A stretch of 64,000 nucleotides of DNA from Phycisphaerales bacterium. Its GTDB lineage: Bacteria > Planctomycetota > Phycisphaerae > Phycisphaerales > UBA1924. The DNA is taken from NCBI GenBank assembly GCA_905339235.1, contig CAJPFG010000005.1:1-64000 (forward strand), read 5' to 3'. How positions within the stretch are numbered: position 1 is the first letter of the stretch; each line of letters starts with the position of its first letter. The notes below the pieces were generated by a model, which was given only the letters and a program-made list of their open reading frames with translations, was not told the origin of the DNA and searched no databases. Shown piece after piece: positions 1 to 64,000 of this stretch. The translations under genes and the position numbers were made by a program.

Positions 1-970
1 ACACGTCGGGCGACGTGCCCGAGGCGCCGCACGAGCCCGTGCCGTCCAGCGTGGCCGAGGAGGTGTCGAACGCGTAGGTGTTGCCGTCAGCCGCGGGCTC
101 GGGGCTGCCGCAGTTGTCGTTGGCCGGCGGCGGGGGGGCCACGTTGACGTCCAGGGTGCCGGTGCCGCTCTGACCGTTGTACCCGCCGATGGTGATATGG
201 ATCGGGACCCCGGCTGTGGTGGCGATGGTCATCTGGCTCTGCAGGCCGCAGAAGTCGTCGATGCAGCCCAGGTCCGAGCCGCCGCAGGTCGTCCCGAACA
301 TGAGCATGGTGTCGAAGCCCGAGCCGCAGAGGCTGACGATGGTGGCGCCGTCCGCGGTTGGCGTGTACGTCCAGTGCAGATCCTTGGCCCCGCCGAAGCC
401 GCAGGCCCAGGCCGCGTCGGTGGTGGCGGCGGAGGTGTCGAAGGGGAACGAGCCCTCGCCGATGGCGATAGAGCCCGCGCAATCATCGTTCGGCGGGGGC
501 GGGGGCGGGGGCGGAGGCGGGGGAATCGGTCCCGACGAGTCATAAATCACGACCAGGCCGCTCCCCGTCGCACCGCCTGCGAAACTGGCGATGCGGAAGA
601 AGTAGGGCACGCCCGCGGTGACCGCGAAGTCGAGTTCCGTCTGCAGCCCGCAGAAGTCGTCCAGGCATGCGAGTTCGGTCCCGACGCAATCGGAGTACAC
701 AGAGAGGACGGTGTCCTCGCCGGTGTTGCCGCACGTCGAAGCCCGCGCTACGCCGGTAAACGTCGGCACGTACTGCAGGAACACGTCTTCGGCGGAGCCG
801 GTCGCGCCGCAGGAGCCCGGGAAGCTGTGCGTTGCTCCCACCAGGGTCCACGTGTACCAACCATCACCCACAACCGGAGACGATGCACAGTCGTCGGTTG
901 CCTGACCCAGCGCGGAGCCGGCGAATGCGCACAGCGCAAGCGCGGCCCCAATTCCCATCAACTTCCTCAT
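1..970 (-). CDS. Secreted repeat-domain protein, 3' end beyond window (partial)
   Basis: The frame is open from an ATG at 970 to the left edge, giving 323 visible residues. It starts with a Sec signal peptide (MRK, hydrophobic core, likely cut after ALG near residue 22). Three related beta-rich repeats of about 110-120 residues follow, each with a NDxC start, a CGSGFDT or CGNTGEDT segment and a LGCIDDFCGLQ-type segment. Repeats 1 and 2 are joined by an IPPPP linker with 11 consecutive prolines near residue 150. The N-terminal 145 residues closely match the next gene at 1203-2690, so the two are tandem duplicates. The paralogue ends in a dockerin-like tail, and this one probably does too, but that part is outside the window. 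Function is unknown. Extracellular location is inferred from the signal peptide and paired cysteines. Confidence 0.85.
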   Translation of the reverse strand, partial: MRKLMGIGAALALCAFAGSALGQATDDCASSPVVGDGWYTWTLVGATHSFPGSCGATGSAEDVFLQYVPTFTGVARASTCGNTGEDTVLSVYSDCVGTELACLDDFCGLQTELDFAVTAGVPYFFRIASFAGGATGSGLVVIYDSSGPIPPPPPPPPPPPNDDCAGSIAIGEGSFPFDTSAATTDAAWACGFGGAKDLHWTYTPTADGATIVSLCGSGFDTMLMFGTTCGGSDLGCIDDFCGLQSQMTIATTAGVPIHITIGGYNGQSGTGTLDVNVAPPPPANDNCGSPEPAADGNTYAFDTSSATLDGTGSCGASGTSPDV

Positions 971-1043
971 GCGACACACCCTTTCTCGCCTGAAAAGACC
1001 CCACTCACTGACCACCCCGAGACACCGGAGTGCGGAGCAGCAT

Positions 1044-1073
1044 CTATTTGACAGAATTCCCAGCGGTTGTCAA
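1044..1073 (-). promoter_or_regulatory. Predicted sigma-70-type promoter for the partial gene ending at 970
   Basis: On the minus strand a perfect TTGACA (-35) lies at 1073-1068. After an 18-base gap comes AAATAG (-10-like) at 1049-1044. The start codon at 970 is about 70 bases further on. The upstream region is AT-richer than its surroundings. The -10 match is weak, so this is a prediction only. A TTGACA also lies upstream of the paralogous gene (2799-2794), but without a clear -10 at the usual distance. Confidence 0.35.
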
Positions 1074-1139
1074 CTATTTCCAACTTGCGTTCGCAAAATC
1101 GAAGGCAAACAGCGTCCACACGCGGGACGGCGCACTATC

Positions 1140-1175
1140 AAAAAAGGCCCCTCGGGACGTTTGTCCCGAAGGGCC
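1140..1175 (-). terminator. Rho-independent terminator of the 1203-2690 gene
   Basis: A 13-base stem (one mismatch) with a GTTT/AAAC loop lies at 1146-1175. On the minus strand it is followed by six T residues (1145-1140). It begins 28 bases after the stop codon of the secreted protein gene and separates it from the tandem paralogue's promoter. Confidence 0.8.
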
Positions 1176-1202
1176 CGGTGGGATGCACAAGGGCTGAAGT
1201 TG

Positions 1203-2690
1203 CTAGCAGTTGAGAGTGAGATACTCGGAGTACTCGACGTCAAAGCCGTTCTCGGCTCCGTCCTGGTTGAGGTCCGCGCTGGGCTGGCAGAAGTTGCTGA
1301 AGTCGCCGTTCACGGCCTGCTCGGTGGCCTCGACGTCGAAGCCGTTCAGGCTGCCGTCGCAGTTGGTATCGGCAACGTCGCACGGGTTGCCGCCGCAGCC
1401 GGCCGCGAAGGTCATCGTGAACCAGTAGTCGCTGTTGGTGCCGCAGACGGTGCCGCCGTCAAAGCCGGCGGTTCCCATCCACATGACGTACGTGCCGGCA
1501 GCCAAGGTGACGGACATGCTGAAGTCTGTGAGGCAGGCCGTGGGATACGCCGAGCCGACGACCGTGAGCCCGGCGCAGCCGAGGTTCATGTCGATCAGCA
1601 GGGCCTGCGCGTTGAACTGAGTTTGCCCGGTGACCGTGACGGTGTCCTCGGCCGGAAGAGTGAACATCCACCAATCCGTGTCACGGTACGAGGTGGTGGA
1701 CCAGTTCGTGCCGCGGACGGTCTCGCCGCAAGCGAGGGATCCGTAGATTTCCGGGGTGACGTTGCAGCCGCCATTGACGGTGTCGTTGGGGCCCTGGTTC
1801 GGGTCGCAAACCTCGGGCTCGATGGTGGCACCGCTGGGCGGGGTGAAGGGTCCGATGCAGGGCGGACCGATGGTGAGTGTTCCGTCGCCGGTACTGCCGG
1901 AGTACCCGCCGATGGTGATGTGGACAACCTCACCCACCGCAACGACGCGAGTCATGGTCTGCTGCAGCCCGCAGGGGCCGTCGTCCAGGCAGCCATAGTC
2001 GCCCGAGCCGCAGGAAGAGCCAAGCATCATGGCGGTGTCAAACCCGCTGCCGCAGGTGCTGAACTCGACGGGGCCGGCGCTGGTGGCCGTGTACGCGTAG
2101 TGGATGTCGGCCCCGCCTCCGGCGCAGGACCACGCCGAATCGGTGGTGGCGCCGACCGTGGTGAACGCTGCGGTGCCGTCGAGCGCGACGAGCGGCCCAT
2201 CGGTGCAGTTATCACCCGGAGTACCACCGCCCGGGGGAGGAGGCACCGGGCCGGACGAATCGTAAACGACGATCAGGCCGCTGCCCGTCGCGCCGCCGCC
2301 GAAACTGGCGATGCGGACGAAGTAGGGCACCCCGGCCGTGACCGGGAAATCGAGTTGGGTCTGCAAACCGCAGAAATCGTCGAGGCATGCGAGTTCGGTA
2401 CCGGCGCAATCGGAGTACACGGCGAGGACCGTGTCTTCGCTGGTGTTTCCGCAGGTCGAAGCCCGCGCCACGCCGGTGTAGGTGGGCACGTATTGGAGGA
2501 ACACGTCTTCGGCGACGCTGGTTCCGCCACACGACCCCGCCACGCTGTTGGTCGCCCCGACCAGCGACCACGAGTACCAGCCGTCTCCCACGACCGGGGA
2601 CGACGCGCAGTCGTCCGTCGCCTGACCCAACGCATTGCCTGCGAGCGCGCACAGCGCGAGCGCGGCCAAACTTGAAATGGACTTCCTCAT
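1203..2690 (-). CDS. Secreted repeat protein with GC-type dockerin-like tail
   Basis: This gene encodes 495 residues. The start at 2690 gives a clean signal peptide (MRKSISS, hydrophobic stretch, ALGQA) identical in style to the paralogue at 1-970; an in-frame ATG further upstream would spoil it. Two beta-rich repeats (about residues 28-150 and 160-265), joined by a PPPPGGG linker, carry the same cysteine-containing segments as the paralogue. A third beta domain (about 290-435) has a DTDWWMFTLP motif like pre-peptidase C-terminal domains. The last 58 residues hold two EF-hand-like loops, DTNCDGSLNGFD and DLNQDGAENGFD, as in planctomycete GC-type dockerin-anchored proteins. Calcium binding and surface attachment are inferred from family; the ligand is unknown. 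Confidence 0.85.
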   Translation of the reverse strand: MRKSISSLAALALCALAGNALGQATDDCASSPVVGDGWYSWSLVGATNSVAGSCGGTSVAEDVFLQYVPTYTGVARASTCGNTSEDTVLAVYSDCAGTELACLDDFCGLQTQLDFPVTAGVPYFVRIASFGGGATGSGLIVVYDSSGPVPPPPGGGTPGDNCTDGPLVALDGTAAFTTVGATTDSAWSCAGGGADIHYAYTATSAGPVEFSTCGSGFDTAMMLGSSCGSGDYGCLDDGPCGLQQTMTRVVAVGEVVHITIGGYSGSTGDGTLTIGPPCIGPFTPPSGATIEPEVCDPNQGPNDTVNGGCNVTPEIYGSLACGETVRGTNWSTTSYRDTDWWMFTLPAEDTVTVTGQTQFNAQALLIDMNLGCAGLTVVGSAYPTACLTDFSMSVTLAAGTYVMWMGTAGFDGGTVCGTNSDYWFTMTFAAGCGGNPCDVADTNCDGSLNGFDVEATEQAVNGDFSNFCQPSADLNQDGAENGFDVEYSEYLTLNC

Positions 2691-2906
2691 ACAAGGCCCT
2701 TTCTCGCCCCCGGGGCGATGAAACCTCCCAGTCAGCACGGCCACACACGACGGCGTGCCTATTTAGGATTCATTGGACCACAATACAGGGGATTGTCAAG
2801 TGAAATAGGATGTACATGTCCTAGAACCGACATTCGCTGCGCGGGGAAACCCGGGGCGTGGCGCGTGGCGACGCGTCGCGCCCGCGGATCTTGCTACCCT
2901 CGCCCC

Positions 2907-5000
2907 ATGCTCATCAGCCGGCACTGGCTATTGCAGTATCTGGACCCGCGCCCGGAGAACGAACGTCTCGAAGAGGCTTTGATCGAAAGCGGATTCCCAA
3001 TAGAAGCCCGGGAAACTCTCCCCGGTGGAAACGCCCGCCTCGACGTGGAGATCACCAGCAATCGCGGTGACTGCCTCTCGCACCTCGGGCTGGCCCGCGA
3101 AGTCGCGGCCAAACTGGGGCTTCGGTTCGTGCCGCCCGCGTGCCCCGAACTTTCGCCCGGGGCCGGTTCGGTTGGTCAGGCGATCGCCTTGGAAAACCGC
3201 GTACCTCAGGCGTGTCCGAGATTCACATTGCGTGTGATCCGAGGCGCCAAGATCGGCCCGAGCCCGTCGTGGCTGCGCGAAGCCCTGGAATCGGTCGGCC
3301 AGAGATCGATCAACAACGTGGTGGATGTCACGAACTTCATTTCGTTTGAATGGGGCAATCCCTGCCATGCCTTCGATCTGGCCAAGTTGGCCGGCGGCAA
3401 GTTGGTCATTCGTCACGCCGCCGCGGGAGAGATGCTCACGACGCTCGACGGCAAGTCCCGCAAACTGGCGGCGGACGAACTGGTCGTGGCCGATGGCGTT
3501 CGCGCGCAGAGCCTCGCGGGAATCATGGGCGGCGCGGAAAGCGAAGTTTCCGGGGCGACCACCGGCGTCGTGATCGAGATGGCCACGTGGGACCCCGTCG
3601 CGGTGCGCCGCGCGGCCCGCCGGCACCAACTGCGCACCGACGCCTCGCACCGCTTCGAGCGGCTCGTGGACCCGCGGACGATCGACGCGGCGGCGGCGCG
3701 ATGCGCGGCGCTCATTCTCGAAGCGGCCGGCGGGCAACTGTGCGAAGGGATGCTGGAAGAGGGTCGGCCGCGCGAGCAGCCAACCCGCATTCGATTCCGT
3801 CCGTCGAGATGCCGCGCCCTCCTGGGCGTCGATCTGACCACGCAGGCCATGGTCGGGGCCATGCGCCGGCTCGAAATCGATGTCGGGCCGGTGGGGCGCG
3901 CGGGCGAAGAGTTGGTTTGCACGGCTCCGGTCTTCCGCCCGGACCTCACGCGCGAGGCGGACCTGATCGAAGAAGTGGCGCGAATGGTGGGCCTTTCGGC
4001 CGTGCCCGTGCACGGAACGATGCCCGTGGCCGTGGCGGCGCCGCAGAAGTCGGAAAACGCCCGGCGCGAGTTGGCGGGCGTGCTCGCGGGGCTGGGGTTC
4101 TACGAGTGCGTGTCGTTCAGTTTCACGGATCGCAAATCGGCCGCGGCGTTCATGCCGGCGGGCCTGACCACCATCGAGATTTCTGATGACCGCCGGGGTG
4201 AGGAGCCCGCGCTGCGTCCGAGCGTGCTTGCGGGGCTGCTGGGGTGCCGGCGAAAGAACCAGCACGGGCTGGTGCAGGCCCAGGGCGGCGTGCGGCTGTA
4301 CGAGATCGCAGCGGTTTTCGGCGAGCAGCGAATGCCGGGCGGGGCGCCGACCACCATCGAAAACGTCAACGCGGCGTTGCTGCTGGATGTGCCGATCAAG
4401 GGTCGCGCCGCGGGGATATCGGAGTTGCAGCATGGTGTCCGGCTGATGCGGGGAGCGATCGAAACGCTGGTCCGGGCCATGGCGGGACCGGACGCGGCCC
4501 TGGAAATCACTCCGAGCGAGCCCCACGCGCCGGCCTTTGACGAACGCGCGTTCGCGAGGGTCGCACTGGACGGCCGCGCGTTGGGCTATCTCGGACTGAT
4601 CGCAGGGGCCACGCAACAGGCATTCGACCTGGCGGCCCCGCTGGTCGGCGCCGAACTGAACTTGGCGGCGTTGCTGGCGGGATTCCCGCCCCGATCGTTC
4701 GTGCACACCCTGCCGCTGTTTCCCGGCATCGAGCGGGACCTTTCGCTGGTGGTGGCGGAGACGACGCGGTGGGCCGCGGTCGAGCGGGCCGTGCGAGCGA
4801 ACGCGGCTCCGCCGTTCGAGGGCGTGTCGTTTGTGGGGACGTTCCGCGGGGCCCAGGTCGGGAAGGGCCGCAAGTCGGTGACGCTGCGGCTGTCGTACCG
4901 CGATCCGGCCCGCACGCTGCGTCACGAGGAAGTGGACGGCCCGGTGGAGACGCTGGTGGGCGTGCTGAGACGGGAACTGGGTGCGGAACTTCGCGCGTGA
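2907..5000 (+). CDS. pheT: Phenylalanyl-tRNA synthetase beta subunit, short form
   Basis: PheT pairs with PheS to charge tRNA-Phe. The start at 2907 gives MLISRHWLLQYLD, the usual B1 beginning, and 697 residues. Visible domains are a short B1 start, the SNRGDC segment (about residue 50), B3/B4 editing (about 110-290), B5 (about 295-375), a catalytic-like core (about 380-595) and a C-terminal FDX-ACB anticodon-binding domain (about 605-697). The chain passes from residue 40 directly to LDVEITSNRGDC. The roughly 110-residue EMAP-type tRNA-binding (B2) domain of E. coli PheT is therefore absent, which explains the shortness against the usual ~800 residues. pheS is not adjacent: the upstream gene is divergent and the downstream gene is ilvE. 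Confidence 0.93.
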   Translation: MLISRHWLLQYLDPRPENERLEEALIESGFPIEARETLPGGNARLDVEITSNRGDCLSHLGLAREVAAKLGLRFVPPACPELSPGAGSVGQAIALENRVPQACPRFTLRVIRGAKIGPSPSWLREALESVGQRSINNVVDVTNFISFEWGNPCHAFDLAKLAGGKLVIRHAAAGEMLTTLDGKSRKLAADELVVADGVRAQSLAGIMGGAESEVSGATTGVVIEMATWDPVAVRRAARRHQLRTDASHRFERLVDPRTIDAAAARCAALILEAAGGQLCEGMLEEGRPREQPTRIRFRPSRCRALLGVDLTTQAMVGAMRRLEIDVGPVGRAGEELVCTAPVFRPDLTREADLIEEVARMVGLSAVPVHGTMPVAVAAPQKSENARRELAGVLAGLGFYECVSFSFTDRKSAAAFMPAGLTTIEISDDRRGEEPALRPSVLAGLLGCRRKNQHGLVQAQGGVRLYEIAAVFGEQRMPGGAPTTIENVNAALLLDVPIKGRAAGISELQHGVRLMRGAIETLVRAMAGPDAALEITPSEPHAPAFDERAFARVALDGRALGYLGLIAGATQQAFDLAAPLVGAELNLAALLAGFPPRSFVHTLPLFPGIERDLSLVVAETTRWAAVERAVRANAAPPFEGVSFVGTFRGAQVGKGRKSVTLRLSYRDPARTLRHEEVDGPVETLVGVLRRELGAELRA

Positions 5001-5101
5001 GCGCCGCGCATAATGCGCCGCGTGCAAATCGCATCTCGCGCTTCTACGATTCCGTGTCCGTCGCGCGCGTGCGCGGTGGCTTCGCACCAAGGAGACCTGC
5101 C

Positions 5102-6172
5102 ATGACCGTGAGAGCCGCGTCGCGTTCAACCACACGCAAGACCCCGGGCACGCGCGAGCAGCAGGCCTCCGCGAAGACCAAGGCCAAGGCCGCGAAGACA
5201 CCGCGCGTGGACGTGAAGAAACTCCCCAGCCTCGCCCTCCGCCACATCTGGGCGGGCGATGCGGGCGTGGGCGATAAGCCCTTCATCTGGGTCAACGGCC
5301 AACTCCAGCCCAAGAGCAAGGCGATGGTCAGCGTGTACGACCACGGCCTGCTCTACGGCGACGGCGTCTTCGAGGGCATCCGCGTCTACAACGGCAAGAT
5401 CTTCAAGTGCCAGTCGCACATGTCGCGCCTGTACAAATGCGCCGAGAAAATCCACCTGCGCATCCCCGTCTCACCCGACGACATGGTCCAGATCCAGCGC
5501 GACTGCATCGCCGCCAACGGAATCTCCGACGGCTACATCCGCCTGGTGATCACCCGCGGCTACGGCACGCTGGGGCTGGACCCGCGCAAGTGCCCCGTCC
5601 CCGGCGTCATCTGCATCGCCGACCAGATCGCCCTCTACCCGCCGGAGTTCTACGAGTCGGGCATGAAGGTCATCGTCGCCAAGCGGCCCAAGACGCCGGT
5701 GGCGTGCCTCGATCCTCGGATCAAGAGCCTGAACTACCTGAACAACATCCTCGCCAAGGTCGAGGCCATCGAGCACGGCTGCCACGAGGCGGTCATGCTC
5801 TCACCCGAGGGATGGGTCACCGAGTGCACCGGCGACAACATCTTCGTGATCAAGGACGGCAAGATCTACACACCCCCGCCCGTGAGCGGCGAGAACGACA
5901 AGGTCGCCGGCGGCCTGCTCGAGGGCGTCACCCGCCGCTTCGTGATCGACACTCTGGCCCCGCGCTGCGGCCTGGACGTCGAGGAGCGGATGATGCGCCT
6001 GGAGTTCCTGCTCGCGGCCGACGAGATGTTCCTGACCGGCACGGCCGCGGAGATCATCGCCGTCCCGCAGATCGACGAGACGCGCATCAGCGAGGGCGAG
6101 GGCCCGATCACCAAGAAACTCCGCATGACGTTCCGGGAGATCGTGACGTCGGAGGAGATTCCCGAGGATTGA
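5102..6172 (+). CDS. ilvE: Branched-chain amino acid aminotransferase
   Basis: A PLP-dependent fold-type IV aminotransferase of 356 residues, expected to make the last step of Val, Leu and Ile synthesis. The ATG at 5102 follows a strong AAGGAG ribosome-binding site. The core (from about residue 45) carries YDHGLLYGDGVFEGIR and the PLP-lysine segment KSLNYLNN, followed by ECTGDNIF and FLTGTAAEI motifs typical of IlvE. The first ~40 residues are an unusual Lys/Ala/Thr/Arg-rich basic extension with no hydrophobic core. It is absent from E. coli IlvE and its role is unknown. A terminator follows directly. Confidence 0.92.
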   Translation: MTVRAASRSTTRKTPGTREQQASAKTKAKAAKTPRVDVKKLPSLALRHIWAGDAGVGDKPFIWVNGQLQPKSKAMVSVYDHGLLYGDGVFEGIRVYNGKIFKCQSHMSRLYKCAEKIHLRIPVSPDDMVQIQRDCIAANGISDGYIRLVITRGYGTLGLDPRKCPVPGVICIADQIALYPPEFYESGMKVIVAKRPKTPVACLDPRIKSLNYLNNILAKVEAIEHGCHEAVMLSPEGWVTECTGDNIFVIKDGKIYTPPPVSGENDKVAGGLLEGVTRRFVIDTLAPRCGLDVEERMMRLEFLLAADEMFLTGTAAEIIAVPQIDETRISEGEGPITKKLRMTFREIVTSEEIPED

Positions 6173-6190
6173 GCCGCTCCAATGAACCGG

Positions 6191-6514
6191 TCAACAGCCC
6201 CCGCTTTCGGCGGGGTTTTCTCGTGGACGGGCGATCCCGGCATGTCCATGCTCACGTGCTCGCTCCGCGATGGTGCCTACGGAGAGAGAAAGTATGGCAA
6301 TCAGCGATCGGTCGCGCGCAAACTTCCTCAAGGCCCAGACGACTCACGTGTCTGGACTCGAATGATCTCCGTGCCCGCAGTGCACCTGCCACCCGCTGTC
6401 GGCGCTGTCCAACGGGGTATCACGCACCGCACAGAGAATCGGCCGGCGCTGGCGCGCGACGTGCGTGCAGACGACGACGGCGAGGTTCGAGTCGCGCATT
6501 TCCGGATACTCCAT
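6191..6514 (-). pseudogene. Frameshifted DUF2185/Imm33-like protein remnant
   Basis: Directly after neuC (start 6514, 4 bases past its stop) an ATG opens a 56-codon frame ending at 6344. It holds PILCAVRDTP, DSGWQVHCG and HGDHS. The pattern (voiced-H...RPIL.AVR..., then DSGWQ..CG) resembles DUF2185/Imm33-type proteins. The expected continuation is present but in other frames: VSRLGLEEV, then RDRSLIAILSLSVGTIAERARE. At least two frameshifts therefore separate the conserved blocks. The third block stays open to 6191, across the ilvE terminator hairpin. Family members include toxin-immunity proteins; no toxin is adjacent. The family assignment is by eye and moderately secure. The broken state is directly visible unless there are sequencing errors. 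Confidence 0.55.
6198..6221 (+). terminator. Rho-independent terminator after ilvE
   Basis: CCCCGC and GCGGGG arms enclose a 5-base TTTCG loop at 6199-6215, followed by TTTTCT. The hairpin lies 26 bases after the ilvE stop. It also lies in the tail of the degenerate minus-strand gene running toward it. Confidence 0.8.
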
Positions 6515-6518
6515 GTCG

Positions 6519-7673
6519 TCAGTACGTGCACCGCTTGCGGAGCGAGTCGCGGCCTTCGGGGCCCGCCGCCGCGAGGATGGCCGCGATTCGTTCTCCCGCG
6601 TTCCCCTTGCCGAAGGGATGGGCGTGCGGGCCGCGCAGCGTGCGGGCTTTGGAGACCGCGGCACGCACGTCTTCCGCGCCTTCGCGTTCCACGTGAATGA
6701 CATTTCCGCAGCGCTCGCGCCCCGCCTGGCGACGCCCGACGTCCACCGCCGGAAGCCCGATCGCCGCCGCCTCGATCAAGGCCGCCGAACTGTTGCCGAC
6801 CATCACCCCCCCGCCGCTCGCCAGGCGCTTGAGCACGCCGACAAACTGCGCCCGTGGAAGGTGCGCCCGTTCCACGACGCCCGTCGCGCCGAGAATCGCG
6901 CGGAGCGTGCCGTCGCGCCCCGGATCGAGGTTCGGGTGCAGCGCGAGCACACGCGCGCCGGAGAGTCCTTCGAGCACCTGCGCCGCCGCGGCCTCTTCCG
7001 TCTCGTCGTCGCGCCCGATCGGGTGCATCAGGAACAGCACGGTGGGCGAGCCCAACTCCGCGAACGCGGTGTCGTTCAGTGATGTGATCGCCGCCAGATC
7101 GTCGATCGCGGGCGATCCGACCACATGCACCCGCGCCGGGTCCTCGCCCATCCGCAACAGACGCTCGCCGCTCGCCGCCGTCGCGGGGAAATGCAGGTGC
7201 GCCATCTTGGAGATCGCGTGGCGCATGGCCTCGTCGGCGACGCCCTCGGCCCGGTCCCCGCCGTGGATGTGCGCCAGCGCGAACCCGCCGATGCCCGCGG
7301 CGGCCGCGCCGGCGAAGGCCTCGATGCGGTCGCCCAACACCACGACCCAGCCGGGCTTCAGTTGCTCAAACATCCGCCCGAAGCGCGACACGCCGATGCC
7401 CACGGCCTCGACATCCGCCGCACGGCCGGTACGGCCGGCCACCTGCATGGGGATCGCCGCGGCGATCAGGAACTCCTTCTTCACCTCGTGATACGTCAGC
7501 CCCGGCGACACCAGGTGCGACCCCGCGGCGATCACGGCGAGTTCCAGATGCGGATGCTTCTCGACGGCCTTCATGACAGGCCGCAGCAACCCGAACTCGG
7601 CGCGCGAGCCGGTGACGACCGCGATGCGGGTGCGGGTCTGCTGGGACGGTGGAAGGTCAACGGGAACGGTCAT
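6519..7673 (-). CDS. neuC: UDP/GDP-sugar 2-epimerase (hydrolysing), NeuC/LegG type
   Basis: A 384-residue GT-B-fold epimerase that would release a 2-epimerised amino sugar (ManNAc or its diacetamido analogue) from the nucleotide sugar, the first step to nonulosonic acids. Near the N-terminus it has IAVVTGSRAEFGLL, the NeuC signature. Further on are VLGDRIEAFAGA, HIHGGDRAEGVADEAMRHAISKMAHLHF and VGNSSAALIEAA, all characteristic of the family. Expression with neuB and neuA upstream in the same direction supports the pathway. Whether the substrate is UDP-GlcNAc (sialic acid) or a GDP-linked diacetamido sugar (legionaminic acid) cannot be decided from sequence. The start at 7673 lies inside the end of a degenerate antitoxin reading frame. 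Confidence 0.88.
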   Translation of the reverse strand: MTVPVDLPPSQQTRTRIAVVTGSRAEFGLLRPVMKAVEKHPHLELAVIAAGSHLVSPGLTYHEVKKEFLIAAAIPMQVAGRTGRAADVEAVGIGVSRFGRMFEQLKPGWVVVLGDRIEAFAGAAAAGIGGFALAHIHGGDRAEGVADEAMRHAISKMAHLHFPATAASGERLLRMGEDPARVHVVGSPAIDDLAAITSLNDTAFAELGSPTVLFLMHPIGRDDETEEAAAAQVLEGLSGARVLALHPNLDPGRDGTLRAILGATGVVERAHLPRAQFVGVLKRLASGGGVMVGNSSAALIEAAAIGLPAVDVGRRQAGRERCGNVIHVEREGAEDVRAAVSKARTLRGPHAHPFGKGNAGERIAAILAAAGPEGRDSLRKRCTY

Positions 7674-7889
7674 CGCGAGTGGGATAGGGCCCGGTGGAGC
7701 GGAAGTTCATGGCTCGAACGCCTTCCTCAAACCTCCTCATGGCTTGCTCACGTTGCTCGGGCGTGGGGGTGGAGGGCGATTCGACCGTCAGCCGGACTCT
7801 CTCGTGCTCGCGCAGGTTGAGCCACTCTGGGGCCGCAACACCCCATTCTCATAGACCGCTTCAACAACTTGCTTGCCTCGCGACACCAT
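7657..7889 (-). pseudogene. Frameshifted DUF104 (AF2212-like) antitoxin remnant
   Basis: Between neuB and neuC the minus strand reads MVSRGKQVVEAVYENGVLRP, then runs to a stop after 14 more codons. Shifted by one base at a CGGCCCC tract, the frame continues as PEWLNLREHERVRLTVES. Together these make the hallmark of DUF104/UPF0165 antitoxins (EAVYENGVLRPL...L.E.ERVRLTVE). The second frame continues through a charged helix and ends at 7657, overlapping the neuC start by 17 bases. One inserted base would restore a protein of about 77 residues. Such antitoxins normally precede a PIN-domain toxin; here the next gene is neuC, so the toxin is missing. A homopolymer sequencing error is the alternative explanation for the frameshift. 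Confidence 0.65.
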
Positions 7890-7898
7890 GCGCCAATC

Positions 7899-8951
7899 CT
7901 AGGCCGAGGCCTCCTGGTTTAGCCTCAGGTGAAAGGGCCGCAGCGGCATATCGGATTCGAGCGGGGCGAGCAACGTTGCCCCCACCACCCGATCAAGTTC
8001 ATACGGGGGCAAGCCCGTTCCGGGTCGCTTGATGGTCAAGTCCCCCCCTGAGATCACCGTTCCTGCGGGCAACTCCCTCTTTGCCACGAGCGACTGTCGC
8101 GAAACCGTCCGAACGTCCTGCTCAATCCCGAGCACACGCTTTTCGCTGTGTATTGGAAGGCGTCGCGGTGACGCACCGGCACTCACATAGCGACTCATCA
8201 TCGCCGGTTCCAGAGACGCCGCGTGATCCGGCCCGCGCCTGGTGCGATCGTCCGTGAAGTGCTTCTCCAGCACGCACGCCCCGGCGCCGACCGCCAGGCT
8301 CGACATCCGCTCGGACCTGGTGTGATCGCTGTACCCCACCGGCCCGTCAAACATCGAGCGAAGGACCGCGATACCCCCCAGTTCCGCGTCCGACTCCTCG
8401 GTGGGGTAGCAACTCACGCACTGGAGCAGCGCCAGCCGGTCGTGAATCGGTGCGAGCCACTCGACCGCGCGCACCACTTCCTCCAGAGTGCTCGCCCCGG
8501 TGCTCACGATCAGCGGCTTCCCCGTTGCCGCCATCGCGTCCAGGAGCGGCTTGTTGATGATGTCCGGGCTCGCCGACTTGTACGCATCCCACGGCAGACG
8601 CTCCGCCACCGGGACGAGTTCCACGCTGAAGACGCTCACGATCGCGTGAACGCCTAGGCGGTGCGCCTCCCCTACGCAGGGCGCGAGATCGTCGATCGAG
8701 AGTTCCAGCCGCCGCAGCATCTCGACCGGGTCGCTCTCACCCGCGGCCTTCTGGTACGCCGCGAGTTTTGCCGCACGGCTCATCAGCCGGTCGGCCTCGA
8801 ACAACTGGAACTTCACCGCGTCGGCCCCCGCCTCGGCCGCGAGGCGCGTGAGTTCCAGTGCGCGATCCCGGGAGCCGTCGTGGTTTACGCCGATCTCGGC
8901 GATGACATACGGCGGGTGACCCGTCCCGATCTCGCGAGCGCCGATCTTCAT
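7899..8951 (-). CDS. neuB: N-acylneuraminate (nonulosonate) synthase
   Basis: Condenses phosphoenolpyruvate with ManNAc or a related 6-deoxy diacetamido sugar to form the nine-carbon acid. It has 350 residues, a normal length. The TIM barrel begins with YVIAEIGVNHDGS and contains DAVKFQLF, YKSASPDI, STGASTLEEV, CVSCYPT, PVGYSDHT and EKHFTDD; the His residues of the last two fit the family's metal site. The C-terminal ~65 residues (from VAKRELPAGTVI) form the SAF/antifreeze-like domain. Its ATG overlaps the neuA stop as ATGA at 8948-8951, indicating translational coupling. Confidence 0.95.
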   Translation of the reverse strand: MKIGAREIGTGHPPYVIAEIGVNHDGSRDRALELTRLAAEAGADAVKFQLFEADRLMSRAAKLAAYQKAAGESDPVEMLRRLELSIDDLAPCVGEAHRLGVHAIVSVFSVELVPVAERLPWDAYKSASPDIINKPLLDAMAATGKPLIVSTGASTLEEVVRAVEWLAPIHDRLALLQCVSCYPTEESDAELGGIAVLRSMFDGPVGYSDHTRSERMSSLAVGAGACVLEKHFTDDRTRRGPDHAASLEPAMMSRYVSAGASPRRLPIHSEKRVLGIEQDVRTVSRQSLVAKRELPAGTVISGGDLTIKRPGTGLPPYELDRVVGATLLAPLESDMPLRPFHLRLNQEASA

Positions 8952-9667
8952 CGAGCGCCTCCCCGCAGTACGGCATCGGCAACGAGGAAATCGGCCTCAG
9001 AGTCGATGTCGATGACGCTGCCTTCGGGGTTGATCACGCCGCGTCGGTCCTTGCCGAAGAACGCGTGGGGGCCGGGGGCGACACCGAGAATATCGAGCAT
9101 GAGCGCCGCCCGGGTCAGGGCGATCACGCCGCCATCAGGGATGAACGCCGGCGGAAGATCCTGGCGGCGAAAAATGCCATGGTTCAGGACGTCACCTTCC
9201 CACGGCCGCACCTGGCCATCCTCGGATAGCCGCGCCGTCCACCACGGGTGGTGCTTTCCGACCGGTTGGTAACTCTGAACGCTGTCGCCGCCGCGTTCGA
9301 GCAGGTTCACCGCGCGGTCGATGAGGTCCGCGGGACGTACCGGAACATTGGCGTACAAGATCACCCAGAGCGAGCCGGGCTCACCGGCGGGCGCGGTCTG
9401 ATGCGCGGCGTGCCGCGCGGCGTCGTCCACGCGGGCCGAGTCGGTGGCGAGATCGATCGGCCGGTCTACGACATCGGCGCCCATCTCGCGGGCCACGGCC
9501 GCGGCCCGAGCATCGTCGGTCGAAACCACCACCCGAGATACACAGCGCGAGCGCAACGCGTGGTCGATCGTCCACGCGATGCACGGCCGCCCGGCGACCT
9601 CGCGCACGTTCTTCCCCGGCACCCCCTTGCTCCCGGAACGGGCGAGGATGATCGCGATGGCGTTCAT
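8948..9667 (-). CDS. neuA: CMP-nonulosonate (N-acylneuraminate) cytidylyltransferase
   Basis: Activates the nonulosonic acid with CTP so that it can be transferred. The 239-residue protein starts at 9667 with MNAIAIILARSGSKGVPGKN, the nucleotide-binding signature. VVSTDD follows near residue 50, and a run of GVINPEGSVIDIDSEADF near the end fits the metal-binding end of the family. The start overlaps the stop of the Maf fusion gene (ATGA at 9664-9667) and the stop overlaps the neuB start, so the three genes form a tightly coupled operon. Confidence 0.94.
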   Translation of the reverse strand: MNAIAIILARSGSKGVPGKNVREVAGRPCIAWTIDHALRSRCVSRVVVSTDDARAAAVAREMGADVVDRPIDLATDSARVDDAARHAAHQTAPAGEPGSLWVILYANVPVRPADLIDRAVNLLERGGDSVQSYQPVGKHHPWWTARLSEDGQVRPWEGDVLNHGIFRRQDLPPAFIPDGGVIALTRAALMLDILGVAPGPHAFFGKDRRGVINPEGSVIDIDSEADFLVADAVLRGGAR

Positions 9668-12600
9668 GCCCGCGCCTCCGCGAGTTGCTCGGCTTGGATC
9701 GGCGATTGTGTCCCGCGAGAATCGAGCAGGACTCTCGACCACTCCATCCGTCGTCGCGCCGGCGCCGGAAGCGGGAGCGGCTCGATTCGGGCTCCATCGA
9801 TCGCGCGGGGAAGCGGATCGATCACGCACGCGCCGCAGCCGAGAAGCCATCGGTTGTAGAACGATTCGACCTGTTCGAATACCTCGTCGCGGCGCGTGAT
9901 TCTCGGCACCACCCACGGGCTCGGCCACGCGCGGTTCCGCTCGCCCCCGCAGGGCCGTTCGAGAGATCGGTTCACCAGCCGCGCGAGTTCGCTCCGGGCG
10001 GTGTCAAAGCCCTCGCGATCCGTGATCGCCAGGTACGCCGTGGCGCTCTCGGCGAGCAAGTCCACGCTCACGACATCCGCGAGCGAGAGTGCACGCCGGT
10101 CCGCGCTCCCGGCACGAGTCAGAGCCGTGCGAATATGGACCGCCGCGGCCCCCCACGCCTTCGCGCTCGCGACCAGTTCGGTCAACCCCGGTACGTCGAG
10201 CACATCACAGCCGTCGCCGACGAACGTGACGGCGGGCGAGTCGCCAGACCCGATCGCGTGCCGGAGTTCCAGCCCCGTCAGGCCGCGCGGAGAGTCAAAG
10301 CGCAGCCGCATCGTCACCGCCTCGACGGGCCCATCTTCGAAGAGGCCCGCGGCCCGCAGCGCCGCGGCGATCTCCGCGGCGCCGGCGTCGAGCACGCGAT
10401 CGCCGAGCGGTCGGAGCGCTTCCGCGAGCCGCGCGAAGTTCTTGTGCGTATCGGGGATGCACCGCATCAAGGCGTCTCGCACCGACGGGGGCACCGAAAC
10501 GCACGCGGGCTTGGCGATGGGATCGCCCTGCGGGGCCACCGGGTGATATCCCAGCAGCGCCCCCACCGTCGCCCCCGAGCCGCCGACGCGCGCCATCTCC
10601 TCGACCACGCTCCGCGCGAGCAGGCATCCGGCCAGTCCGGGCGCGGCCTGCGTAAACGTCATGGCATTGCCGTCGGGACGCTCTTCGTGCCGCTCGATGA
10701 CCTCGTCGATGAGGCGAGGATCGGCGAGCGCCCAGTCGGCCCCGAGAACAACGGCCGCGTCGATGCCGCGCGACACCATCTCCGACGCCAGCCCCGGCGC
10801 GTCGAGCACCTCGTCGTAGCAGGAGAGATTCGCCAGCCCGCCGCGCCAGCAATGACGAGCCCACGCGCGCCCCGCGGCGACACGCGTGGCGGTTTCTGAG
10901 TGCGAAGCCGATGTCCGCGTGAACTCAACCCGCAGGCCCGTGGGCGTGTGGCCCGCGATCGCCTTCGCCGCGTCGATGTTGAGGCAGTGGAGCAGCACCC
11001 CCTCCAGCCGCGCGCATCGCGCCAGCCGCGCGAGCAGGAGTTGCAGCGGATTGTGCCCGAGCAGGAATGGGCGTGAGAGATCGCGAGAGATGCCGAGCCC
11101 GCCTCGCTCGTGATCCACAAGCACACACGCCCACACGCGCCGGCGCGGGCCCGCGGAGCCCGTGCCCGCGTGAGGCACCTCGCGCGTGCGTGCCTTGCCG
11201 GACTTGAGCGCGACCAGCGCCTCGTCGAGCATCCCCGTCACGAGCGTCGCGGCGTCCGCCAGCCAGTTGACGTTGCGGATGTCCCGCTCGATCTCCTTGC
11301 GCTGACGGTCGAACCCCGAGAGCGTGTCATCAACTCCGATCGCACGGTCCGCCTTGTAGCGGTTGAGTTGGCCGGTCTGGTTGATGTGCTGCACGAGCCA
11401 GTAGGCGGGGCTCTCCGCGGCTTCCACCCCGATCTCGTTCACGCGCGCGATCAGTTCGTTCACGCGGGCCTGGTCGCTCTGGTCGGCGAGCATCTCGCGG
11501 AGCACCCCCTCGGCCCGCCGGCCCAGTTCGGCGATGCGACCGGCCCCGCGCCGGAGTTCCTGGAACCGTGCCTCCAACTCGCGCAGCCGCGGCGCGGCGG
11601 GGATCGGGGTCGGGCCGTTTGCCCGGGCGGGGCGATCTCCGCGAGGATTGTTCCCGTACATCTCCAGCGCCTTGGCCAGCGACATGACGGTCGCGTGCTG
11701 CTTTCGCACGCCGCCCTCGGTCGCGTCGATGGTTGTAAACTGGCGCTCTTTGTCGCGGAGGAAGTCGCGCTCGAACTGCACGAGGTACGTGCTCATCTGC
11801 TCATCGGTGTAGATCTCGCGCCCGTGCACGTCGGTCGCCTTGCGGAGCAGACTGCGCATCCGCGCGATCCGTTGCCACTCCAGCATTTCGAGCGTGTTGA
11901 ACTCGTTGAGTTCGCCGGCCCACACCTGGTGGATCGCCGCGCCCGGGCCGTAGTACTGGCCGTCGGTAAAGCCCAGGTCCTGGCCGACGAGAATGACCGG
12001 GTCGCACCCCAGGTGCCGCGCCAGGTAGTACGCCAGGTGCGCGACCGTCGCGCCCGGCTGAATGCGTCCCATCTCGCGGTGCAGCGCGGGACCGAGGATC
12101 TTGTCGGAGGTGTCGTCGCCCACGCAACGGATCTTGCCCGGGAAGGCCTCGAGAATCGCCGGATTCGCCTTGGGCTCCACCACGAGCGTGACGCCCTCGA
12201 CGTCTCCGGCGGTGAGTCCTTCGTAGAAACGCGCGCTGATCTCGTGATAGTCCAGCGCGGTCACGTAGTCGGGCCGTATGCCCCGGGCGAGCAGTTGCTT
12301 GAGCACGGTCTGCACGGCGATCACCACCACGCGCTCGCGGAGTTCCGGACGGGCCAATAGGTCGATGTTGCGGCGCAAACTCGGCCCGGCGGCTACCACG
12401 ACCGCGGGGCGTCCGCGCTGCGACCCGACCAACTCCGCGACGCCGGGCACGGTGGCGTACCACCGCGCGTTCTGGAGCAGGTTGCGCACCGTCACATCGA
12501 CCTGCACCAGCGTGGTCACGACGTTGGTCCGCACCGCCTTCATGACATTCGCAAAGGCCGCGGCGAAGCGGTCGCGCGCGACGCCCAGGCGCGCCACGCT

Positions 12601-13125
12601 CGGGGGGTGATCCAGGAAAACCGTTCCCGTGGCGAGCACCGCCTCGATGCCGCGGGTGGCCTCGGCAATCGACCCGGTATCGTCAGGATCGGTCAGCAGA
12701 ACGGCGCCGCCGGGGCGCAGCCAGGCGGTCATGTCCACGCGCTCCAGCAGCGCGCGCAGCAACGCAACATCGGGCTCGAAGACCACGATCGCGCCGTGCT
12801 GCTTCAGCCGGCGCGCCAGCGCCGCCACGTGATGGCCCAGGCCCAGGCCCATGACCACGACCGCCGCGTTGGCGAGCACGTCCACCCCGGCCGCGAGTTT
12901 CTCGCCCTCCGCGATCGGCCCCCGGCGGCTGGCGAGTTGCCGGGTTACGCCCGCACGCGCGAGCGTGCCCGTGACGCCCCCGTCATCGGCGATGGTCAGT
13001 TCAACGGACGGATCGGCGGATGCGTGACGGATCGCCGCCGCCGCGCGGGCGCTGCGAACTCCCAAGGCGCGCAGGTTCCCTTCGAGAACCCGCGGATTGG
13101 CCGGAATGGTCGCGCTCCTTGTCAC
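9664..13125 (-). CDS. Maf/DUF115 glycosyltransferase fused to SpsF-like and degenerate radical-SAM-like region
   Basis: This is a 1153-residue protein. The N-terminal half matches motility-associated Maf proteins (DUF115/MptE-like), which move nonulosonic acid from CMP to flagellin. It shows VVMGLGLGHHVAAL (about residue 90), VVVAAGPSLRRNIDLL (about 240), TALDYHEISARFYEGL and VGQDLGFTDGQYY. A helical section (about 480-650) follows. From about 660 the sequence resembles SpsF-type nucleotidyltransferases (a GHNPLQLLLARLARC segment). The last 180 residues end in SPWVVPRITRRDEVFEQVESF, resembling the end of radical-SAM enzymes, but no CxxxCxxC cluster motif is visible, so that part looks non-catalytic. 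I chose the GTG at 13125 because GGAGAA precedes it and longer starts run into the divergent gene's promoter. First gene of the neuA-neuB-neuC operon. Confidence 0.8.
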   Translation of the reverse strand: MTRSATIPANPRVLEGNLRALGVRSARAAAAIRHASADPSVELTIADDGGVTGTLARAGVTRQLASRRGPIAEGEKLAAGVDVLANAAVVVMGLGLGHHVAALARRLKQHGAIVVFEPDVALLRALLERVDMTAWLRPGGAVLLTDPDDTGSIAEATRGIEAVLATGTVFLDHPPSVARLGVARDRFAAAFANVMKAVRTNVVTTLVQVDVTVRNLLQNARWYATVPGVAELVGSQRGRPAVVVAAGPSLRRNIDLLARPELRERVVVIAVQTVLKQLLARGIRPDYVTALDYHEISARFYEGLTAGDVEGVTLVVEPKANPAILEAFPGKIRCVGDDTSDKILGPALHREMGRIQPGATVAHLAYYLARHLGCDPVILVGQDLGFTDGQYYGPGAAIHQVWAGELNEFNTLEMLEWQRIARMRSLLRKATDVHGREIYTDEQMSTYLVQFERDFLRDKERQFTTIDATEGGVRKQHATVMSLAKALEMYGNNPRGDRPARANGPTPIPAAPRLRELEARFQELRRGAGRIAELGRRAEGVLREMLADQSDQARVNELIARVNEIGVEAAESPAYWLVQHINQTGQLNRYKADRAIGVDDTLSGFDRQRKEIERDIRNVNWLADAATLVTGMLDEALVALKSGKARTREVPHAGTGSAGPRRRVWACVLVDHERGGLGISRDLSRPFLLGHNPLQLLLARLARCARLEGVLLHCLNIDAAKAIAGHTPTGLRVEFTRTSASHSETATRVAAGRAWARHCWRGGLANLSCYDEVLDAPGLASEMVSRGIDAAVVLGADWALADPRLIDEVIERHEERPDGNAMTFTQAAPGLAGCLLARSVVEEMARVGGSGATVGALLGYHPVAPQGDPIAKPACVSVPPSVRDALMRCIPDTHKNFARLAEALRPLGDRVLDAGAAEIAAALRAAGLFEDGPVEAVTMRLRFDSPRGLTGLELRHAIGSGDSPAVTFVGDGCDVLDVPGLTELVASAKAWGAAAVHIRTALTRAGSADRRALSLADVVSVDLLAESATAYLAITDREGFDTARSELARLVNRSLERPCGGERNRAWPSPWVVPRITRRDEVFEQVESFYNRWLLGCGACVIDPLPRAIDGARIEPLPLPAPARRRMEWSRVLLDSRGTQSPIQAEQLAEARA

Positions 13126-13247
13126 CGATTCTCCGAACCCTCGACGCACCCAGCCGGTACAACTCCGAAGCGTGTGCGCACGACATCGCGCGAGGCTCGT
13201 CGCCCCGCCTCCGTGTGATCGGCCTTCACGCCGGTTCCACTCGAAAC

Positions 13248-13931
13248 ATGAACACGATTCCCGACCTTCTCCCCAACACTCCCCCACCACTTTTGCTCCT
13301 GGCCCAGGGACCGTTGGCGATTCCCGACCCCGCACCGCTCCCCGCTTCGCCATTCCTGTCAAGGATGCTGCTGGAATCCCCCTGGCCGGTGGTGCTGCTC
13401 CTGGCGATCGCGGCGGGGTTGTGCTGGATCGTCCTCTCCAACCGCGGCAATTCGGCGCGCGCGAGAGGATCCTGCGGCCTGCTCCTCGCCCTTGCGGTCG
13501 GGGTCCTGGTTCTCGCTTCGGCGATCACGACGGGGCGGGAGGCCGTGCGCGAAGCGGCGAAGCAACTTGTACGCGACGTGGCGGCGGCCGATGTACCGGC
13601 GTTACGCTCCGCGCTGGCCTTCGAGTGCGTGCTTCGCCTTGCTTCCAACGGGCCTGAACTCGACGCGAGTGAGATTCTCGATCGGGTCGAGCGGGACTTC
13701 TCCGACCGCGGCCCATTCAAGGTGAAGGAGTACGGCATCCTCGAAACCCAGAGCGCCGTGTACGACGACGGGTTGGCGAGCGCGCAGATCAAGGTTCGCG
13801 TGACCGCCGAGTCGGGAGGATTGCTGCTCTCGTGGTGGCGGGTGGACTTCCGCCCCGAGGGCGGCCGGTGGCGGGTCGTTTCCATCCGGATGCTCTCGAA
13901 CTCGGCGACCGGGGTGGGCGGGCTTCCCTAG
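13248..13931 (+). CDS. Hypothetical membrane protein with extracytoplasmic domain
   Basis: It encodes 227 residues starting MNTIPDLLPN. Two hydrophobic segments are visible, near residues 43-65 (WPVVLLLAIAAGLCWIVL) and 75-95 (CGLLLALAVGVLVLASA). An alpha/beta domain follows (about 100-225) that includes EYGILETQSAVYDD and WWRVDFRPEGGRWRV, reminiscent of SnoaL/NTF2-like folds, but I cannot assign a family. It is divergent from the Maf fusion gene and 47 bases upstream of a glycosyltransferase, with which it may be co-transcribed. I do not recognise a function. Confidence 0.7.
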   Translation: MNTIPDLLPNTPPPLLLLAQGPLAIPDPAPLPASPFLSRMLLESPWPVVLLLAIAAGLCWIVLSNRGNSARARGSCGLLLALAVGVLVLASAITTGREAVREAAKQLVRDVAAADVPALRSALAFECVLRLASNGPELDASEILDRVERDFSDRGPFKVKEYGILETQSAVYDDGLASAQIKVRVTAESGGLLLSWWRVDFRPEGGRWRVVSIRMLSNSATGVGGLP

Positions 13932-13978
13932 CCGGTGATTGCCTTGCCCGACTCGCGTGATCGCGCCGATAGTGTGGC

Positions 13979-15286
13979 GTGCGAGTCCTGGTGCTCCTCC
14001 AACCCGGCGCCAACTCACGCTCGATCTTCCTCGGGCTGGTCCGTGGCCTTGCGAAGGCCGGACACGAGCCGCTCGTACTCGAACTCGCGCCATTCTGGGA
14101 GGCGCTCAACAGGCCGGGCGCGCCGCGCTCGCGCGTGATGACCGAGTCCGCCGCGGTGCTGCGGGAGTTGGTCGTCCGGCACCAACCGGACGCCTCCATC
14201 GCGATGTGGGGGAACGCGCTCACGACCTTCGCCGGTGGCGCGGTCGAAGGCGCGGCGCGATCTGTTTTCGGCATGCTCGACCTCCCCCACTGCTGCTGGT
14301 GGCTGGATGCGCCGCACTGGGCCGCGGAGGGATCCTGGGCCGCGCACTTCGGCAACCCGATGCTCCGCTGCCCGTCGCTGGTGCATGCGGTCAACAACGC
14401 TTCGACCGCGCGGGAGATGACCGAGGTGCTCGGATTCGGCAGATCGGTCGCCATTCCTTACGCCGTGGACGAAGGCACCTTCCGGCCCCGAGACGAGCCG
14501 CGCCGGTACGACCTTGTCGCCTCGTGCGGCCCCGGGGATCCGCCGCCCACCGACCGCGCGCTGCGCGAACTCGAACGCGACGAGCCGGACATGGAGGGCC
14601 TGCGCCGTGAGGCCGCGGCCCTCGCCACGTCGCGCCTCGACGAGGCCGCGCCCCACGCACTCAGACCGCTGCTGCGCGAACTTCTCGCGTCGCAACTGGA
14701 AGAACGTCACGCGCCGATGCTCGATCGGCTGGACACGATATCCGTGCGGAGCGGATTCGCCGCCGAGGCGGCGCGGACTCTGCTGGCGGATCCGCGCCTG
14801 TACGTTCGGGCGACGGCTCTTATCCGCTCGGTCGAGGCGCACGAGCGAGCGTTCACCATCGCGTGGCTCTCACGCCGCTTCAACGTCGCCGTCTTCGGCG
14901 CGATGTCGGATCGGTGGCCGGTCCATGGCGACCGCCTGGGCGAGATTCCCTTCGAGGAAATGGCGCGGGTGTATTGTCGCGCCGCCGCGTCGCTCAACGT
15001 GATGCGATGGCAGGACGATGTCGGGATCAACCTCAAGCCCTTCGAGATCGGCGCGTGCGGCGTGCCGTGCCTCATGGCGCGGCGGGCGGGCGTGTCGGAA
15101 TGTTTCGAGCCGGGCGAAGAGATCCTCTTGTTCGATGCGCCCCATCAGGCCGCGGCCATGCTCCGATCGCTGCAACGCGACGAGTCGCTCCGGGAATCGG
15201 TGGGACGGCGCGCGCTTTCGCGAATCCGCCGTGAGCACACATGGTCGCACCGTGCCGGGGCGTTCCTCCGCGCGATGACGCGGTGA
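13979..15286 (+). CDS. CgeB-like glycosyltransferase family 1 protein
   Basis: A 435-residue GT-B type protein starting at GTG 13979 (MRVLVLLQPGANSRS). An early DLPHCCWWLDAPHW segment and the C-terminal block SLNVMRWQDDVGINLKPFE...GVPCLMARRAGVSECFEPGEE...LFD match the Glyco_trans_1_2/CgeB family found near flagellin glycosylation and spore-coat genes. The sugar donor is unknown. Its location beside the nonulosonate/Maf operon suggests a role in surface-protein glycosylation (inference). The stop TGA abuts the stop of the convergent dciA-like gene with no intergenic base. Confidence 0.8.
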   Translation: MRVLVLLQPGANSRSIFLGLVRGLAKAGHEPLVLELAPFWEALNRPGAPRSRVMTESAAVLRELVVRHQPDASIAMWGNALTTFAGGAVEGAARSVFGMLDLPHCCWWLDAPHWAAEGSWAAHFGNPMLRCPSLVHAVNNASTAREMTEVLGFGRSVAIPYAVDEGTFRPRDEPRRYDLVASCGPGDPPPTDRALRELERDEPDMEGLRREAAALATSRLDEAAPHALRPLLRELLASQLEERHAPMLDRLDTISVRSGFAAEAARTLLADPRLYVRATALIRSVEAHERAFTIAWLSRRFNVAVFGAMSDRWPVHGDRLGEIPFEEMARVYCRAAASLNVMRWQDDVGINLKPFEIGACGVPCLMARRAGVSECFEPGEEILLFDAPHQAAAMLRSLQRDESLRESVGRRALSRIRREHTWSHRAGAFLRAMTR

Positions 15287-15637
15287 TCACACCCCGCCGA
15301 GTTCGATCTTCACCCGCCGCAGCGTGGTCTTGCACCGGGCCCGCAAGGCTTCGAGCCCTCCCGAGCGCAGCCAGACATCCAGTTCGTAGCGTGCGCCCGC
15401 GTCCGTGGCCCTGACCACCAGCACTCCGCCGGGGGTCAGTTTTTCGACGCGAGACACGCCCCGCGCCGGGGCCAGTTCCTGCCACGCCGCGCTCATCCCG
15501 CCCGCGGAGTTGTTTCGCTTCGCCGCTTCGCGCACTACCCGATCGACTTCGGAACCGATCGAACGGTCTCTGGGGGCGGGCGCCCGAAACTTGCGAAGGC
15601 GTTCGACCAGCCGGGATGGGTTCTCGCCGCGCGACAT
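15287..15637 (-). CDS. DciA-like (DUF721) protein, putative replicative helicase loader
   Basis: A small 116-residue protein. The C-terminal two thirds follow the DUF721/DciA pattern: an early WQELAP (usually W..vvG), then VSRVEKLTPGGVLVVRATDAGARYEL, then a closing helix ending in RRVKIELG. In many bacteria lacking DnaC/DnaI, DciA loads the DnaB helicase; planctomycetes generally use this system. It is divergent from an ABC ATPase gene with a 71-base gap. Its stop is back-to-back with that of the glycosyltransferase (TGATCA). Confidence 0.65.
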   Translation of the reverse strand: MSRGENPSRLVERLRKFRAPAPRDRSIGSEVDRVVREAAKRNNSAGGMSAAWQELAPARGVSRVEKLTPGGVLVVRATDAGARYELDVWLRSGGLEALRARCKTTLRRVKIELGGV

Positions 15638-15708
15638 GCCGCGATCCTACACACGACCCGCCCGCGGCATTCCCACGCCGCGCGCCGCGTCTGCTATTCT
15701 CTCCACCC

Positions 15709-16809
15709 GTGTCAACCGCGATCGATATTCAGGATCTGGGGAAGACCTTCCCCCCCACCGCCGGCGTGAAGGCCGCCGCGGCGGTGGACGGCGTGACGCT
15801 GACCATCGAGCCGGGCGAGTTGTTCTTTCTGCTGGGGCCTTCGGGGTGCGGAAAGACCACGCTGCTCCGGATGATCGCCGGATTCATCGAGCCGACCTCC
15901 GGGCGAATCCTGTTCCGCGAGGACGGCGTCGAACGCGACGTGACGCACCTGGCCGCGGAAAAACGAAACACCGGGATGGTCTTTCAGTCCTACGCCCTCT
16001 GGCCGCACATGACGGTTGAGCAGAACGTGGCGTTTGGCCTGGAAGTTCGCAGAGTCGAGAGCGCCGAGCGGGCCCGACGCGTGGCCGAAGCGCTCGCGGC
16101 CGTGCGGATGGAAGCCCTGGCCGCCCGTCGTCCGACGCAGCTTTCCGGCGGTCAGCAGCAACGGGTCGCGCTCGCGCGGGCGATGGTGATCCGGCCCAAC
16201 GTGCTCCTGCTGGACGAGCCGCTTTCGAACCTGGACGCGAAACTACGGCTTGAACTGCGGGGCGAGATCCGTCGCATCTGCAAGCAGACCGGGATCACCA
16301 CGGTGTACGTGACCCACGATCAGAAGGAAGCGCTGAGTATGGCTGACCGCGTGGCGGTCATGTCGGCCGGGCGGGTGGTGCAGATCGGGCCGCCGCGAGA
16401 GTTGTACAGCGCGCCGCGATCGAGGTTTGTCGCGGAGTTTCTAGGGGAAACGAACATACTTGCCGGGCGGGTGGCCGCGGCCGGGCCGGGCGGGACGATC
16501 GTGGAAACCCCCGCCGGCAAAGTGACCGCCCGCCCCCCCACCGCCGGCGCGCCGGGGGTCAACGCGAACGTGCTGGTTTCGGTACGGCCCGAGGCCGTCG
16601 TTCTGATCCGCGGGGGTGCGGGCCTCCAGGGGACGGTGCGGGACGTCACCTATCTGGGTGACACAGCGCAGTTCATGGTGGAACTGGCGGACAAGTCGGC
16701 CCTGCTCGCGGCGGTCATCAACCCCACAGAAACGATTGCTTCACTGAAGGCAGGTGACAGGGTGAATGCGGTCGTCAAGCCGGCGGACGTGGTGCTTTTG
16801 GAAGCCTAA
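15709..16809 (+). CDS. ABC transporter ATPase, MalK/UgpC/PotA type with TOBE domain
   Basis: The protein has 366 residues from a GTG at 15709. The Walker A is GPSGCGKTT, the Q-loop MVFQSYALWPHMTV, the signature LSGGQQQRVALARAM, the Walker B VLLLDEPLSNLDAKLR, and the H-loop YVTHDQKEAL. The C-terminal ~120 residues form a TOBE-type regulatory domain. This architecture powers import of sugars, polyamines or ferric iron. No permease or binding-protein gene is adjacent, so it is an orphan that may serve transporters encoded elsewhere. The substrate cannot be inferred. Confidence 0.88.
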   Translation: MSTAIDIQDLGKTFPPTAGVKAAAAVDGVTLTIEPGELFFLLGPSGCGKTTLLRMIAGFIEPTSGRILFREDGVERDVTHLAAEKRNTGMVFQSYALWPHMTVEQNVAFGLEVRRVESAERARRVAEALAAVRMEALAARRPTQLSGGQQQRVALARAMVIRPNVLLLDEPLSNLDAKLRLELRGEIRRICKQTGITTVYVTHDQKEALSMADRVAVMSAGRVVQIGPPRELYSAPRSRFVAEFLGETNILAGRVAAAGPGGTIVETPAGKVTARPPTAGAPGVNANVLVSVRPEAVVLIRGGAGLQGTVRDVTYLGDTAQFMVELADKSALLAAVINPTETIASLKAGDRVNAVVKPADVVLLEA

Positions 16810-16840
16810 CAAAAACAATACCTTGTATAGTTGTTAAATG

Positions 16841-17320
16841 TTAGGTATCAAAACCGGTTGAGATCCAGACGGGCGGCCTTGGATTCACATCCGCCGCGGT
16901 GACTGACAGCCACTCTGCGTGCTGGGATGGACGTACGTCGCAAGACTTCAGCGAAGCGAGTGGGACCCAGTCGAACGCGATCTTGGGCTCCAGGCTGGGG
17001 ACGGGATTTGGGCCCGTGCCGGGAGGATTCGGTGGGCCGACGTGTTCCACGTGAAACACCACGTTGAATTCATGCCGCAGGCGCCCGGCTTGCCGAAACA
17101 CATTCTCGTGGATCAAGGCGCACGCAAGAACGCGTACCGACAGGCCGGTCTCTTCCAGGAACTCGCGGCGAAGCGCGGCCTGGGCTGACTCGCCGAAATC
17201 GACATGGCCACCAGGCAGGTACGAGTAGCCGCCCTTCAGAGAGCGGCAAAGGAGCACGTGTTCCTCGTGGAACAGAATGCCGCGTGCGATGATCTCGATT
17301 TCGAGGGATTCTTCCGTCAT
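16841..17320 (-). CDS. Nudix hydrolase
   Basis: A 159-residue protein with a complete Nudix box near residues 38-60: GGHVDFGESAQAALRREFLE followed by ETGL, matching GX5EX7REUXEEXGU. It hydrolyses a nucleoside diphosphate linked to another moiety; the substrate is unknown. The C-terminal SLEPKIAFDWVPLASL is typical of the fold. The coding sequence contains a consensus parS site at 17043-17058, in the reading frame for NVVFHVEHV. It is convergent with the ABC ATPase across an AT-rich 31-base gap and divergent from parB. Confidence 0.9.
   Translation of the reverse strand: MTEESLEIEIIARGILFHEEHVLLCRSLKGGYSYLPGGHVDFGESAQAALRREFLEETGLSVRVLACALIHENVFRQAGRLRHEFNVVFHVEHVGPPNPPGTGPNPVPSLEPKIAFDWVPLASLKSCDVRPSQHAEWLSVTAADVNPRPPVWISTGFDT
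17043..17058. promoter_or_regulatory. parS centromere-like ParB-binding site
   Basis: TGTTCCACGTGAAACA matches the bacterial parS consensus TGTTNCACGTGAAACA at every defined position. It lies 330 bases upstream of parB, inside the Nudix gene. ParB loads on such sites as a CTP-dependent clamp and spreads. I found no second site with fewer than three mismatches in the window. Confidence 0.85.
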
Positions 17321-17388
17321 GCCTGTCGGTTCCGAGCGGAGGGCCAGCAGTGTATGTAACCTGATGATTCATCTAAAGGGAGCAGCGC

Positions 17389-18399
17389 ATGGAAGCGACA
17401 AAGAGCGGGGGGGCTGTATCGCCGAACGAAACCACCAAGCCGCGGCGATTGGGGCGCGGGCTGAGCAGCCTGTTGAACATCCCGGCGCCGGTCGACGTTC
17501 CGGCCGCGCCACATTCCCGGCTCCCAAGCGCGGCGGCCGAACTAAAATCGGCGCATCAGCAGGTTGTGGGTGACGCGTTATCGGACCTTACGCAAGTTCG
17601 GGTCGATTCCATCGTTGCGAGCCCCTTCCAGCCCCGGCAGTCCATGGACGAAGGATCGCTCCAGCGGCTGGCGGATTCCATCCGGCGATCGGGCGTATTG
17701 CAGCCCATTCTCGTACGGCCCGCGAGCGGTGGGGGGTATGAACTTGTCGCGGGTGAGCGTCGATGGCGCGCTGCGCGGTTGGCGGGCCTGGAACGGTTGC
17801 CGGCTCTGGTTCGCGAGTTGAGCGACGAGCAGGCCGCGGAGCATGCGTTGGTGGAAAACGTCCAGCGCGACGACCTGAATCCGATGGACCGGGCGTGGGC
17901 GCTCAAGAGCCTGGGAGAGCGGTTTGCGCTCTCGCATTCACAACTTGCGGAGCGGGTGGGCCTGGAACGCTCGTCGGTGGCGAACCTCATCCGGTTGACG
18001 GAGTTGGAGCCGGAGATTGCGGGGCTGATCTCGTCGGGCCGGTTGTCGGCCGGGCACGGGAAAGCGCTGTTGGGCGCACCGTCAGGATCCGGGAGAATCA
18101 CCCTTGCAAAGAAGGCGACCGATGACGAGATGAGCGTTCGGGCGTTGGAGAGGCTGATTCAGGCCGGAGGATCTCTTGGTGCGACTGCGGGAACCAAGGG
18201 GCGGTTGCCGGTCGATCCCAAGGACGAGGCGCGGCTGGCGGTGCTCGCCGATCTGCAACGTCAGATCGGGCAACAACTTGGAACCAAGGTCAGCATCGGG
18301 ACCGATCGCCGGGGAAAACGCGGCCGCATCGTGCTCGAGTTCTACGGCCTGGATCACTTTGACTCGCTGATGTCAAGGCTGGGTGTGAAGACCCATTAG
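17389..18399 (+). CDS. parB: Chromosome-partitioning protein ParB
   Basis: A 336-residue protein preceded by AAAGGGAG. It has the RLGRGLSSLL segment near the N-terminus (residues ~20-29, the ParA-interacting peptide), then SPFQPRQ and SIRRSGVLQPILVRP (ParB/Srx CTPase domain), GERRWRAARLAGL (box II, CTP binding), ENVQRDDLNPMD, and an HTH around AERVGLERSSVANLIRLTEL. The C-terminal ~60 residues form the dimerisation domain. It loads at parS near the origin and recruits SMC/MukB and ParA. parA is not adjacent, unlike the usual parAB operon; a parS site sits just upstream in the Nudix gene. Confidence 0.93.
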   Translation: MEATKSGGAVSPNETTKPRRLGRGLSSLLNIPAPVDVPAAPHSRLPSAAAELKSAHQQVVGDALSDLTQVRVDSIVASPFQPRQSMDEGSLQRLADSIRRSGVLQPILVRPASGGGYELVAGERRWRAARLAGLERLPALVRELSDEQAAEHALVENVQRDDLNPMDRAWALKSLGERFALSHSQLAERVGLERSSVANLIRLTELEPEIAGLISSGRLSAGHGKALLGAPSGSGRITLAKKATDDEMSVRALERLIQAGGSLGATAGTKGRLPVDPKDEARLAVLADLQRQIGQQLGTKVSIGTDRRGKRGRIVLEFYGLDHFDSLMSRLGVKTH

Positions 18400-18403
18400 G
18401 AAG

Positions 18404-18534
18404 GATACCGTTTGGTATCGACCAATTTTCCTTAATCGAAACTAGGTACACATCCGCTTAGATGTGTAATATCTTACTGGCCACACGAATCCGTGTGGCG
18501 GAATAGCGCCTGTCTCGGACATCAGTTCCGATGT
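18404..18534. repeat. Cluster of four small inverted repeats between parB and the HTH gene
   Basis: Within 131 bases of AT-richer intergenic DNA lie four dyads: GATACC/GGTATC (18404-18419), ACACATC/GATGTGT (18448-18467), GCCACACG/CGTGTGGC (18480-18499) and ACATC/GATGT (18519-18534). The first, with its downstream AATTTTCC, may terminate parB transcription. The others lack T runs and could be protein-binding or structured RNA elements upstream of the HTH gene. Confidence 0.6.
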
Positions 18535-18562
18535 TGCCGGGTGGTGCACACTGGAGCAAGAA

Positions 18563-18973
18563 ATGGCAAAGCGAGCAGAAGGCGGCACGGTCAGTCTGAG
18601 CGCGATTCCCGCGGCGACGTTGAAGCGCGAACTCGAACGGCGCGTGGGAAGAGCGGGGGAGTTGCGTCGTGAGCGAGATCGCCTGGTAGCGAAGATCGGA
18701 AAGATCGAATCACAGCTCCGGCAGTACGAGGCGCTGGGAATGGGCGCGCCCCGGCGCTCGGGCCCGATCGCGGTTCGCTCGGGAACGCTCGCGGCGGCGT
18801 TGCACGCGACGCTGAAGGGCAAACAGATGGGCGTGACCGAGGCGGCCGAGGCGGTGGTGAAGGACGGCTACAAGACCAAAGCCGATAACTTCCGCACCAT
18901 CGTGAACGCGTGTCTGCTCAAGCACACGGACCTGTTCACGAAGGTGGCGCGCGGGCTGTACACCGCGGCGTAA
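18563..18973 (+). CDS. Coiled-coil/HARE-HTH-like putative DNA-binding protein
   Basis: A 136-residue protein with an SD (GGAG) seven bases upstream. The N-terminal half is charged and helical (RELERRVGRAGELRRERDRL), probably a coiled coil. The C-terminal ~60 residues read GVTEAAEAVVKDGYKTKADN, then FRTIVNACLLK, then FTKVARGLYTA. This is the pattern of winged helix HARE-HTH/RpoE-delta-like domains (L...A..V...GY......F...V...L.....F.kv..G.Y). It is probably a nucleoid or transcription regulator. The specific role is not known. A strong terminator follows. Confidence 0.65.
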   Translation: MAKRAEGGTVSLSAIPAATLKRELERRVGRAGELRRERDRLVAKIGKIESQLRQYEALGMGAPRRSGPIAVRSGTLAAALHATLKGKQMGVTEAAEAVVKDGYKTKADNFRTIVNACLLKHTDLFTKVARGLYTAA

Positions 18974-19001
18974 GGGGAGCGCGGTTGCGAATGAAATCAA
19001 A

Positions 19002-19032
19002 GAGGCCGCGGGACGGATCGTCCCGCGGCCTC
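19002..19032. terminator. Long perfect hairpin, bidirectional terminator
   Basis: GAGGCCGCGGGACG (19002-19015) pairs perfectly over 14 bases with CGTCCCGCGGCCTC (19019-19032) around a 3-base loop. It sits between the convergent HTH gene (ending 18973) and the lipoprotein gene (ending 19059). No long T run follows on either strand, but the stem is very stable. Confidence 0.65.
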
Positions 19033-19058
19033 CTGTATTCTGGACCTGCACCCGGCGG

Positions 19059-19328
19059 TCAGTGCGGCATCGGGGTGAGCGAAAGCCTGGAGGGGCGCTC
19101 GTACAGGATGGCGCGGTAAGCATCGTCGCGCAGGAGCCGCCAGTTGGCGTTCTTGGTGTGGGCCTTCATGTTGCGCACGTCGGCGGGCCGCATGGTGTAG
19201 GTCTTGAGTTCGGGCGTGATGTTGCCGCGGATCGAGCGGGCCGAAGAGCCGCCCGACGAGCAACCACCCAGACCGGCGATCACGGACATGCCGGCGATAA
19301 GGCACAACGAAACGGAACGCAGCGTCAT
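19059..19328 (-). CDS. Small lipoprotein
   Basis: It encodes 89 residues. The start at 19328 has a GGAGAT ribosome-binding site and gives a lipoprotein signal (MTLRSVSLCLIAG...IAGLGGC) with the lipobox ending at Cys 28. The mature part is rich in basic residues: KTYTMRPADVRNMKAHTKN, then a WRLLRDDAYRAILYERPSRL segment. It is typical of small planctomycete lipoproteins of unknown function. It is divergent from clpB, with an inverted repeat in the gap. Confidence 0.75.
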   Translation of the reverse strand: MTLRSVSLCLIAGMSVIAGLGGCSSGGSSARSIRGNITPELKTYTMRPADVRNMKAHTKNANWRLLRDDAYRAILYERPSRLSLTPMPH

Positions 19329-19384
19329 GGCGGTATCTCCAATGCCCACGGAGGGGATGTCAGTTGTAACGGTTCGGCGCTGGG

Positions 19385-19401
19385 GCGTCAAGTTTTGACG
19401 C
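19385..19401. promoter_or_regulatory. Perfect inverted repeat in the clpB/lipoprotein divergent region
   Basis: GCGTCAA GTT TTGACGC, a 7+7 perfect dyad, lies 57 bases upstream of the lipoprotein start and 250 bases upstream of clpB. It could be an operator for either gene. It is not the CIRCE element, whose arms and spacing differ. Confidence 0.35.
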
Positions 19402-19651
19402 GATCCGGATAGGGTCACGTTCGGACCCCAAATGCGACCCGCTGCGACCATCATACCCGAAAACCCCGGGGCACGGGTACAGGCTGCCGCAGTGGCAGTG
19501 CCTTGAGGCAAGGAGGCGGGGTGAGCCTTCTCACGATACATCTGGCCAAGCGTTGGCGGGGGCTGGCGAGGGATCAGCCCCCGGCGGAAAGGACACCTTT
19601 GGCGCACCGGTTGCAACCCAGTTTCGAGGCGCGCGAGCGCAGGGAGGCACC

Positions 19652-22360
<2,709 letters not shown>

Positions 22361-22537
22361 GCGGTGCGCGACGACGCGGACGGACGGCGGCTCGCGCTTC
22401 CCGAGGGAAACGCCGGGTGAAGTCGACCCGCGGCATGGAATTGCGCCGATCCTGCAACCGTGGAGAGAACCGGGCTGTATGCTCGCGTGTGGCCGTTCTG
22501 GCCACGCTGGCGGGCTGCAGAACTGGAAGGATCGGCG

Positions 22538-24208
22538 ATGCGAACGGCGATGTGTTCGTGGACACTGGGTCTTGGGCTCTGTGCGGCCTGCACGTGCACG
22601 GCGACCGGGCAGGGGCTGCTGGTGCATGCGATGACGGGGCAGCCGGTGCCGGGGGGATCGCCGGGGGAGGTGTTCGCGACGTTTGACGGGATGTACGAAG
22701 GTAGAACGCTCCCTCGAATCGACAACGGCCACATCGCCTTTCGGACGAGGACGATAGCCGGCGAGTCGGTGCGCACGAGGATCATCGGTGGGCGATCGGG
22801 TGCTCCGATAGTTGCGTGGGGCTTCAGCGACGGAGTAGGCATCCCTGGTATCACGCCGGTGTTTTCGTACGAATCGCTGGTGCGGGTTGGGGGAGACGGC
22901 CGGGTTGCGTTCTTTGCGAGGTTCGCGGGCGAAGGTGTGACCAGCCTGAATAACGAAGCGCTGCTGACCGTTCAGGATCATTCAGTGCAGATGGTGATGC
23001 GAAAGGGTGACCAGGTACCGGGCATGACCCCGGGCAGCGTGCTTCGTCCTTACTGGCCATCCGAAAGCTGGATGGATAGCGACTACTACGGCCCCATCCG
23101 ACGCTGGTCATACTCGGGATCGGGAATCACTTCGCTTACCACATACGTCTCGAACTCGAATCAGCCGGGTTCCTACGGCTTTCTGGCCACGCTCACGGCT
23201 GATACCGACGGACTCTCGTTGCTCGCAAGAGCATACGGCACGGACCCAAACCCGCGCACGGTGATAGATGGCGGCCTGATTCACAACCCGATCAGCGTGA
23301 CGAGCATCAACGACCTGGGAACAGTGGTGTTTGGAGTAGGACTTGACATTGGCGGCGGAGCCATTGCGGCTCGAGAGGCTGGAGAGTTGAGGTTGATCCT
23401 CCGAACCGGTGAACCCGCTCCTGGGATGCCATCAACGGTCATGGCGCCTTCCGGAATTTACGCGTATTCTGGTTCGCCGACCTGGCCTGTCGGCCTGAAT
23501 AACCATGACGATGCCGCGCTCTCAGTGAGTCTCCGTGTTGGCGGCAGCACTACAGGATCTGGAGTAGTTCGAATCGGCGATGAAGGGACCCTGTTTGTCG
23601 CCAAGACAGGAGACCCAAAGCCGGGGTCTTCCGGTCAGTTCTTCACCGTCAGCGATCTTGCAGGTTCTCGGGTGCTGCTCTCGGGCAGTGGCGAGGTCGC
23701 ATTTGCGGATCAGTCCCGGCGCGGTGTTTGTGTGGGAAACGACATCAGCGACCTTCGTCTTGCCTTTGACCCTCTCTCGTCCGTCTGGCCGACCAACCTC
23801 GGCCAACCGCTGGTCATCACCGACACGATTGGCATGAACGCGTCCAACCAACTCGTGGCCGCGCTGACGTTCCCGACCTCTCCTGCGACGACTGCCGTGG
23901 CAGGGTGGGACCCGATCGCCGGGAACATCCTGATTGCATACACGGGCCAGACCATCGAGGTGCTGCCGGGAGTCTTCCGCACCATTCGCGCCATCGACCT
24001 CAACGGCATGGATGGGGTCGTCTCGGGCGGCGGCGAGGATGGGCATCCCAACTCCCTCGATGATCAGGGACGCATCGTCTTCACGGCCCACTTCACCAAC
24101 TACGAGTCGGCGGTGCTGGTGGCGACGATTCCGGCCCCGTCCGTCGGCGGGGTGCTGGCCTTGGGGGTGCTCGCGGCGGCGCGTCGGGTACGGCGCCAAC
24201 CGTCTTGA
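22538..24208 (+). CDS. Exported NxxGxxAF-repeat protein with PEP-CTERM-like anchor
   Basis: A 556-residue protein starting [13 protein letters not shown] with a signal peptide (likely cut near ATGQG). The body carries repeated blocks of the type seen in tandem-repeat NxxGxxAF proteins: [29 protein letters not shown] and [10 protein letters not shown]. Between them are [11 protein letters not shown] and [10 protein letters not shown] modules, where each AF block is followed by a G..PG turn. The C-terminus [20 protein letters not shown] is a PEP-CTERM-like sorting tail: proline motif, hydrophobic helix, arginines. Extracellular or envelope location is inferred; function is unknown. Confidence 0.8.
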
Positions 24209-24239
24209 TCGCGCGGTGGCTTCGTGTAGACTGCGCGGA

Positions 24240-25124
24240 ATGCGGCTTCGTGCCTTCACTCTGATCGAACTGCTCGTCGTCATCGCGATTATCGCGGTTC
24301 TGATCGGCCTCCTGCTCCCCGCGCTCGGGGGCGCGAAACGGGCCGCCAAGACCACCAAGTGCTTCAACAACATGCACCAGTTGGTGCTGGGCTGGACCAT
24401 GTACGCCGACGCCAGCCGCGACGTGATGGTCCCGGCGCGAGCGGCCAACCTGCCCGGCGGGATGTCGAACCCGGCCAACTCGTACGAGGTGGGCAACGGG
24501 CTCAAGTACCGGCCGACGTGGATCGTCCGGCTGGGGCAGTTCGCGGGTATGTACGCGTTCGCGGAGCCGCGGACGGATTCGGACCGCCAGGACTACGAGA
24601 GCCCGGTGTTCGTGTGCCCGTTCACGCCGGATCGTTCGGACGAGCGGAACACCTCGTACGGGTACAACTACCAGTTCCTGGGCAACTCGCGGGTGACGAA
24701 CGGCAAGTTCCACAACTTCCCTGTGTACCGCTCGAAGATCGCCGCGCCCTCGAAGACGTTCGTGGCGGGCGATTCGCTGGGCACCGCGGCGGCGTTCGCG
24801 CCGTCGGCGCGCCTTCCGTACAACAACGACGGGCGGGGTGAGGCGGAGATCGGGAACGAAGCGTTCAGTATCGACCCGCCGCGGCTGACGGCGGCGGGCG
24901 ACATGGCGAGCGCGCCGTACCGCAACGGCGTGGAGGCTCGGCACGACGGGAAGGTCGTGTGCATGTTCGCGGATGCGCACGCCGGGGTGATGAGCCTCTA
25001 CGATCTTGGGTATCGCTACGCCGCGGACGGGTCGTACGGGTCGTCGGGCGGTGCAGACCCGCCGCACAACGCGTACTTCAGCGGCACGGGGTCGGACGAT
25101 GATCCGCCGCCGCTGCCGAACTGA
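24240..25124 (+). CDS. Prepilin-like (type II pseudopilin) protein
   Basis: It encodes 294 residues with the classic type IV prepilin leader [20 protein letters not shown]: a short basic leader, then F/TLIE and a hydrophobic helix ending LLLPAL. The residue before F is Ala rather than the usual Gly. The soluble part (about residues 35-294) includes [17 protein letters not shown] and a GYNYQFLGN segment, then [18 protein letters not shown] near the C-terminus, typical of the planctomycete DUF1559-type pseudopilins. Its role in pilus assembly or secretion is unknown. It follows the exported repeat protein after 31 bases. Confidence 0.88.
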
Positions 25125-25166
25125 GCGTGCGGGCGATTGTCCCTTTGGTGAGCCGGGCGCGCAGGG

Positions 25167-25829
25167 CTATTCGTCGCCCTTCCCCCTGCCCCTTCCTTCT
25201 GGGAAGGGGGGTGGGTTGGCCGCGGCTTGCCAGCGGGTTTGAAGGCTGTGGGGGACGCGCAGGTGGTCGAGCACCTTGCCGACGACGAAGTCGATGAGGT
25301 CCTGGACGCGCTTGGGGTGGAGGTAGAAGCCGGGGTTGGGGGAGCAGATCGTGGCGCCGGCGAGTGTAAGCGTCTCCATGTTGCGAATGTCGATCAGCGA
25401 GAGGGGCATCTCGCGGTGGCAGATGATGAGGGGGCGGCGCTCCTTGAGGCACACGGCCGCGGCGCGGCAGAGCAGGTTGGACCCGCTCCCGGTCGCGATG
25501 GCGCCCAGAGACGTGCTGGAGCAGGGGAGCACGACCATGCCGTCGTGGAGGAACGAGCCGGAGGCGATCACGGCGCCGACGTCCTTATTGGGGTGGATGA
25601 TCAGGCGGTGTGCGGCCTGGCCCGGGTCCTTCACGATCGCCGGCGCGAGGTCGTCCAGCGTGAGGTTCCTGACCCCCGACTCATCTTGGAGCAGGCGCCT
25701 TCCGTATTCGGTGACGACAAGATGCACCTCGTGCCCGGCCGCGAGGAGCAGTTCGAGGAGCCGCAGGGAATAGGGCGCGCCGGACGCACCCGAAACGCCG
25801 AGGACGAATCTGCGGGAGGATGGTGTCAT
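25167..25829 (-). CDS. ubiX: Flavin prenyltransferase UbiX
   Basis: A 220-residue enzyme that prenylates FMN to make the cofactor of UbiD decarboxylases. The FMN-binding N-terminus is FVLGVSGASGAPYSLRLLE. VIASGSFLHDGMVVLPCSST and LICHREMPLSLI are highly conserved in the family. The last ~15 residues (PPPFPEGRGRGKGDE) derive from a hairpin-forming GC/AG-rich element at 25189-25209 and are unlikely to belong to the fold. No ubiD gene is nearby. Confidence 0.93.
   Translation of the reverse strand: MTPSSRRFVLGVSGASGAPYSLRLLELLLAAGHEVHLVVTEYGRRLLQDESGVRNLTLDDLAPAIVKDPGQAAHRLIIHPNKDVGAVIASGSFLHDGMVVLPCSSTSLGAIATGSGSNLLCRAAAVCLKERRPLIICHREMPLSLIDIRNMETLTLAGATICSPNPGFYLHPKRVQDLIDFVVGKVLDHLRVPHSLQTRWQAAANPPPFPEGRGRGKGDE
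25189..25209. repeat. CCCCTTCC hairpin element inside the ubiX 3' end
   Basis: CCCCTTCC (25189-25196) and GGAAGGGG (25202-25209) form a perfect 8-base stem with a 5-base loop. It is read through by ubiX and probably serves as a terminator or an interspersed repeat for the convergent pair. No long T run follows. Confidence 0.45.
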
Positions 25830-25942
25830 AGTGGTTGTGGAGATCGTAGGATTTCGGTGGCATGGGAGTACCCATAGCCCGTGGCGGCGGCGAACTCCAA
25901 ACCGCGAGCATGAGGCTCGCTCGGCGAATCAGGGAAGATGAC

Positions 25943-26590
25943 ATGAACAGGATCTTCGGCGGCGTTGTGGTTCTTGGCTTGTGCGCGATCGCGGGGTGCC
26001 AGCAGTATGTCTCCTCTCCGGGCGTTCCCACGGCCCGCGGGATTCCGGAGAACCCCAACAAGCCCGCGGCGGTGTCGTGCATGGTGGAAGCCGTGCGGTA
26101 CGTGGCGACGCGGTACCCGCCCGGGGACTTCAACTACGAGGCGAGGAGCGCCAAGGAGCAGGGGGCGCTCGAGGTGCCCTACGCGATGGTGGTGAATCCG
26201 CCCCGGGGGCTGAGGCAGAGTTTCTACAAGCGGCTGGTGCGCGAGATCGGGCCGCGGTGCGAGCCGATTGCTCCGGCGAATGAAGCGGGTCCGAATCCGG
26301 TGTTTCACATCTCGCGGGTGTGGATGAGGTTTGACTCGGCGACGGTGGACGTGCTGAGACCGATGCCCGAGGTCGGGCCCGGGGCCGACGGCAAACCCGT
26401 GTACCAGATGGTGACCGTGAGGCTGGAGGGCGGGGTGGAGCCGTGGCGGGTGATCCACGCCCGGGCCTGGGCGCCGGAGGGCGTGGAGATCCCCGCGGGG
26501 TACCCGATGCCGGACGTGGAGCGGGTGGATCAGTTCCGGTGGCAGATGGAGGAGGATCAAAGGAACCCTCCCGACCGCCGCGCGTACTGA
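25943..26590 (+). CDS. Lipoprotein of unknown function
   Basis: A 215-residue protein starting MNRIFGGVVVLGLCAIAGC; the lipobox (AIAGC) ends at Cys 19. The mature part is polar with charged patches: VRYVATRYPPGDFNYEARS, then a YAMVVNPPRGLRQSFYKRLV segment, and it ends FRWQMEEDQRNPPDRRAY. I know no domain for it. It lies 114 bases after the divergent ubiX start and ahead of pyrB. Confidence 0.72.
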   Translation: MNRIFGGVVVLGLCAIAGCQQYVSSPGVPTARGIPENPNKPAAVSCMVEAVRYVATRYPPGDFNYEARSAKEQGALEVPYAMVVNPPRGLRQSFYKRLVREIGPRCEPIAPANEAGPNPVFHISRVWMRFDSATVDVLRPMPEVGPGADGKPVYQMVTVRLEGGVEPWRVIHARAWAPEGVEIPAGYPMPDVERVDQFRWQMEEDQRNPPDRRAY

Positions 26591-26625
26591 CGGAACATCC
26601 GGCGCGGGGAAGGTACACTCGCCCC

Positions 26626-27630
26626 ATGGGCAAACGCGCGGCGAAGGCGGCGGCCAGGACATCGAGGGACACCATGGGGAAAGACCTCTTGGGGCTGCAG
26701 AGTGTGCCCGCCCAGACGCTTCGCGAGTTGCTGGGCGCGACGCGTGACATTTCGGGCCGAACGGACCTGGGAGAGAGCCTGCGAGGGCGGGTCATCGCGA
26801 ACCTCTTCTTCGAGGATTCCACACGAACCAGAACGAGTTTCTCGGTCGCCTCCATGCGGCTGGGCGCGGGGGTGGTGGACCTGCTGGGCGGGATTTCGAG
26901 CGTCAGCAAGGGAGAAACGTTGATCGACACGGCCCGAAACGTCGAGGCCATGGGCGTCGCGGCGTTTGTCGTGCGGGCCAAGCAGGCGGGGAGCAGCGCG
27001 ATGATCGCCGGCGCGGTGCGGCCGCCGGTGATCAACGCGGGCGACGGGCGTCACGAGCACCCGACCCAGGGGCTGCTGGATACGTACACGCTGGCCGAGG
27101 CCAAGGGCCGGTTGGAGGACTTTGACCTCGCCGGGCTGAAGGTCGCGATCGTGGGCGACATCGCGAGTTCGAGGGTGGCGAGATCGGCGATGGCGGCGTT
27201 CACGACGCTCGGGGCCGATGTGGTGTGCGCGGGCCCGCCGGGCTTGGCGCCCAAATCGTTCGAGTCACTGGGCGTGAAGGTCGTGTCATCGCTGGACGAA
27301 GTGCTGGGCGCGATGGACGCGGTCATGATGCTGCGGATTCAGTTCGAGCGGCATGGCGAGGGAAAGACTCCGGCGCCGGCCGGTGCTGAGGCGCCCAGGG
27401 CCTCACCCATCGCGTCGGTGCGCGAGTACCGGGCGTTCTACGCCCTCACGCCCGAGCGCGCCGCCAGGATGAAGAAGGGCGCGATCGTGATGCACCCCGG
27501 GCCCATCAACCGCGGGATCGAACTGGACGAGGCCGTGGCCGACGGGCCGCGGAGCGTGATCATGCGCCAGGTGACCAACGGAGTCCTGGTGCGGATGGCG
27601 GTGCTGCGGTGGTGCCTGGGGGAGGCGTGA
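26626..27630 (+). CDS. pyrB: Aspartate carbamoyltransferase catalytic subunit
   Basis: Forms N-carbamoyl-L-aspartate from carbamoyl phosphate and aspartate, the committed pyrimidine step. It has 334 residues. The carbamoyl-phosphate loop FFEDSTRTRTSF is near residue 62 and HPTQ near 145, with MHPGPINRG near the C-terminus, all standard for PyrB. The first ~15 residues (KRAAKAAART) are a short basic extension. The stop overlaps the GTG start of the OGT gene (GTGA at 27627-27630). Confidence 0.93.
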   Translation: MGKRAAKAAARTSRDTMGKDLLGLQSVPAQTLRELLGATRDISGRTDLGESLRGRVIANLFFEDSTRTRTSFSVASMRLGAGVVDLLGGISSVSKGETLIDTARNVEAMGVAAFVVRAKQAGSSAMIAGAVRPPVINAGDGRHEHPTQGLLDTYTLAEAKGRLEDFDLAGLKVAIVGDIASSRVARSAMAAFTTLGADVVCAGPPGLAPKSFESLGVKVVSSLDEVLGAMDAVMMLRIQFERHGEGKTPAPAGAEAPRASPIASVREYRAFYALTPERAARMKKGAIVMHPGPINRGIELDEAVADGPRSVIMRQVTNGVLVRMAVLRWCLGEA

Positions 27631-29384
27631 GCCGCGCCGACGCGAGGTTTGATGCGGTGCAGCGCCTGCTCGCGGAGGGGCGTTTGGAGCCGGCGCGGGC
27701 GGCGTGCCTGCGGCTGGTGCAGGGGGCGCCGAAGGACGCGGGGGCCGCGGCCCTGATGTCGGAGTTGTGCGAACGGTCGAACCAGATGCCGCAGGCGCTC
27801 CACTGGGCGTGCCGCGCGGCGGACCTGGGGGGCGATTCGGCGCTGCTGGCTCGTGCGGGGTGGCTGTGCCACGTGGAAAACCAGGGCGCGAAGGGCGAGA
27901 AGTATTTGCGGCGCGCGCTGGAGATGGCGCCCGGCGACGCCCGCGCCCGGAGTATTCTGGCGAACATCCTGGGCGAATCGCGCCGGTTCGGAGAGATGGC
28001 GGCGCTGGTGCGCGAAGGGTTGGCGCGGGCGCCCGGAGACGTGGAACTATCGAGCCTGCTGGCTGGCGCGATGCTGAACCTGGCGCGGGCGGACGAGGCC
28101 GCCGCGATTCTCCGCGGGTTGTGCGAAAGCAACCCGGGCAACGCGGGCGCGGCGGGCGGGTTGGCGTTGGTGCTGAACTACGTGCCGGGGATTGAGCCGC
28201 GCGAGGTGTTCGCGGCACACCGGCGGTTCGGAGAGATTATCGAGCGCCAGCATCCGGCAGTGCAGCGCTCCTTCTCCAACTCGCAAGATCCCGCGCGGCG
28301 AGTGCGCGTGGGGCTCGTCTCGCCCGACCTGCGGTCGCACTCGGTGGCGTGGTTCGTCGAGCCGATCCTGCGGCACCACGACCGGGCGGCGATCGAGATC
28401 GTCGTGTACCAGACCAACTACGTGGAGGACGAAGTGACGGCGCGGCTGCGGCCGATGGTGTCGGCGTGGCACGACATGTCCGCCGCGACCGATCCGATGC
28501 TTGCGAAACGGATCGTGGAAGATCGCGTGGACGTGGTGATCGAACTCTCGGGGCTCACGCAGGCGCACAGCCTGGGCGCGATGCTGACCCGCCCGGCGCC
28601 GGTATCGATGACGTACCTGGGTTACCCCAACACCACCGGCCTCCGCGTGATCGACCGGCGGGTGGTGGACTCGCACACCGACCCCGCGGGGAGCGAAGGG
28701 CTGGCGGTGGAACGGTTGCTGCGGCTTGACCCATGCTTTCTGTGCTACCAGCCGCCGATGGACGCGCCCGAGCCGGCGTTCGACAGCGCGGCCGTGCGCC
28801 CGATGACGTTCGGCTCGTTCAACTCGGCGCAGAAGATCAACGACGCCGTGATCGCGTTGTGGGCGAGGGTGCTGCTGGCAACCCCGGCGTCGCGGCTGGT
28901 GCTCAAGAGCGTGAACTTCGAGGACTCGGCGCTGCGTGAGGAAACTCACGGCCGCCTGGTCCGTGCGGGAGTGGAAGCGGGGAGGATCGAGGTGCTGCCG
29001 CCGGTGAAAGAGCGCGGCGGGCACCTCGCGACCTACGCGGCGATCGACGTGGCCCTTGATCCCGTGCCCTACAACGGCACGACCACGACGTGCGAGGCCC
29101 TGTGGATGGGAGTGCCGGTCGTGACGCTGGCCGGTCGATCGCACGCGGGACGCGTAGGCGTTTCAATTCTCAACGCCGTGGGCAGGCCCGAATGGATCGC
29201 CACGAGCGAGGACGCCTACGTGCGGATCGCGGCGGCGCTCGCTGCGGATCGGGCGCGGCTTGGCGCGGATCGGCGGGTGCTGCGGGCGGCGATGGCGGGT
29301 TCGGTGCTGTGCGACGGGCCGGGGTTCTGCCGGCGGTTCGAGAGTGCGGTGCGGGACGCATGGCGCGAGTGGTGCAAGGCGTGA
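27627..29384 (+). CDS. TPR-SPINDLY/OGT-type O-linked glycosyltransferase (GT41), copy A
   Basis: A 585-residue protein. The N-terminal ~200 residues hold TPR-like helices (AAGGL, ALEMAPGDARARSILANILGE). The GT41 catalytic region starts near 220: VGLVSPDLRSHSVAWFVEPI has the catalytic-type His (about 237). YLGYPNTTG precedes FGSFNSAQKIND, with a Lys near 401 in the UDP-binding position. ALDPVPYNGTTTTCEALWMG completes the site. Such enzymes add O-GlcNAc or similar sugars to Ser/Thr of proteins, sometimes flagellin or adhesins. A paralogue lies at 57883-59643. The start is translationally coupled to pyrB. The stop is directly abutted by the convergent DUF4340 gene. Confidence 0.9.
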   Translation: MSRADARFDAVQRLLAEGRLEPARAACLRLVQGAPKDAGAAALMSELCERSNQMPQALHWACRAADLGGDSALLARAGWLCHVENQGAKGEKYLRRALEMAPGDARARSILANILGESRRFGEMAALVREGLARAPGDVELSSLLAGAMLNLARADEAAAILRGLCESNPGNAGAAGGLALVLNYVPGIEPREVFAAHRRFGEIIERQHPAVQRSFSNSQDPARRVRVGLVSPDLRSHSVAWFVEPILRHHDRAAIEIVVYQTNYVEDEVTARLRPMVSAWHDMSAATDPMLAKRIVEDRVDVVIELSGLTQAHSLGAMLTRPAPVSMTYLGYPNTTGLRVIDRRVVDSHTDPAGSEGLAVERLLRLDPCFLCYQPPMDAPEPAFDSAAVRPMTFGSFNSAQKINDAVIALWARVLLATPASRLVLKSVNFEDSALREETHGRLVRAGVEAGRIEVLPPVKERGGHLATYAAIDVALDPVPYNGTTTTCEALWMGVPVVTLAGRSHAGRVGVSILNAVGRPEWIATSEDAYVRIAAALAADRARLGADRRVLRAAMAGSVLCDGPGFCRRFESAVRDAWREWCKA

Positions 29385-30527
29385 TCAGCCGCCGGGGGCC
29401 GTGGGTGGCGCCGGGGTCTCACCGCTGGGCGGCTTGGGCGGCTCGACGGGCTTGAGGAGTTCTTCCATGTTACTGCGGAGCACCGTGGCTTTGAATTCCG
29501 GAATCTGGTAGACCCAAGGCGTCCACGTTGCGTTCAGCGTGTCGATCTCCTTCTTGAGTTCTTCGCCGGGTTCGGTGACGGGCGGCGAGGGCGTTTCGCC
29601 TTCCTTGGCCGGCGGGGGAGGCGGGGGATCGAACGATGCGGCCAGTGAGCACCACGTCTTGGCGTTCTTCTGAACCTGCCGCACCGTGATCATGAGTCCG
29701 TCGAAACAGCGGAACTCGGTGACGCCGGCACCTTCGACCTTGGTTTCAATGTCAGCCGCCGGGGCGACGTCGTCGAACGTCATGAAGGACAAAACCCACG
29801 CCAGGCGAGTGAGCACGTACTCGTCGCGGAGGCTGCGGCCTTCCGGGATTCCATCGAGGACAAAGGTCTGCGCGTCGGGCGTGGCCCGGTGAATGCGGAG
29901 CGGAGCGTGACCCGAGGCAAGGACCGAAACGTCGCGCACGCGCTCGTTCTTGAGTTCCCCGACATTGCGGTTCATCCACTCGATGGCGTTGTGCTCGGCG
30001 CGGATGTCGCCGTTGGCGAGGTAGGACTGCGCTTCGCCGACGCGCCGGACAAAGACGCGCGGCGATTCGTCGGGTCCGCCGCCGGCGCTGTCGCGTTTGC
30101 CGACGATCAGGGCGGCGAGGGGCTTGCCCTGGCCGTCTTCGAGCCGGAGCAGGGCCGAGGCGGCGCCTTCGGCGTCGGGGTCCTCGACCTGGAGGCGTGG
30201 ATAGAGATCGGGCTTCGCGGTCTTCGCCTCGGCGAGGGTGGCTTCGGCGATGGCGCGGACGAGGGTGACGATCTTCTCGCGCTCGGCGGGAAAACCGCCC
30301 TTGGAGGCGACGACCCACGCGTCGCCGCGCTTCTCGATGGTTGTGTCGATCTTGTTCTTGCGGACGACAATCCGGGCCAGTTGATCCCCGTGCGCGGCGA
30401 CGCCGGGGCACAGAACGTCCGCCGAAGCCGCGGGCGCCCTGGCGCGCGACCGCCGAACCATCCACGACGCGGCGAGGACACCGAGCAGGGCGACGATCAC
30501 GATGATGAGCAGAGTGCGTGGCTTCAT
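29385..30527 (-). CDS. DUF4340 protein of Gld-like ABC exporter
   Basis: A 380-residue protein with one N-terminal membrane helix (TLLIIVIVALLGVLAASWMV) and an extracytoplasmic region matching DUF4340. It shows ARIVVRKNKIDTTIEKRGDA, then WVVASKGGFPAEREKI and VSLLASGHAPL-like blocks. A Pro/Gly-rich tail (PPPPPPAKEGE) ends the chain. DUF4340 proteins co-occur with GldG-like and ABC-2 permease genes. It is the last gene of the operon 34237-29385. Its stop TCA abuts the OGT stop. Confidence 0.8.
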   Translation of the reverse strand: MKPRTLLIIVIVALLGVLAASWMVRRSRARAPAASADVLCPGVAAHGDQLARIVVRKNKIDTTIEKRGDAWVVASKGGFPAEREKIVTLVRAIAEATLAEAKTAKPDLYPRLQVEDPDAEGAASALLRLEDGQGKPLAALIVGKRDSAGGGPDESPRVFVRRVGEAQSYLANGDIRAEHNAIEWMNRNVGELKNERVRDVSVLASGHAPLRIHRATPDAQTFVLDGIPEGRSLRDEYVLTRLAWVLSFMTFDDVAPAADIETKVEGAGVTEFRCFDGLMITVRQVQKNAKTWCSLAASFDPPPPPPAKEGETPSPPVTEPGEELKKEIDTLNATWTPWVYQIPEFKATVLRSNMEELLKPVEPPKPPSGETPAPPTAPGG

Positions 30528-30557
30528 GACTGGAGAGGGTGAGTGGGGGTGCAGCGG

Positions 30558-32465
30558 TTATTCAGGTTTCGCGGCCGCGGCGCGGCGGGACTTTCGGACG
30601 AACCACAGGCCCAGCGAGAACACGGCGACTGCCACGGGCACGGCGGCGGTGTTGAGGAGTTTGAGTTGTACCCCGAGGGTTTCGATATCCGAGCGGAGTT
30701 TTCGCTGCACTTCGCGGAGCCGCTTGCGAGCCTCGGCGAGTTCCTTGTTCAGTTGCTCCTTCTTGGCCTCCTGCTCGGGGGTGAGCACGAAGCGAGCGTC
30801 CTTGTCGTCACGCGCGGCCTGCAGTTTGTTGATCTCCGCCACGAGGTCGTCAACCTTGGCCTGCGCCACCGTCTGCTCGGCGAGGTTCTGCTTTTCGGCG
30901 CGGCGCTGCATCTCCTCGACGACCGTGAAGGGGCGGGTGCTCTCACGCCGGGCGCGGATCGCGATGAGGTCGGCGCTTCCCATCAGATTGTCCAGGGCGG
31001 AGAGCGTGAAGTCGCCGTTGTCGGAAATCTTGCGGGCGAACTGCTGACCGAAGAAGTTCTCGACGCTCACCCACATGCGGTCGGAGAGCATGTCGCAGTC
31101 GGTGACGAGGATGATATTGACATCGCCCGCGGACTCGGTGAGCGGGGTGGCCTTGGGTGGTTCGGCCGCGGGCTCGCCTTCCTTGGGCTTGGGCGGCCCG
31201 TCGGGGAACGCGGTCTTCGCCTTGCCGCTCAGGCGGGCGACCAGCGTGAGCGGCGTTGAGCCGGGCGTGTAACTCTTGAGCAGGGCTTTGGGGTCGGGGG
31301 GTGTGCTCAGGGCCTCGCTGGGGAGCATCATGGCGGTGGGCGTGGTATGGATCAGCGGGGTGATGGTGAGCGGGTCTTTGGCGCCTTCCTTGGGCTGGAT
31401 GAACCCGGCCGTGCCCATGATGACCTGCTTGAGCGAGCCGGTGACGGCATCTTCCTTTGTGAGTGACTTTTCGCCACACCCGAGCCAGACGACGTAGGGG
31501 ACGACCTCCGGGTTGCCGCGATCGCCCACGCCGACGCGCATGGCGATGCTGTCGTCGGCGGCGAGTTTGTCGGGGGGCATCTGCACCCCCCAGGCGTCGG
31601 TGAGTTTCGTGAGGTTGGATCCCCGCGCGGCGCCGAAGGAAAACTGGCCGGCGCTGTCGTCGTTTTCGCAAAGCGGGTCCATGAACGCCAGGAGGCGTCC
31701 GCCGCGGAGCACGAACTGGTCGATGGCGTACAGGGCGCGGTCGGTGAGTGCCTTGGGATGCACCACCAGCAGCACATCGACCTCAAGGGGGATCTCGGCG
31801 GGGTCGGAGAGCGAGCGGATCTCAAAGAGCCCCTTGATCTCGTCCACGATGCGCCAGGCGGGGGTCTGCGCGGGCTGACGGGTGCGCTGGTCAATGGTGA
31901 ACCCGCCCTCCAGCGGCAACCCGCTGATGAGGCCGACGATCTTTTTCTTGGGATTCGCCAGCGAGTAGAGCAGCCGGCTGGTGTCGTACTCGAGGAACCG
32001 CTCCTTCCGCGGGTCGAAGAACGCGACTACTTCCTTGGTCTCAACGCTGTTGGTGCCGACGAGGCCGAAAAAGAGGTTCTCGCCGCTCCCGACGGGCACG
32101 CCGACCAGCCCGTCGGCCGCGGCCTTGTCCTCCTGCTCGGAGAACGGCTCGGGGTCGATGATTTCGAGGTTGATCTTGCCGTTGGAAGCGCGGGCGTATT
32201 CCTGCAGGAGTTCACGGACTCGGCGCGCGTAGGACTCCAGTTCGGGTCGGCCCTGGGCGAGTTTGGACGAGAAGTAGTACGTGAGTTTCACGGGCTCCTC
32301 GGGGGACCGGGCGATGTTGCGGGAGCCTTTGGTCAGCGTGAACACGGAGTCCTGGGTGGCGTCGATGCGGGTGCCGGTCAGGAGGCGACCGGCCAGCATG
32401 TTGAGGGCGAAGAAGCCCGCGAGCAACGCGGCGAAGAGCACGATGACCTGGAGTCGCTTGCTCAT
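30558..32465 (-). CDS. GldG-like ABC transporter accessory protein
   Basis: A 635-residue protein of the ABC-transporter auxiliary (GldG/DUF7088) family. There is an N-terminal membrane helix (VIVLFAALLAGFFALNMLAG), an extracytoplasmic domain with TQDSVFTLTKGSRNIARS near its start, and a C-terminal membrane helix preceded by a long coiled coil (about 540-600). The ATG at 32465 has GGGGGAG in front; a GTG six bases earlier overlaps the permease stop and is the alternative start. GldA/F/G complexes in Bacteroidetes support gliding and exoprotein export. Here the function is inferred from the operon only. Confidence 0.82.
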   Translation of the reverse strand: MSKRLQVIVLFAALLAGFFALNMLAGRLLTGTRIDATQDSVFTLTKGSRNIARSPEEPVKLTYYFSSKLAQGRPELESYARRVRELLQEYARASNGKINLEIIDPEPFSEQEDKAAADGLVGVPVGSGENLFFGLVGTNSVETKEVVAFFDPRKERFLEYDTSRLLYSLANPKKKIVGLISGLPLEGGFTIDQRTRQPAQTPAWRIVDEIKGLFEIRSLSDPAEIPLEVDVLLVVHPKALTDRALYAIDQFVLRGGRLLAFMDPLCENDDSAGQFSFGAARGSNLTKLTDAWGVQMPPDKLAADDSIAMRVGVGDRGNPEVVPYVVWLGCGEKSLTKEDAVTGSLKQVIMGTAGFIQPKEGAKDPLTITPLIHTTPTAMMLPSEALSTPPDPKALLKSYTPGSTPLTLVARLSGKAKTAFPDGPPKPKEGEPAAEPPKATPLTESAGDVNIILVTDCDMLSDRMWVSVENFFGQQFARKISDNGDFTLSALDNLMGSADLIAIRARRESTRPFTVVEEMQRRAEKQNLAEQTVAQAKVDDLVAEINKLQAARDDKDARFVLTPEQEAKKEQLNKELAEARKRLREVQRKLRSDIETLGVQLKLLNTAAVPVAVAVFSLGLWFVRKSRRAAAAKPE

Positions 32466-32467
32466 GG

Positions 32468-33202
32468 TCACTCCCCCTTTCCGGTGTCGAGAAGTGCCGC
32501 GTTGATCGTCAGGCAGGCGGCGATAAGAGACCCGAAGAAGATCAGGTCGCGAAGATCGATCACGCCCTTGGCGATGGAATCAAACCGCGTGAGAAAACTG
32601 AACGAGGCCAGCGCCTCGAGGATGCTCTGGGGAGCCCAGCCGGTGAAGAAGTTGATCACCGGGCCGTAACCCGCGAGGAGGAACCCGAAGCACAGGACAA
32701 CGCTCACGATGAAGGCGATGACCTGGCTTCGGGTGCCCGCGGACACCGCCGAGCCGATGGCGAGGAACCCGCCGGCCAGGAGGAAACTCCCGACGTACGC
32801 CGCGGCGATGGCGCCGTTGTCCGGGTCGCCCAGCCAGTTCACGGTGATCCACATGGGGATGGTGAGGAGGAGCGCCACGCCGCAGAAGGCCCACGCCGCG
32901 AGGTACTTGCCCAGCACCGCGCCCGCCCGGGTCACGGGAAGGGTCATCAGCAGTTCGAGCGTGCCGCCCTTGCGTTCCTCGGCCCAGAGTCGCATCGCGA
33001 CCGCCGGGATCAGGCAAAGGTAGAGCCAGGGGTGAAAGCCGAAAAATGTCCGCAGTTCGGCCTGCCCCTGCTCGTAGAAACTGCCGATTTCGAAGGTGAA
33101 GACGCCGGTGAGCGCCAGAAAGATCACGATGAAGACGTACGCGACGGGCGTGACGAAGTAGCCCGAGAGTTCGCGCTTGAAGATCGGTAACCAACCTCGC
33201 AT
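32468..33202 (-). CDS. ABC-2 type permease, GldF-like
   Basis: Membrane subunit of 244 residues with about six helices: YFVTPVAYVFIVIFLALTGV, then WLYLCLIPAVAMRLWAEER, then two pairs of helices. The conserved MRLWAEERKGGTLELLMTLP motif is typical of ABC-2 permeases. The ATG at 33202 follows GGAGAAG and is preferred over an upstream in-frame ATG at 33217. It is the second gene of the Gld-like operon, 48 bases after the ATPase gene. Confidence 0.87.
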   Translation of the reverse strand: MRGWLPIFKRELSGYFVTPVAYVFIVIFLALTGVFTFEIGSFYEQGQAELRTFFGFHPWLYLCLIPAVAMRLWAEERKGGTLELLMTLPVTRAGAVLGKYLAAWAFCGVALLLTIPMWITVNWLGDPDNGAIAAAYVGSFLLAGGFLAIGSAVSAGTRSQVIAFIVSVVLCFGFLLAGYGPVINFFTGWAPQSILEALASFSFLTRFDSIAKGVIDLRDLIFFGSLIAACLTINAALLDTGKGE

Positions 33203-33250
33203 GAATCTTCTCCACACTCGCGCGGGAATGTATCCCTGTCGCGCCCGCCC

Positions 33251-34237
33251 TTATCCCTTTGACTTGTTCGCCGTGAGATCCCGGAACACATCGTCGAGGC
33301 GTCCACCCTCGACGCGCAACAGGTCCATCCGCCAGTTCTTCGTGCGCACGAACTGTCCGACCTGGCCGGCGATCTCGCGGCCCTTGTGCGGCAGAACCGT
33401 GCAGGTGACCTTCACGCCATCGGCCGATTGCATGGCGCCGCCGTCCTCCACGCCCGCAACCCCGGGCAGGCGAGAGAGTTCGTCGAACACCATTACGCCC
33501 GCGGGAGGGATCAGCGTGATCGTTACGGCGTTGTGATACCGCGAGCGCCCGGCGAGTTCGGCGGGCGTTCCGTCGGCGACGACCTTTCCGCGGGCGATCA
33601 CGATCGCCCGGGTGCAGACCGCCTCGACCTCTTCGAGAATGTGCGTGCTGAGCACGATGGCGCGTCCGCCCTCACGGGCCATTTCCCGGATCAGTTTTCT
33701 CACCTCGTGCTTTTGATTGGGGTCCAGCCCGTCGGTGGGCTCGTCCATGATGAGCACCGGCGGCTCGTGCAGAATCGCCTGCGCCAGCCCCACGCGGCGC
33801 TTGAAGCCCTTGGAGAGCGTGTCGATGGGCTGCCGCATGACGCCCTGCAGTTGGGCCCGCGCCACCGCCTTGTCGATCGCCGCACGCCGGGCTTCGCCCT
33901 TCAGCCTTCGGACATCGGCGACGAAGCGCAAAAACGACTCGGGGGTCATGTCCGGGTACGCGGGGGCCCCCTCCGGCAGGTACCCCACCTTTTCCTTCAC
34001 CGCGATCGGATCCTCGACGACATCGTGCCCGCACACCACGGCCTTGCCCGAGGTTGGGGCGAGGTAGCCCGTGACCATCTTCATGGTGGTGGACTTGCCG
34101 GCGCCGTTGGGTCCAAGGAAACCCAGAACTTCACCCGGGGAAACCTGGAAGGTGACGCCGTCCACGGCGAGGATGCTCCCCGCGCCGGATCCAAACCGCT
34201 TGGTGAGTTTCTCGAGCCTGATCAACGCCTCGCTCAT
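33251..34237 (-). CDS. ABC transporter ATPase, GldA-like
   Basis: A 328-residue ATPase driving the permease encoded next. The Walker A is GPNGAGKST, the Q-loop YLPEGAPAYPDM, the signature LSKGFKRRVGLAQAI, the Walker B VLIMDEPTDGLD, and the H-loop LSTHILEEVE. An extra C-terminal domain of about 90 residues (from RSRYHNAVTITLIPP) ends in the GGRLDDVFRDLT segment found in GldA/CcmA-type ATPases. It is the first gene of the operon. Confidence 0.9.
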   Translation of the reverse strand: MSEALIRLEKLTKRFGSGAGSILAVDGVTFQVSPGEVLGFLGPNGAGKSTTMKMVTGYLAPTSGKAVVCGHDVVEDPIAVKEKVGYLPEGAPAYPDMTPESFLRFVADVRRLKGEARRAAIDKAVARAQLQGVMRQPIDTLSKGFKRRVGLAQAILHEPPVLIMDEPTDGLDPNQKHEVRKLIREMAREGGRAIVLSTHILEEVEAVCTRAIVIARGKVVADGTPAELAGRSRYHNAVTITLIPPAGVMVFDELSRLPGVAGVEDGGAMQSADGVKVTCTVLPHKGREIAGQVGQFVRTKNWRMDLLRVEGGRLDDVFRDLTANKSKG

Positions 34238-34541
34238 GCCGACTCCGTGTTTCTTCCGGGAGTGCTGGAACCGGTGGTCGCCGGTGCTCCGGTTGGGGAT
34301 GTTGATAGCCGTGATTTCCGTCGTTTGCCACTCTCGCGGGCGAGACTAGCGGACCTGCCTGCGCAACCTGCGTTCTTCGCGCAACCGCGCCAGGCGCTCT
34401 GGCCGTTGCGGCCGGAGTTCGTAACCCATTCTGTTTGTGTCACTTGCGTGCCGGACCCCACCTTGTTTTGGACAGTTTGGGGGCACGAAGCCGTATCCGG
34501 CGGAAACCGGGGCGAGCCTCGCGCACGCGTAGGAACACCAC
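34238..34541. other. Intergenic region between the Gld-like operon and the STAS gene
   Basis: 304 bases with no convincing gene. It should carry the divergent promoters of the ABC operon and the STAS gene, but I see no clear -35/-10 pair. Confidence 0.5.
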
Positions 34542-34985
34542 ATGTTTGCGATCCAGGAGACGCACCAACTGCCGGACACCATGTTCACCCTCAGCCGCGT
34601 CGGCGATGCGGCGATCGTGAGCCTTGCCTGTCCGACCATCCACGAACCTCAGGCCAAGGTGATGGGGCGGTACCTCCGGCAACTCATAGGGGAAGTGGGG
34701 GGGAGGCTCGTGCTCGAAGTCGCGGGCGTCGGGCGGTTCAACTGCTCCTGGATCAACACGCTGATCGAACTCTCCCGGCAGTGCGAGAAACTCGGGGGTC
34801 GGCTGTTCGTTTTGGGCATCCCCCCCCGCGAGCAGGACCTGATCCGCTCCACCGGGCTGGACCGATATCTCAATCTGGCCACGACCCGCGCGGAAGCGAT
34901 GCGGAGTTTCGAGGGCGGAGGCGCGGCCCCTTGGCGGCTGGGCGTTTCACGCCTGCTCGATATGCCATCCCCGCAGGCGGCCTGA
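34542..34985 (+). CDS. STAS-domain protein (anti-sigma-factor antagonist type)
   Basis: A 147-residue protein. The STAS core (about residues 15-120) shows GDAAIVSLACPTI, then VLEVAGVGRFNCSWINTLIE, then LGGRLFVLGIPPREQDLI and the start of the next helix. The Ser/Thr that is phosphorylated in SpoIIAA-type antagonists would fall at the SW residues. No anti-sigma kinase or phosphatase gene is adjacent. The start could also be the ATG 39 bases further downstream. A short dyad (GATTCG/CGAATC, 35018-35032) follows the gene. Confidence 0.75.
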   Translation: MFAIQETHQLPDTMFTLSRVGDAAIVSLACPTIHEPQAKVMGRYLRQLIGEVGGRLVLEVAGVGRFNCSWINTLIELSRQCEKLGGRLFVLGIPPREQDLIRSTGLDRYLNLATTRAEAMRSFEGGGAAPWRLGVSRLLDMPSPQAA

Positions 34986-35134
34986 CCCATACATTCGCCG
35001 ACTTTCCGGGATTGTGGGATTCGAGGCGAATCTCGCGACATCAGGTCCGCGTACTTAACTGAGTTCGCGGGCTGGTGCCCCGGTTATTGTGACGTTCGTT
35101 CACGGAAGCACTACTTGAAGTCGATGGAGTTCTG

Positions 35135-37321
35135 ATGCGTTCGCGGCCCGTTCGAACCGGGACAGTCTTGGCTGCAGCCGTGCTCTCGGCCGCGGCCGGT
35201 TCGTTCGCCCGCGCCGATGACGTGGCCCAGATCGTAACGGCCCGTGAGCGCGTGCTGAACCTGCGCACCGGAGACGTGGACACTCGCCTGCTTCCGGATC
35301 GTCTCTTGGGCGAGGCTTTCGGGGCCGGGCGGTACGTGTTCACTCTCGACGGCCCGATGTCGCCGGGCCGCGAGGCCGCGCTCCGCGGGATCGGGATTCG
35401 GGTGCTGGGCTACCTGCCGTGGCACGGGCTGATTGTGGAGGCGCCCGCGGTGAATCCCGCGGCCGTGCTGGGCCTGGGCTTCGTGACGTGGGCGGGCGAA
35501 TACCGGGACGAGTGGAAGATCGAGCCGGAGTTGTTGAACGGCGCGCGGATCGTGACGACCGACCAACGGCTGGCCATCGCCGCGGAGGGGAAGGTCGTCG
35601 TGAACGTGTGGCTGTTCGCCGGCTCGGGGGCCGAAGGGACGCTGGCCTCGCTGAGCGCCATGGAGGGCGTGCAGATCGGGCTGATCGAAATGGTGGGAGG
35701 TTCCGCGTGCCTTCACGCGGCGATGCCCCGGGCCGGGGTCGGCGCGTTGGCGGGGCTCCCCGATGTTCAGTTCGTGGAAGAGACCGCGGAGTATCTGGAA
35801 CGGAGCAACGCGACGACCCGATGGGTGGTGCAGAGCGATCAGTCCGGCGTCACGACGCTCTACGACCATGGCCTGGCCGGCACCGGGCAGGTCGTGGGGA
35901 TCATCGACGGCAAAGTGGCGGTCAATCACTGCGCGTTCTACGACCCGGTCAACCCGATCGGGCCCCTGCACCGCAAGATCCTCGCGTACAACACGACGTT
36001 TGGGTACAACCTCCACGGCACGCACGTGGCGTGCACGGCCGTGGGGGACGGAGGCGACTGGGGCGACACGCGGGGGATTGCATATCTTGCCAAACTGGTG
36101 CACTCCGGGTACCCCTCCCCAACCGAAGAGAGCGTGTACGGGGTGCACCAGTTGCACACGCAGCAAGGTGCCCGCATTCACTCCAACAGTTGGGGCGCGG
36201 ACTGGACCCGGGCCTACGACGGCGGCTGCCGCGGCATCGATTCGGTCTCCCGTGATTACCAGGACATCCTGATCGTGCACGCGGTTTCCGATTCCTCGCA
36301 GGTGACCAACCCGGAGAACGCGAAGAACAGCCTCGCGGTAGCGGCGACTTCCAACGCGCCCAGCGAGAACAACTGGTGCTTCGGCGGCGCGGGCCCGACG
36401 CAGGACGGGCGGCGCAAGCCGGAGATCATGGCGCCCGGCTGCGCAATCTTCTCGGCGTCGGGGTCCGCCGGCTGCGGGCTCGCCGGGCTGTCGGGAACGT
36501 CGATGGCGTGCCCGGCGGTGGCGGGGACCGCGGCCCTGGTGCGCCAGTATTACACGGACGGTTTTTACCCCGGCGGAGCCGCCGGCGGGTCCGATTCGTT
36601 CGCTCCAAGCGGACAGTTGGTAAAGGCGACGCTGGTGAACTCGGCGGTGGATATCACCGGCGAGTCGGGCTTCCCGTCGAACCGCGAGGGGTGGGGGCGC
36701 GTGCTCGCGGACAACGGCCTGTATTTCGCAGGCGATTCGAGGCGCCTGGTGGTTCGGGATGTTCGCAACGACACGGCCGGCGCGATCGTGACCGGCCAGG
36801 CGAGCACCCTCCGCGTGGATGTCGAGTCCGGCCAGTCTCTCAAGATCACGCTGGCCTGGGCCGATGCACCCGCCGAGGTGAACGCCACGTACGTGCCCGT
36901 CAACGACCTGGACCTGCGGGCCGTGTCTCCCTCGGGAGCCGTCTATCTCGGCAACGTCTTCGCGGGGGGCGAATCGGTTCCGGGCGGCGCGGCCGACCCG
37001 CTGAACAACCTCGAGCAGGTGTTGCTCAGCGCTCCCGAAGCGGGAGAGTGGAGTATCGAAGTCTCCGGGAGCGGCGTCAATGTCGGGGCCCAGGGCTTCG
37101 CGATCGTCGTGACCGGCGGCGTGATGGAGCACACCTGCGACGCCGACGTCAACTGCGACGGCGCGCTCAACGGCTTTGACATCGAGGTGATGGAGCGAGC
37201 GGTCAACGGCGACCTGGCCGATTTCTGCCAGCCCTCCGCGGACTTCAACCGCGATGGTTCCGAGAACGGGTTCGACGTCGAGGCGATCGAGCAGGTCGTC
37301 AACGGCGGGCCGTGCCCGTGA
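35135..37321 (+). CDS. Secreted subtilisin-like serine protease with GC-type dockerin tail
   Basis: A 728-residue S8 peptidase. A signal peptide (cut near FARA) precedes a propeptide-like region to about 220. The catalytic triad is Asp in VVGIIDGKV (about 258), His in HGTHVA (about 296) and Ser in SGTSMACP (about 455). A P/PPC-like beta domain follows (about 545-665). The last 60 residues have two dockerin-type loops, DVNCDGALNGFDIE and DFNRDGSENGFDVE, nearly the same as in the protein at 1203-2690. It is probably exported and held at the surface by this tail; the substrate is unknown. Confidence 0.9.
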   Translation: MRSRPVRTGTVLAAAVLSAAAGSFARADDVAQIVTARERVLNLRTGDVDTRLLPDRLLGEAFGAGRYVFTLDGPMSPGREAALRGIGIRVLGYLPWHGLIVEAPAVNPAAVLGLGFVTWAGEYRDEWKIEPELLNGARIVTTDQRLAIAAEGKVVVNVWLFAGSGAEGTLASLSAMEGVQIGLIEMVGGSACLHAAMPRAGVGALAGLPDVQFVEETAEYLERSNATTRWVVQSDQSGVTTLYDHGLAGTGQVVGIIDGKVAVNHCAFYDPVNPIGPLHRKILAYNTTFGYNLHGTHVACTAVGDGGDWGDTRGIAYLAKLVHSGYPSPTEESVYGVHQLHTQQGARIHSNSWGADWTRAYDGGCRGIDSVSRDYQDILIVHAVSDSSQVTNPENAKNSLAVAATSNAPSENNWCFGGAGPTQDGRRKPEIMAPGCAIFSASGSAGCGLAGLSGTSMACPAVAGTAALVRQYYTDGFYPGGAAGGSDSFAPSGQLVKATLVNSAVDITGESGFPSNREGWGRVLADNGLYFAGDSRRLVVRDVRNDTAGAIVTGQASTLRVDVESGQSLKITLAWADAPAEVNATYVPVNDLDLRAVSPSGAVYLGNVFAGGESVPGGAADPLNNLEQVLLSAPEAGEWSIEVSGSGVNVGAQGFAIVVTGGVMEHTCDADVNCDGALNGFDIEVMERAVNGDLADFCQPSADFNRDGSENGFDVEAIEQVVNGGPCP

Positions 37322-37730
37322 GCAGCGATCGTGAGCGCTCACCGAGAATTCCGGGCAACCTCGCCGCGACAGGTGCGTAGAGCAGAGCGTCCGCGTTGTC
37401 CAGATGAGCGCGGGCCGGCACGGTTCGTGCTGAAGGTGGTTCCGGCGAAGAGAGTGTGATCACGGGCGCGGCGCGGGCCGCGGGGCTGTTCCCGGCGCGT
37501 TGTTCCGGCGGGGCCGCGATCGTCCGCGCCCGATTGAGGTGAGTCGAGGAGGATGGGAGAGGAGGGGCCCGGGGACTCGAGAGGGGACCCGGGTTCATTC
37601 TCGCACGGCGTCCTCGGGGGAATACTCCCATGACTCCGGGGGCGCTTGAACTCATCGAGCGCCGGGCATCGACAGGGAATTCCGGGACTTCGCGAGGCCG
37701 CGCCGCCGGGCGTGGGATACGTTTCGCCGC
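37322..37730. other. Intergenic region, no gene recognised
   Basis: 409 bases between the subtilase and the class IV aminotransferase gene. Two CCCGGG palindromes occur at about 37570-37592, but there is no T run, no ribosome-binding site with a plausible frame and no RNA gene that I can see. Confidence 0.5.
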
Positions 37731-38741
37731 ATGGCAACCGTGTTCCTCAACGGCGCGTTCGTCGAGCGTCACGACGCAAGGGTGTCCGCGTTCGATGCCG
37801 GCCTGCAGCACGGCGTGGGCCTGTTCGAGACCATGCTCGGCGTGCGCGACGGAGAGCGAGTGCGGGTGCTCCACCTGGCCGAGCACCTGTCGCGCCTGAG
37901 CGCATCCGCGCGGGACCTGGGCCTTTCCGATTCACTCCGGCTTGGTGCCCTTACCGAGGCGGTTCAGCGCACCGCTGACCGCGAGGCCGCGTCGGCCCCG
38001 CAGGTTCCCAGGCTGCGCCTGCGGCTGACGATCACCGGCGGCGACCTGAATCTGCTGGGCCGGACCGGCGGCGGTGAGCCCCGCGCCCAGCAACCCACGC
38101 TGATGATCGTGGGCCAGCCAGCGACCGAGTATCCGCGGGAGATGTTCGATCAGGGCGTGCTGGTCACCCTCGCCGATCTGCGCGTGAGCCCGTTCGAATC
38201 GACCCAGGGGCACAAGACCCTGAACTACTGGACGCGGCTCCGGGAACTCCAGGGCGCCGCCGCGAAGCGCGCAGGTGAAGCGCTGGTCTTCGGCGTGACC
38301 AACCATCTGGTGGGCGGGTGCGTGAGCAACGTCTTCGTCGTCAAGGCGGGAGCGCTGATCACCCCCATCGCCCGCGGCGAAGAACAGGAGGTCGCGGCCG
38401 AGGTCGATGCCGCGCGTGCCGGCGCCGAGAGTTCCGCCGAAGTCGTGCCCACGCACGGTTCGGTGCGGGGCGTTCTCCCCAGCCCGGTGCTGCCGGGAAT
38501 CGTGCGACGGTGGGTGATGGACTGGGCCCTTGCGGAAAGCGTGGCCTGCCGCCGTCGCATGCTCACACTCGAGGACGTGCTCGGCGCAGAGGAGATGTTC
38601 CTCACCAACTCCTCTTGGGGTGTGCTACCGGTCACTCGTGTGGAAGCCGAGCGCATCGGCATCGGCGCTCCGGGCCAGATCACGAAGAATCTGCTCTCGG
38701 GATGGACGCGGCTGATCCAACCCGCCGGCGAGCGCGAATAA
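37731..38741 (+). CDS. Class IV PLP aminotransferase (aminodeoxychorismate lyase / D-amino acid aminotransferase-like)
   Basis: A 336-residue fold-type IV enzyme. The N-terminal block VFLNGAFVERHDARVSAFDA, then LQHGVGLFETM, and the PLP-lysine region HKTLNYWTRL (Lys about 164) fit PabC/DAAT-like proteins. The later TNHLVGGCVSNVFVVK and the LTNSSWGVLPV segment near the C-terminus are family features. The fold-type IV branch cannot be fixed further by eye: it could make p-aminobenzoate (folate) or be a D-amino acid transaminase. An insertion of about 40 residues (RGEEQEVAAEVDAARAGAES) precedes the conserved C-terminal third. It differs clearly from ilvE at 5102. Confidence 0.8.
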   Translation: MATVFLNGAFVERHDARVSAFDAGLQHGVGLFETMLGVRDGERVRVLHLAEHLSRLSASARDLGLSDSLRLGALTEAVQRTADREAASAPQVPRLRLRLTITGGDLNLLGRTGGGEPRAQQPTLMIVGQPATEYPREMFDQGVLVTLADLRVSPFESTQGHKTLNYWTRLRELQGAAAKRAGEALVFGVTNHLVGGCVSNVFVVKAGALITPIARGEEQEVAAEVDAARAGAESSAEVVPTHGSVRGVLPSPVLPGIVRRWVMDWALAESVACRRRMLTLEDVLGAEEMFLTNSSWGVLPVTRVEAERIGIGAPGQITKNLLSGWTRLIQPAGERE

Positions 38742-38765
38742 TCCAGTCGGGCCGGCTCTACCGGA

Positions 38766-39995
38766 GTGGCGATCATGCAGACAGACCTTCAACCGGCGGG
38801 CAGTAGCGGCGTGGCGGACGGCGTGGCGAACGGCGTGGCGAACAAGGTCACCGGGCTGTACGAACAGGCCGGCGGTCTGCTGGGAGACGCCGTGCCCTGG
38901 CTGGAAGCCAATCACTTCCTCAACAACACTTTGGCGGCCTGGGCGGTGGCGCTGGTGGCGGTCGCGGCGATCTTCGTCGTGCTGTCATTCGCCCGCGGGA
39001 TTCTGCTCGCGCGGGCGAAGCGACTTCACGCGACCCACAAGACGCTGCTCTGGGATCTGGGGCTGCGCCTGATTCTCAAGACTAGCGTGCTGATCATTGC
39101 CGCCGTGGCCCTGGCCGGCGGGCTCCGGGGGCTGGACCTGCCGGCGGGGGTCGCGCGGGCCGCCGACATCCTCGTGATCGCGTTGCTGGGCGCGCAGGTC
39201 GCGATCTGGGCGACGGTGGTGGCCGATTGGGCGCTGGTGCTGTTCCTGAGCCGGCAGACCAGCACGACGGCGGAGGCGGCCGAGTCCACGCTCCGCGCGT
39301 CGATGGCGGCCGTGCGGTTCCTGGTGCTGTTGGCGGTGTACGCCATGATCGCCCTGATCGCGATGGACAACTTCGGCGTGGACGTGACGGCGCTGATCAC
39401 GGGCATGGGCATCGGCGGCATCGCGGTGGCCCTGGCGTCGCAGAAGATCCTGGGCGACGTGTTCGGTTCGCTCTCGATCACGCTCGACAAGCCCTTCGAA
39501 CTGGGCGATTTCATCATCGTCGGCACCGAGATGGGAACGGTGGAGAACATCGGGATCAAAACGACCCGGCTGCGGGCCCTTTCCGGCGAGCAACTCGTGA
39601 TCTCCAACTCCGACCTGCTCGGCAGCCGCGTCCGGAACTTCAAGCGGATGCAGGAGCGGCGGGTGCTGTTCTCGTTAGGCGTGGTCTACCAGACCCCAAT
39701 CGAGAAAGTCCGGCGAATCCCCGGGCTGATCCGCGAGGCGATCGAGAGCCAGCCCAACACGCGGTTCGATCGCGCACACTTCCAGAAGTTCGGGGCCTCG
39801 TCTCTAGACTTCGAGGCGGTGTATTTCATGAAAGTCCCGGACTACAACGCCTACATGGACACGCAGGAAAAGGTGAATCTGTTCCTGGCGGAGCGATTCC
39901 AGGACCTGGGCGTCGATTTCGCCTATCCGACGCAGACGCTGTACGTGAAGCCGGAGCCCTCCGCCCCGCCCGCGGGGGCGATCGCGCGACAATGA
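38766..39995 (+). CDS. MscS-family mechanosensitive channel
   Basis: A channel protein of 409 residues from a GTG at 38766 (an ATG at 38775 is possible). There are several N-terminal hydrophobic segments, then the MscS pore/beta signature: MGIGGIAVALASQKILGDVF followed by SLSITLDKPFELGDFI, and a C-terminal alpha/beta domain. It should relieve osmotic down-shock. The extreme N-terminus has a small repeat (GVADGVANGVANKV) from a duplicated GGCGTGGCGAAC unit. No operon partner is evident. Confidence 0.9.
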   Translation: MAIMQTDLQPAGSSGVADGVANGVANKVTGLYEQAGGLLGDAVPWLEANHFLNNTLAAWAVALVAVAAIFVVLSFARGILLARAKRLHATHKTLLWDLGLRLILKTSVLIIAAVALAGGLRGLDLPAGVARAADILVIALLGAQVAIWATVVADWALVLFLSRQTSTTAEAAESTLRASMAAVRFLVLLAVYAMIALIAMDNFGVDVTALITGMGIGGIAVALASQKILGDVFGSLSITLDKPFELGDFIIVGTEMGTVENIGIKTTRLRALSGEQLVISNSDLLGSRVRNFKRMQERRVLFSLGVVYQTPIEKVRRIPGLIREAIESQPNTRFDRAHFQKFGASSLDFEAVYFMKVPDYNAYMDTQEKVNLFLAERFQDLGVDFAYPTQTLYVKPEPSAPPAGAIARQ

Positions 39996-40217
39996 CGAGA
40001 ATGAGCAGCAGGACGCAGGCCTGAAACGCCGCCGAAACCGCCAGCCCCAAGCCCAGCGCCGGGCCGACCGACTCGCGGCACCCTCGCGTACGGCGCCGTC
40101 CCGACCAGGCATGAGATGAGCGCCGTCAGCCAGGGCGTAAAGACCAGCATCCAGCCGATATCGCGGCGGCGCCCGAAATGCCCCCAGGTCGTAATCGAAG
40201 TTGGGACACCGGGGCAC
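39975..40217 (-). pseudogene. Degenerate small membrane-protein remnant
   Basis: On the minus strand, in one frame, a GTG at 40217 gives PRCPNFDYDLGAF, reminiscent of the CPxCGYDLRG start of planctomycete proteins. The next frame continues GRRRDIGWMLVFTPWLTALI and SCLVGTAPYARVPR. A third frame continues ESVGPALGLGLAV and then FQACVLLLILVIVARSPP. Two hydrophobic helices are thus split by at least two frameshifts. It overlaps the 3' end of MscS. The composition of one intact frame is non-membrane, so this is a remnant, or a coincidence of GC-rich shadow frames. Confidence 0.35.
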
Positions 40218-40218
40218 C

Positions 40219-40509
40219 CTACCCCTCCGATTCTGAAACTCGCTCCGCGGGATCAATGACCCGCACGTTGCGCCGCCCGTCGAGCGCACCGTTGGGCTCG
40301 CGAGCACCTACGAGAACTCTCCGGATCAGGACGTACAGGAACCCCAGAATCGCGACCATCGCTCCGAGCAGCATCAGGGGAACAAGCACGATCAGCCCGA
40401 GCAGGGTGCCCGCCGCGAGCAACGCGAACGCCCCGAGCCGTGCTCGACGCGATGGGCGGGTCGCGGCCCAGGAAGAAGCCCCTCCCGACCACGAACGGAT
40501 GGTGGACAT
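40219..40509 (-). CDS. Small membrane protein of unknown function
   Basis: A 96-residue protein starting MSTIRSWSGGASSW. The N-terminus is basic (AATRPSRRARLG), followed by two closely spaced hydrophobic segments (ALLAAGTLLGLIVLVPLMLL and VAILGFLYVLIRRVL) and a polar C-terminus. It could form a helical hairpin in the membrane. No family is recognised. It precedes the degenerate remnant at 39975-40217 in the same direction. Confidence 0.5.
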   Translation of the reverse strand: MSTIRSWSGGASSWAATRPSRRARLGAFALLAAGTLLGLIVLVPLMLLGAMVAILGFLYVLIRRVLVGAREPNGALDGRRNVRVIDPAERVSESEG

Positions 40510-40588
40510 CCGGAACACACCCGATTCTACGGTCGAGCCGGCCGCGGGTTCGCGTGTGCGAGGTCCTCCGCCTGACCCCAAAATGCAA

Positions 40589-40617
40589 CCCGCCGAGCGG
40601 GTGTGACGCTCGGCGGG
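40589..40617 (-). terminator. Rho-independent terminator of the PEP-CTERM gene
   Basis: CCCGCCGAGCG (40589-40599) and CGCTCGGCGGG (40607-40617) form a perfect 11-base stem with a 7-base loop. On the minus strand it is followed by TTGCATTTTGG. It lies 36 bases after the stop of the 40654-41352 gene. Confidence 0.75.
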
Positions 40618-40653
40618 AGGAGTGTGTGCGCCAGACCTGGCGGTGGTTTTTCT

Positions 40654-41352
40654 TCAGGCCTTCTCGCGCCGCCGACCGGCGACCAGCAGAACGCCCATTC
40701 CCGCAAGGGCCGCGGCCCCGGGAGCCGGAACCGGAATGATCTGGTCCTGGTAATCGCCGCTGCGGATACCCAGCAGCGCGATCTGGCTCTGGGGTGCATC
40801 GCCGATCGCTCCGAACAGGTTTCCGAGTTGGGTCATCACGCCCGACGAGAGGGGGTTGCCGCTGGTCTTGCGGGCACGGAAGTCGCCCGAGGTCATGCTC
40901 AGCCCGTACCCGGCTTCGGGGACGTTGTTGAAGTCCACGATGATTTCCCACACGGCCAACTGGAAGGCGGTGGCGAGGTCGTTGCTGGTGGTGGTGGTGA
41001 GTTGCGAGCCGTTGGCGAAGATGTACATGTCGCGGATCGCCGAGGCCTTGTCAGCCCCCATGGGAACGTTGTCGGGGAGCAGGCTCAGCGGGACGATGTC
41101 GTACGAGCGGGTGTTGGAGGTGACGTGCTGCGCCAGATCGGTGCAGTAAGTGATCCAGTTGCCGTTGAGTTCGGCCGGGCCGTTGCTGAGGGTGTGCTTG
41201 AGCTGCCCGGCGAAGACGTTCCCGTCGAAATAAGGGGAGTCAACGCGTACGGTGCCGCCCTTCTGCGTGCCCGTGAAGCGGGCATCGATGACGTCGGCGT
41301 TGGCGATACCGGCGAGGGCTGCGGCGGCGAGCACGGCGATTCGGGTCTTCAT
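40654..41352 (-). CDS. PEP-CTERM exported protein, possible thioester-type domain
   Basis: A 232-residue protein with a Sec signal peptide (MKTRIAVLAAAALAGIANA) and a PEP-CTERM-like end (VPAPGAAALAGMGVLLVAGR, then RREKA). AGGAG precedes the ATG. The middle contains a NWITYCTDLAQH segment (Cys about 69) and, later, ATAFQLAVWEII. The pairing of an YC.DL motif with an FQLAVWEI motif recalls Cys-Gln thioester (TED/TQXA) adhesin domains; this is my reading of two short motifs only. Function is otherwise unknown. A terminator follows. Confidence 0.75.
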   Translation of the reverse strand: MKTRIAVLAAAALAGIANADVIDARFTGTQKGGTVRVDSPYFDGNVFAGQLKHTLSNGPAELNGNWITYCTDLAQHVTSNTRSYDIVPLSLLPDNVPMGADKASAIRDMYIFANGSQLTTTTSNDLATAFQLAVWEIIVDFNNVPEAGYGLSMTSGDFRARKTSGNPLSSGVMTQLGNLFGAIGDAPQSQIALLGIRSGDYQDQIIPVPAPGAAALAGMGVLLVAGRRREKA

Positions 41353-41627
41353 CTCTCACTCCTTTTTGCGGTTGTCTCGTGCCGGTCTCTGAAACCGGCC
41401 GGTGACGCGTCGTGCGTCATGGGAAAGGTGCCATGCAAAGGCGCTCGGGGCGAGAAAGAACGCACCGAGACGCGCGCCGAACCGTCGCCTGCGCCGGGGA
41501 TGCGATGTGCGCGGGAGCCCATGGTGTGTTCGCGGACGCGGGGAAAAATGCACGGGGTTCGCGTGTCGTCTTACCGGACGGTTCCCGGCTACGCTGGAGG
41601 CGCTCCAAGCCACGGAAGGTCGTTGCG

Positions 41628-44600
41628 ATGTCCGCCCCCCGCGCCAAACCCGGTGAGTTCGTTCACCTGCACCTGCACACCGAGTACTCGCTGCTGGACG
41701 GCGGGAACCAGGTGGAGAAACTGGTCGCACGGATCGCGGAACTGGGGATGAAGGCCGTCGCGGTCACCGACCACGGCAACTTGTTCGGCGCCGTGGCCGT
41801 CTACCAGGCCTGCAAGGAGAAGGGGATCAAGCCGATCCTCGGCACCGAGGCGTACGTCACCCCGCCCGATAAGCCGCGTCAGGACCGGACCTACAGCGGC
41901 GGGGGGGAGGGCGGGTACCACCTCGTGCTGCTGGCGCAGGATAACGAGGGGTGGAACAACCTCCTCGTGCTGGCGAGCGAGGCCTACCTCACGGGCTTCT
42001 ACTACAAGCCGCGGATCGATCGCGTATTGCTCGAAAAGCACAGCACCGGCCTCATCGCCATCAACGGTCACCTGGGGAGCGAGATCGGCGAGCACCTTCT
42101 GGCGTTCCACCGGAGCGCAGACCGGAAGTTCTGGGAGGCGGCCGTCGAGAGCGCCCGCTGGCACGATCGCGTCTTCAACGCCGACCGCGCGGCCCCGCCG
42201 CGGTTCTACGTCGAGATCCAGCACCACGTCCCGGAGCAGAACGCGATCAACCCGCTGCTGATCCGCCTGGCCCGCGAACTGCAACTGCCGCTGGTGGGCG
42301 ATAACGACGCCCACTTCCTCCGCGAGGAGGATCACGATGCTCACGACACGCTGATCTGCATCAGCACCGCCAAGGGCAAGAACGACGAAGGCCGCATGCG
42401 CTACCCGCGCGACGTCTACGTCAAGTCGCCGCGTGAGATGGAGGAGGTCTTCGCGGCGTACGACCAGGCGGGACGCGAAGCGCTCGACAACACGCTGGCC
42501 ATCGCCGAGCGGTGCAACGTCGAACTGCCGATGGGCAAGAGCAATGCGCCCGCCGTGCAGATCGACGTCCCCGACGCTTCGGAACTCCCCCGGTGGGACG
42601 ATCCCCGGCACGTGGCGGACCCGACGGCGTGGTACGCGGCGTACTGCTCGAAGTTCGAACTCAAGCCCTTCCTGCGGCCGCCGACGCCCGAGCAGATGGC
42701 CGCCTCGAAGCAGGCGTGTGACGCGGCGCTCCGGCTGCTGGCCGAGGCGGGCTTCCGCTGGCGGTACGGCGCCGAGGCCCGCGCCGACGCGAAGGACTCG
42801 GGGGACCTTGCGGAGAAGCGGTCGCGCCTCGCACGCGAACTCAAGATCCTGACCGACAAAGGAATCTCGGCCTACTTCCTGATCGTCTGGGACTTTGTGA
42901 ACTGGGGCCGCCAGCGCGGCATCCCCTCCAACGCCCGCGGCTCGGGCGTGGGAACGATGGTCGGATATGTGCTGGGCCTTTCCAACGCCTGCCCGGTTCA
43001 CTACGGCCTGCTCTTCGAACGCTTCACCGACCCCGACCGCAGCGAATACCCCGATATCGATATCGACCTGTGTCAGGACGGCCGCGCCGAGGTCATCGAC
43101 TACGTGCGCCGCAAGTACGGGCACGTGGCCCAGATCATCACGTTCGGCACGCTCAAGGCACGCGCGGCCATCCGCGACGTCGGGCGCGTGCTCGGCGTCT
43201 CGCTGCAGGACGTGGACAAGATCGCCAAACTCGTCCCCGAACAACTCAACATCACCATCGAAGAGGCCCTCAAGCAGGAGCCCGAACTCAAGCGGCTCCG
43301 CGACACCGATCCCCGCTACCGCCAACTCCTCGACAACGCGATCCAACTCGAAGGGCACACGCGTCACGCGGGCGTCCACGCCGCCGGCGTGATCGTCGCC
43401 ACTCGCCCGCTCCACGAGATCGTACCGCTCTACAAGCAGCCCCAGACCGAGAGCAACGACATCATCACGCAGTGGGACGGCCCGACCTGCGAGAAGATGG
43501 GCCTGCTCAAGATGGATTTTCTCGGCCTTCGCACGCTCAGCGTGGTCGAGCGCGCCATGAAACTCATCCGCGAAGGCCTCTCCGAGGAGGACATCTGGCA
43601 GGCGGTGGGCAGGGCCGCCGAGTTCACCGGACGCGGGCCTCCGGGCTCCGCCCCGCCGTCCCACCCGCTGGACCTGGATCGCCTGACTTTCGACGACCAG
43701 AAAGTCTTCGAACTGTTCCGGCGCGGCGAGACCACCGGTGTTTTCCAGTTTGAGTCCGGCGGAATGCGCCGCCTGCTCATGGAGATGAAGCCCGACCGGC
43801 TCGAAGACCTCATCGCCGCCAACGCGCTCTTCCGGCCGGGGCCGATGGACCTCATCCCCGACTACAACCGCCGCAAGCACGGGACCGAGCCGGTCCCCGC
43901 GGTGCACCCCATCGTGGACGGTTTCACCAGCGAGACCTACGGCGTGATGGTGTATCAGGAACAGGTCATGCAGATCGTGCACGGCCTGGGCGGAATCAAA
44001 CTCCGCGACGCGTACACGCTCATCAAGAACATCTCGAAGAAGAACTTCGCCAAGATCGACAAGGAGCGGCCGAAGTTTGTGGAGGGGGCGCAGAAGCAGG
44101 GGCTGAGCAAGGCCCAGGCGGAGAATCTCTTCGAACTCATCCTGAAGTTCGCGGGTTATGGATTTAATAAGTCACATTCGACCGGCTATGCCATCGTCGC
44201 ATATCATACAGCATATCTAAAAACTTACTTTCCGAATCAGTACATGGCGGCGTTCCTGACCTACGAGAGCCAGGCCGGAAAGGCGAGCGAGTGGACTCCG
44301 TACCTGGAGGACTGCCGTCGCACGCGCTTCACCGATCCGGCGACGGGCCAGCAGGTGAAGGTGGGGGTGGAGGTTCGGCCGCCGGACATCAACCTGTCGC
44401 AGGCCGCGTTTTCGGTGGTGTTCGAGGAGTCGCCGGGGCGCACGGTGCTTCGGGCCCACCAGGGCCATGTGCGGTTCGGCCTCAAGGCCATCAAGGGCGC
44501 GGGCGACAAGGCCGTCGAAGCGGTGATCGCGGAACGCACCGGGCACGGGCCGTTCACGAGCCTGTTCGATTTCTGTGAGCGGATGCCGCCCGGCGTGGTC

Positions 44601-45584
44601 AACAAGGCGATGCTCGAAAGCCTGATCAAGTGCGGGGCCTTCGACGGCCTGCACACCCGCCCGAACCGCGCCGCGATGATCGCCAGCATCGAGCAGGCGC
44701 TGGGGGCCGGCGCGAAGCTCGCGGCCGACAAGGCCGCGGGCCAGGGCGGGCTGTTCCTGGGCGAGACCAAGAGCACGAAGGGCGGAGCCAAACCCGGCGC
44801 TCCCGCGCCGCTGGCGCGGGCCGAAGCCTGGAGCGAGGCCGAGACGCTGCGCCAAGAGAAGGACACGCTGGGTTTTTACCTCAGCAGCCACCCGCTGGAG
44901 CGGTGGCGCGCCTGGGGCCAGACCTTCGCGACCACCACCACCGGCGCCGCCAAGGACCTGCCGCAGGACTCGCGCATCGTCCTCGCCGCCATGGTCCAGT
45001 CCGTCCGCACGATCCTCGTCCGCAACGGCCGCTCCGCGGGCCAGAAGATGGGAATCCTGACCATCGAGGACCTCACCGGCGTGTGCGAGGCCGTCCTCTT
45101 CACCGACGCTTTCTCCAAGTTCAACCACCTCGCGGTCGCCGAACAGGTGGTCTTCGTGCTGGGCCGGCTCGATCACTCACGCGGCGATGCGCAGGTCATC
45201 GTGGACCGGCTCATGCCCATCGACTGCGTCCCGGTCGATGGCGGGCGGCTGCGGCTGTTCGTGGATGAAGTTCGGCTCAACGGCGAGGCCCCGGCCGCGG
45301 TTGACAGGATTGCCGACCTGATCCGCAAGACCGCCGCGCCAGCGGCCCCCGCGCACCCCAAGGACGACGCCCCGACACTCTTCAGCGTCGAGGTTGTGAT
45401 CGGCACCGAAACGCAGGTCGCGGTCCTCGCGGCCGACCCTCGCCTGCGCGTCGCGCTCGAGCCGGCGCTGGTCTCCCAGATCGAATCGACGCTGGGCCCG
45501 GGGATGGTGAAGGTCGCGGGCGTTACCATGGACAAGGCCGAGAAAGAGCGGCCCCGCTGGAAATCGCGCCGGGAAGAGGATTGA
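41628..45584 (+). CDS. dnaE: DNA polymerase III subunit alpha
   Basis: Replicative polymerase of 1318 residues. The ATG at 41628 gives MSAPRAKPGEFVHLHLHTEY, the PHP domain start; an open frame further upstream lacks homology. VTDHGNLFG is the second PHP motif. The C-family catalytic Asp lies in DIDIDLCQDGR (about 477) with a further motif SNARGSGVGTMVGY upstream. The KFAGYGFNKSHS motif occurs at about 842, in an AT-rich patch (44155-44240) unlike the rest of the gene. The OB-fold (about 1120-1200) has QKMGILTIEDLTGVCEAVLF. An insert of ~20 residues (GRAAEFTGRGPPGSAP) interrupts the palm region. No intein is present. Confidence 0.96.
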   Translation: MSAPRAKPGEFVHLHLHTEYSLLDGGNQVEKLVARIAELGMKAVAVTDHGNLFGAVAVYQACKEKGIKPILGTEAYVTPPDKPRQDRTYSGGGEGGYHLVLLAQDNEGWNNLLVLASEAYLTGFYYKPRIDRVLLEKHSTGLIAINGHLGSEIGEHLLAFHRSADRKFWEAAVESARWHDRVFNADRAAPPRFYVEIQHHVPEQNAINPLLIRLARELQLPLVGDNDAHFLREEDHDAHDTLICISTAKGKNDEGRMRYPRDVYVKSPREMEEVFAAYDQAGREALDNTLAIAERCNVELPMGKSNAPAVQIDVPDASELPRWDDPRHVADPTAWYAAYCSKFELKPFLRPPTPEQMAASKQACDAALRLLAEAGFRWRYGAEARADAKDSGDLAEKRSRLARELKILTDKGISAYFLIVWDFVNWGRQRGIPSNARGSGVGTMVGYVLGLSNACPVHYGLLFERFTDPDRSEYPDIDIDLCQDGRAEVIDYVRRKYGHVAQIITFGTLKARAAIRDVGRVLGVSLQDVDKIAKLVPEQLNITIEEALKQEPELKRLRDTDPRYRQLLDNAIQLEGHTRHAGVHAAGVIVATRPLHEIVPLYKQPQTESNDIITQWDGPTCEKMGLLKMDFLGLRTLSVVERAMKLIREGLSEEDIWQAVGRAAEFTGRGPPGSAPPSHPLDLDRLTFDDQKVFELFRRGETTGVFQFESGGMRRLLMEMKPDRLEDLIAANALFRPGPMDLIPDYNRRKHGTEPVPAVHPIVDGFTSETYGVMVYQEQVMQIVHGLGGIKLRDAYTLIKNISKKNFAKIDKERPKFVEGAQKQGLSKAQAENLFELILKFAGYGFNKSHSTGYAIVAYHTAYLKTYFPNQYMAAFLTYESQAGKASEWTPYLEDCRRTRFTDPATGQQVKVGVEVRPPDINLSQAAFSVVFEESPGRTVLRAHQGHVRFGLKAIKGAGDKAVEAVIAERTGHGPFTSLFDFCERMPPGVVNKAMLESLIKCGAFDGLHTRPNRAAMIASIEQALGAGAKLAADKAAGQGGLFLGETKSTKGGAKPGAPAPLARAEAWSEAETLRQEKDTLGFYLSSHPLERWRAWGQTFATTTTGAAKDLPQDSRIVLAAMVQSVRTILVRNGRSAGQKMGILTIEDLTGVCEAVLFTDAFSKFNHLAVAEQVVFVLGRLDHSRGDAQVIVDRLMPIDCVPVDGGRLRLFVDEVRLNGEAPAAVDRIADLIRKTAAPAAPAHPKDDAPTLFSVEVVIGTETQVAVLAADPRLRVALEPALVSQIESTLGPGMVKVAGVTMDKAEKERPRWKSRREED

Positions 45585-45618
45585 TCCTCCGCCGAAGCGC
45601 ACGAAGGAGAACCGTCCG

Positions 45619-46683
45619 ATGGCTCTTTGCCATGTCGCCGCATCGTTCGTCGTGATTCTGGCCGGTGTCGCGCCCGCGCAGCCCCCGCAGGAACAGGTTG
45701 ATCGCGAACGCCTCATGTCGTTCATCCGGGAACTGCCGGCGAAGCGATCGGCGATCGGCAGCGACGAACACCGCGACGGCCTGCGCCGGACCGAACTGCT
45801 CGTGACCGACAAACTCAAGGCCCTGGGACTGGAGCCGCGGCCGCACGAGTTCCGGTGGGCCCTCCCCGTCGGCGCACCCAAAGAAGGCGACGCCCCGTCC
45901 GAGCCACCCAAGACCGCGTGGAACAACATTCTGATTGACCTGCCGGGGACGGACCTGAAGAACGAGGTGATCCTGGTCGGCGCCCACATCGACGCCGCGC
46001 AACGTGCGCCCGGCGCCGACGACAACGGCACGGGCGTCTCCGCGCTTCTCGAACTGGCTCGTGTGCTGAAAGACCAGCCCCGCCGCCGCACGGTTCGCCT
46101 GGCATTCTTCAATCTCGAGGAGGTCGGCCTGGTCGGATCGACGCGGTATGTCGAGAGCCTGCCCAAGGCCGACGCCGGCGGTGAACGGATCGTCGGCATG
46201 GTGAGCCTCGAAATGCTCGGGTATTTCAGCGACGCGCCAGACAGCCAGAAAAGCCCCATCCCCCGGATCGAGGGCACCTTCGAGCCACCGACGGTGGGGG
46301 ATTCCATCGCCGTGGTCGGTATCGCCCGCGATCGGTACTTCAGCCAGAGGCTGATCGCCGAGATGGGCAAGGCGGAGCCCACGCTCAAGATCACGGCGGC
46401 CGACTTTCTGCCCGTCCCGATCCCCGACATGATGCGATCGGACCACCGGCCCTTCGTCATGGCCGGCCTGCCCGCGGTCATGGTGACCGATACCGCCAAC
46501 TTCCGCAATCCCAACTACCACAAAGAGACCGACACGGTGGAAACGCTCGACCCCGTTCGGTACACGCTGGTAGTTCGCGCGATCGCCGGCGCGGTGAACA
46601 CGCTGGCCGACGGCGAGGGTTGGGCTCCAAATCCCGAGCCCAAGCCCGAAGCCCCGTCCGTTCCCAAGCCCGCATCCTCGTGA
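45619..46683 (+). CDS. M28-family zinc aminopeptidase, secreted
   Basis: A 354-residue protein with AAGGAG and a signal peptide (MALCHVAASFVVILAGVAPA). The M28 metal ligands are visible: His/Asp in VGAHIDAAQ, Asp in GADDNGTG, the Glu-Glu pair in FFNLEEVGLVGS, a Glu in VSLEMLGYFS and the late His in NYHKETDT. This fits an aminopeptidase or cyclotransferase-like hydrolase. The substrate is unknown. It follows dnaE by 34 bases. Confidence 0.87.
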   Translation: MALCHVAASFVVILAGVAPAQPPQEQVDRERLMSFIRELPAKRSAIGSDEHRDGLRRTELLVTDKLKALGLEPRPHEFRWALPVGAPKEGDAPSEPPKTAWNNILIDLPGTDLKNEVILVGAHIDAAQRAPGADDNGTGVSALLELARVLKDQPRRRTVRLAFFNLEEVGLVGSTRYVESLPKADAGGERIVGMVSLEMLGYFSDAPDSQKSPIPRIEGTFEPPTVGDSIAVVGIARDRYFSQRLIAEMGKAEPTLKITAADFLPVPIPDMMRSDHRPFVMAGLPAVMVTDTANFRNPNYHKETDTVETLDPVRYTLVVRAIAGAVNTLADGEGWAPNPEPKPEAPSVPKPASS

Positions 46684-46699
46684 TCGATACGCTCGTGGC

Positions 46700-48358
46700 G
46701 TGCCCCCGCTCCCCCGACAGCCCCTGAGCGTGCTCGCGACAATCGAGGATCGCCTGCGCGCCCTGCCCCCGGAGCCGCGCTCCGCGTATGTCGGCCGCGC
46801 CGAGGAACTCTGCGCCCAGGTGCAGCCCGAGGTGTCGTACCCGGAGTCCTGGATCGCTCAGCGACTCGCCCCGCACGATCCGCCCCCGCCCGAAGATCGC
46901 GTGGTTTCCGGATCGGACCTGCTGGCCGGTCTGTGCGCGTTCGTCGAGCGGCAGTCATCGCTCGCCAGGGCCCCCGCCGCCCAACTCACCGGGGCCGTGA
47001 CCATGGAGGCGCTCCTGAAGCGCTGGCGCGTCAGCCGCGCCACTCTCACCCGCGTTCGTAAGCTCGGCCTCCCCGCGCGACGCGTGCGCAACGCGGCGGG
47101 GCGCGAGCGCGTGGTATTCACGTCCGGCGCCGTGGAGGCGTTCGAGCGACGGAACGCGGGCATCCTGGCGCGCGGAGGGTCCTACTCGCGCTACACGCCG
47201 GCGGAAGCGCGCCGGATCGTCCGCTGCGCCGAGCGATACCGCCGGTGCCTGGGCTACCCCTTGACGCGCGCCGTCCGGCGGATCGCCGCACGCACCGGCC
47301 GCAGCGAGGAAGGCGTGCGGCAAGCGATCCTCCGCCACGACCGCGCCGTTGGGCCCGCCGCGATCTTCGTGCACACCCCGCACCTGGACAACCGCACGCG
47401 GGAGGTCCTCTTCCGCGCCTGGCGGCAGGGTGTGGATGTGGGCGTGATGGCCCGCAAGTACCGCCGATCGCGGGCCGCGGTGAGGCGGGGGATCAACGTG
47501 GCCCGCGCCGAGCGGCTCGCGGCGCTCACGAAGGGCGGTCAACTCGATTCGCACGTGGGCCCGACCTTCCACCTCCCCAGGGCCGAGGAAGTCGTGCTCG
47601 CGCCCCCGGCGGTGCGCGAAGACATCGGGCGGCCCGTGCCGACCGGAATCCGCGAGATTCTTGCGGTCGCCCGTGCCAAGCAGACCCCCGTCCCCATCGA
47701 AGAGCAACACAGGGCCATCGCCTACCAGTTCCTCAAGTGGCGCGCGGCCAGGGGCATCGCGCGGCTCAAGCCGCTTCAGCCGCAGGGGACGCTTCTGGAT
47801 CGCATCGAGACCGACCTTCGATGGGCGTCGCGCCTGAAGGTGGAACTGGTCCGGACCGGGTTCCCGCTCCTCGTCCGCTCGTTGGAAGGGCGGCTGGGGC
47901 GAGCACTGGAGGATGTGCCCCCCGCGGCCCTGGGGCTCATTCTCGAAGAGGCCATCCACGCGCTGGCCGCGGGAGTGGATGCCTTCGACCCCCCGCGCGG
48001 CGGACGGATCGCCGGGCCGATGGGGCTGGCGGTGGACCGCGTCGGCGTGAAGTGGGCCAAAGATCCCCGTTCGGGCGGGGATGCCCGCCGCGCCACCCAG
48101 TTGCTCACCGGAACAGAACGTATCCAAGACTGGAGCACGGCGATCTCGCCCTGGCAGCGCTGGCTGGAGCCGCCGGACCGCGTGCGGGCGTGGGCGCTAA
48201 CCGGCAAAGGGGCGGGCGCCAAGTTCCTGCGCGCCCGCTTCGGGTGGGGCGGGCCACCCCGAACTCTGGCGGAGTTGTGCGGCGATGGTGCGATCAAGCC
48301 CACTCGCGCGCCCATTCACGAGAGCAAACTGGTCCGCGAAGCCGGGCGCAGTCCGTGA
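46700..48358 (+). CDS. Divergent sigma-70-like protein with N-terminal HTH
   Basis: A 552-residue protein from a GTG at 46700. The N-terminal region has an HTH of DNA-binding type (about residues 101-125: LLKRWRVSRATLTRVRKLGL). Residues ~390-450 resemble sigma region 2: LLVRSLEGRLGR, then AAGVDAFDPPRGGRIAGPMG, which aligns with the canonical AVEKFDPERG.KFSTYA block. The C-terminus (about 505-530: AKFLRARFGWGGPPRTLAEL) resembles the start of sigma region 4, but that region is truncated. The middle is Arg-rich and helical. This is an inference from motifs. No obvious anti-sigma gene is adjacent. I do not know a published family for it. Confidence 0.55.
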   Translation: MPPLPRQPLSVLATIEDRLRALPPEPRSAYVGRAEELCAQVQPEVSYPESWIAQRLAPHDPPPPEDRVVSGSDLLAGLCAFVERQSSLARAPAAQLTGAVTMEALLKRWRVSRATLTRVRKLGLPARRVRNAAGRERVVFTSGAVEAFERRNAGILARGGSYSRYTPAEARRIVRCAERYRRCLGYPLTRAVRRIAARTGRSEEGVRQAILRHDRAVGPAAIFVHTPHLDNRTREVLFRAWRQGVDVGVMARKYRRSRAAVRRGINVARAERLAALTKGGQLDSHVGPTFHLPRAEEVVLAPPAVREDIGRPVPTGIREILAVARAKQTPVPIEEQHRAIAYQFLKWRAARGIARLKPLQPQGTLLDRIETDLRWASRLKVELVRTGFPLLVRSLEGRLGRALEDVPPAALGLILEEAIHALAAGVDAFDPPRGGRIAGPMGLAVDRVGVKWAKDPRSGGDARRATQLLTGTERIQDWSTAISPWQRWLEPPDRVRAWALTGKGAGAKFLRARFGWGGPPRTLAELCGDGAIKPTRAPIHESKLVREAGRSP

Positions 48359-48422
48359 GAGTTCACCAGGCGGCGGTGGACCGTCGCCTTCGCCTCGCAC
48401 GCCCGGGTCTCTACCATGATGC

Positions 48423-49982
48423 ATGACTCCCGAGATCGTCTCGGTGAAACTCATCGTCGGGCTTGAGGTGCACGTGGAACTCGCCACGCGCCGCAAGATG
48501 TTCAGCGCCTCCCCCAGCCCCGCCCACCCCGACTTTGAGTCCGCCCCGCCCAACACCCTGCTCGATCCCGTGGTGCTGGGGTTGCCGGGAGCGCTCCCGG
48601 TGATGAACCGCGCGGCCGTCGAACTCGCCATGCTCGTCGGGCAGGCCCTCAACTGCACCATATCGGGCGTCACGAAGTGGGATCGCAAGAACTACTTCTA
48701 CCCCGACATGCCCAAGGCCTACCAGATCAGCCAGTACGACCTGCCCCTGTGCTTCGACGGGAGCGTTGAACTGCCGGCGCAGGACGAGCACGGATTTCCC
48801 GACCATTCGCGGCCGGCGCGGACCATCGGGATCATCCGGGCGCATCTCGAGGAAGACGCGGGCAAACTCCTTCACGAGGCTCCGGGCGGGCACGCCATCG
48901 ACCACTCCATCCTCGACCTCAACCGCGCGGGCACGCCCCTGCTGGAGATCGTTACCCAGCCCGACTTCGAGAGCGCCGACGAGGTCGTGCTCTTCGCGAA
49001 ACTCCTGCGCACCACCTGCCGCTTCCTCGGCGCGACCCAGGGCGTCATGCAGAAGGGGCACATGAGATTCGAGCCCAACATCAACTGCCACCTGACGCTC
49101 GCCGACGGCCGGCTGATCAAGTCTCCCATCGTCGAGGTCAAGAACCTCAACTCGTTCAAATCGCTTCGCGGGGCCATCGAGTTCGAGGCCCGCGAGCAGC
49201 CCCGTCGCTGGCTCGAGGACCGGCGCGAGATGGGGCGCGGCGCCAAAACCACCCGCGGCTGGGACGATGCGCGCAACGAGACCTACATCCAGCGCGAGAA
49301 AGAAGACGCCCACGACTACCGCTACTTCCCCGATCCCGACCTGGTCCCCCTCGTCGTAGACGACGCGTGGCGAGAGCGGGTCCGGGCGCGGCTGCCCGAA
49401 CTGCCCGCCGCGCGGCTCGGGCGCTACGTCCGCGAGGCGGGGCTCCCCGCGAAGGAGGCCTTCGCGCTGGTGGACGAACGGCTCACTTGCGAGTTCTACG
49501 AGTCTGTCGTCGAGCACCTCGTCGCCGTGGGCGTGCAGCGAGCCCGCGCGGGGAAACTCGCGGCCAACTGGGTGCTGGGCGCCTGCGCCCAGCGCGCGAA
49601 CGAGCAGGGCAGGTTACCCCACGAGGCCGGAATCACGCCGCAAGACCTGGCCCATCTCGCCCGGCTGCGCGAAGACGGCAAGATCGCCAACCAGGGGGCC
49701 GAGGAACTCTTCGAGGCGCTGTGTGCGACCCCGGAATCGTCGGTGCCGGGGCGTGCCGAAGCGCTCGCCGCCGAGCGCAACCTCCTCATCGTCCGCGACG
49801 ACGCCGCGACCGAGCGATGGATCGATCAGGTCTTTGCCGCGAATCCCAAGGTGGTGGAGGACGTGAAGTCCGGCAAGGCGGCCGCGGCGGGGCGGCTCGT
49901 GGGCGAGGTGATGAAACTCGCGGGCGGCAAGGCCGACGCCAAGGCCGTCCGCGAAGCCATCCTCCGCAAACTCGGAGCCTGA
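48423..49982 (+). CDS. gatB: Aspartyl/glutamyl-tRNA amidotransferase subunit B
   Basis: Transamidates Glu-tRNA-Gln (and Asp-tRNA-Asn) with GatA and GatC. It has 519 residues. The start is VKLIVGLEVHVELATRRKMF; LNCTISGVTKWDRKNYFYPD and MPKAYQISQYDLPL are hallmark blocks. The kinase-like core includes HLEEDAGKLLHE and the C-terminal YqeY/GatB domain starts about residue 375. gatA and gatC are not adjacent. Confidence 0.95.
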   Translation: MTPEIVSVKLIVGLEVHVELATRRKMFSASPSPAHPDFESAPPNTLLDPVVLGLPGALPVMNRAAVELAMLVGQALNCTISGVTKWDRKNYFYPDMPKAYQISQYDLPLCFDGSVELPAQDEHGFPDHSRPARTIGIIRAHLEEDAGKLLHEAPGGHAIDHSILDLNRAGTPLLEIVTQPDFESADEVVLFAKLLRTTCRFLGATQGVMQKGHMRFEPNINCHLTLADGRLIKSPIVEVKNLNSFKSLRGAIEFEAREQPRRWLEDRREMGRGAKTTRGWDDARNETYIQREKEDAHDYRYFPDPDLVPLVVDDAWRERVRARLPELPAARLGRYVREAGLPAKEAFALVDERLTCEFYESVVEHLVAVGVQRARAGKLAANWVLGACAQRANEQGRLPHEAGITPQDLAHLARLREDGKIANQGAEELFEALCATPESSVPGRAEALAAERNLLIVRDDAATERWIDQVFAANPKVVEDVKSGKAAAAGRLVGEVMKLAGGKADAKAVREAILRKLGA

Positions 49983-49986
49983 GCGC

Positions 49987-50370
49987 ATGCGCACGAAACG
50001 CAAGCCCCGTACCAATGTCGCGAGCCTTCGCGACATCCCCAACGTCGGCCCGGCCACCGAGCGCGATCTGCACCGGCTGGGGATCCGCACGCCCGCCGGC
50101 CTGATCGGCCGCGATGGAATCGTCCTCTACCGCCGCCTGTGCCAGATTACCGGCGTGCGGTATGATCCGTGCTGCGCCGATGTCTTCATCGCCGTGGTGG
50201 ACTACATGAACGGCGCGCCCGCGGCGCCATGGTTCAGGTACACCGCGCGGCGCAAGGCGCTCATGCCCCCGCCCGCGCCGGCGAAGAAGCGCCCGTCGAG
50301 CCGCCCGAAGGCGCGGCCAACCCGTCCGACAGCGGCACGGGCTTCTCACCCTCGCGCCACTTCGTCCTGA
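49987..50370 (+). CDS. Helix-hairpin-helix (Cdd1-like) protein
   Basis: A 127-residue protein four bases after gatB. The N-terminal 75 residues match Cdd1/pathogenicity-locus HhH proteins: LRDIPNVGPATERDLHRLGI, then IGRDGIVLYRRLCQITGVRY followed by DPCC, and PWFRYTARR. The HhH binds DNA or a partner. The tail (APAKKRPSSRPKARPTRP...) is basic and lies in the region that overlaps the convergent GT2 gene by 110 bases, so its length may be overstated. Confidence 0.75.
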   Translation: MRTKRKPRTNVASLRDIPNVGPATERDLHRLGIRTPAGLIGRDGIVLYRRLCQITGVRYDPCCADVFIAVVDYMNGAPAAPWFRYTARRKALMPPPAPAKKRPSSRPKARPTRPTAARASHPRATSS

Positions 50371-51214
50371 ACCGATCCGTCAGGTACGGCAATCCCAGCG
50401 CGTACATCGCTCGCTGCGCCGCCGACTTGAGCGGGGGGAACAGGTGCTCACGCCCGCGTCGGTCGGGCAGTGGTTGGCCCGGCGTCCACGCGAGCAGGCG
50501 AGGATCTTCGTCGGGCACGACCAGCCGCCGCCAGTCTTGGGCGTTCCAGTGCTCGCCGTGGTGCGACAGGCGAGCCATCGCCGAGCGCAGCCGGCATCGC
50601 GCCGCCATCTGCGGCGGGTCACGGTGCTTGTAATGCCGCACCGGGATGCGCTCGACCGCGACCACCCCCGGGCTGTACGGCAGGTTGTGCCCACGCCCCC
50701 AGCGCATGCCGCTCCGATACCGGAAGAACCGCAGTTCCGCGAGCGGTTCGACGTAGAACCGCCGCCGGCGCAACTCGATGGGCCGCGCGCGATCCGCGAT
50801 GGTCTCCTCGCCCTGCTCCCACGCCGCGGCGTCGCTCGCCGTCAGCACGAACTCGTACTGCTGCGTGCACACCCTCCCCTCGTGGGGGGCCACGCGATCT
50901 CGCAGGAACTCGCGCGGATCGACGTGGTAAAACTCGTCCGCGTCCATCCGGCACACCCAGTCCCCGTGCGCACACGCGTGCTTCACCCGCTCGAACACGT
51001 ATCCTCGTGTGTCGTTATCGAAGACGACCTCCTCGCGAGCCACCGGCCGGATGCGGGCCGTTCCCGCGGACATCTCCCGCACGATCTCCCACGTCCCGTC
51101 CGTACTCCCCGTGTCGTACACGTGGATCGCGTCGGCCCACGCCAGCGCGCTCGTGAGACTCTGGGCGATGACGTCGCCCTCGTCCCGCACGCAGAGAATG
51201 GCTTGGATGCGCAC
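50261..51214 (-). CDS. Glycosyltransferase family 2 protein
   Basis: A 317-residue GT-A enzyme. The start MRIQAILCVRDEGDVIAQSL (GTG at 51214) has the typical GT2 N-terminus, with DTGSTDGTWE and RMDADEFYHV (DxD-like) downstream. An upstream GTG at 51244 is an alternative with better ribosome-binding spacing; earlier starts would overlap the divergent gene's leader. The C-terminal Pro/Gly/Ala-rich tail runs convergently over the HhH gene's 3' end. Donor and acceptor are unknown. Confidence 0.8.
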   Translation of the reverse strand: MRIQAILCVRDEGDVIAQSLTSALAWADAIHVYDTGSTDGTWEIVREMSAGTARIRPVAREEVVFDNDTRGYVFERVKHACAHGDWVCRMDADEFYHVDPREFLRDRVAPHEGRVCTQQYEFVLTASDAAAWEQGEETIADRARPIELRRRRFYVEPLAELRFFRYRSGMRWGRGHNLPYSPGVVAVERIPVRHYKHRDPPQMAARCRLRSAMARLSHHGEHWNAQDWRRLVVPDEDPRLLAWTPGQPLPDRRGREHLFPPLKSAAQRAMYALGLPYLTDRFRTKWREGEKPVPLSDGLAAPSGGSTGASSPARAGA

Positions 51215-51302
51215 CTCCCAGCGTACGCCCCGGCCTTTCCACACGCACCGCCCCGCCACGACTCTACACTTGCCCTCGGTTTCTCCCGCGAAAGGACGCT
51301 TG

Positions 51303-52424
51303 ATGCGCGCCATCGTCACCGGCCAGATCGGAATGGACAAGAAGCCCTACCTCGACGCCGCGGCCCGCTTCGCCGGCCAGCAGGGCGAGTCGCTCCCTCT
51401 CTACCACGTCGGCGACCTGATGTACCGCGAGGCCCCCGACGTGCGCTCCGGCAAGATCCTCGACCTGCCCATCTCGAGGCTCAACTCCCTCCGACGCGCC
51501 GCCTTCAAGGACATCATCTCCGAAAGCAAAGACGCCAAGAACATGATCGTGAACACCCACGCCACCTTCCGCTGGCGCCACGGCCTGTTCGCCGCCTTCG
51601 ACTACGACCAGATCACCGCCATCCGCCCCGACCTGTTCATCTGCATCGTGGACAACATCGAGGTCGTCCACCACCGCCTCCATGAAGAGCACGACATCGA
51701 CGCCACGCTCAAGGACTGCATGGTCTGGCGCGAGGAGGAAATCCTCGCCACCGAACTCATGAGCAAGGCCATCCCGGGCTCCCAGTTCTACATCCTCAGC
51801 CGCGGCCGGCACCAGCCCACCACCCGCACTCTCTTCCGCCTCATCTGCCGCCCCGGCATGCGAAAGGTCTACCCCTCCTTCCCCATGAGCCACGTCGTGG
51901 ACATGCCCGACGTGCTCGCTGAAATCGACAAGTTCCGCGCCGACCTCGCCCAGCACTTCGTCACCTTCGACCCCGGGGACGTAGACGAGAAACTGCTCCT
52001 CGAGCGCGCCCTCGCCGCGGCCAAGGAAGGAAAGGATTGGCTGGAAGTCGCCCCGCACGCCTTCGGCGGGGCCAAGACCGCGCAGCCCATCCGCGTGCGC
52101 ATCCGCGAGGTCCTCGACATCGCCGGCGACGTGGACGGACAGATCTACATGCGGGATTTCAAACTCGTGGACCAGGCCGACATGATCGTCTCCTACATCC
52201 CCGAACTCCCCGGCGGGGTCCCCGGCCTCTCCAGCGGCGTGGAACGCGAACTCCACCACGCCTTCGAGCACACCAAGGAAGTCTTCGTGGTCTGGAAACC
52301 CAAAAAGACACCCTCGCCCTTCATCAGCGAGACGGCCACCCGGATCTTCAAGAGCACGGAAGAAGCCCTGAAGTACTTCGAGGACAACGGGTACTTCAGC
52401 GAGAAGAACCTGTTCGGGAACTAG
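51303..52424 (+). CDS. P-loop-like plus nucleoside deoxyribosyltransferase-like protein
   Basis: A 373-residue protein preceded by AAAGGAC. The N-terminus MRAIVTGQIGMDKKPYLDAA resembles an adenylate kinase-like P-loop, but the GxxGxxKK motif is atypical. NTHATFRWRHGLF and DLFICIVDN fit a kinase-like core. The C-terminal ~100 residues (YMRDFKLVDQADMIVSYIPE, then SSGVERELHHAFEHTKEVFV) look like the nucleoside 2-deoxyribosyltransferase/YtoQ fold, ending SPFISETATRIFKSTEEAL. Function is unknown; the two-part architecture is my inference. The stop codon overlaps that of the convergent PEP-CTERM gene (CTAG). Confidence 0.6.
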   Translation: MRAIVTGQIGMDKKPYLDAAARFAGQQGESLPLYHVGDLMYREAPDVRSGKILDLPISRLNSLRRAAFKDIISESKDAKNMIVNTHATFRWRHGLFAAFDYDQITAIRPDLFICIVDNIEVVHHRLHEEHDIDATLKDCMVWREEEILATELMSKAIPGSQFYILSRGRHQPTTRTLFRLICRPGMRKVYPSFPMSHVVDMPDVLAEIDKFRADLAQHFVTFDPGDVDEKLLLERALAAAKEGKDWLEVAPHAFGGAKTAQPIRVRIREVLDIAGDVDGQIYMRDFKLVDQADMIVSYIPELPGGVPGLSSGVERELHHAFEHTKEVFVVWKPKKTPSPFISETATRIFKSTEEALKYFEDNGYFSEKNLFGN

Positions 52425-53119
52425 CGGCGGCGGCGGACGCTACCCACGAGTCCGGTCAGAGCCAAGGCGGTGATCCCCGGGTCAGGTACAAAGACAATGT
52501 CGAAGTTCAACGTGGCTTCGGCCCTGGGCGATGGCGGTACGCCAGAAAAGGCCGACGCGATGTTCCCAACATACAGCGTGTATGAGCCAGGTTGAAGGTC
52601 GATTGCTTCCGCCAAGATCATCGGTTGGCCGGGGTCGCCTTGGTTGAGCCAGTCGAACAGATGGAGTCCATCGCGGGAGAGGCGAATCGAGTTGGCGGTG
52701 TAGTAGGGAATGGTGGCGTAGGACGTTCCTGCAAGAGTGCCACGTACGGCCGTGAGAACCTCAAAGGTGCAAGTTGTGAAGCCGTACGCGGATGCAAACA
52801 ACGGGGCCTCATCGTCGTCATGCAGTCCGGGGCTGACCAGAAGCCTGCTTGAAAAACTGACGTGGTACGGATCAGAAGCATGTGTCAGCAACGAATGATT
52901 TGAGAGCAGAGCGTGGGTCGAGCCGCGATGAACGATTTCAGCGGAGTTGAACGCGACATTCGGCAGCCACGGACCCAGAATGTCGGTGTGCCGGCTGAAG
53001 AACATAGCCCCGTCGCCAGCCTGTATGCCAAACGTGGCGTCTATCTCTCCCCACCGGATCGAACCAGCGCAAAGCGTGGTCGAGCAAAAGACCCCGACGA
53101 GAGCAGACGTCTTCATCAT
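52421..53119 (-). CDS. PEP-CTERM exported protein, tandem copy 3
   Basis: A 232-residue protein with an N-terminal signal (MMKTSALVGVFCSTTLCAGS). The C-terminus VPDPGITALALTGLVGSVRR is a PEP-CTERM-like anchor. The interior has the DGLHLFDWLNQGDPGQPMIL block, closely related in pattern to the two genes upstream (SWRNWGSPGQPISF; YSWGNSGWPNSHEVL). These three are probably members of one expanded family. Function is unknown. The stop CTA overlaps the stop TAG of the P-loop gene. Confidence 0.78.
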   Translation of the reverse strand: MMKTSALVGVFCSTTLCAGSIRWGEIDATFGIQAGDGAMFFSRHTDILGPWLPNVAFNSAEIVHRGSTHALLSNHSLLTHASDPYHVSFSSRLLVSPGLHDDDEAPLFASAYGFTTCTFEVLTAVRGTLAGTSYATIPYYTANSIRLSRDGLHLFDWLNQGDPGQPMILAEAIDLQPGSYTLYVGNIASAFSGVPPSPRAEATLNFDIVFVPDPGITALALTGLVGSVRRRR

Positions 53120-53151
53120 AATACTGAGTCCTCCAGTTGCCCCACGGTGGA

Positions 53152-53889
53152 TCACGCCGGTTGGGTCGTTCGCCGCGATCGCGGTGGAACCGCCAAAAGC
53201 AGAAGGGCAACGAGCGCAAGCGTGGGCGGCGTAGGGACAAAGCGCACCGACAGATCCAACTGGGCAGAGACCGGTGGAACGGGAGCGAGAGGAGTGAGGG
53301 CGCCGGCCTCGATGCCGAACACGAGTACGTAAGAGCCCGGTGCGAGAATCGGAGTGCCCTCGAACGAAATGGGCTGTCCTGGGCTGCCCCAGTTGCGCCA
53401 GCTCATGATGTCGATTCCGCTTTCGGTTGTGAGATCGAACCAGGCATTCGTTCCCATGCCCGAAGGGGTCGCGCCGCCGTGTCCGTCGACGATCAGTGCC
53501 CCAGAGTCATTCACGACGAGGGTAGTTCGGACCCACGTCGTTGAGTTCGAGAGCAAAGCGGACTCGCCGGTAGTTCTGAGGCCCGGGACGAGCCAAGCCC
53601 TCGTGTGCAGTGTGAGTGTCAGGGTCGTGTGGTCAAACGTCAGGCTCGAGTCGTTGCCCGCGATGCTTGTCGTCGTCCCCCGCGTGAATGTTCCCGATGA
53701 GTCAAACGAAAATGGGAGTGGCCATGCCGACGAGAACCCGGCGCTCTGGCTGATCTGTGCCGCGTTATCCGAGTCCTGCACGCTCCACGAAGTCCAGCCT
53801 TCGGACTCAACAGCAACGATGTCACCGGACGCTTGGGTCCAAACGCAGGCCGCGGCGGCGACGATGTTGCATCGCGCGAGCGAGTTCAT
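53152..53889 (-). CDS. PEP-CTERM exported protein, tandem copy 2
   Basis: A 245-residue protein starting MNSLARCNIVAAAACVWTQA. The N-terminus is a signal peptide cut near the ASGDI segment. The body contains SESALLSNSTTWVRTTLVV-like segments and IMSWRNWGSPGQPISFEGTP, followed by LAPGSYVLVFGIEAG. The tail FVPTPPTLALVALLLLAVPP is the anchor. Its shared SWxNxGxPG...LxPGxYxL block shows it to be paralogous with its two neighbours. Confidence 0.78.
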   Translation of the reverse strand: MNSLARCNIVAAAACVWTQASGDIVAVESEGWTSWSVQDSDNAAQISQSAGFSSAWPLPFSFDSSGTFTRGTTTSIAGNDSSLTFDHTTLTLTLHTRAWLVPGLRTTGESALLSNSTTWVRTTLVVNDSGALIVDGHGGATPSGMGTNAWFDLTTESGIDIMSWRNWGSPGQPISFEGTPILAPGSYVLVFGIEAGALTPLAPVPPVSAQLDLSVRFVPTPPTLALVALLLLAVPPRSRRTTQPA

Positions 53890-53973
53890 GACGGATATCT
53901 CCGCTGTGCTTCCAAGGAAAACCCCAACGCCTCGCCATCGCCTATGGCCCGGCCGGTGCAAGGCACAAGGAGA

Positions 53974-54705
53974 CTATCGGGTACGCCTGCCGCTCGCGAC
54001 CAACAGTACACCGAACACCGCAAGGGCCATCGGTGCGGGCACGATCCGGATCGTCGTATCGATCGAGGCGAGCGAAAGAGGTTCCGTGCCCTGCCCTCGA
54101 ACTGTCGGATACGAGTATGCCCAGCACGAAACGTTCAGAGTCCAGGTTCCGGCAGGAAGATCAACGAAACTTGACAGCACCTCGTGGCTGTTCGGCCATC
54201 CCGAGTTGCCCCAACTGTACACGATTTCGTTGGAGTCTCGATTCACAATACCGATTTGAGCCGCCAGGATGAATCCGCCCACTTCGGTCACATTCGTATC
54301 GGCGTTCATCCATACCCGCGCCGAATCGGTTGCGTCAAAAGTCCACTGCACCATCGAACGGGAGTGAACGAGAAGCAACGGCTCGTACGGATCGCAGTAA
54401 CCCGGTTCGAGGCGAGCAGTCGCAGCAAGCTGAAGGACCCCGGTCTGGGCATCGAGGCTGAGATCGCTGTCGATCCGGGCGTGAGCGCGCTGAGTTCCCT
54501 CAACTACGTCACCCGCCGCGTGTACGGGAAGGTCGATGGACGTGCCGTAGAACCAAACTCCGTCGCCGGCGATTCCGCCATTTCCATACCACACGCCCCA
54601 CTCCGCCCGACCTTCGCCGGTGACAAACGTCACCGCGCCGAGAGAGGTGCTCGAAAACGCAAGAAGCAGGCCGACAAACGAACCAGCGGCGAGTCGAGTC
54701 ATCAC
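53974..54705 (-). CDS. PEP-CTERM exported protein, tandem copy 1
   Basis: A 243-residue protein. The signal peptide is MMTRLAAGSFVGLLLAFSST, probably cut after SLGA. It shows RSMVQWTFDATDSARVWMNA and YSWGNSGWPNSHEVLSSFVD, then LPAGTWTLNVSCWAYSYP. The C-terminal VPAPMALAVFGVLLVASGRR is PEP-CTERM-like. It is the first of three same-direction paralogues, separated by gaps of 84 and 32 bases. No exosortase is encoded in the window. Confidence 0.78.
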   Translation of the reverse strand: MMTRLAAGSFVGLLLAFSSTSLGAVTFVTGEGRAEWGVWYGNGGIAGDGVWFYGTSIDLPVHAAGDVVEGTQRAHARIDSDLSLDAQTGVLQLAATARLEPGYCDPYEPLLLVHSRSMVQWTFDATDSARVWMNADTNVTEVGGFILAAQIGIVNRDSNEIVYSWGNSGWPNSHEVLSSFVDLPAGTWTLNVSCWAYSYPTVRGQGTEPLSLASIDTTIRIVPAPMALAVFGVLLVASGRRTR

Positions 54706-54809
54706 GACCTCCCGATTGAATCCCGGATTGGAGGGCCCGCAACCCTTGTGCCAAAGGGGATCAAAGTGACTGAAACCGCCGGCGCCCCCTCCCCAATCAC
54801 CTCTTGACC

Positions 54810-55214
54810 ATGTACGCTGATCCCGCCAGCATGAACCCCGACCCGGCCCAACCCGCCGATCCCCTCCACGATCCCCACGCCACAGAATGGGAGCGGACGT
54901 ACGCCATGTTCGTCCACCTTTCCCTCATCGCGGCCCACGTGGTGCTGCCCGTCGTGGCCCCGCTCATTCTCTGGCTTATCAAGCGGGAAAAGTCCCCCTA
55001 CGTCGATGACCACGGCAAGGAAGCCATGAACTTCCAGATCAGCCTCGTCATCTACTTCCTCGCCTCCGCTCTCCTCATCCCCGCCTGCGGCGTCGGCGGG
55101 ATCCTGATCGCGGCCGTGTACGTGCTGGGGCTGGTGGGCATGATCCTGGCCTCCATCGCGGCCTACCAGGGCCGCTACTACCGCTACCCCGCCACCATCC
55201 GCCTCATTAAGTGA
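54810..55214 (+). CDS. DUF4870 membrane protein
   Basis: A 134-residue protein. The ATG at 54810 gives MYADPASMNPD; a TTG two codons earlier is the alternative start. A Pro/Asp-rich cytoplasmic N-terminus leads into the DUF4870 block ERTYAMFVHLSLIAAHVVLP, LIKREKSPYVDDHGKEAMNF and QISLVIYFLASALLI, with three or four helices. Members occur widely; their function is unclear. A short intergenic region with a dyad separates it from feoA. Confidence 0.85.
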   Translation: MYADPASMNPDPAQPADPLHDPHATEWERTYAMFVHLSLIAAHVVLPVVAPLILWLIKREKSPYVDDHGKEAMNFQISLVIYFLASALLIPACGVGGILIAAVYVLGLVGMILASIAAYQGRYYRYPATIRLIK

Positions 55215-55241
55215 CCTCCCAATACCCGGCGAACGGTTGTG

Positions 55242-55260
55242 TTGAAACCCAGTCTCAACT
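55242..55260. promoter_or_regulatory. Inverted repeat upstream of feoA, candidate operator
   Basis: GTTGA-N9-TCAAC lies 15 bases before the feoA start. It has the size of a 19-base metalloregulator operator (Fur or DtxR) but does not match either consensus well. Confidence 0.25.
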
Positions 55261-55275
55261 GCGGTACCCTTCCCC

Positions 55276-55650
55276 GTGGCCGCAAACCAGATTCATGACT
55301 CCAAAATGCCCGGGGAGGCCGCCCCCGTGGTTGATGGCTGTTGCCAGGGAACGAGCGCCAACGGGCACACGCCCCGCAAGGGTGTCGCCCTGACCAGTCT
55401 CACCTCCGGCCAGGTCGGCGTGATCTGTGAAACCTGCACCGAGCCCGGCGACGCGATGCTCCTGCGAGCCATGGGGCTTCGGCCCAACGCCACCATCCGC
55501 GTCTGCCGCCTGGGCGAACCCTGCATCGTCGAGGTGATCCCCAGCCGCGCCGGTGAGGGCACGCAGTGCTCGCGGGTCGATTGCCGCTGCCGCATCGGGC
55601 TCGCGTACCTGCTCGCGCAGCGAGTCATGGTCGCGGTCGAAGCGTCATGA
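55276..55650 (+). CDS. feoA: Ferrous iron transport protein A
   Basis: A 124-residue SH3-like protein. From residue ~38: TSLTSGQVGVICETCTEPGD, then LRAMGLRPNATIRVCRLGEP, then CRCRIGLAYLLAQRVMV; this is a full FeoA domain, with extra cysteines. The first ~35 residues are a non-conserved extension; a shorter start at 55306 (MPGEAAPVV) is possible. Its stop overlaps the feoB start (ATGA at 55647-55650). It is thought to modulate FeoB gating. Confidence 0.9.
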   Translation: MAANQIHDSKMPGEAAPVVDGCCQGTSANGHTPRKGVALTSLTSGQVGVICETCTEPGDAMLLRAMGLRPNATIRVCRLGEPCIVEVIPSRAGEGTQCSRVDCRCRIGLAYLLAQRVMVAVEAS

Positions 55651-57698
55651 ACTACACGACGGCGAAGGATGCCGGCCCGAAGGGCGCTCCCGCGTCACCG
55701 TCGCTCGTGCGCGTCGCCATCCTGGGCAACCCCAATACGGGCAAGACCACCCTGTTCAACCGCCTCTGCGGCCTGCGCCACAAGACCGGCAACTTCCCGG
55801 GCACCACCCAGGAGGCCCGTGTGGGCTTCATCAAGCCCGACCCGCGCGATGAGCAGCCCGCCCTTGAACTCATCGATCTGCCCGGCATCTACTCCCTCGA
55901 ACTCGACCAGAGCGAGGCCGACATCGCCCGGCGCGTGCTCGCCGGAACCCTCGCCCCCGCCGGCCAACCGGCCGCGGCCCCGGACGCCGTCTGCGTGGTT
56001 GTGGACTCCACCAACCTCGCGCGCAACCTCGTCCTCGTCGGCGAGACTCTCCGCCGCCGACTGCCCACCGTCGTCGCGCTGAACATGATCGACCTCGCGC
56101 GGAAGCGCGGCCTGCTCATCGACGCCACCGCGCTCTCCCTGCACCTGGGCTGCGCCGTCGTCCCCTGCAACGCCCGCGCGGGCGAGGGAGCCGATGCCAT
56201 CCCCGCCGCGCTCGCTTCCGCCCGCCTTCCCAATATCACCCCGCCCGGCACGCGCGACGGCCTGGAGCACTGGGCCGACGAGATCTGCGCCGCCGCCGCG
56301 ACCTCGCACAGCCCCTCCCACGCCGAAGTCCACGTCGAGCACACCGACTGGACCGACCGCCTCGACCGCGTCTTCACCCATTCGGTGGGCGGCATTCTCG
56401 TGTTCGCGGCCATCATGTTCGGCCTCTTCTACACCATCTTCGCGCTCGCCGAAGTACCCATGAACCTCATCGAGAGCGTCTTCGCCGGCCTCAGCGGATG
56501 GATCTCGGGCGTGTTGCCCCAGGGAGTCCTGCGAGAGTTCCTCGCGGGCGGCGTCGTCGCGGGGCTGCAGGGCGTGCTGGTCTTCCTGCCCCAGATCTGC
56601 CTGCTCTTCTTCTTGATCTCGATCCTCGAGGACACCGGCTACCTCGCCCGCGCGGCATTCGTCATGAACCGCTTCCTGGCGCCATTCGGCCTCTCCGGGC
56701 ATGCCTTCATGCCCCTGCTCTCCAGCCACGCGTGCGCGATCCCCGGCGTCATGGCCTGCCGCGCCATTCCCGATCGGCGCGAGCGGCTGGCGGCGATCCT
56801 CTCGGCGCCGTTCATGTCATGCTCGGCGCGGATCCCGGTGTACGTGCTGCTGACGGTGATCCTGTTCCCGGGCGCGCCCACGAAACAGGCCTTGGCTTTC
56901 TCGGCGTGCTACGTGCTGGGAATCGCGGCGGGCCTGCTGAGCGCCCTCTTGGCCCGGCGCACCCTCCTCCGCGGCCCCGCCCGCCCGATGGCCCTCGAAC
57001 TCCCCACCTACAAAATCCCAGCCCTCCGCACCGCCTTCCTCAGCACCTACGACCGCGCCATGTCGTTCGTGAAGAACGCGGGGACCAACATCCTTGCCAT
57101 CTGCATCATCCTCTGGTGGCTCAGCGCCTACCCCAAAGTCGAGCCGCCACCTGAAGCCACGGGGCTCCGCGCGTTTGCGGCCGGCTTCGATGACGGGCAG
57201 ATCGTGGTGCGGCCGGAAATGGTGAACGGCGATTGGCCACTCGAATCCGCGGCGCATTGGCGGGAGAAGGCGGATGCCATCGAATCGCAGCACGCCCTCG
57301 CCCACTCCTTCGCCGGCCGCCTGGGCAAACTCATCCAACCCGTCTTCGAACCCCTGGGCTTTGACTGGAAACTCTCCGTCGGCGTCCTTACCAGTTTCGC
57401 CGCCCGTGAAGTCTTCGTCTCCACCATGGCCGTGGTTGTCACCGGGCACGACGACACCAGCGAGGGGATCACGGAAGAACTCGCCGCGGCCACGCGCGAC
57501 GACGGCGTCACGCCCATCTTCACCCCCGCGGCGAGTTGGGCCCTCTTGGTCTACTACGTGCTCGCGATGCAATGCCTCCCCACGCTGGCCGTGACCGCGC
57601 GCGAGTCGGGCGGCTGGAAGTGGGCGATCCTGCAACTCGGCTGGATGTGCGGGCTGGCCTACGTTTTCGGCGCGATCGCCTTCGCCATCGCCTCCTGA
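55647..57698 (+). CDS. feoB: Ferrous iron transporter FeoB
   Basis: Membrane GTPase importing Fe2+, 683 residues. The N-terminal G domain has G1 GNPNTGKTT (about 28), G2 GNFPGTT, G3 DLPG and G4 ALNMID. The membrane core shows two Gate regions: FMSCSARIPVY (the CxAR motif) and SFAAREVFVSTMAVV. A soluble insertion of about 70 residues (from PKVEPPPEATGL) separates two helices. It is translationally coupled to feoA. A 56-residue membrane protein follows at once. Confidence 0.94.
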   Translation: MNYTTAKDAGPKGAPASPSLVRVAILGNPNTGKTTLFNRLCGLRHKTGNFPGTTQEARVGFIKPDPRDEQPALELIDLPGIYSLELDQSEADIARRVLAGTLAPAGQPAAAPDAVCVVVDSTNLARNLVLVGETLRRRLPTVVALNMIDLARKRGLLIDATALSLHLGCAVVPCNARAGEGADAIPAALASARLPNITPPGTRDGLEHWADEICAAAATSHSPSHAEVHVEHTDWTDRLDRVFTHSVGGILVFAAIMFGLFYTIFALAEVPMNLIESVFAGLSGWISGVLPQGVLREFLAGGVVAGLQGVLVFLPQICLLFFLISILEDTGYLARAAFVMNRFLAPFGLSGHAFMPLLSSHACAIPGVMACRAIPDRRERLAAILSAPFMSCSARIPVYVLLTVILFPGAPTKQALAFSACYVLGIAAGLLSALLARRTLLRGPARPMALELPTYKIPALRTAFLSTYDRAMSFVKNAGTNILAICIILWWLSAYPKVEPPPEATGLRAFAAGFDDGQIVVRPEMVNGDWPLESAAHWREKADAIESQHALAHSFAGRLGKLIQPVFEPLGFDWKLSVGVLTSFAAREVFVSTMAVVVTGHDDTSEGITEELAAATRDDGVTPIFTPAASWALLVYYVLAMQCLPTLAVTARESGGWKWAILQLGWMCGLAYVFGAIAFAIAS

Positions 57699-57710
57699 TG
57701 GAGCCCGACC

Positions 57711-57881
57711 GTGTCGATTCCATGGAACGACTGGCAGTTCTGGGTCGTCACGGCCGCCGCGATGCTCGCGCTGATCTACGTCCTGCGCGAAGTGATACCT
57801 GTCAAGCGCTGGCCCTTCAAACGCAAGGGCAAGGGCAAGCCAACCTCGCTGACCATCGACGGCAAGTCGCCCCGCAAGTGA
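57711..57881 (+). CDS. Small membrane protein encoded after feoB
   Basis: A 56-residue protein from a GTG at 57711, 12 bases after feoB. It starts MSIPWNDWQFWVVTAAAMLA, has one membrane helix continuing to VLREVIP, and then a very basic tail (KRWPFKRKGKGKPTS) ending in PRK. The position and topology recall the small proteins often encoded after feoB (FeoB-associated, Cys-rich or FeoC-like), but there are no cysteines. It may be a small Feo partner; this is inference. Its stop is one base from the stop of the convergent OGT gene. Confidence 0.6.
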   Translation: MSIPWNDWQFWVVTAAAMLALIYVLREVIPVKRWPFKRKGKGKPTSLTIDGKSPRK

Positions 57882-57882
57882 T

Positions 57883-59643
57883 TCATCGCACGACCCGCCC
57901 CTCGCGCACGAACTCCGTCCACAACGAACGGATCGCGCCCGCCAGTGCCGCGGCCATTCCCGCCTCGTCGCGCAGCGGCGAGTTTTCCATTGCCGGTCGA
58001 AGTGCCGCGCGTTCCGCCTGCATCCCTTCGCGCGCCGCCGCCAGGTGCGTGGCGATGCCCACGTACGCCTCCGGAGAATCCGCGGTCCACGATCCCCTTC
58101 CCACGCCCCGCAGGAGCGAAACACCCACCCGCGTGCGGTGCCCGCTCCCCGCGAGTGTCACCACCGGCACGCCCATCCACAACGCCTCGCACGTCGTCGT
58201 CGTGCCGTGATACGGGAAGGGGTCCAGCGCAATATCCACGTTCGCGTACATCGCCAGGTGCTCGGCGCTGGACGCCGCGAACGGGAGCACCTCCAGCCGG
58301 ACCGGATCAACTCCAGTGCTTCGCAGCACGTCCCGATGGCGGCGCAGCGCCGGCTCGGTGAGCGAATGCCTCTTAAGCAGCAGCCGCGACCCGGGGCAGG
58401 CCGCGAGCACCGCCGCCCACGTGCGCATGACCTCCGCCGTGAGTTTCGACCCCGCGTTGAACGACCCGAAGGCCATCGGCGCGCCGCTCGCGCGCACCGA
58501 CGGCCGCGGCCAGCCGTCCTCCGGCGTGAAACACACAAACGGCCGCGCCAATCGCACCAGACGCTCGGTCGCGAATGACTCTGCCTCCGGCGGGTCGGTA
58601 TCGGCGTCCACGATCCGCGCATCCATCGCCGGGATTCCGGTCGTGTTGGGGTAGCCCAGGTACGCGATCTGCACCGGCGCCAGCCGGCGCGCCAGGGCCC
58701 GCATGTGCCCCGGCGCCGTCCAACCGGCAAGATCCACCATCACGTCGATCGCATCGTGCGACGCGAGTTCCGCCAACCGCAACGCACCCATCCGCCCGCA
58801 CTCGCGCCACTCACCCATGCCCCGAAACCGCGCCGTGAAGTCGTCTGCCTCCGCGCCTGTCGAGTACAGGTACACCTCGACGCCGTGCTCGCGCAGCCGC
58901 GGCATCACCCCCAGCAGAAAATACGCGCACGAGTGCCGCCGAAAGTCGCACGACAGCATCGCTACGCGCAGCGGCCGCCCGGCGTCCCTGCCGTTGGGAA
59001 ACGACGCGGCCTCACGCGCTGGCCCCTCGCTCCGGCTCGTGACCAACCCGAGTTGGCGGTGCAGCGCCGCCAGTTCCGCTTCGTCTACCCCCGCCAGGCT
59101 GTTCATGGCATACACCGCCGTGTGGAGCGCCAGCGGGTCCTCGCCGAACCGCGCCGCGGCCTCTCTCGCGGCGGCGAGTGCCTCTCCCTGAGCCCCCAGC
59201 CGCAACATCACGCGAACGCACTGTCGCGCCGTGTCCGGGTGCCCCGGCGAGTGCTTTCGGGCCTGCTCCAGCGCGTCTCGCGCGCCGGCCTCGTCGTCCA
59301 GTTCGATGCGGCAATCCGCCAACTCACCCCACGCCGTGGGCTCGCCGGGCTTGATGGCGACGCTCTTCGCGAACGCGTCGGAGGCCCGCTCCCACGCCCG
59401 GTCGCGCTGCAACTCCCGCCCCAGCAGGTACCACGCCTCGGGGTCGCCGCTCCGCCCTGCCCGCTCCAGGGCAAAGAGCGCCTGAGGCCGTTCGCCCGAC
59501 CTGAAGTGAACTTCCGCGAGCAACTTGAGGGCGGCGTGGTCGGAGGCGCTGCGAGCCAAGTGCGCCCGCAGGGCCGCCTTCGCCCGGTCAACCCGCCCGG
59601 TCTCGAGGTGCATCCGAGCTTGTTCCAGCGGCGAGACCGGCAT
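57883..59643 (-). CDS. TPR-SPINDLY/OGT-type O-linked glycosyltransferase (GT41), copy B
   Basis: A 586-residue paralogue of the protein at 27627-29384 with the same layout. The TPR-like N-terminus covers about 1-200. SCDFRRHSCAYFLLGVM has the catalytic-type His near 236. YLGYPNTTGIPAMDARIVD, FGSFNAGSKLTAEVM (Lys near 401) and the ALDPFPYHGTTTTCEALWMG region complete the GT41 core. Amino acid identity to copy A is clear over the whole catalytic part, but both have diverged. Convergent with the small feo-linked gene. Confidence 0.9.
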   Translation of the reverse strand: MPVSPLEQARMHLETGRVDRAKAALRAHLARSASDHAALKLLAEVHFRSGERPQALFALERAGRSGDPEAWYLLGRELQRDRAWERASDAFAKSVAIKPGEPTAWGELADCRIELDDEAGARDALEQARKHSPGHPDTARQCVRVMLRLGAQGEALAAAREAAARFGEDPLALHTAVYAMNSLAGVDEAELAALHRQLGLVTSRSEGPAREAASFPNGRDAGRPLRVAMLSCDFRRHSCAYFLLGVMPRLREHGVEVYLYSTGAEADDFTARFRGMGEWRECGRMGALRLAELASHDAIDVMVDLAGWTAPGHMRALARRLAPVQIAYLGYPNTTGIPAMDARIVDADTDPPEAESFATERLVRLARPFVCFTPEDGWPRPSVRASGAPMAFGSFNAGSKLTAEVMRTWAAVLAACPGSRLLLKRHSLTEPALRRHRDVLRSTGVDPVRLEVLPFAASSAEHLAMYANVDIALDPFPYHGTTTTCEALWMGVPVVTLAGSGHRTRVGVSLLRGVGRGSWTADSPEAYVGIATHLAAAREGMQAERAALRPAMENSPLRDEAGMAAALAGAIRSLWTEFVREGRVVR

Positions 59644-59663
59644 GCGGCAGCAGCGTATCCGCT

Positions 59664-61040
59664 CTAGGCCTTCGCTCGCCCCATCCGCCGCGCCAGCAGA
59701 AACGCCATCTCCAGCGCCTGCTGGTAGTTCAGGCGCGGATCGCAGGCCGTCGCGTAGTTCGTCGAAAGGTCAGCCTCGGTGATCCCCGCGGCCCCGCCAA
59801 CGCACTCCGTCACATCATCGCCCGTGAGTTCAAAGTGCACCCCGCCCAGCGGCACGCCCTCGCGCTCAAAGACTTCGTAGGTCTCCTCCAACTCACGCAG
59901 GATCGCGTCGAACGAACGCGTCTTCACTCCCGAGGGCGTCGTGATCCCGTTGGCGTGCATCGGGTCGCACATCCAGCAGCCCTTCACGCCCGCTTGCCCG
60001 GCCGCCCCCAGCAGCGGTGGGAGCAGCGACGCGGCCTGATCCGCCCCCAGTCGCGTGATCAGCACCAGTTTCCCCGACTCGCCCGCGGGGTTGAGCGCCC
60101 GCGCCAGGGACACGACCTGCTCCGGAGCAGCGCTCGGCCCGATCTTGATGCCCACCGGATTGCGCACGCCCCGGAAGAACTCCACGTGCGCCCCGTCCGG
60201 CTGGCGCGAGCGCTCGCCGATCCACGGCATGTGCGCGGTCAGGCAGTAGTATCCGGCCCGCCGCGGCACCCGCCTCGTCTGCGACGACTCGTAGTGCAGG
60301 TTCAGCCCCTCGTGGCTCGTGAAAAACTCCACGCGGGTCAGGTCGTCCACCGTGCGCTCGCCCAGCGCTTCCATGAACCGAAGCCCGTCGGCCAGGTTTG
60401 CGGTCATGCGTTCGTACTCGGCCCGCACCGCCGGAGAGAGCGAGGCGTGCGTGAAGAACGAAAGATCCCAGTACTCTGGGTGATGCAGGTCGGCGAACCC
60501 GCCGTCCACCAGGGCACGGATGAAGTTCAGCGTGAGCGATGCATGCTGGTACCCGCGCACCAGCAGGTGCGGGTCGGGCATTCTCGCCTCGCTGGTGAAC
60601 TCGGCGCGGTTGATCAGGTCCCCAAAGTAACTCGGCAGCGTCACGCCCTGGCGTGTCTCGGTGGGGCTGGACCGCGGCTTGGCGTACTGGCCGGCAAACC
60701 GGCCCACGCGCGTCACCGGCTTCTTGACGCCGTGCACCAGCACCAGCGACATCTGGAGCAGAATCTTGAGTTTGGCGGCGATGCGGTCCGGGCGGCAGTC
60801 CTCCAGAGTCTCGGCGCAATCGCCTCCCTGTAGAATGAACCGCCGGCCCGCCTCCGCTTCCGCGATTTCCTTCCGCAGCCGCTCGATCTCCCAACTCGTC
60901 ACCAGCGGCGGCAGCGACCGCAGGCGCGCCGTCTCCCGCGAGAGCGCCTCCGCGTCCGGATACGGAATCGTGTTCGCGCCGGGGCACGAGCGCCACGAAT
61001 CGGGAGTCCAGCCGGTCGGGGTTGGGTCGGGAGTGCTCAA
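59664..61040 (-). CDS. 3-deoxy-D-arabino-heptulosonate-7-phosphate synthase, class II
   Basis: A 458-residue class II (plant/actinobacterial type) DAHP synthase, the first step of aromatic amino acid synthesis. It has RRFILQGGDCAETL (about 75), GRFAGQYAKPRSS, then FTSHEGLNLHYE. GKLVLITRLGADQAASLLPP and CDPMHANGITT, then GGVHFELTGDDVTECVGG are the usual metal- and substrate-binding blocks. The start MSTPDPTPTGWTPDSWRS is typical. Neighbours are functionally unrelated. It stands alone, without other shikimate genes. Confidence 0.94.
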   Translation of the reverse strand: MSTPDPTPTGWTPDSWRSCPGANTIPYPDAEALSRETARLRSLPPLVTSWEIERLRKEIAEAEAGRRFILQGGDCAETLEDCRPDRIAAKLKILLQMSLVLVHGVKKPVTRVGRFAGQYAKPRSSPTETRQGVTLPSYFGDLINRAEFTSEARMPDPHLLVRGYQHASLTLNFIRALVDGGFADLHHPEYWDLSFFTHASLSPAVRAEYERMTANLADGLRFMEALGERTVDDLTRVEFFTSHEGLNLHYESSQTRRVPRRAGYYCLTAHMPWIGERSRQPDGAHVEFFRGVRNPVGIKIGPSAAPEQVVSLARALNPAGESGKLVLITRLGADQAASLLPPLLGAAGQAGVKGCWMCDPMHANGITTPSGVKTRSFDAILRELEETYEVFEREGVPLGGVHFELTGDDVTECVGGAAGITEADLSTNYATACDPRLNYQQALEMAFLLARRMGRAKA

Positions 61041-61062
61041 GGGGGTGGAGTGTAGCGAAGGC

Positions 61063-64000
61063 CTACTTGGCGGGGCGCGCGTCCAGCACGATCGTGGCCG
61101 CGCCCTGGCCGATCACGATCTTGCCGTCCAGCAGCAGGCTCGTCGTGGGCGGTGCATAGATCCGCAGCCGCTCGGTGGCGATCAGTTTGCCGCCCGGATT
61201 GCTGAGCACCGCCAGGCGCGCGATCTCGCCCTCGGGAGACTCGAAGCCCGTGCCGGGAAGGTCCAGCCCGACGATCATGTCCCGCGTGAACCCGATGGGT
61301 TCCAGGTGCGACGACTCGATCGCGTCGGCTCCGACCAGTTTCCCCGTCGCGTCGAACACCAGCACCCCGTGCACGCTCGCCAGGATCAGCCGGTCGCCCG
61401 TGACCGCCCCCTGCACCGGCGGCGACAGCCGATCGCGCGTGTCGAGCGCCTCGTCCCCGAACTTCCCCGTCGCGCCGTCCGCGCGCCACAGCCGAAGGTC
61501 CGAATCCAGCACGAAGATCGCGTCCTTCACCACCCATCCCGCGATCGAGCCCCGCGCCGGGTCGCCCGGCGTGGTCCAGCGGATCGTTCCGTCCGTCGGC
61601 GAATACCGCGTCAGGCCGGTGGCGCACGCCATCACGGCGTCGCCGTCCGGCAGGGATCGGATCCAGCGCGGGTGATCTCCGACCACGCGAGCATCCAGCC
61701 GCGACCGCTCGTCCCCCGTGCGGGCGTCCAAAGCGATCACCGCCGGCTGCAACGGCTGGCCTTCCGCGGTCCGCGCGGCCCCGGCCACCACGATCGTGCT
61801 TCCCACGTGCGTGACCTCGTACACCCGCGAAACCGGCACGCTGGCGCTCCACAGCGTTCTGCCGGTTGCAACGTCAAAGACCGCCATCGGCCCCGACCTC
61901 AGCAGCAGGGCCAGCGTCGCGCCGTCCGTGGAAACGATTAAGTCGTCGGAGCGCACCTGCCCGTCCAGCGGCGTGGGGATTCGCTCCGGCGGGCCGGGCT
62001 CGGCCCCGCCGAACACCACCGAGAACTCCGGCGTTCGCCACAGGCTCGTTCCGTCGATGGAAATCGCTTCCAGAGATCCGCCGGTTGGGCCCGGCCAGTG
62101 CAGCACCGCCGCGTCCGGAGTCATCAGAATCACATTCGGCGACTGCTTGCCGGCGTCTCGCATCCACAACGGTCGCAGGAGCCCGCTCGCGGCGTCAACC
62201 CCCCACATCCACACTTCCTCCGCGGTCTCGTCGTAGGTCGCGAGGCAGTCGGTCGCCAACCCCGGCGACTGGTGGAAGATCGGCACGAGCGGGTCGTGCC
62301 CCTCGATCACCTGCCCCACGCGGATGCTGGTTCCGATGATCGGCGTCCAGTCCCGTGATCCCAGCCTCTCACGCAGGCCGCGGGCTACTTCCTGAGGAGT
62401 CCGCACTCCCTCGGGCATGTTCAGGCTCAGAGTCGGATAATCGCGGGCCAGCCTCCGGAACGTCCGGTACATCGCGCCCTCGTCCAGGGCGGTGCCGGCG
62501 AGCCCCGCGAACGCCGACGCCAGCCGCGCCACCGCCCGGTCCTGGTCGCTCCGTCCGATCGCGCCCGAAAGTTCCGCCGCGGAGAGCCCGGCCCCGACCG
62601 CCGCGCGAGCCTCGTCCGACTTTCCCTGCGCCGCGTACTTCTCGCCCGACCGCAGCCACACGTCGGCGGAGACCGCCGCCGCCGGATACTTGCGTGCCAG
62701 GTCCGCGAGTTGCTCCGCGGAGACATTCGCCGGCAGCGCCTGCACCGCCAGCCTCGCTTCCTCGTCGAACGCCGCGTACGGCGCGGGCCCCACGCGACGC
62801 AGAATGCGCGCCAGGCTCGCCGCCGCTTCGTCCGACGCAGTCGCCGACGAGCCCAGGTGGTCCTGGCCCGACGCGTCGCCGGCCGCGGCCTCTCCCAGCG
62901 ACGGATCGAGCAGGATCTGCTGGTACGCGTCGATCGCGTCCTTGGCGTGGTCCTGCGTTTCGGCGAACCAGGCGACCTCCAGCAGGTGCCACGCAAGGGC
63001 CTGCGGGGTGTCGGCGCAGCGCCCGACGCGATCGAGAATCGCGCGGAGCACCGCGGGGTCCTTGATGGGCGGAGCCTCCAGCGAGAGAGATCGCTCCGCG
63101 CTGGGAACTACCGCCGGCTGCGCCCACTCACGACGCGCCTGCCGGACCATGCCCAGCAGAAGTTCGTACAACCGCTGCCTCGCGGCCCGGGATTCGTCCG
63201 TCAGCCGATTCGCGTCAAGCAGCCGCAGGGCCGCATCGGCCAGCGGCGGCACGCGATCGCACTGCCCGGCCCGGTAAAGCAGTTCCACGTAGGTCAGCAG
63301 CGGAGCCGGGTCCTTGGGCGACTGTGTGACCCGCCGGTCCAGAAGCGCCTTGGCCTGTTCCCAACTCACATACAGGTGCAACGATCGCGAATCAACCGCC
63401 AGCAGATGGGCCGATTCGGAATCCGGCGGCGTGACGACCAGAATATTGCCCGCCGCGGGCAGGGGAACCCGCGAATCTTCCGTGGGCTGCATGGGGTCCA
63501 CCGAGACCAGGGCATCGTTGAGCGGAACGAGCACTCGCCCCCCTGCAACCACGCACCGCCCCGCGATGCCCGGAACCCGATACTCCGGCGAAAAGTGCAC
63601 CGGCCCGTCCGCGAGCGCATCGGGATCGACGAACGCCACGCGCGTCGATCCCACGCATCCCAGCCGGCCGCCGCCCATCACCAGGTACCGCGGGTCTCCC
63701 AGGCTCGCCCCGTCGCGACGGGATTCGAGTTTTCCGTCGGCCGCTCCCACCCGGATCACGCTGAACGGCCCCGGCTCGATGTAGTAGAGGCTGCCGCCCG
63801 CGAAGACCGGCGCGCACGCTTCGTACGCCGGATTCACCGCGTTCGCCGGCCACCGCATCGACTCCTGCGGCCGTGCCGCCCGCGTAAGCCGGACCCATCG
63901 CGGGCGCCCCGTCGCGGCCTCGAACGCGCCCAGCACCCCCATCTCGTCGCCCCGGTACACCACTCCCTCGCTCACCACGCTCATGTCCGGGCGGAAAATC
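61063..64000 (-). CDS. PQQ-repeat beta-propeller / TPR-like protein (partial, 5' end beyond window)
   Basis: The frame is open from the right edge to 61063, about 978 residues. The N-terminal part visible has PQQ-like blades (GVLGAFEAATGRPRWVRLTR and more, e.g. CVVAGGRVLVPLNDALVSVD). A helical region with TPR-like stretches (about 230-500) follows, with RLGPEQ-like alanine-rich repeats. A second propeller has AVFDVATGRTLWSASVPVSR, GDAVMACATGLTRYSPTDGT and VKDAIFVLDSDLRLWRADGA. Such proteins are often exported or periplasmic in planctomycetes, but the start is not visible, so location is unknown. No enzyme motif is seen. Confidence 0.75.
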   Translation of the reverse strand, partial: IFRPDMSVVSEGVVYRGDEMGVLGAFEAATGRPRWVRLTRAARPQESMRWPANAVNPAYEACAPVFAGGSLYYIEPGPFSVIRVGAADGKLESRRDGASLGDPRYLVMGGGRLGCVGSTRVAFVDPDALADGPVHFSPEYRVPGIAGRCVVAGGRVLVPLNDALVSVDPMQPTEDSRVPLPAAGNILVVTPPDSESAHLLAVDSRSLHLYVSWEQAKALLDRRVTQSPKDPAPLLTYVELLYRAGQCDRVPPLADAALRLLDANRLTDESRAARQRLYELLLGMVRQARREWAQPAVVPSAERSLSLEAPPIKDPAVLRAILDRVGRCADTPQALAWHLLEVAWFAETQDHAKDAIDAYQQILLDPSLGEAAAGDASGQDHLGSSATASDEAAASLARILRRVGPAPYAAFDEEARLAVQALPANVSAEQLADLARKYPAAAVSADVWLRSGEKYAAQGKSDEARAAVGAGLSAAELSGAIGRSDQDRAVARLASAFAGLAGTALDEGAMYRTFRRLARDYPTLSLNMPEGVRTPQEVARGLRERLGSRDWTPIIGTSIRVGQVIEGHDPLVPIFHQSPGLATDCLATYDETAEEVWMWGVDAASGLLRPLWMRDAGKQSPNVILMTPDAAVLHWPGPTGGSLEAISIDGTSLWRTPEFSVVFGGAEPGPPERIPTPLDGQVRSDDLIVSTDGATLALLLRSGPMAVFDVATGRTLWSASVPVSRVYEVTHVGSTIVVAGAARTAEGQPLQPAVIALDARTGDERSRLDARVVGDHPRWIRSLPDGDAVMACATGLTRYSPTDGTIRWTTPGDPARGSIAGWVVKDAIFVLDSDLRLWRADGATGKFGDEALDTRDRLSPPVQGAVTGDRLILASVHGVLVFDATGKLVGADAIESSHLEPIGFTRDMIVGLDLPGTGFESPEGEIARLAVLSNPGGKLIATERLRIYAPPTTSLLLDGKIVIGQGAATIVLDARPAK

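What the first reader, a model, noticed from the sequence alone, without database searches (positions are those of the whole stretch)
9664..13125. Maf flagellin-glycosylation protein fused to degenerate SpsF/radical-SAM-like domains, leading a CMP-nonulosonate operon
The gene joins a DUF115/Maf N-terminus (GPSLRRN and TALDYHE segments) to an SpsF-like region and an SPWVVPR...-ending region with no CxxxCxxC. Its stop and the next start overlap as ATGA, so it is coupled to neuA, neuB and then neuC. Seen: the fusion, the overlap and the missing cluster motif. Known: Maf proteins transfer nonulosonic acids to flagellin. Inferred: the C-terminus is a structural or acceptor-binding leftover of an ancestral SpsF/radical-SAM protein, and this operon builds and attaches the sugar.
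Basis: partly seen in the sequence, partly recalled or inferred. Interest (0 to 1): 0.7.

Follow-up and report, generated by a model that had tools for sequence, protein, structure and literature searches.

The report
Flagellin glycosyltransferase fused to pseudoenzyme partner
A bacterial enzyme that probably attaches a sialic-acid-like sugar to flagella is fused to a partner that descends from two joined enzymes but seems to have lost the parts needed for their chemistry; relatives keep that partner as a separate gene next door, which points to an unstudied helper in flagellum sugar-coating.

Summary
The gene is on the minus strand (GTG 13125 to TGA 9664, 1153 residues), joins a Maf half (PF01973, E 5e-36) to a C-half, and overlaps neuA by ATGA. 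The C-half begins with a nucleotidyltransferase fold (best match Leptospira cytidylyltransferase 6oew, Z 19.4) and ends in an eroded radical-SAM/SPASM region. That second identity rests on relatives, since the window's C-half alone hits no family model. In relatives the C-half is often a separate gene of about 550 codons, just after maf in 36 of 44 split loci. None of 84 distinct related sequences has CxxxCxxC in the radical-SAM region. Of 298 class genomes, 155 have the C-half; 152 of these have Maf and 152 have flagellin. The fusion maps to one branch (41 rows, 100/97). Fused rows keep at most one of four SPASM cysteines, while 37 of 44 split rows keep all four. Fused C-halves evolve under purifying selection, so 'leftover' is unlikely. 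Best reading: a pseudoenzyme subunit working with Maf on flagellin. Its action is inferred.

The parts
9664..13125 (-). fused gene: Maf half plus C-terminal pseudoenzyme half (1153 aa, GTG start)
   Evidence: homology with the fused protein of L032 begins at residue 9
11206..13125 (-). Maf half, residues 1-640
   Evidence: NCBIfam FlagModPseD 108-478, 64.8 bits, below its cut-off; 48% identical to the L032 Maf half
11962..12483 (-). Maf_flag10 / MptE-like core PF01973, residues 215-388
   Evidence: E 5e-36, over the curated cut-off
10327..11139 (-). nucleotidyltransferase-fold domain without a recognisable nucleotide-loop signature (residues about 663-933)
   Evidence: (6oew Z 19.4, 220 aligned)
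9826..10326 (-). eroded radical-SAM barrel remnant, no CxxxCxxC (residues about 934-1100)
   Evidence: alignment with stand-alone and fused relatives that hit PF04055; low-confidence part of the model
9667..9825 (-). end of the protein, where stand-alone relatives have SPASM; cysteines and most of the domain lost
9664..9667 (-). ATGA stop/start overlap with neuA
8948..9667 (-). neuA, CMP-nonulosonate synthetase with intact R..GSKG..K-N motif and DID
7899..8951 (-). neuB, nonulosonate synthase (NeuB + SAF)
6519..7673 (-). neuC, UDP-GlcNAc 2-epimerase
   Evidence: TIGR03568 285 bits, cut-off 236

Best explanation
The protein is a flagellin glycosyltransferase of the Maf kind carrying its own partner subunit. 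The neighbouring neuC, neuB and neuA make a CMP-activated sialic-acid-like sugar; the Maf half transfers it to flagellin in the cytoplasm; the C-half is a non-catalytic helper that holds flagellin or the CMP-sugar donor for the Maf half. The C-half descends from a cytidylyltransferase-fold plus radical-SAM/SPASM protein that had already lost the radical-SAM cluster ligands. In a common ancestor of three related families two neighbouring genes became one, and in that clade the SPASM ligands are lost too. Shown by computation: the fusion, its placement on one branch, gene order and overlaps, co-occurrence, ligand loss, purifying selection in fused relatives, nucleotidyltransferase fold. Inferred: co-transcription, that the domain is catalytically silent, that the two halves act together on flagellin, and whether it holds donor or acceptor. 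The donor is the slightly likelier guess, because the fold is that of CMP-sugar synthetases and two Asp positions and an RG...DE motif are kept.
For: Of 298 class genomes, 152 have C-half and Maf, 3 the C-half only, 5 Maf only, 138 neither. Flagellin is in 152 of 155 genomes with and 75 of 143 without the C-half. Of 16 followed-up genomes outside the class, Maf is found in 10 of 10 searched and beside the C-half gene in the other 6; flagellin in 15 of 16. Separate gene downstream of maf on the same strand in 36 of 44 split loci. Fused rows on one branch, 41 of 85, 100/97. dN/dS in 4 fused pairs: 0.10-0.22 (NTase part), 0.06-0.24 (rSAM part), 0.10-0.17 (Maf). Fold. Kept in 41 fused rows: R and G of RG 40 each, D and E of FDE 41 each, GDxP Asp 38, RLxxDT Asp 37. 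Precedents: FlmG has a separate flagellin-binding module (passages, PMC7591256); Maf binds flagellin in the cytoplasm (passages, PMC4065374).
Against: No direct evidence of physical or functional interaction. Two Asp positions of a possible metal site are kept, and many split rows have Arg where NeuA has the loop Lys, so some catalysis is not excluded. Three C-half genomes have no flagellin match (G102, G127, G155), and G102 and G155 keep the C-half with a shortened Maf. In seven loci outside the class no Maf was found in the stretch fetched around the C-half gene, though those seven genomes have one elsewhere; some sit beside unrelated genes. Five class genomes have Maf and no C-half. The window C-half model is of low confidence (pLDDT 59.5). 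The P values ignore shared ancestry. The dN/dS values come from relatives, not from the window's own copy.
Confidence: 0.55

Rival explanations
1. The C-half is a second, active transferase: a GT-A-like enzyme derived from a cytidylyltransferase, which extends or modifies the sugar that Maf attaches.
For: GDxP Asp kept in 38 of 41 and RLxxDT Asp in 37 of 41 fused rows, D and E of FDE in 41 of 41; purifying selection in fused relatives.
Against: The nucleotide-loop Lys is absent: near that place only 1 of 86 aligned rows (L125) has a Lys; Arg stands there in 26 of 44 split but 7 of 41 fused rows, Asp in 17 fused rows including the window. The GDxP Asp is present in only 14 of 44 split rows. No glycosyltransferase-family hit in the 8 C-halves scanned.
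Confidence: 0.2
2. The stand-alone ancestor is an iron-sulfur protein whose SPASM cluster senses or moves electrons, for example to control flagellin modification; the fused clade dropped that function and keeps only docking.
For: All four SPASM cysteine positions kept in 37 of 44 split rows, at most one in fused rows; SPASM hit in 22 of 23 members of A1, which leaves out two split rows (L038, L055) that lack the cysteines.
Against: Three split rows (L038, L055, L127) keep at most one of the four cysteines, and L038 and L055 still lie beside maf; no redox partner was looked for.
Confidence: 0.12
3. One reading: the C-half is an inert leftover hanging on Maf.
For: The window copy has no family hit, unlike 7 of 7 other fused C-halves scanned, and a poorly predicted end.
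Against: dN/dS well below 1 in fused relatives; RG, FDE, the PPG Gly and RLxxDT kept through most of 41 fused rows, the window included.
Confidence: 0.08
4. The Maf-like half acts on something other than flagellin (capsule, S-layer or another surface protein). This is not exclusive of the partner reading.
For: G102 and G155 lack PF00669 flagellin yet keep a version; PF01973 also rings in archaeal control genomes.
Against: 152 of 155 C-half genomes have flagellin, the window's genome among them with 5 matches; flagellin genes lie within about 10 kb of the C-half gene in G300, G499 and G358.
Confidence: 0.1

Closest known systems
Maf flagellin glycosyltransferases (PF01973; Magnetospirillum Maf, C. 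botulinum and A. caviae Maf)
   Same: PF01973 core over cut-off; best PDB sequence match 5mu5, E 0.0009, taken as the Magnetospirillum Maf from memory; gene beside CMP-nonulosonate genes
   Different: carries about 500 extra residues of nucleotidyltransferase/radical-SAM origin; the solved Maf has an N-terminal, a central and a helical C-terminal domain (passage in PMC11339370)
spiro-SPASM proteins (NCBIfam TIGR04321)
   Same: 22 of 23 members of A1 match it, best E 1e-43, and 7 of 7 other fused C-halves scanned match weakly
   Different: below the curated cut-off in 298 of 298 class genomes, where 10 of 14 control genomes also gave sub-cut-off hits; the window C-half does not match; a spirochaete family by its name (recalled)
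Leptospira cytidylyltransferase 6oew and CMP-nonulosonate/CMP-Kdo synthetases
   Same: fold: Z 19.4 over 220 residues, next row 14.6; profile match to NeuA, probability 88.6
   Different: the nucleotide-loop signature of NeuA is not recognisable and a radical-SAM-derived part follows
FlmG of Caulobacter
   Same: a flagellin glycosyltransferase in which catalysis and flagellin binding sit in separate modules of one chain (passages)
   Different: unrelated parts: TPR plus GT-B against Maf plus pseudo-nucleotidyltransferase

Membership tests
Maf (PF01973) | MptE-like/Maf_flag10 core above the curated cut-off | tested here: met
   124.4 bits against 34.6
Maf (PF01973) | Maf N-terminal domain PF20157 | tested here: inconclusive
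   16 bits, cut-off 23.5
Maf (PF01973) | transfers nonulosonate to flagellin | not testable with these tools
   needs mass spectrometry
Flagellin modification protein PseD (NF050051) | score over 670 bits | tested here: not met
   64.8 bits
Radical SAM enzymes | CxxxCxxC cluster motif | tested here: not met
   absent here and from the radical-SAM region of all 85 related rows, 84 of them distinct
Radical SAM enzymes | radical-SAM barrel fold in the window protein | tested here: inconclusive
   no hit by profile and none in the listed fold matches; split relative L034 matches BtrN at Z 17.4
SPASM (PF13186) | cluster cysteines | tested here: not met
   0 of 4 aligned positions in the window protein
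spiro-SPASM TIGR04321 | score over 250 bits | tested here: not met
   no hit for the window C-half; 0 of 298 class genomes over cut-off
CMP-sugar synthetases / CTP transferases | nucleotidyltransferase fold | tested here: met
   Z 19.4 with 6oew, 14.6 with CMP-Pse synthetase 9ftb, on a model of pLDDT 59.5
CMP-sugar synthetases / CTP transferases | nucleotide-loop lysine of the R..GSKG.P.KN type seen in the operon's NeuA | tested here: not met
   Asp at that place in the window; Lys nearby in 1 of 86 aligned rows
FlmG | TPR flagellin-binding module and GT-B domain | tested here: not met
   no such Pfam hit for the fused protein at E up to 1
NeuA/NeuB/NeuC nonulosonate pathway | NeuC equivalog over cut-off, NeuB and cytidylyltransferase Pfam domains in neighbouring genes | tested here: met
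   the NeuB and NeuA equivalog cut-offs are not reached

The most novel reading that the evidence does not exclude
A pseudo-cytidylyltransferase/pseudo-radical-SAM protein is a general second subunit of Maf flagellin glycosyltransferases in Planctomycetota, and through spiro-SPASM perhaps in spirochaetes. It captures CMP-nonulosonate from NeuA and feeds it to Maf, and in the window's lineage it became a permanent domain.
Probability: 0.25. Interest if true: 0.75.

Novelty: new variant of a known kind. Interest (0 to 1): 0.55.

Why it matters
How Maf enzymes recognise flagellin and receive their CMP-sugar is not settled. A partner gene found with Maf in 152 of 155 genomes and then fused to it is a ready experimental handle. 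It would also give a functional hypothesis for the spiro-SPASM family, which no paper in the held library names, and an evolutionary series of a radical-SAM protein that lacks first one and then a second iron-sulfur site while staying under selection.

Tried and rejected
Active radical-SAM enzyme: rejected, no cluster motif in the radical-SAM region of any relative examined. The open frames of 1224 and 1248 codons in G319 and G596 looked like fusions outside the three families; Maf proved to be in another frame, as in G149. PseB or LegB in the window's genome, to name the sugar: sub-cut-off hits only, so a Neu5Ac-like product is a guess. Radical-SAM fold in the window model: none among listed matches, which is no evidence of absence. 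Possible antitoxin remnant between neuB and neuC: one 46-residue stretch gave no Pfam hit.

Literature: nothing on this pair was seen in the listings of searches, and searches returned no paper (open-licence PMC only; searches matched 50, 50 and 44 papers, of which 20, 8 and 10 were listed). Passages of PMC3438082 on Leptospira nonulosonates did not bear on it.

Rows dropped or not seen: L032 is the same contig as L065 and was left out of the tree. Alignment A1 leaves out L038 and L055, two split loci with lost SPASM cysteines, so its 22 of 23 SPASM count is flattering. L001-L031 and L099-L108 repeat places held in longer stretches or are short; L097-L098 are flagellin loci; L129-L132 come. 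Of 155 class genomes with the C-half, 65 (the window's and 64 fetched) were checked for fusion; the other 90 are known only from the listing. Of 17 strong matches outside the class, 16 were fetched; G536 was not.
Full report
OBSERVATION. The gene runs on the minus strand from GTG 13125 to TGA 9664 and encodes 1153 residues. Its stop overlaps the neuA start as ATGA, and neuA and neuB overlap in the same way. neuC follows after 225 bases. The open frame reaches an upstream TTG at 13362, but homology to the fused protein of L032 begins at residue 9 of the GTG version.

MAF HALF AND NEIGHBOURS. Pfam finds PF01973 at residues 215-388 (E 5e-36), and NCBIfam finds the PseD model at 108-478, far below its cut-off. 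It is the only PF01973 match found in this 94% complete genome, which has five flagellin N-terminal domain matches. neuC passes the NeuC equivalog cut-off; neuB and neuA match their Pfam families but not the equivalog cut-offs. NeuA and eight aligned relatives keep R..GS.G..KN and DID. LegB and PseB models give only sub-cut-off hits in the genome, so a Neu5Ac-like sugar made from UDP-GlcNAc is a guess.

C-HALF: WHAT IT COMES FROM. Alone it matches no Pfam or NCBIfam model. A protein search of 298 genomes of its class finds relatives in 155. Fetched loci show that in many genomes the relative is a separate gene of about 550 codons just after maf. Of the 23 members of alignment A1 (22 split proteins and the window), 22 match SPASM, 19 Radical_SAM, 12 NTP_transf_3 and 22 spiroSPASM TIGR04321. 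A1 leaves out two split loci, L038 and L055, which have lost SPASM cysteines. No class genome reaches the TIGR04321 cut-off, and 10 of 14 control genomes also give weak hits to that model. Of seven other fused C-halves scanned, seven match Radical_SAM, four over the cut-off, and seven match spiroSPASM weakly.

FOLD. The stand-alone L034 protein has pLDDT 69.4 and pTM 0.73; the window C-half 59.5 and 0.55. L034 matches Leptospira cytidylyltransferase 6oew (Z 21.1) with its first half and BtrN (Z 17.4) and DesII (Z 17.3) mainly with its second. The window C-half matches 6oew at Z 19.4 (rmsd 2.9, 220 aligned), then CMP-pseudaminate synthetase 9ftb at 14.6; no radical-SAM row is listed. A profile comparison of the nucleotidyltransferase part with NeuA gives probability 88.6.

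WHAT IS LOST AND KEPT. CxxxCxxC is absent from the radical-SAM region of 85 of 85 related rows (84 distinct); the one pattern hit, in L049, is at the SPASM end. At the four SPASM cysteine positions, 37 of 44 split rows have four, 4 have three, 2 have one and 1 has none; of 42 fused rows (window included, L032/L065 counted twice) 37 have none and 5 have one. These counts depend on the alignment. Where NeuA has the loop lysine, Lys is nearby in one row only (L125); Arg stands there in 26 of 44 split and 7 of 41 fused rows, Asp in 17 fused rows including the window. Kept in 41 fused rows: R and G of RG 40 each, D and E of FDE 41, Gly of PPG 41, RLxxDT Arg 40 and Asp 37, GDxP Asp 38; the last is present in only 14 of 44 split rows.

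ONE FUSION. A tree of the first 300 residues of 85 C-halves (41 fused, 44 split) puts all fused rows on one side of a branch with support 100/97, one change of state. Three rows from outside the class (L111, L112, L113) have long branches and unsure places. The fused rows are all 28 sampled genomes of the window's family, the 11 of family f4 that have a C-half and the 2 of family f5; the nearest split rows are families f2 and f3 of the same order. Of the 36 split loci with maf on the same stretch, all have it upstream on the same strand; in 29 the C-half homology begins within 60 bases of the maf stop or overlaps it, and in 7 it begins 65 to 326 bases away. Loss of one stop, with a frame change where needed, is thus an easy route to fusion (inference).

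LINK TO MAF AND FLAGELLIN. In 298 class genomes: C-half and Maf 152, C-half only 3 (G127, G157, G238, all under 88% complete), Maf only 5, neither 138; flagellin in 152 of 155 with and 75 of 143 without the C-half. The P values ignore shared ancestry. In a wider sample of the phylum 67 of 392 genomes match the nucleotidyltransferase profile, many weakly and over short stretches, probably ordinary nucleotidyltransferases. Of 17 strong matches outside the class I fetched 16: Maf is present in 10 of 10 searched and beside the gene in the other 6; flagellin in 15 of 16. In G300, G499 and G358 a flagellin gene lies within about 10 kb of the C-half gene. Against this: in seven loci outside the class no Maf was found in the stretch fetched, some of which end early at contig ends, though those seven genomes have one elsewhere; some of them sit beside RuvB or acetyltransferase genes; and G102, G127 and G155 have the C-half but no flagellin match, G102 and G155 with a shortened Maf.

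SELECTION. In four fused pairs with dS of 0.37 to 1.38, dN/dS is 0.10-0.17 for Maf, 0.10-0.22 for the nucleotidyltransferase part, 0.06-0.24 for the radical-SAM part and 0.08-0.33 for the tail, with region borders set by fixed offsets. Two further pairs were saturated. None of the pairs includes the window, so this is shown for the clade, not for the window's copy.

MECHANISM. Maf of A. caviae acts in the cytoplasm and binds flagellin directly (passages of PMC4065374); the solved Maf structure is described as three domains without such an extra half (passage of PMC11339370). FlmG shows that a flagellin glycosyltransferase can need a separate binding module (passages of PMC7591256). I therefore take the C-half as a non-catalytic partner that holds donor or acceptor for Maf. 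That it is silent, and what it holds, are inferences.

NOVELTY. The parts are known kinds; the pairing, its close co-occurrence and the fusion with loss of the remaining cluster ligands were not seen in print in the searches made (open-licence papers, partly capped listings). New variant of a known kind.

Noticed in passing
L038:7066-8958, L039:7407-9179, L040:6032-8557, L076:7086-9098: neuA and neuB homologues lie in one open frame (NeuA-NeuB fusion) in the three family f2 loci fetched and in one f4 locus.
   Followed up: no
window 7674-7898: Between neuB and neuC, frames on the minus strand read like a frame-broken DUF104-type antitoxin (resemblance recalled); one 46-residue stretch gave no Pfam hit.
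   Followed up: partly
L093:4086-7298 and L128:5038-7542: Genomes G102 and G155 have no flagellin match, yet keep a fused gene whose Maf part is shortened or diverged.
   Followed up: partly
L112, L113, L111: Flagellin genes lie on the same contig within about 10 kb of the stand-alone C-half gene in G300, G499 and G358.
   Followed up: partly
L114:3316-8422: In G324 two Maf-like genes flank the stand-alone C-half gene on the same strand.
   Followed up: no
window 13979-15286: A glycosyltransferase gene (Glyco_trans_1_2, E 6e-30) is encoded on the plus strand, upstream of and divergent from the fused gene.
   Followed up: partly
L121, L122, L111: Outside the class some stand-alone homologues sit beside acetyltransferase or RuvB/phosphatase genes rather than maf.
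   Followed up: partly
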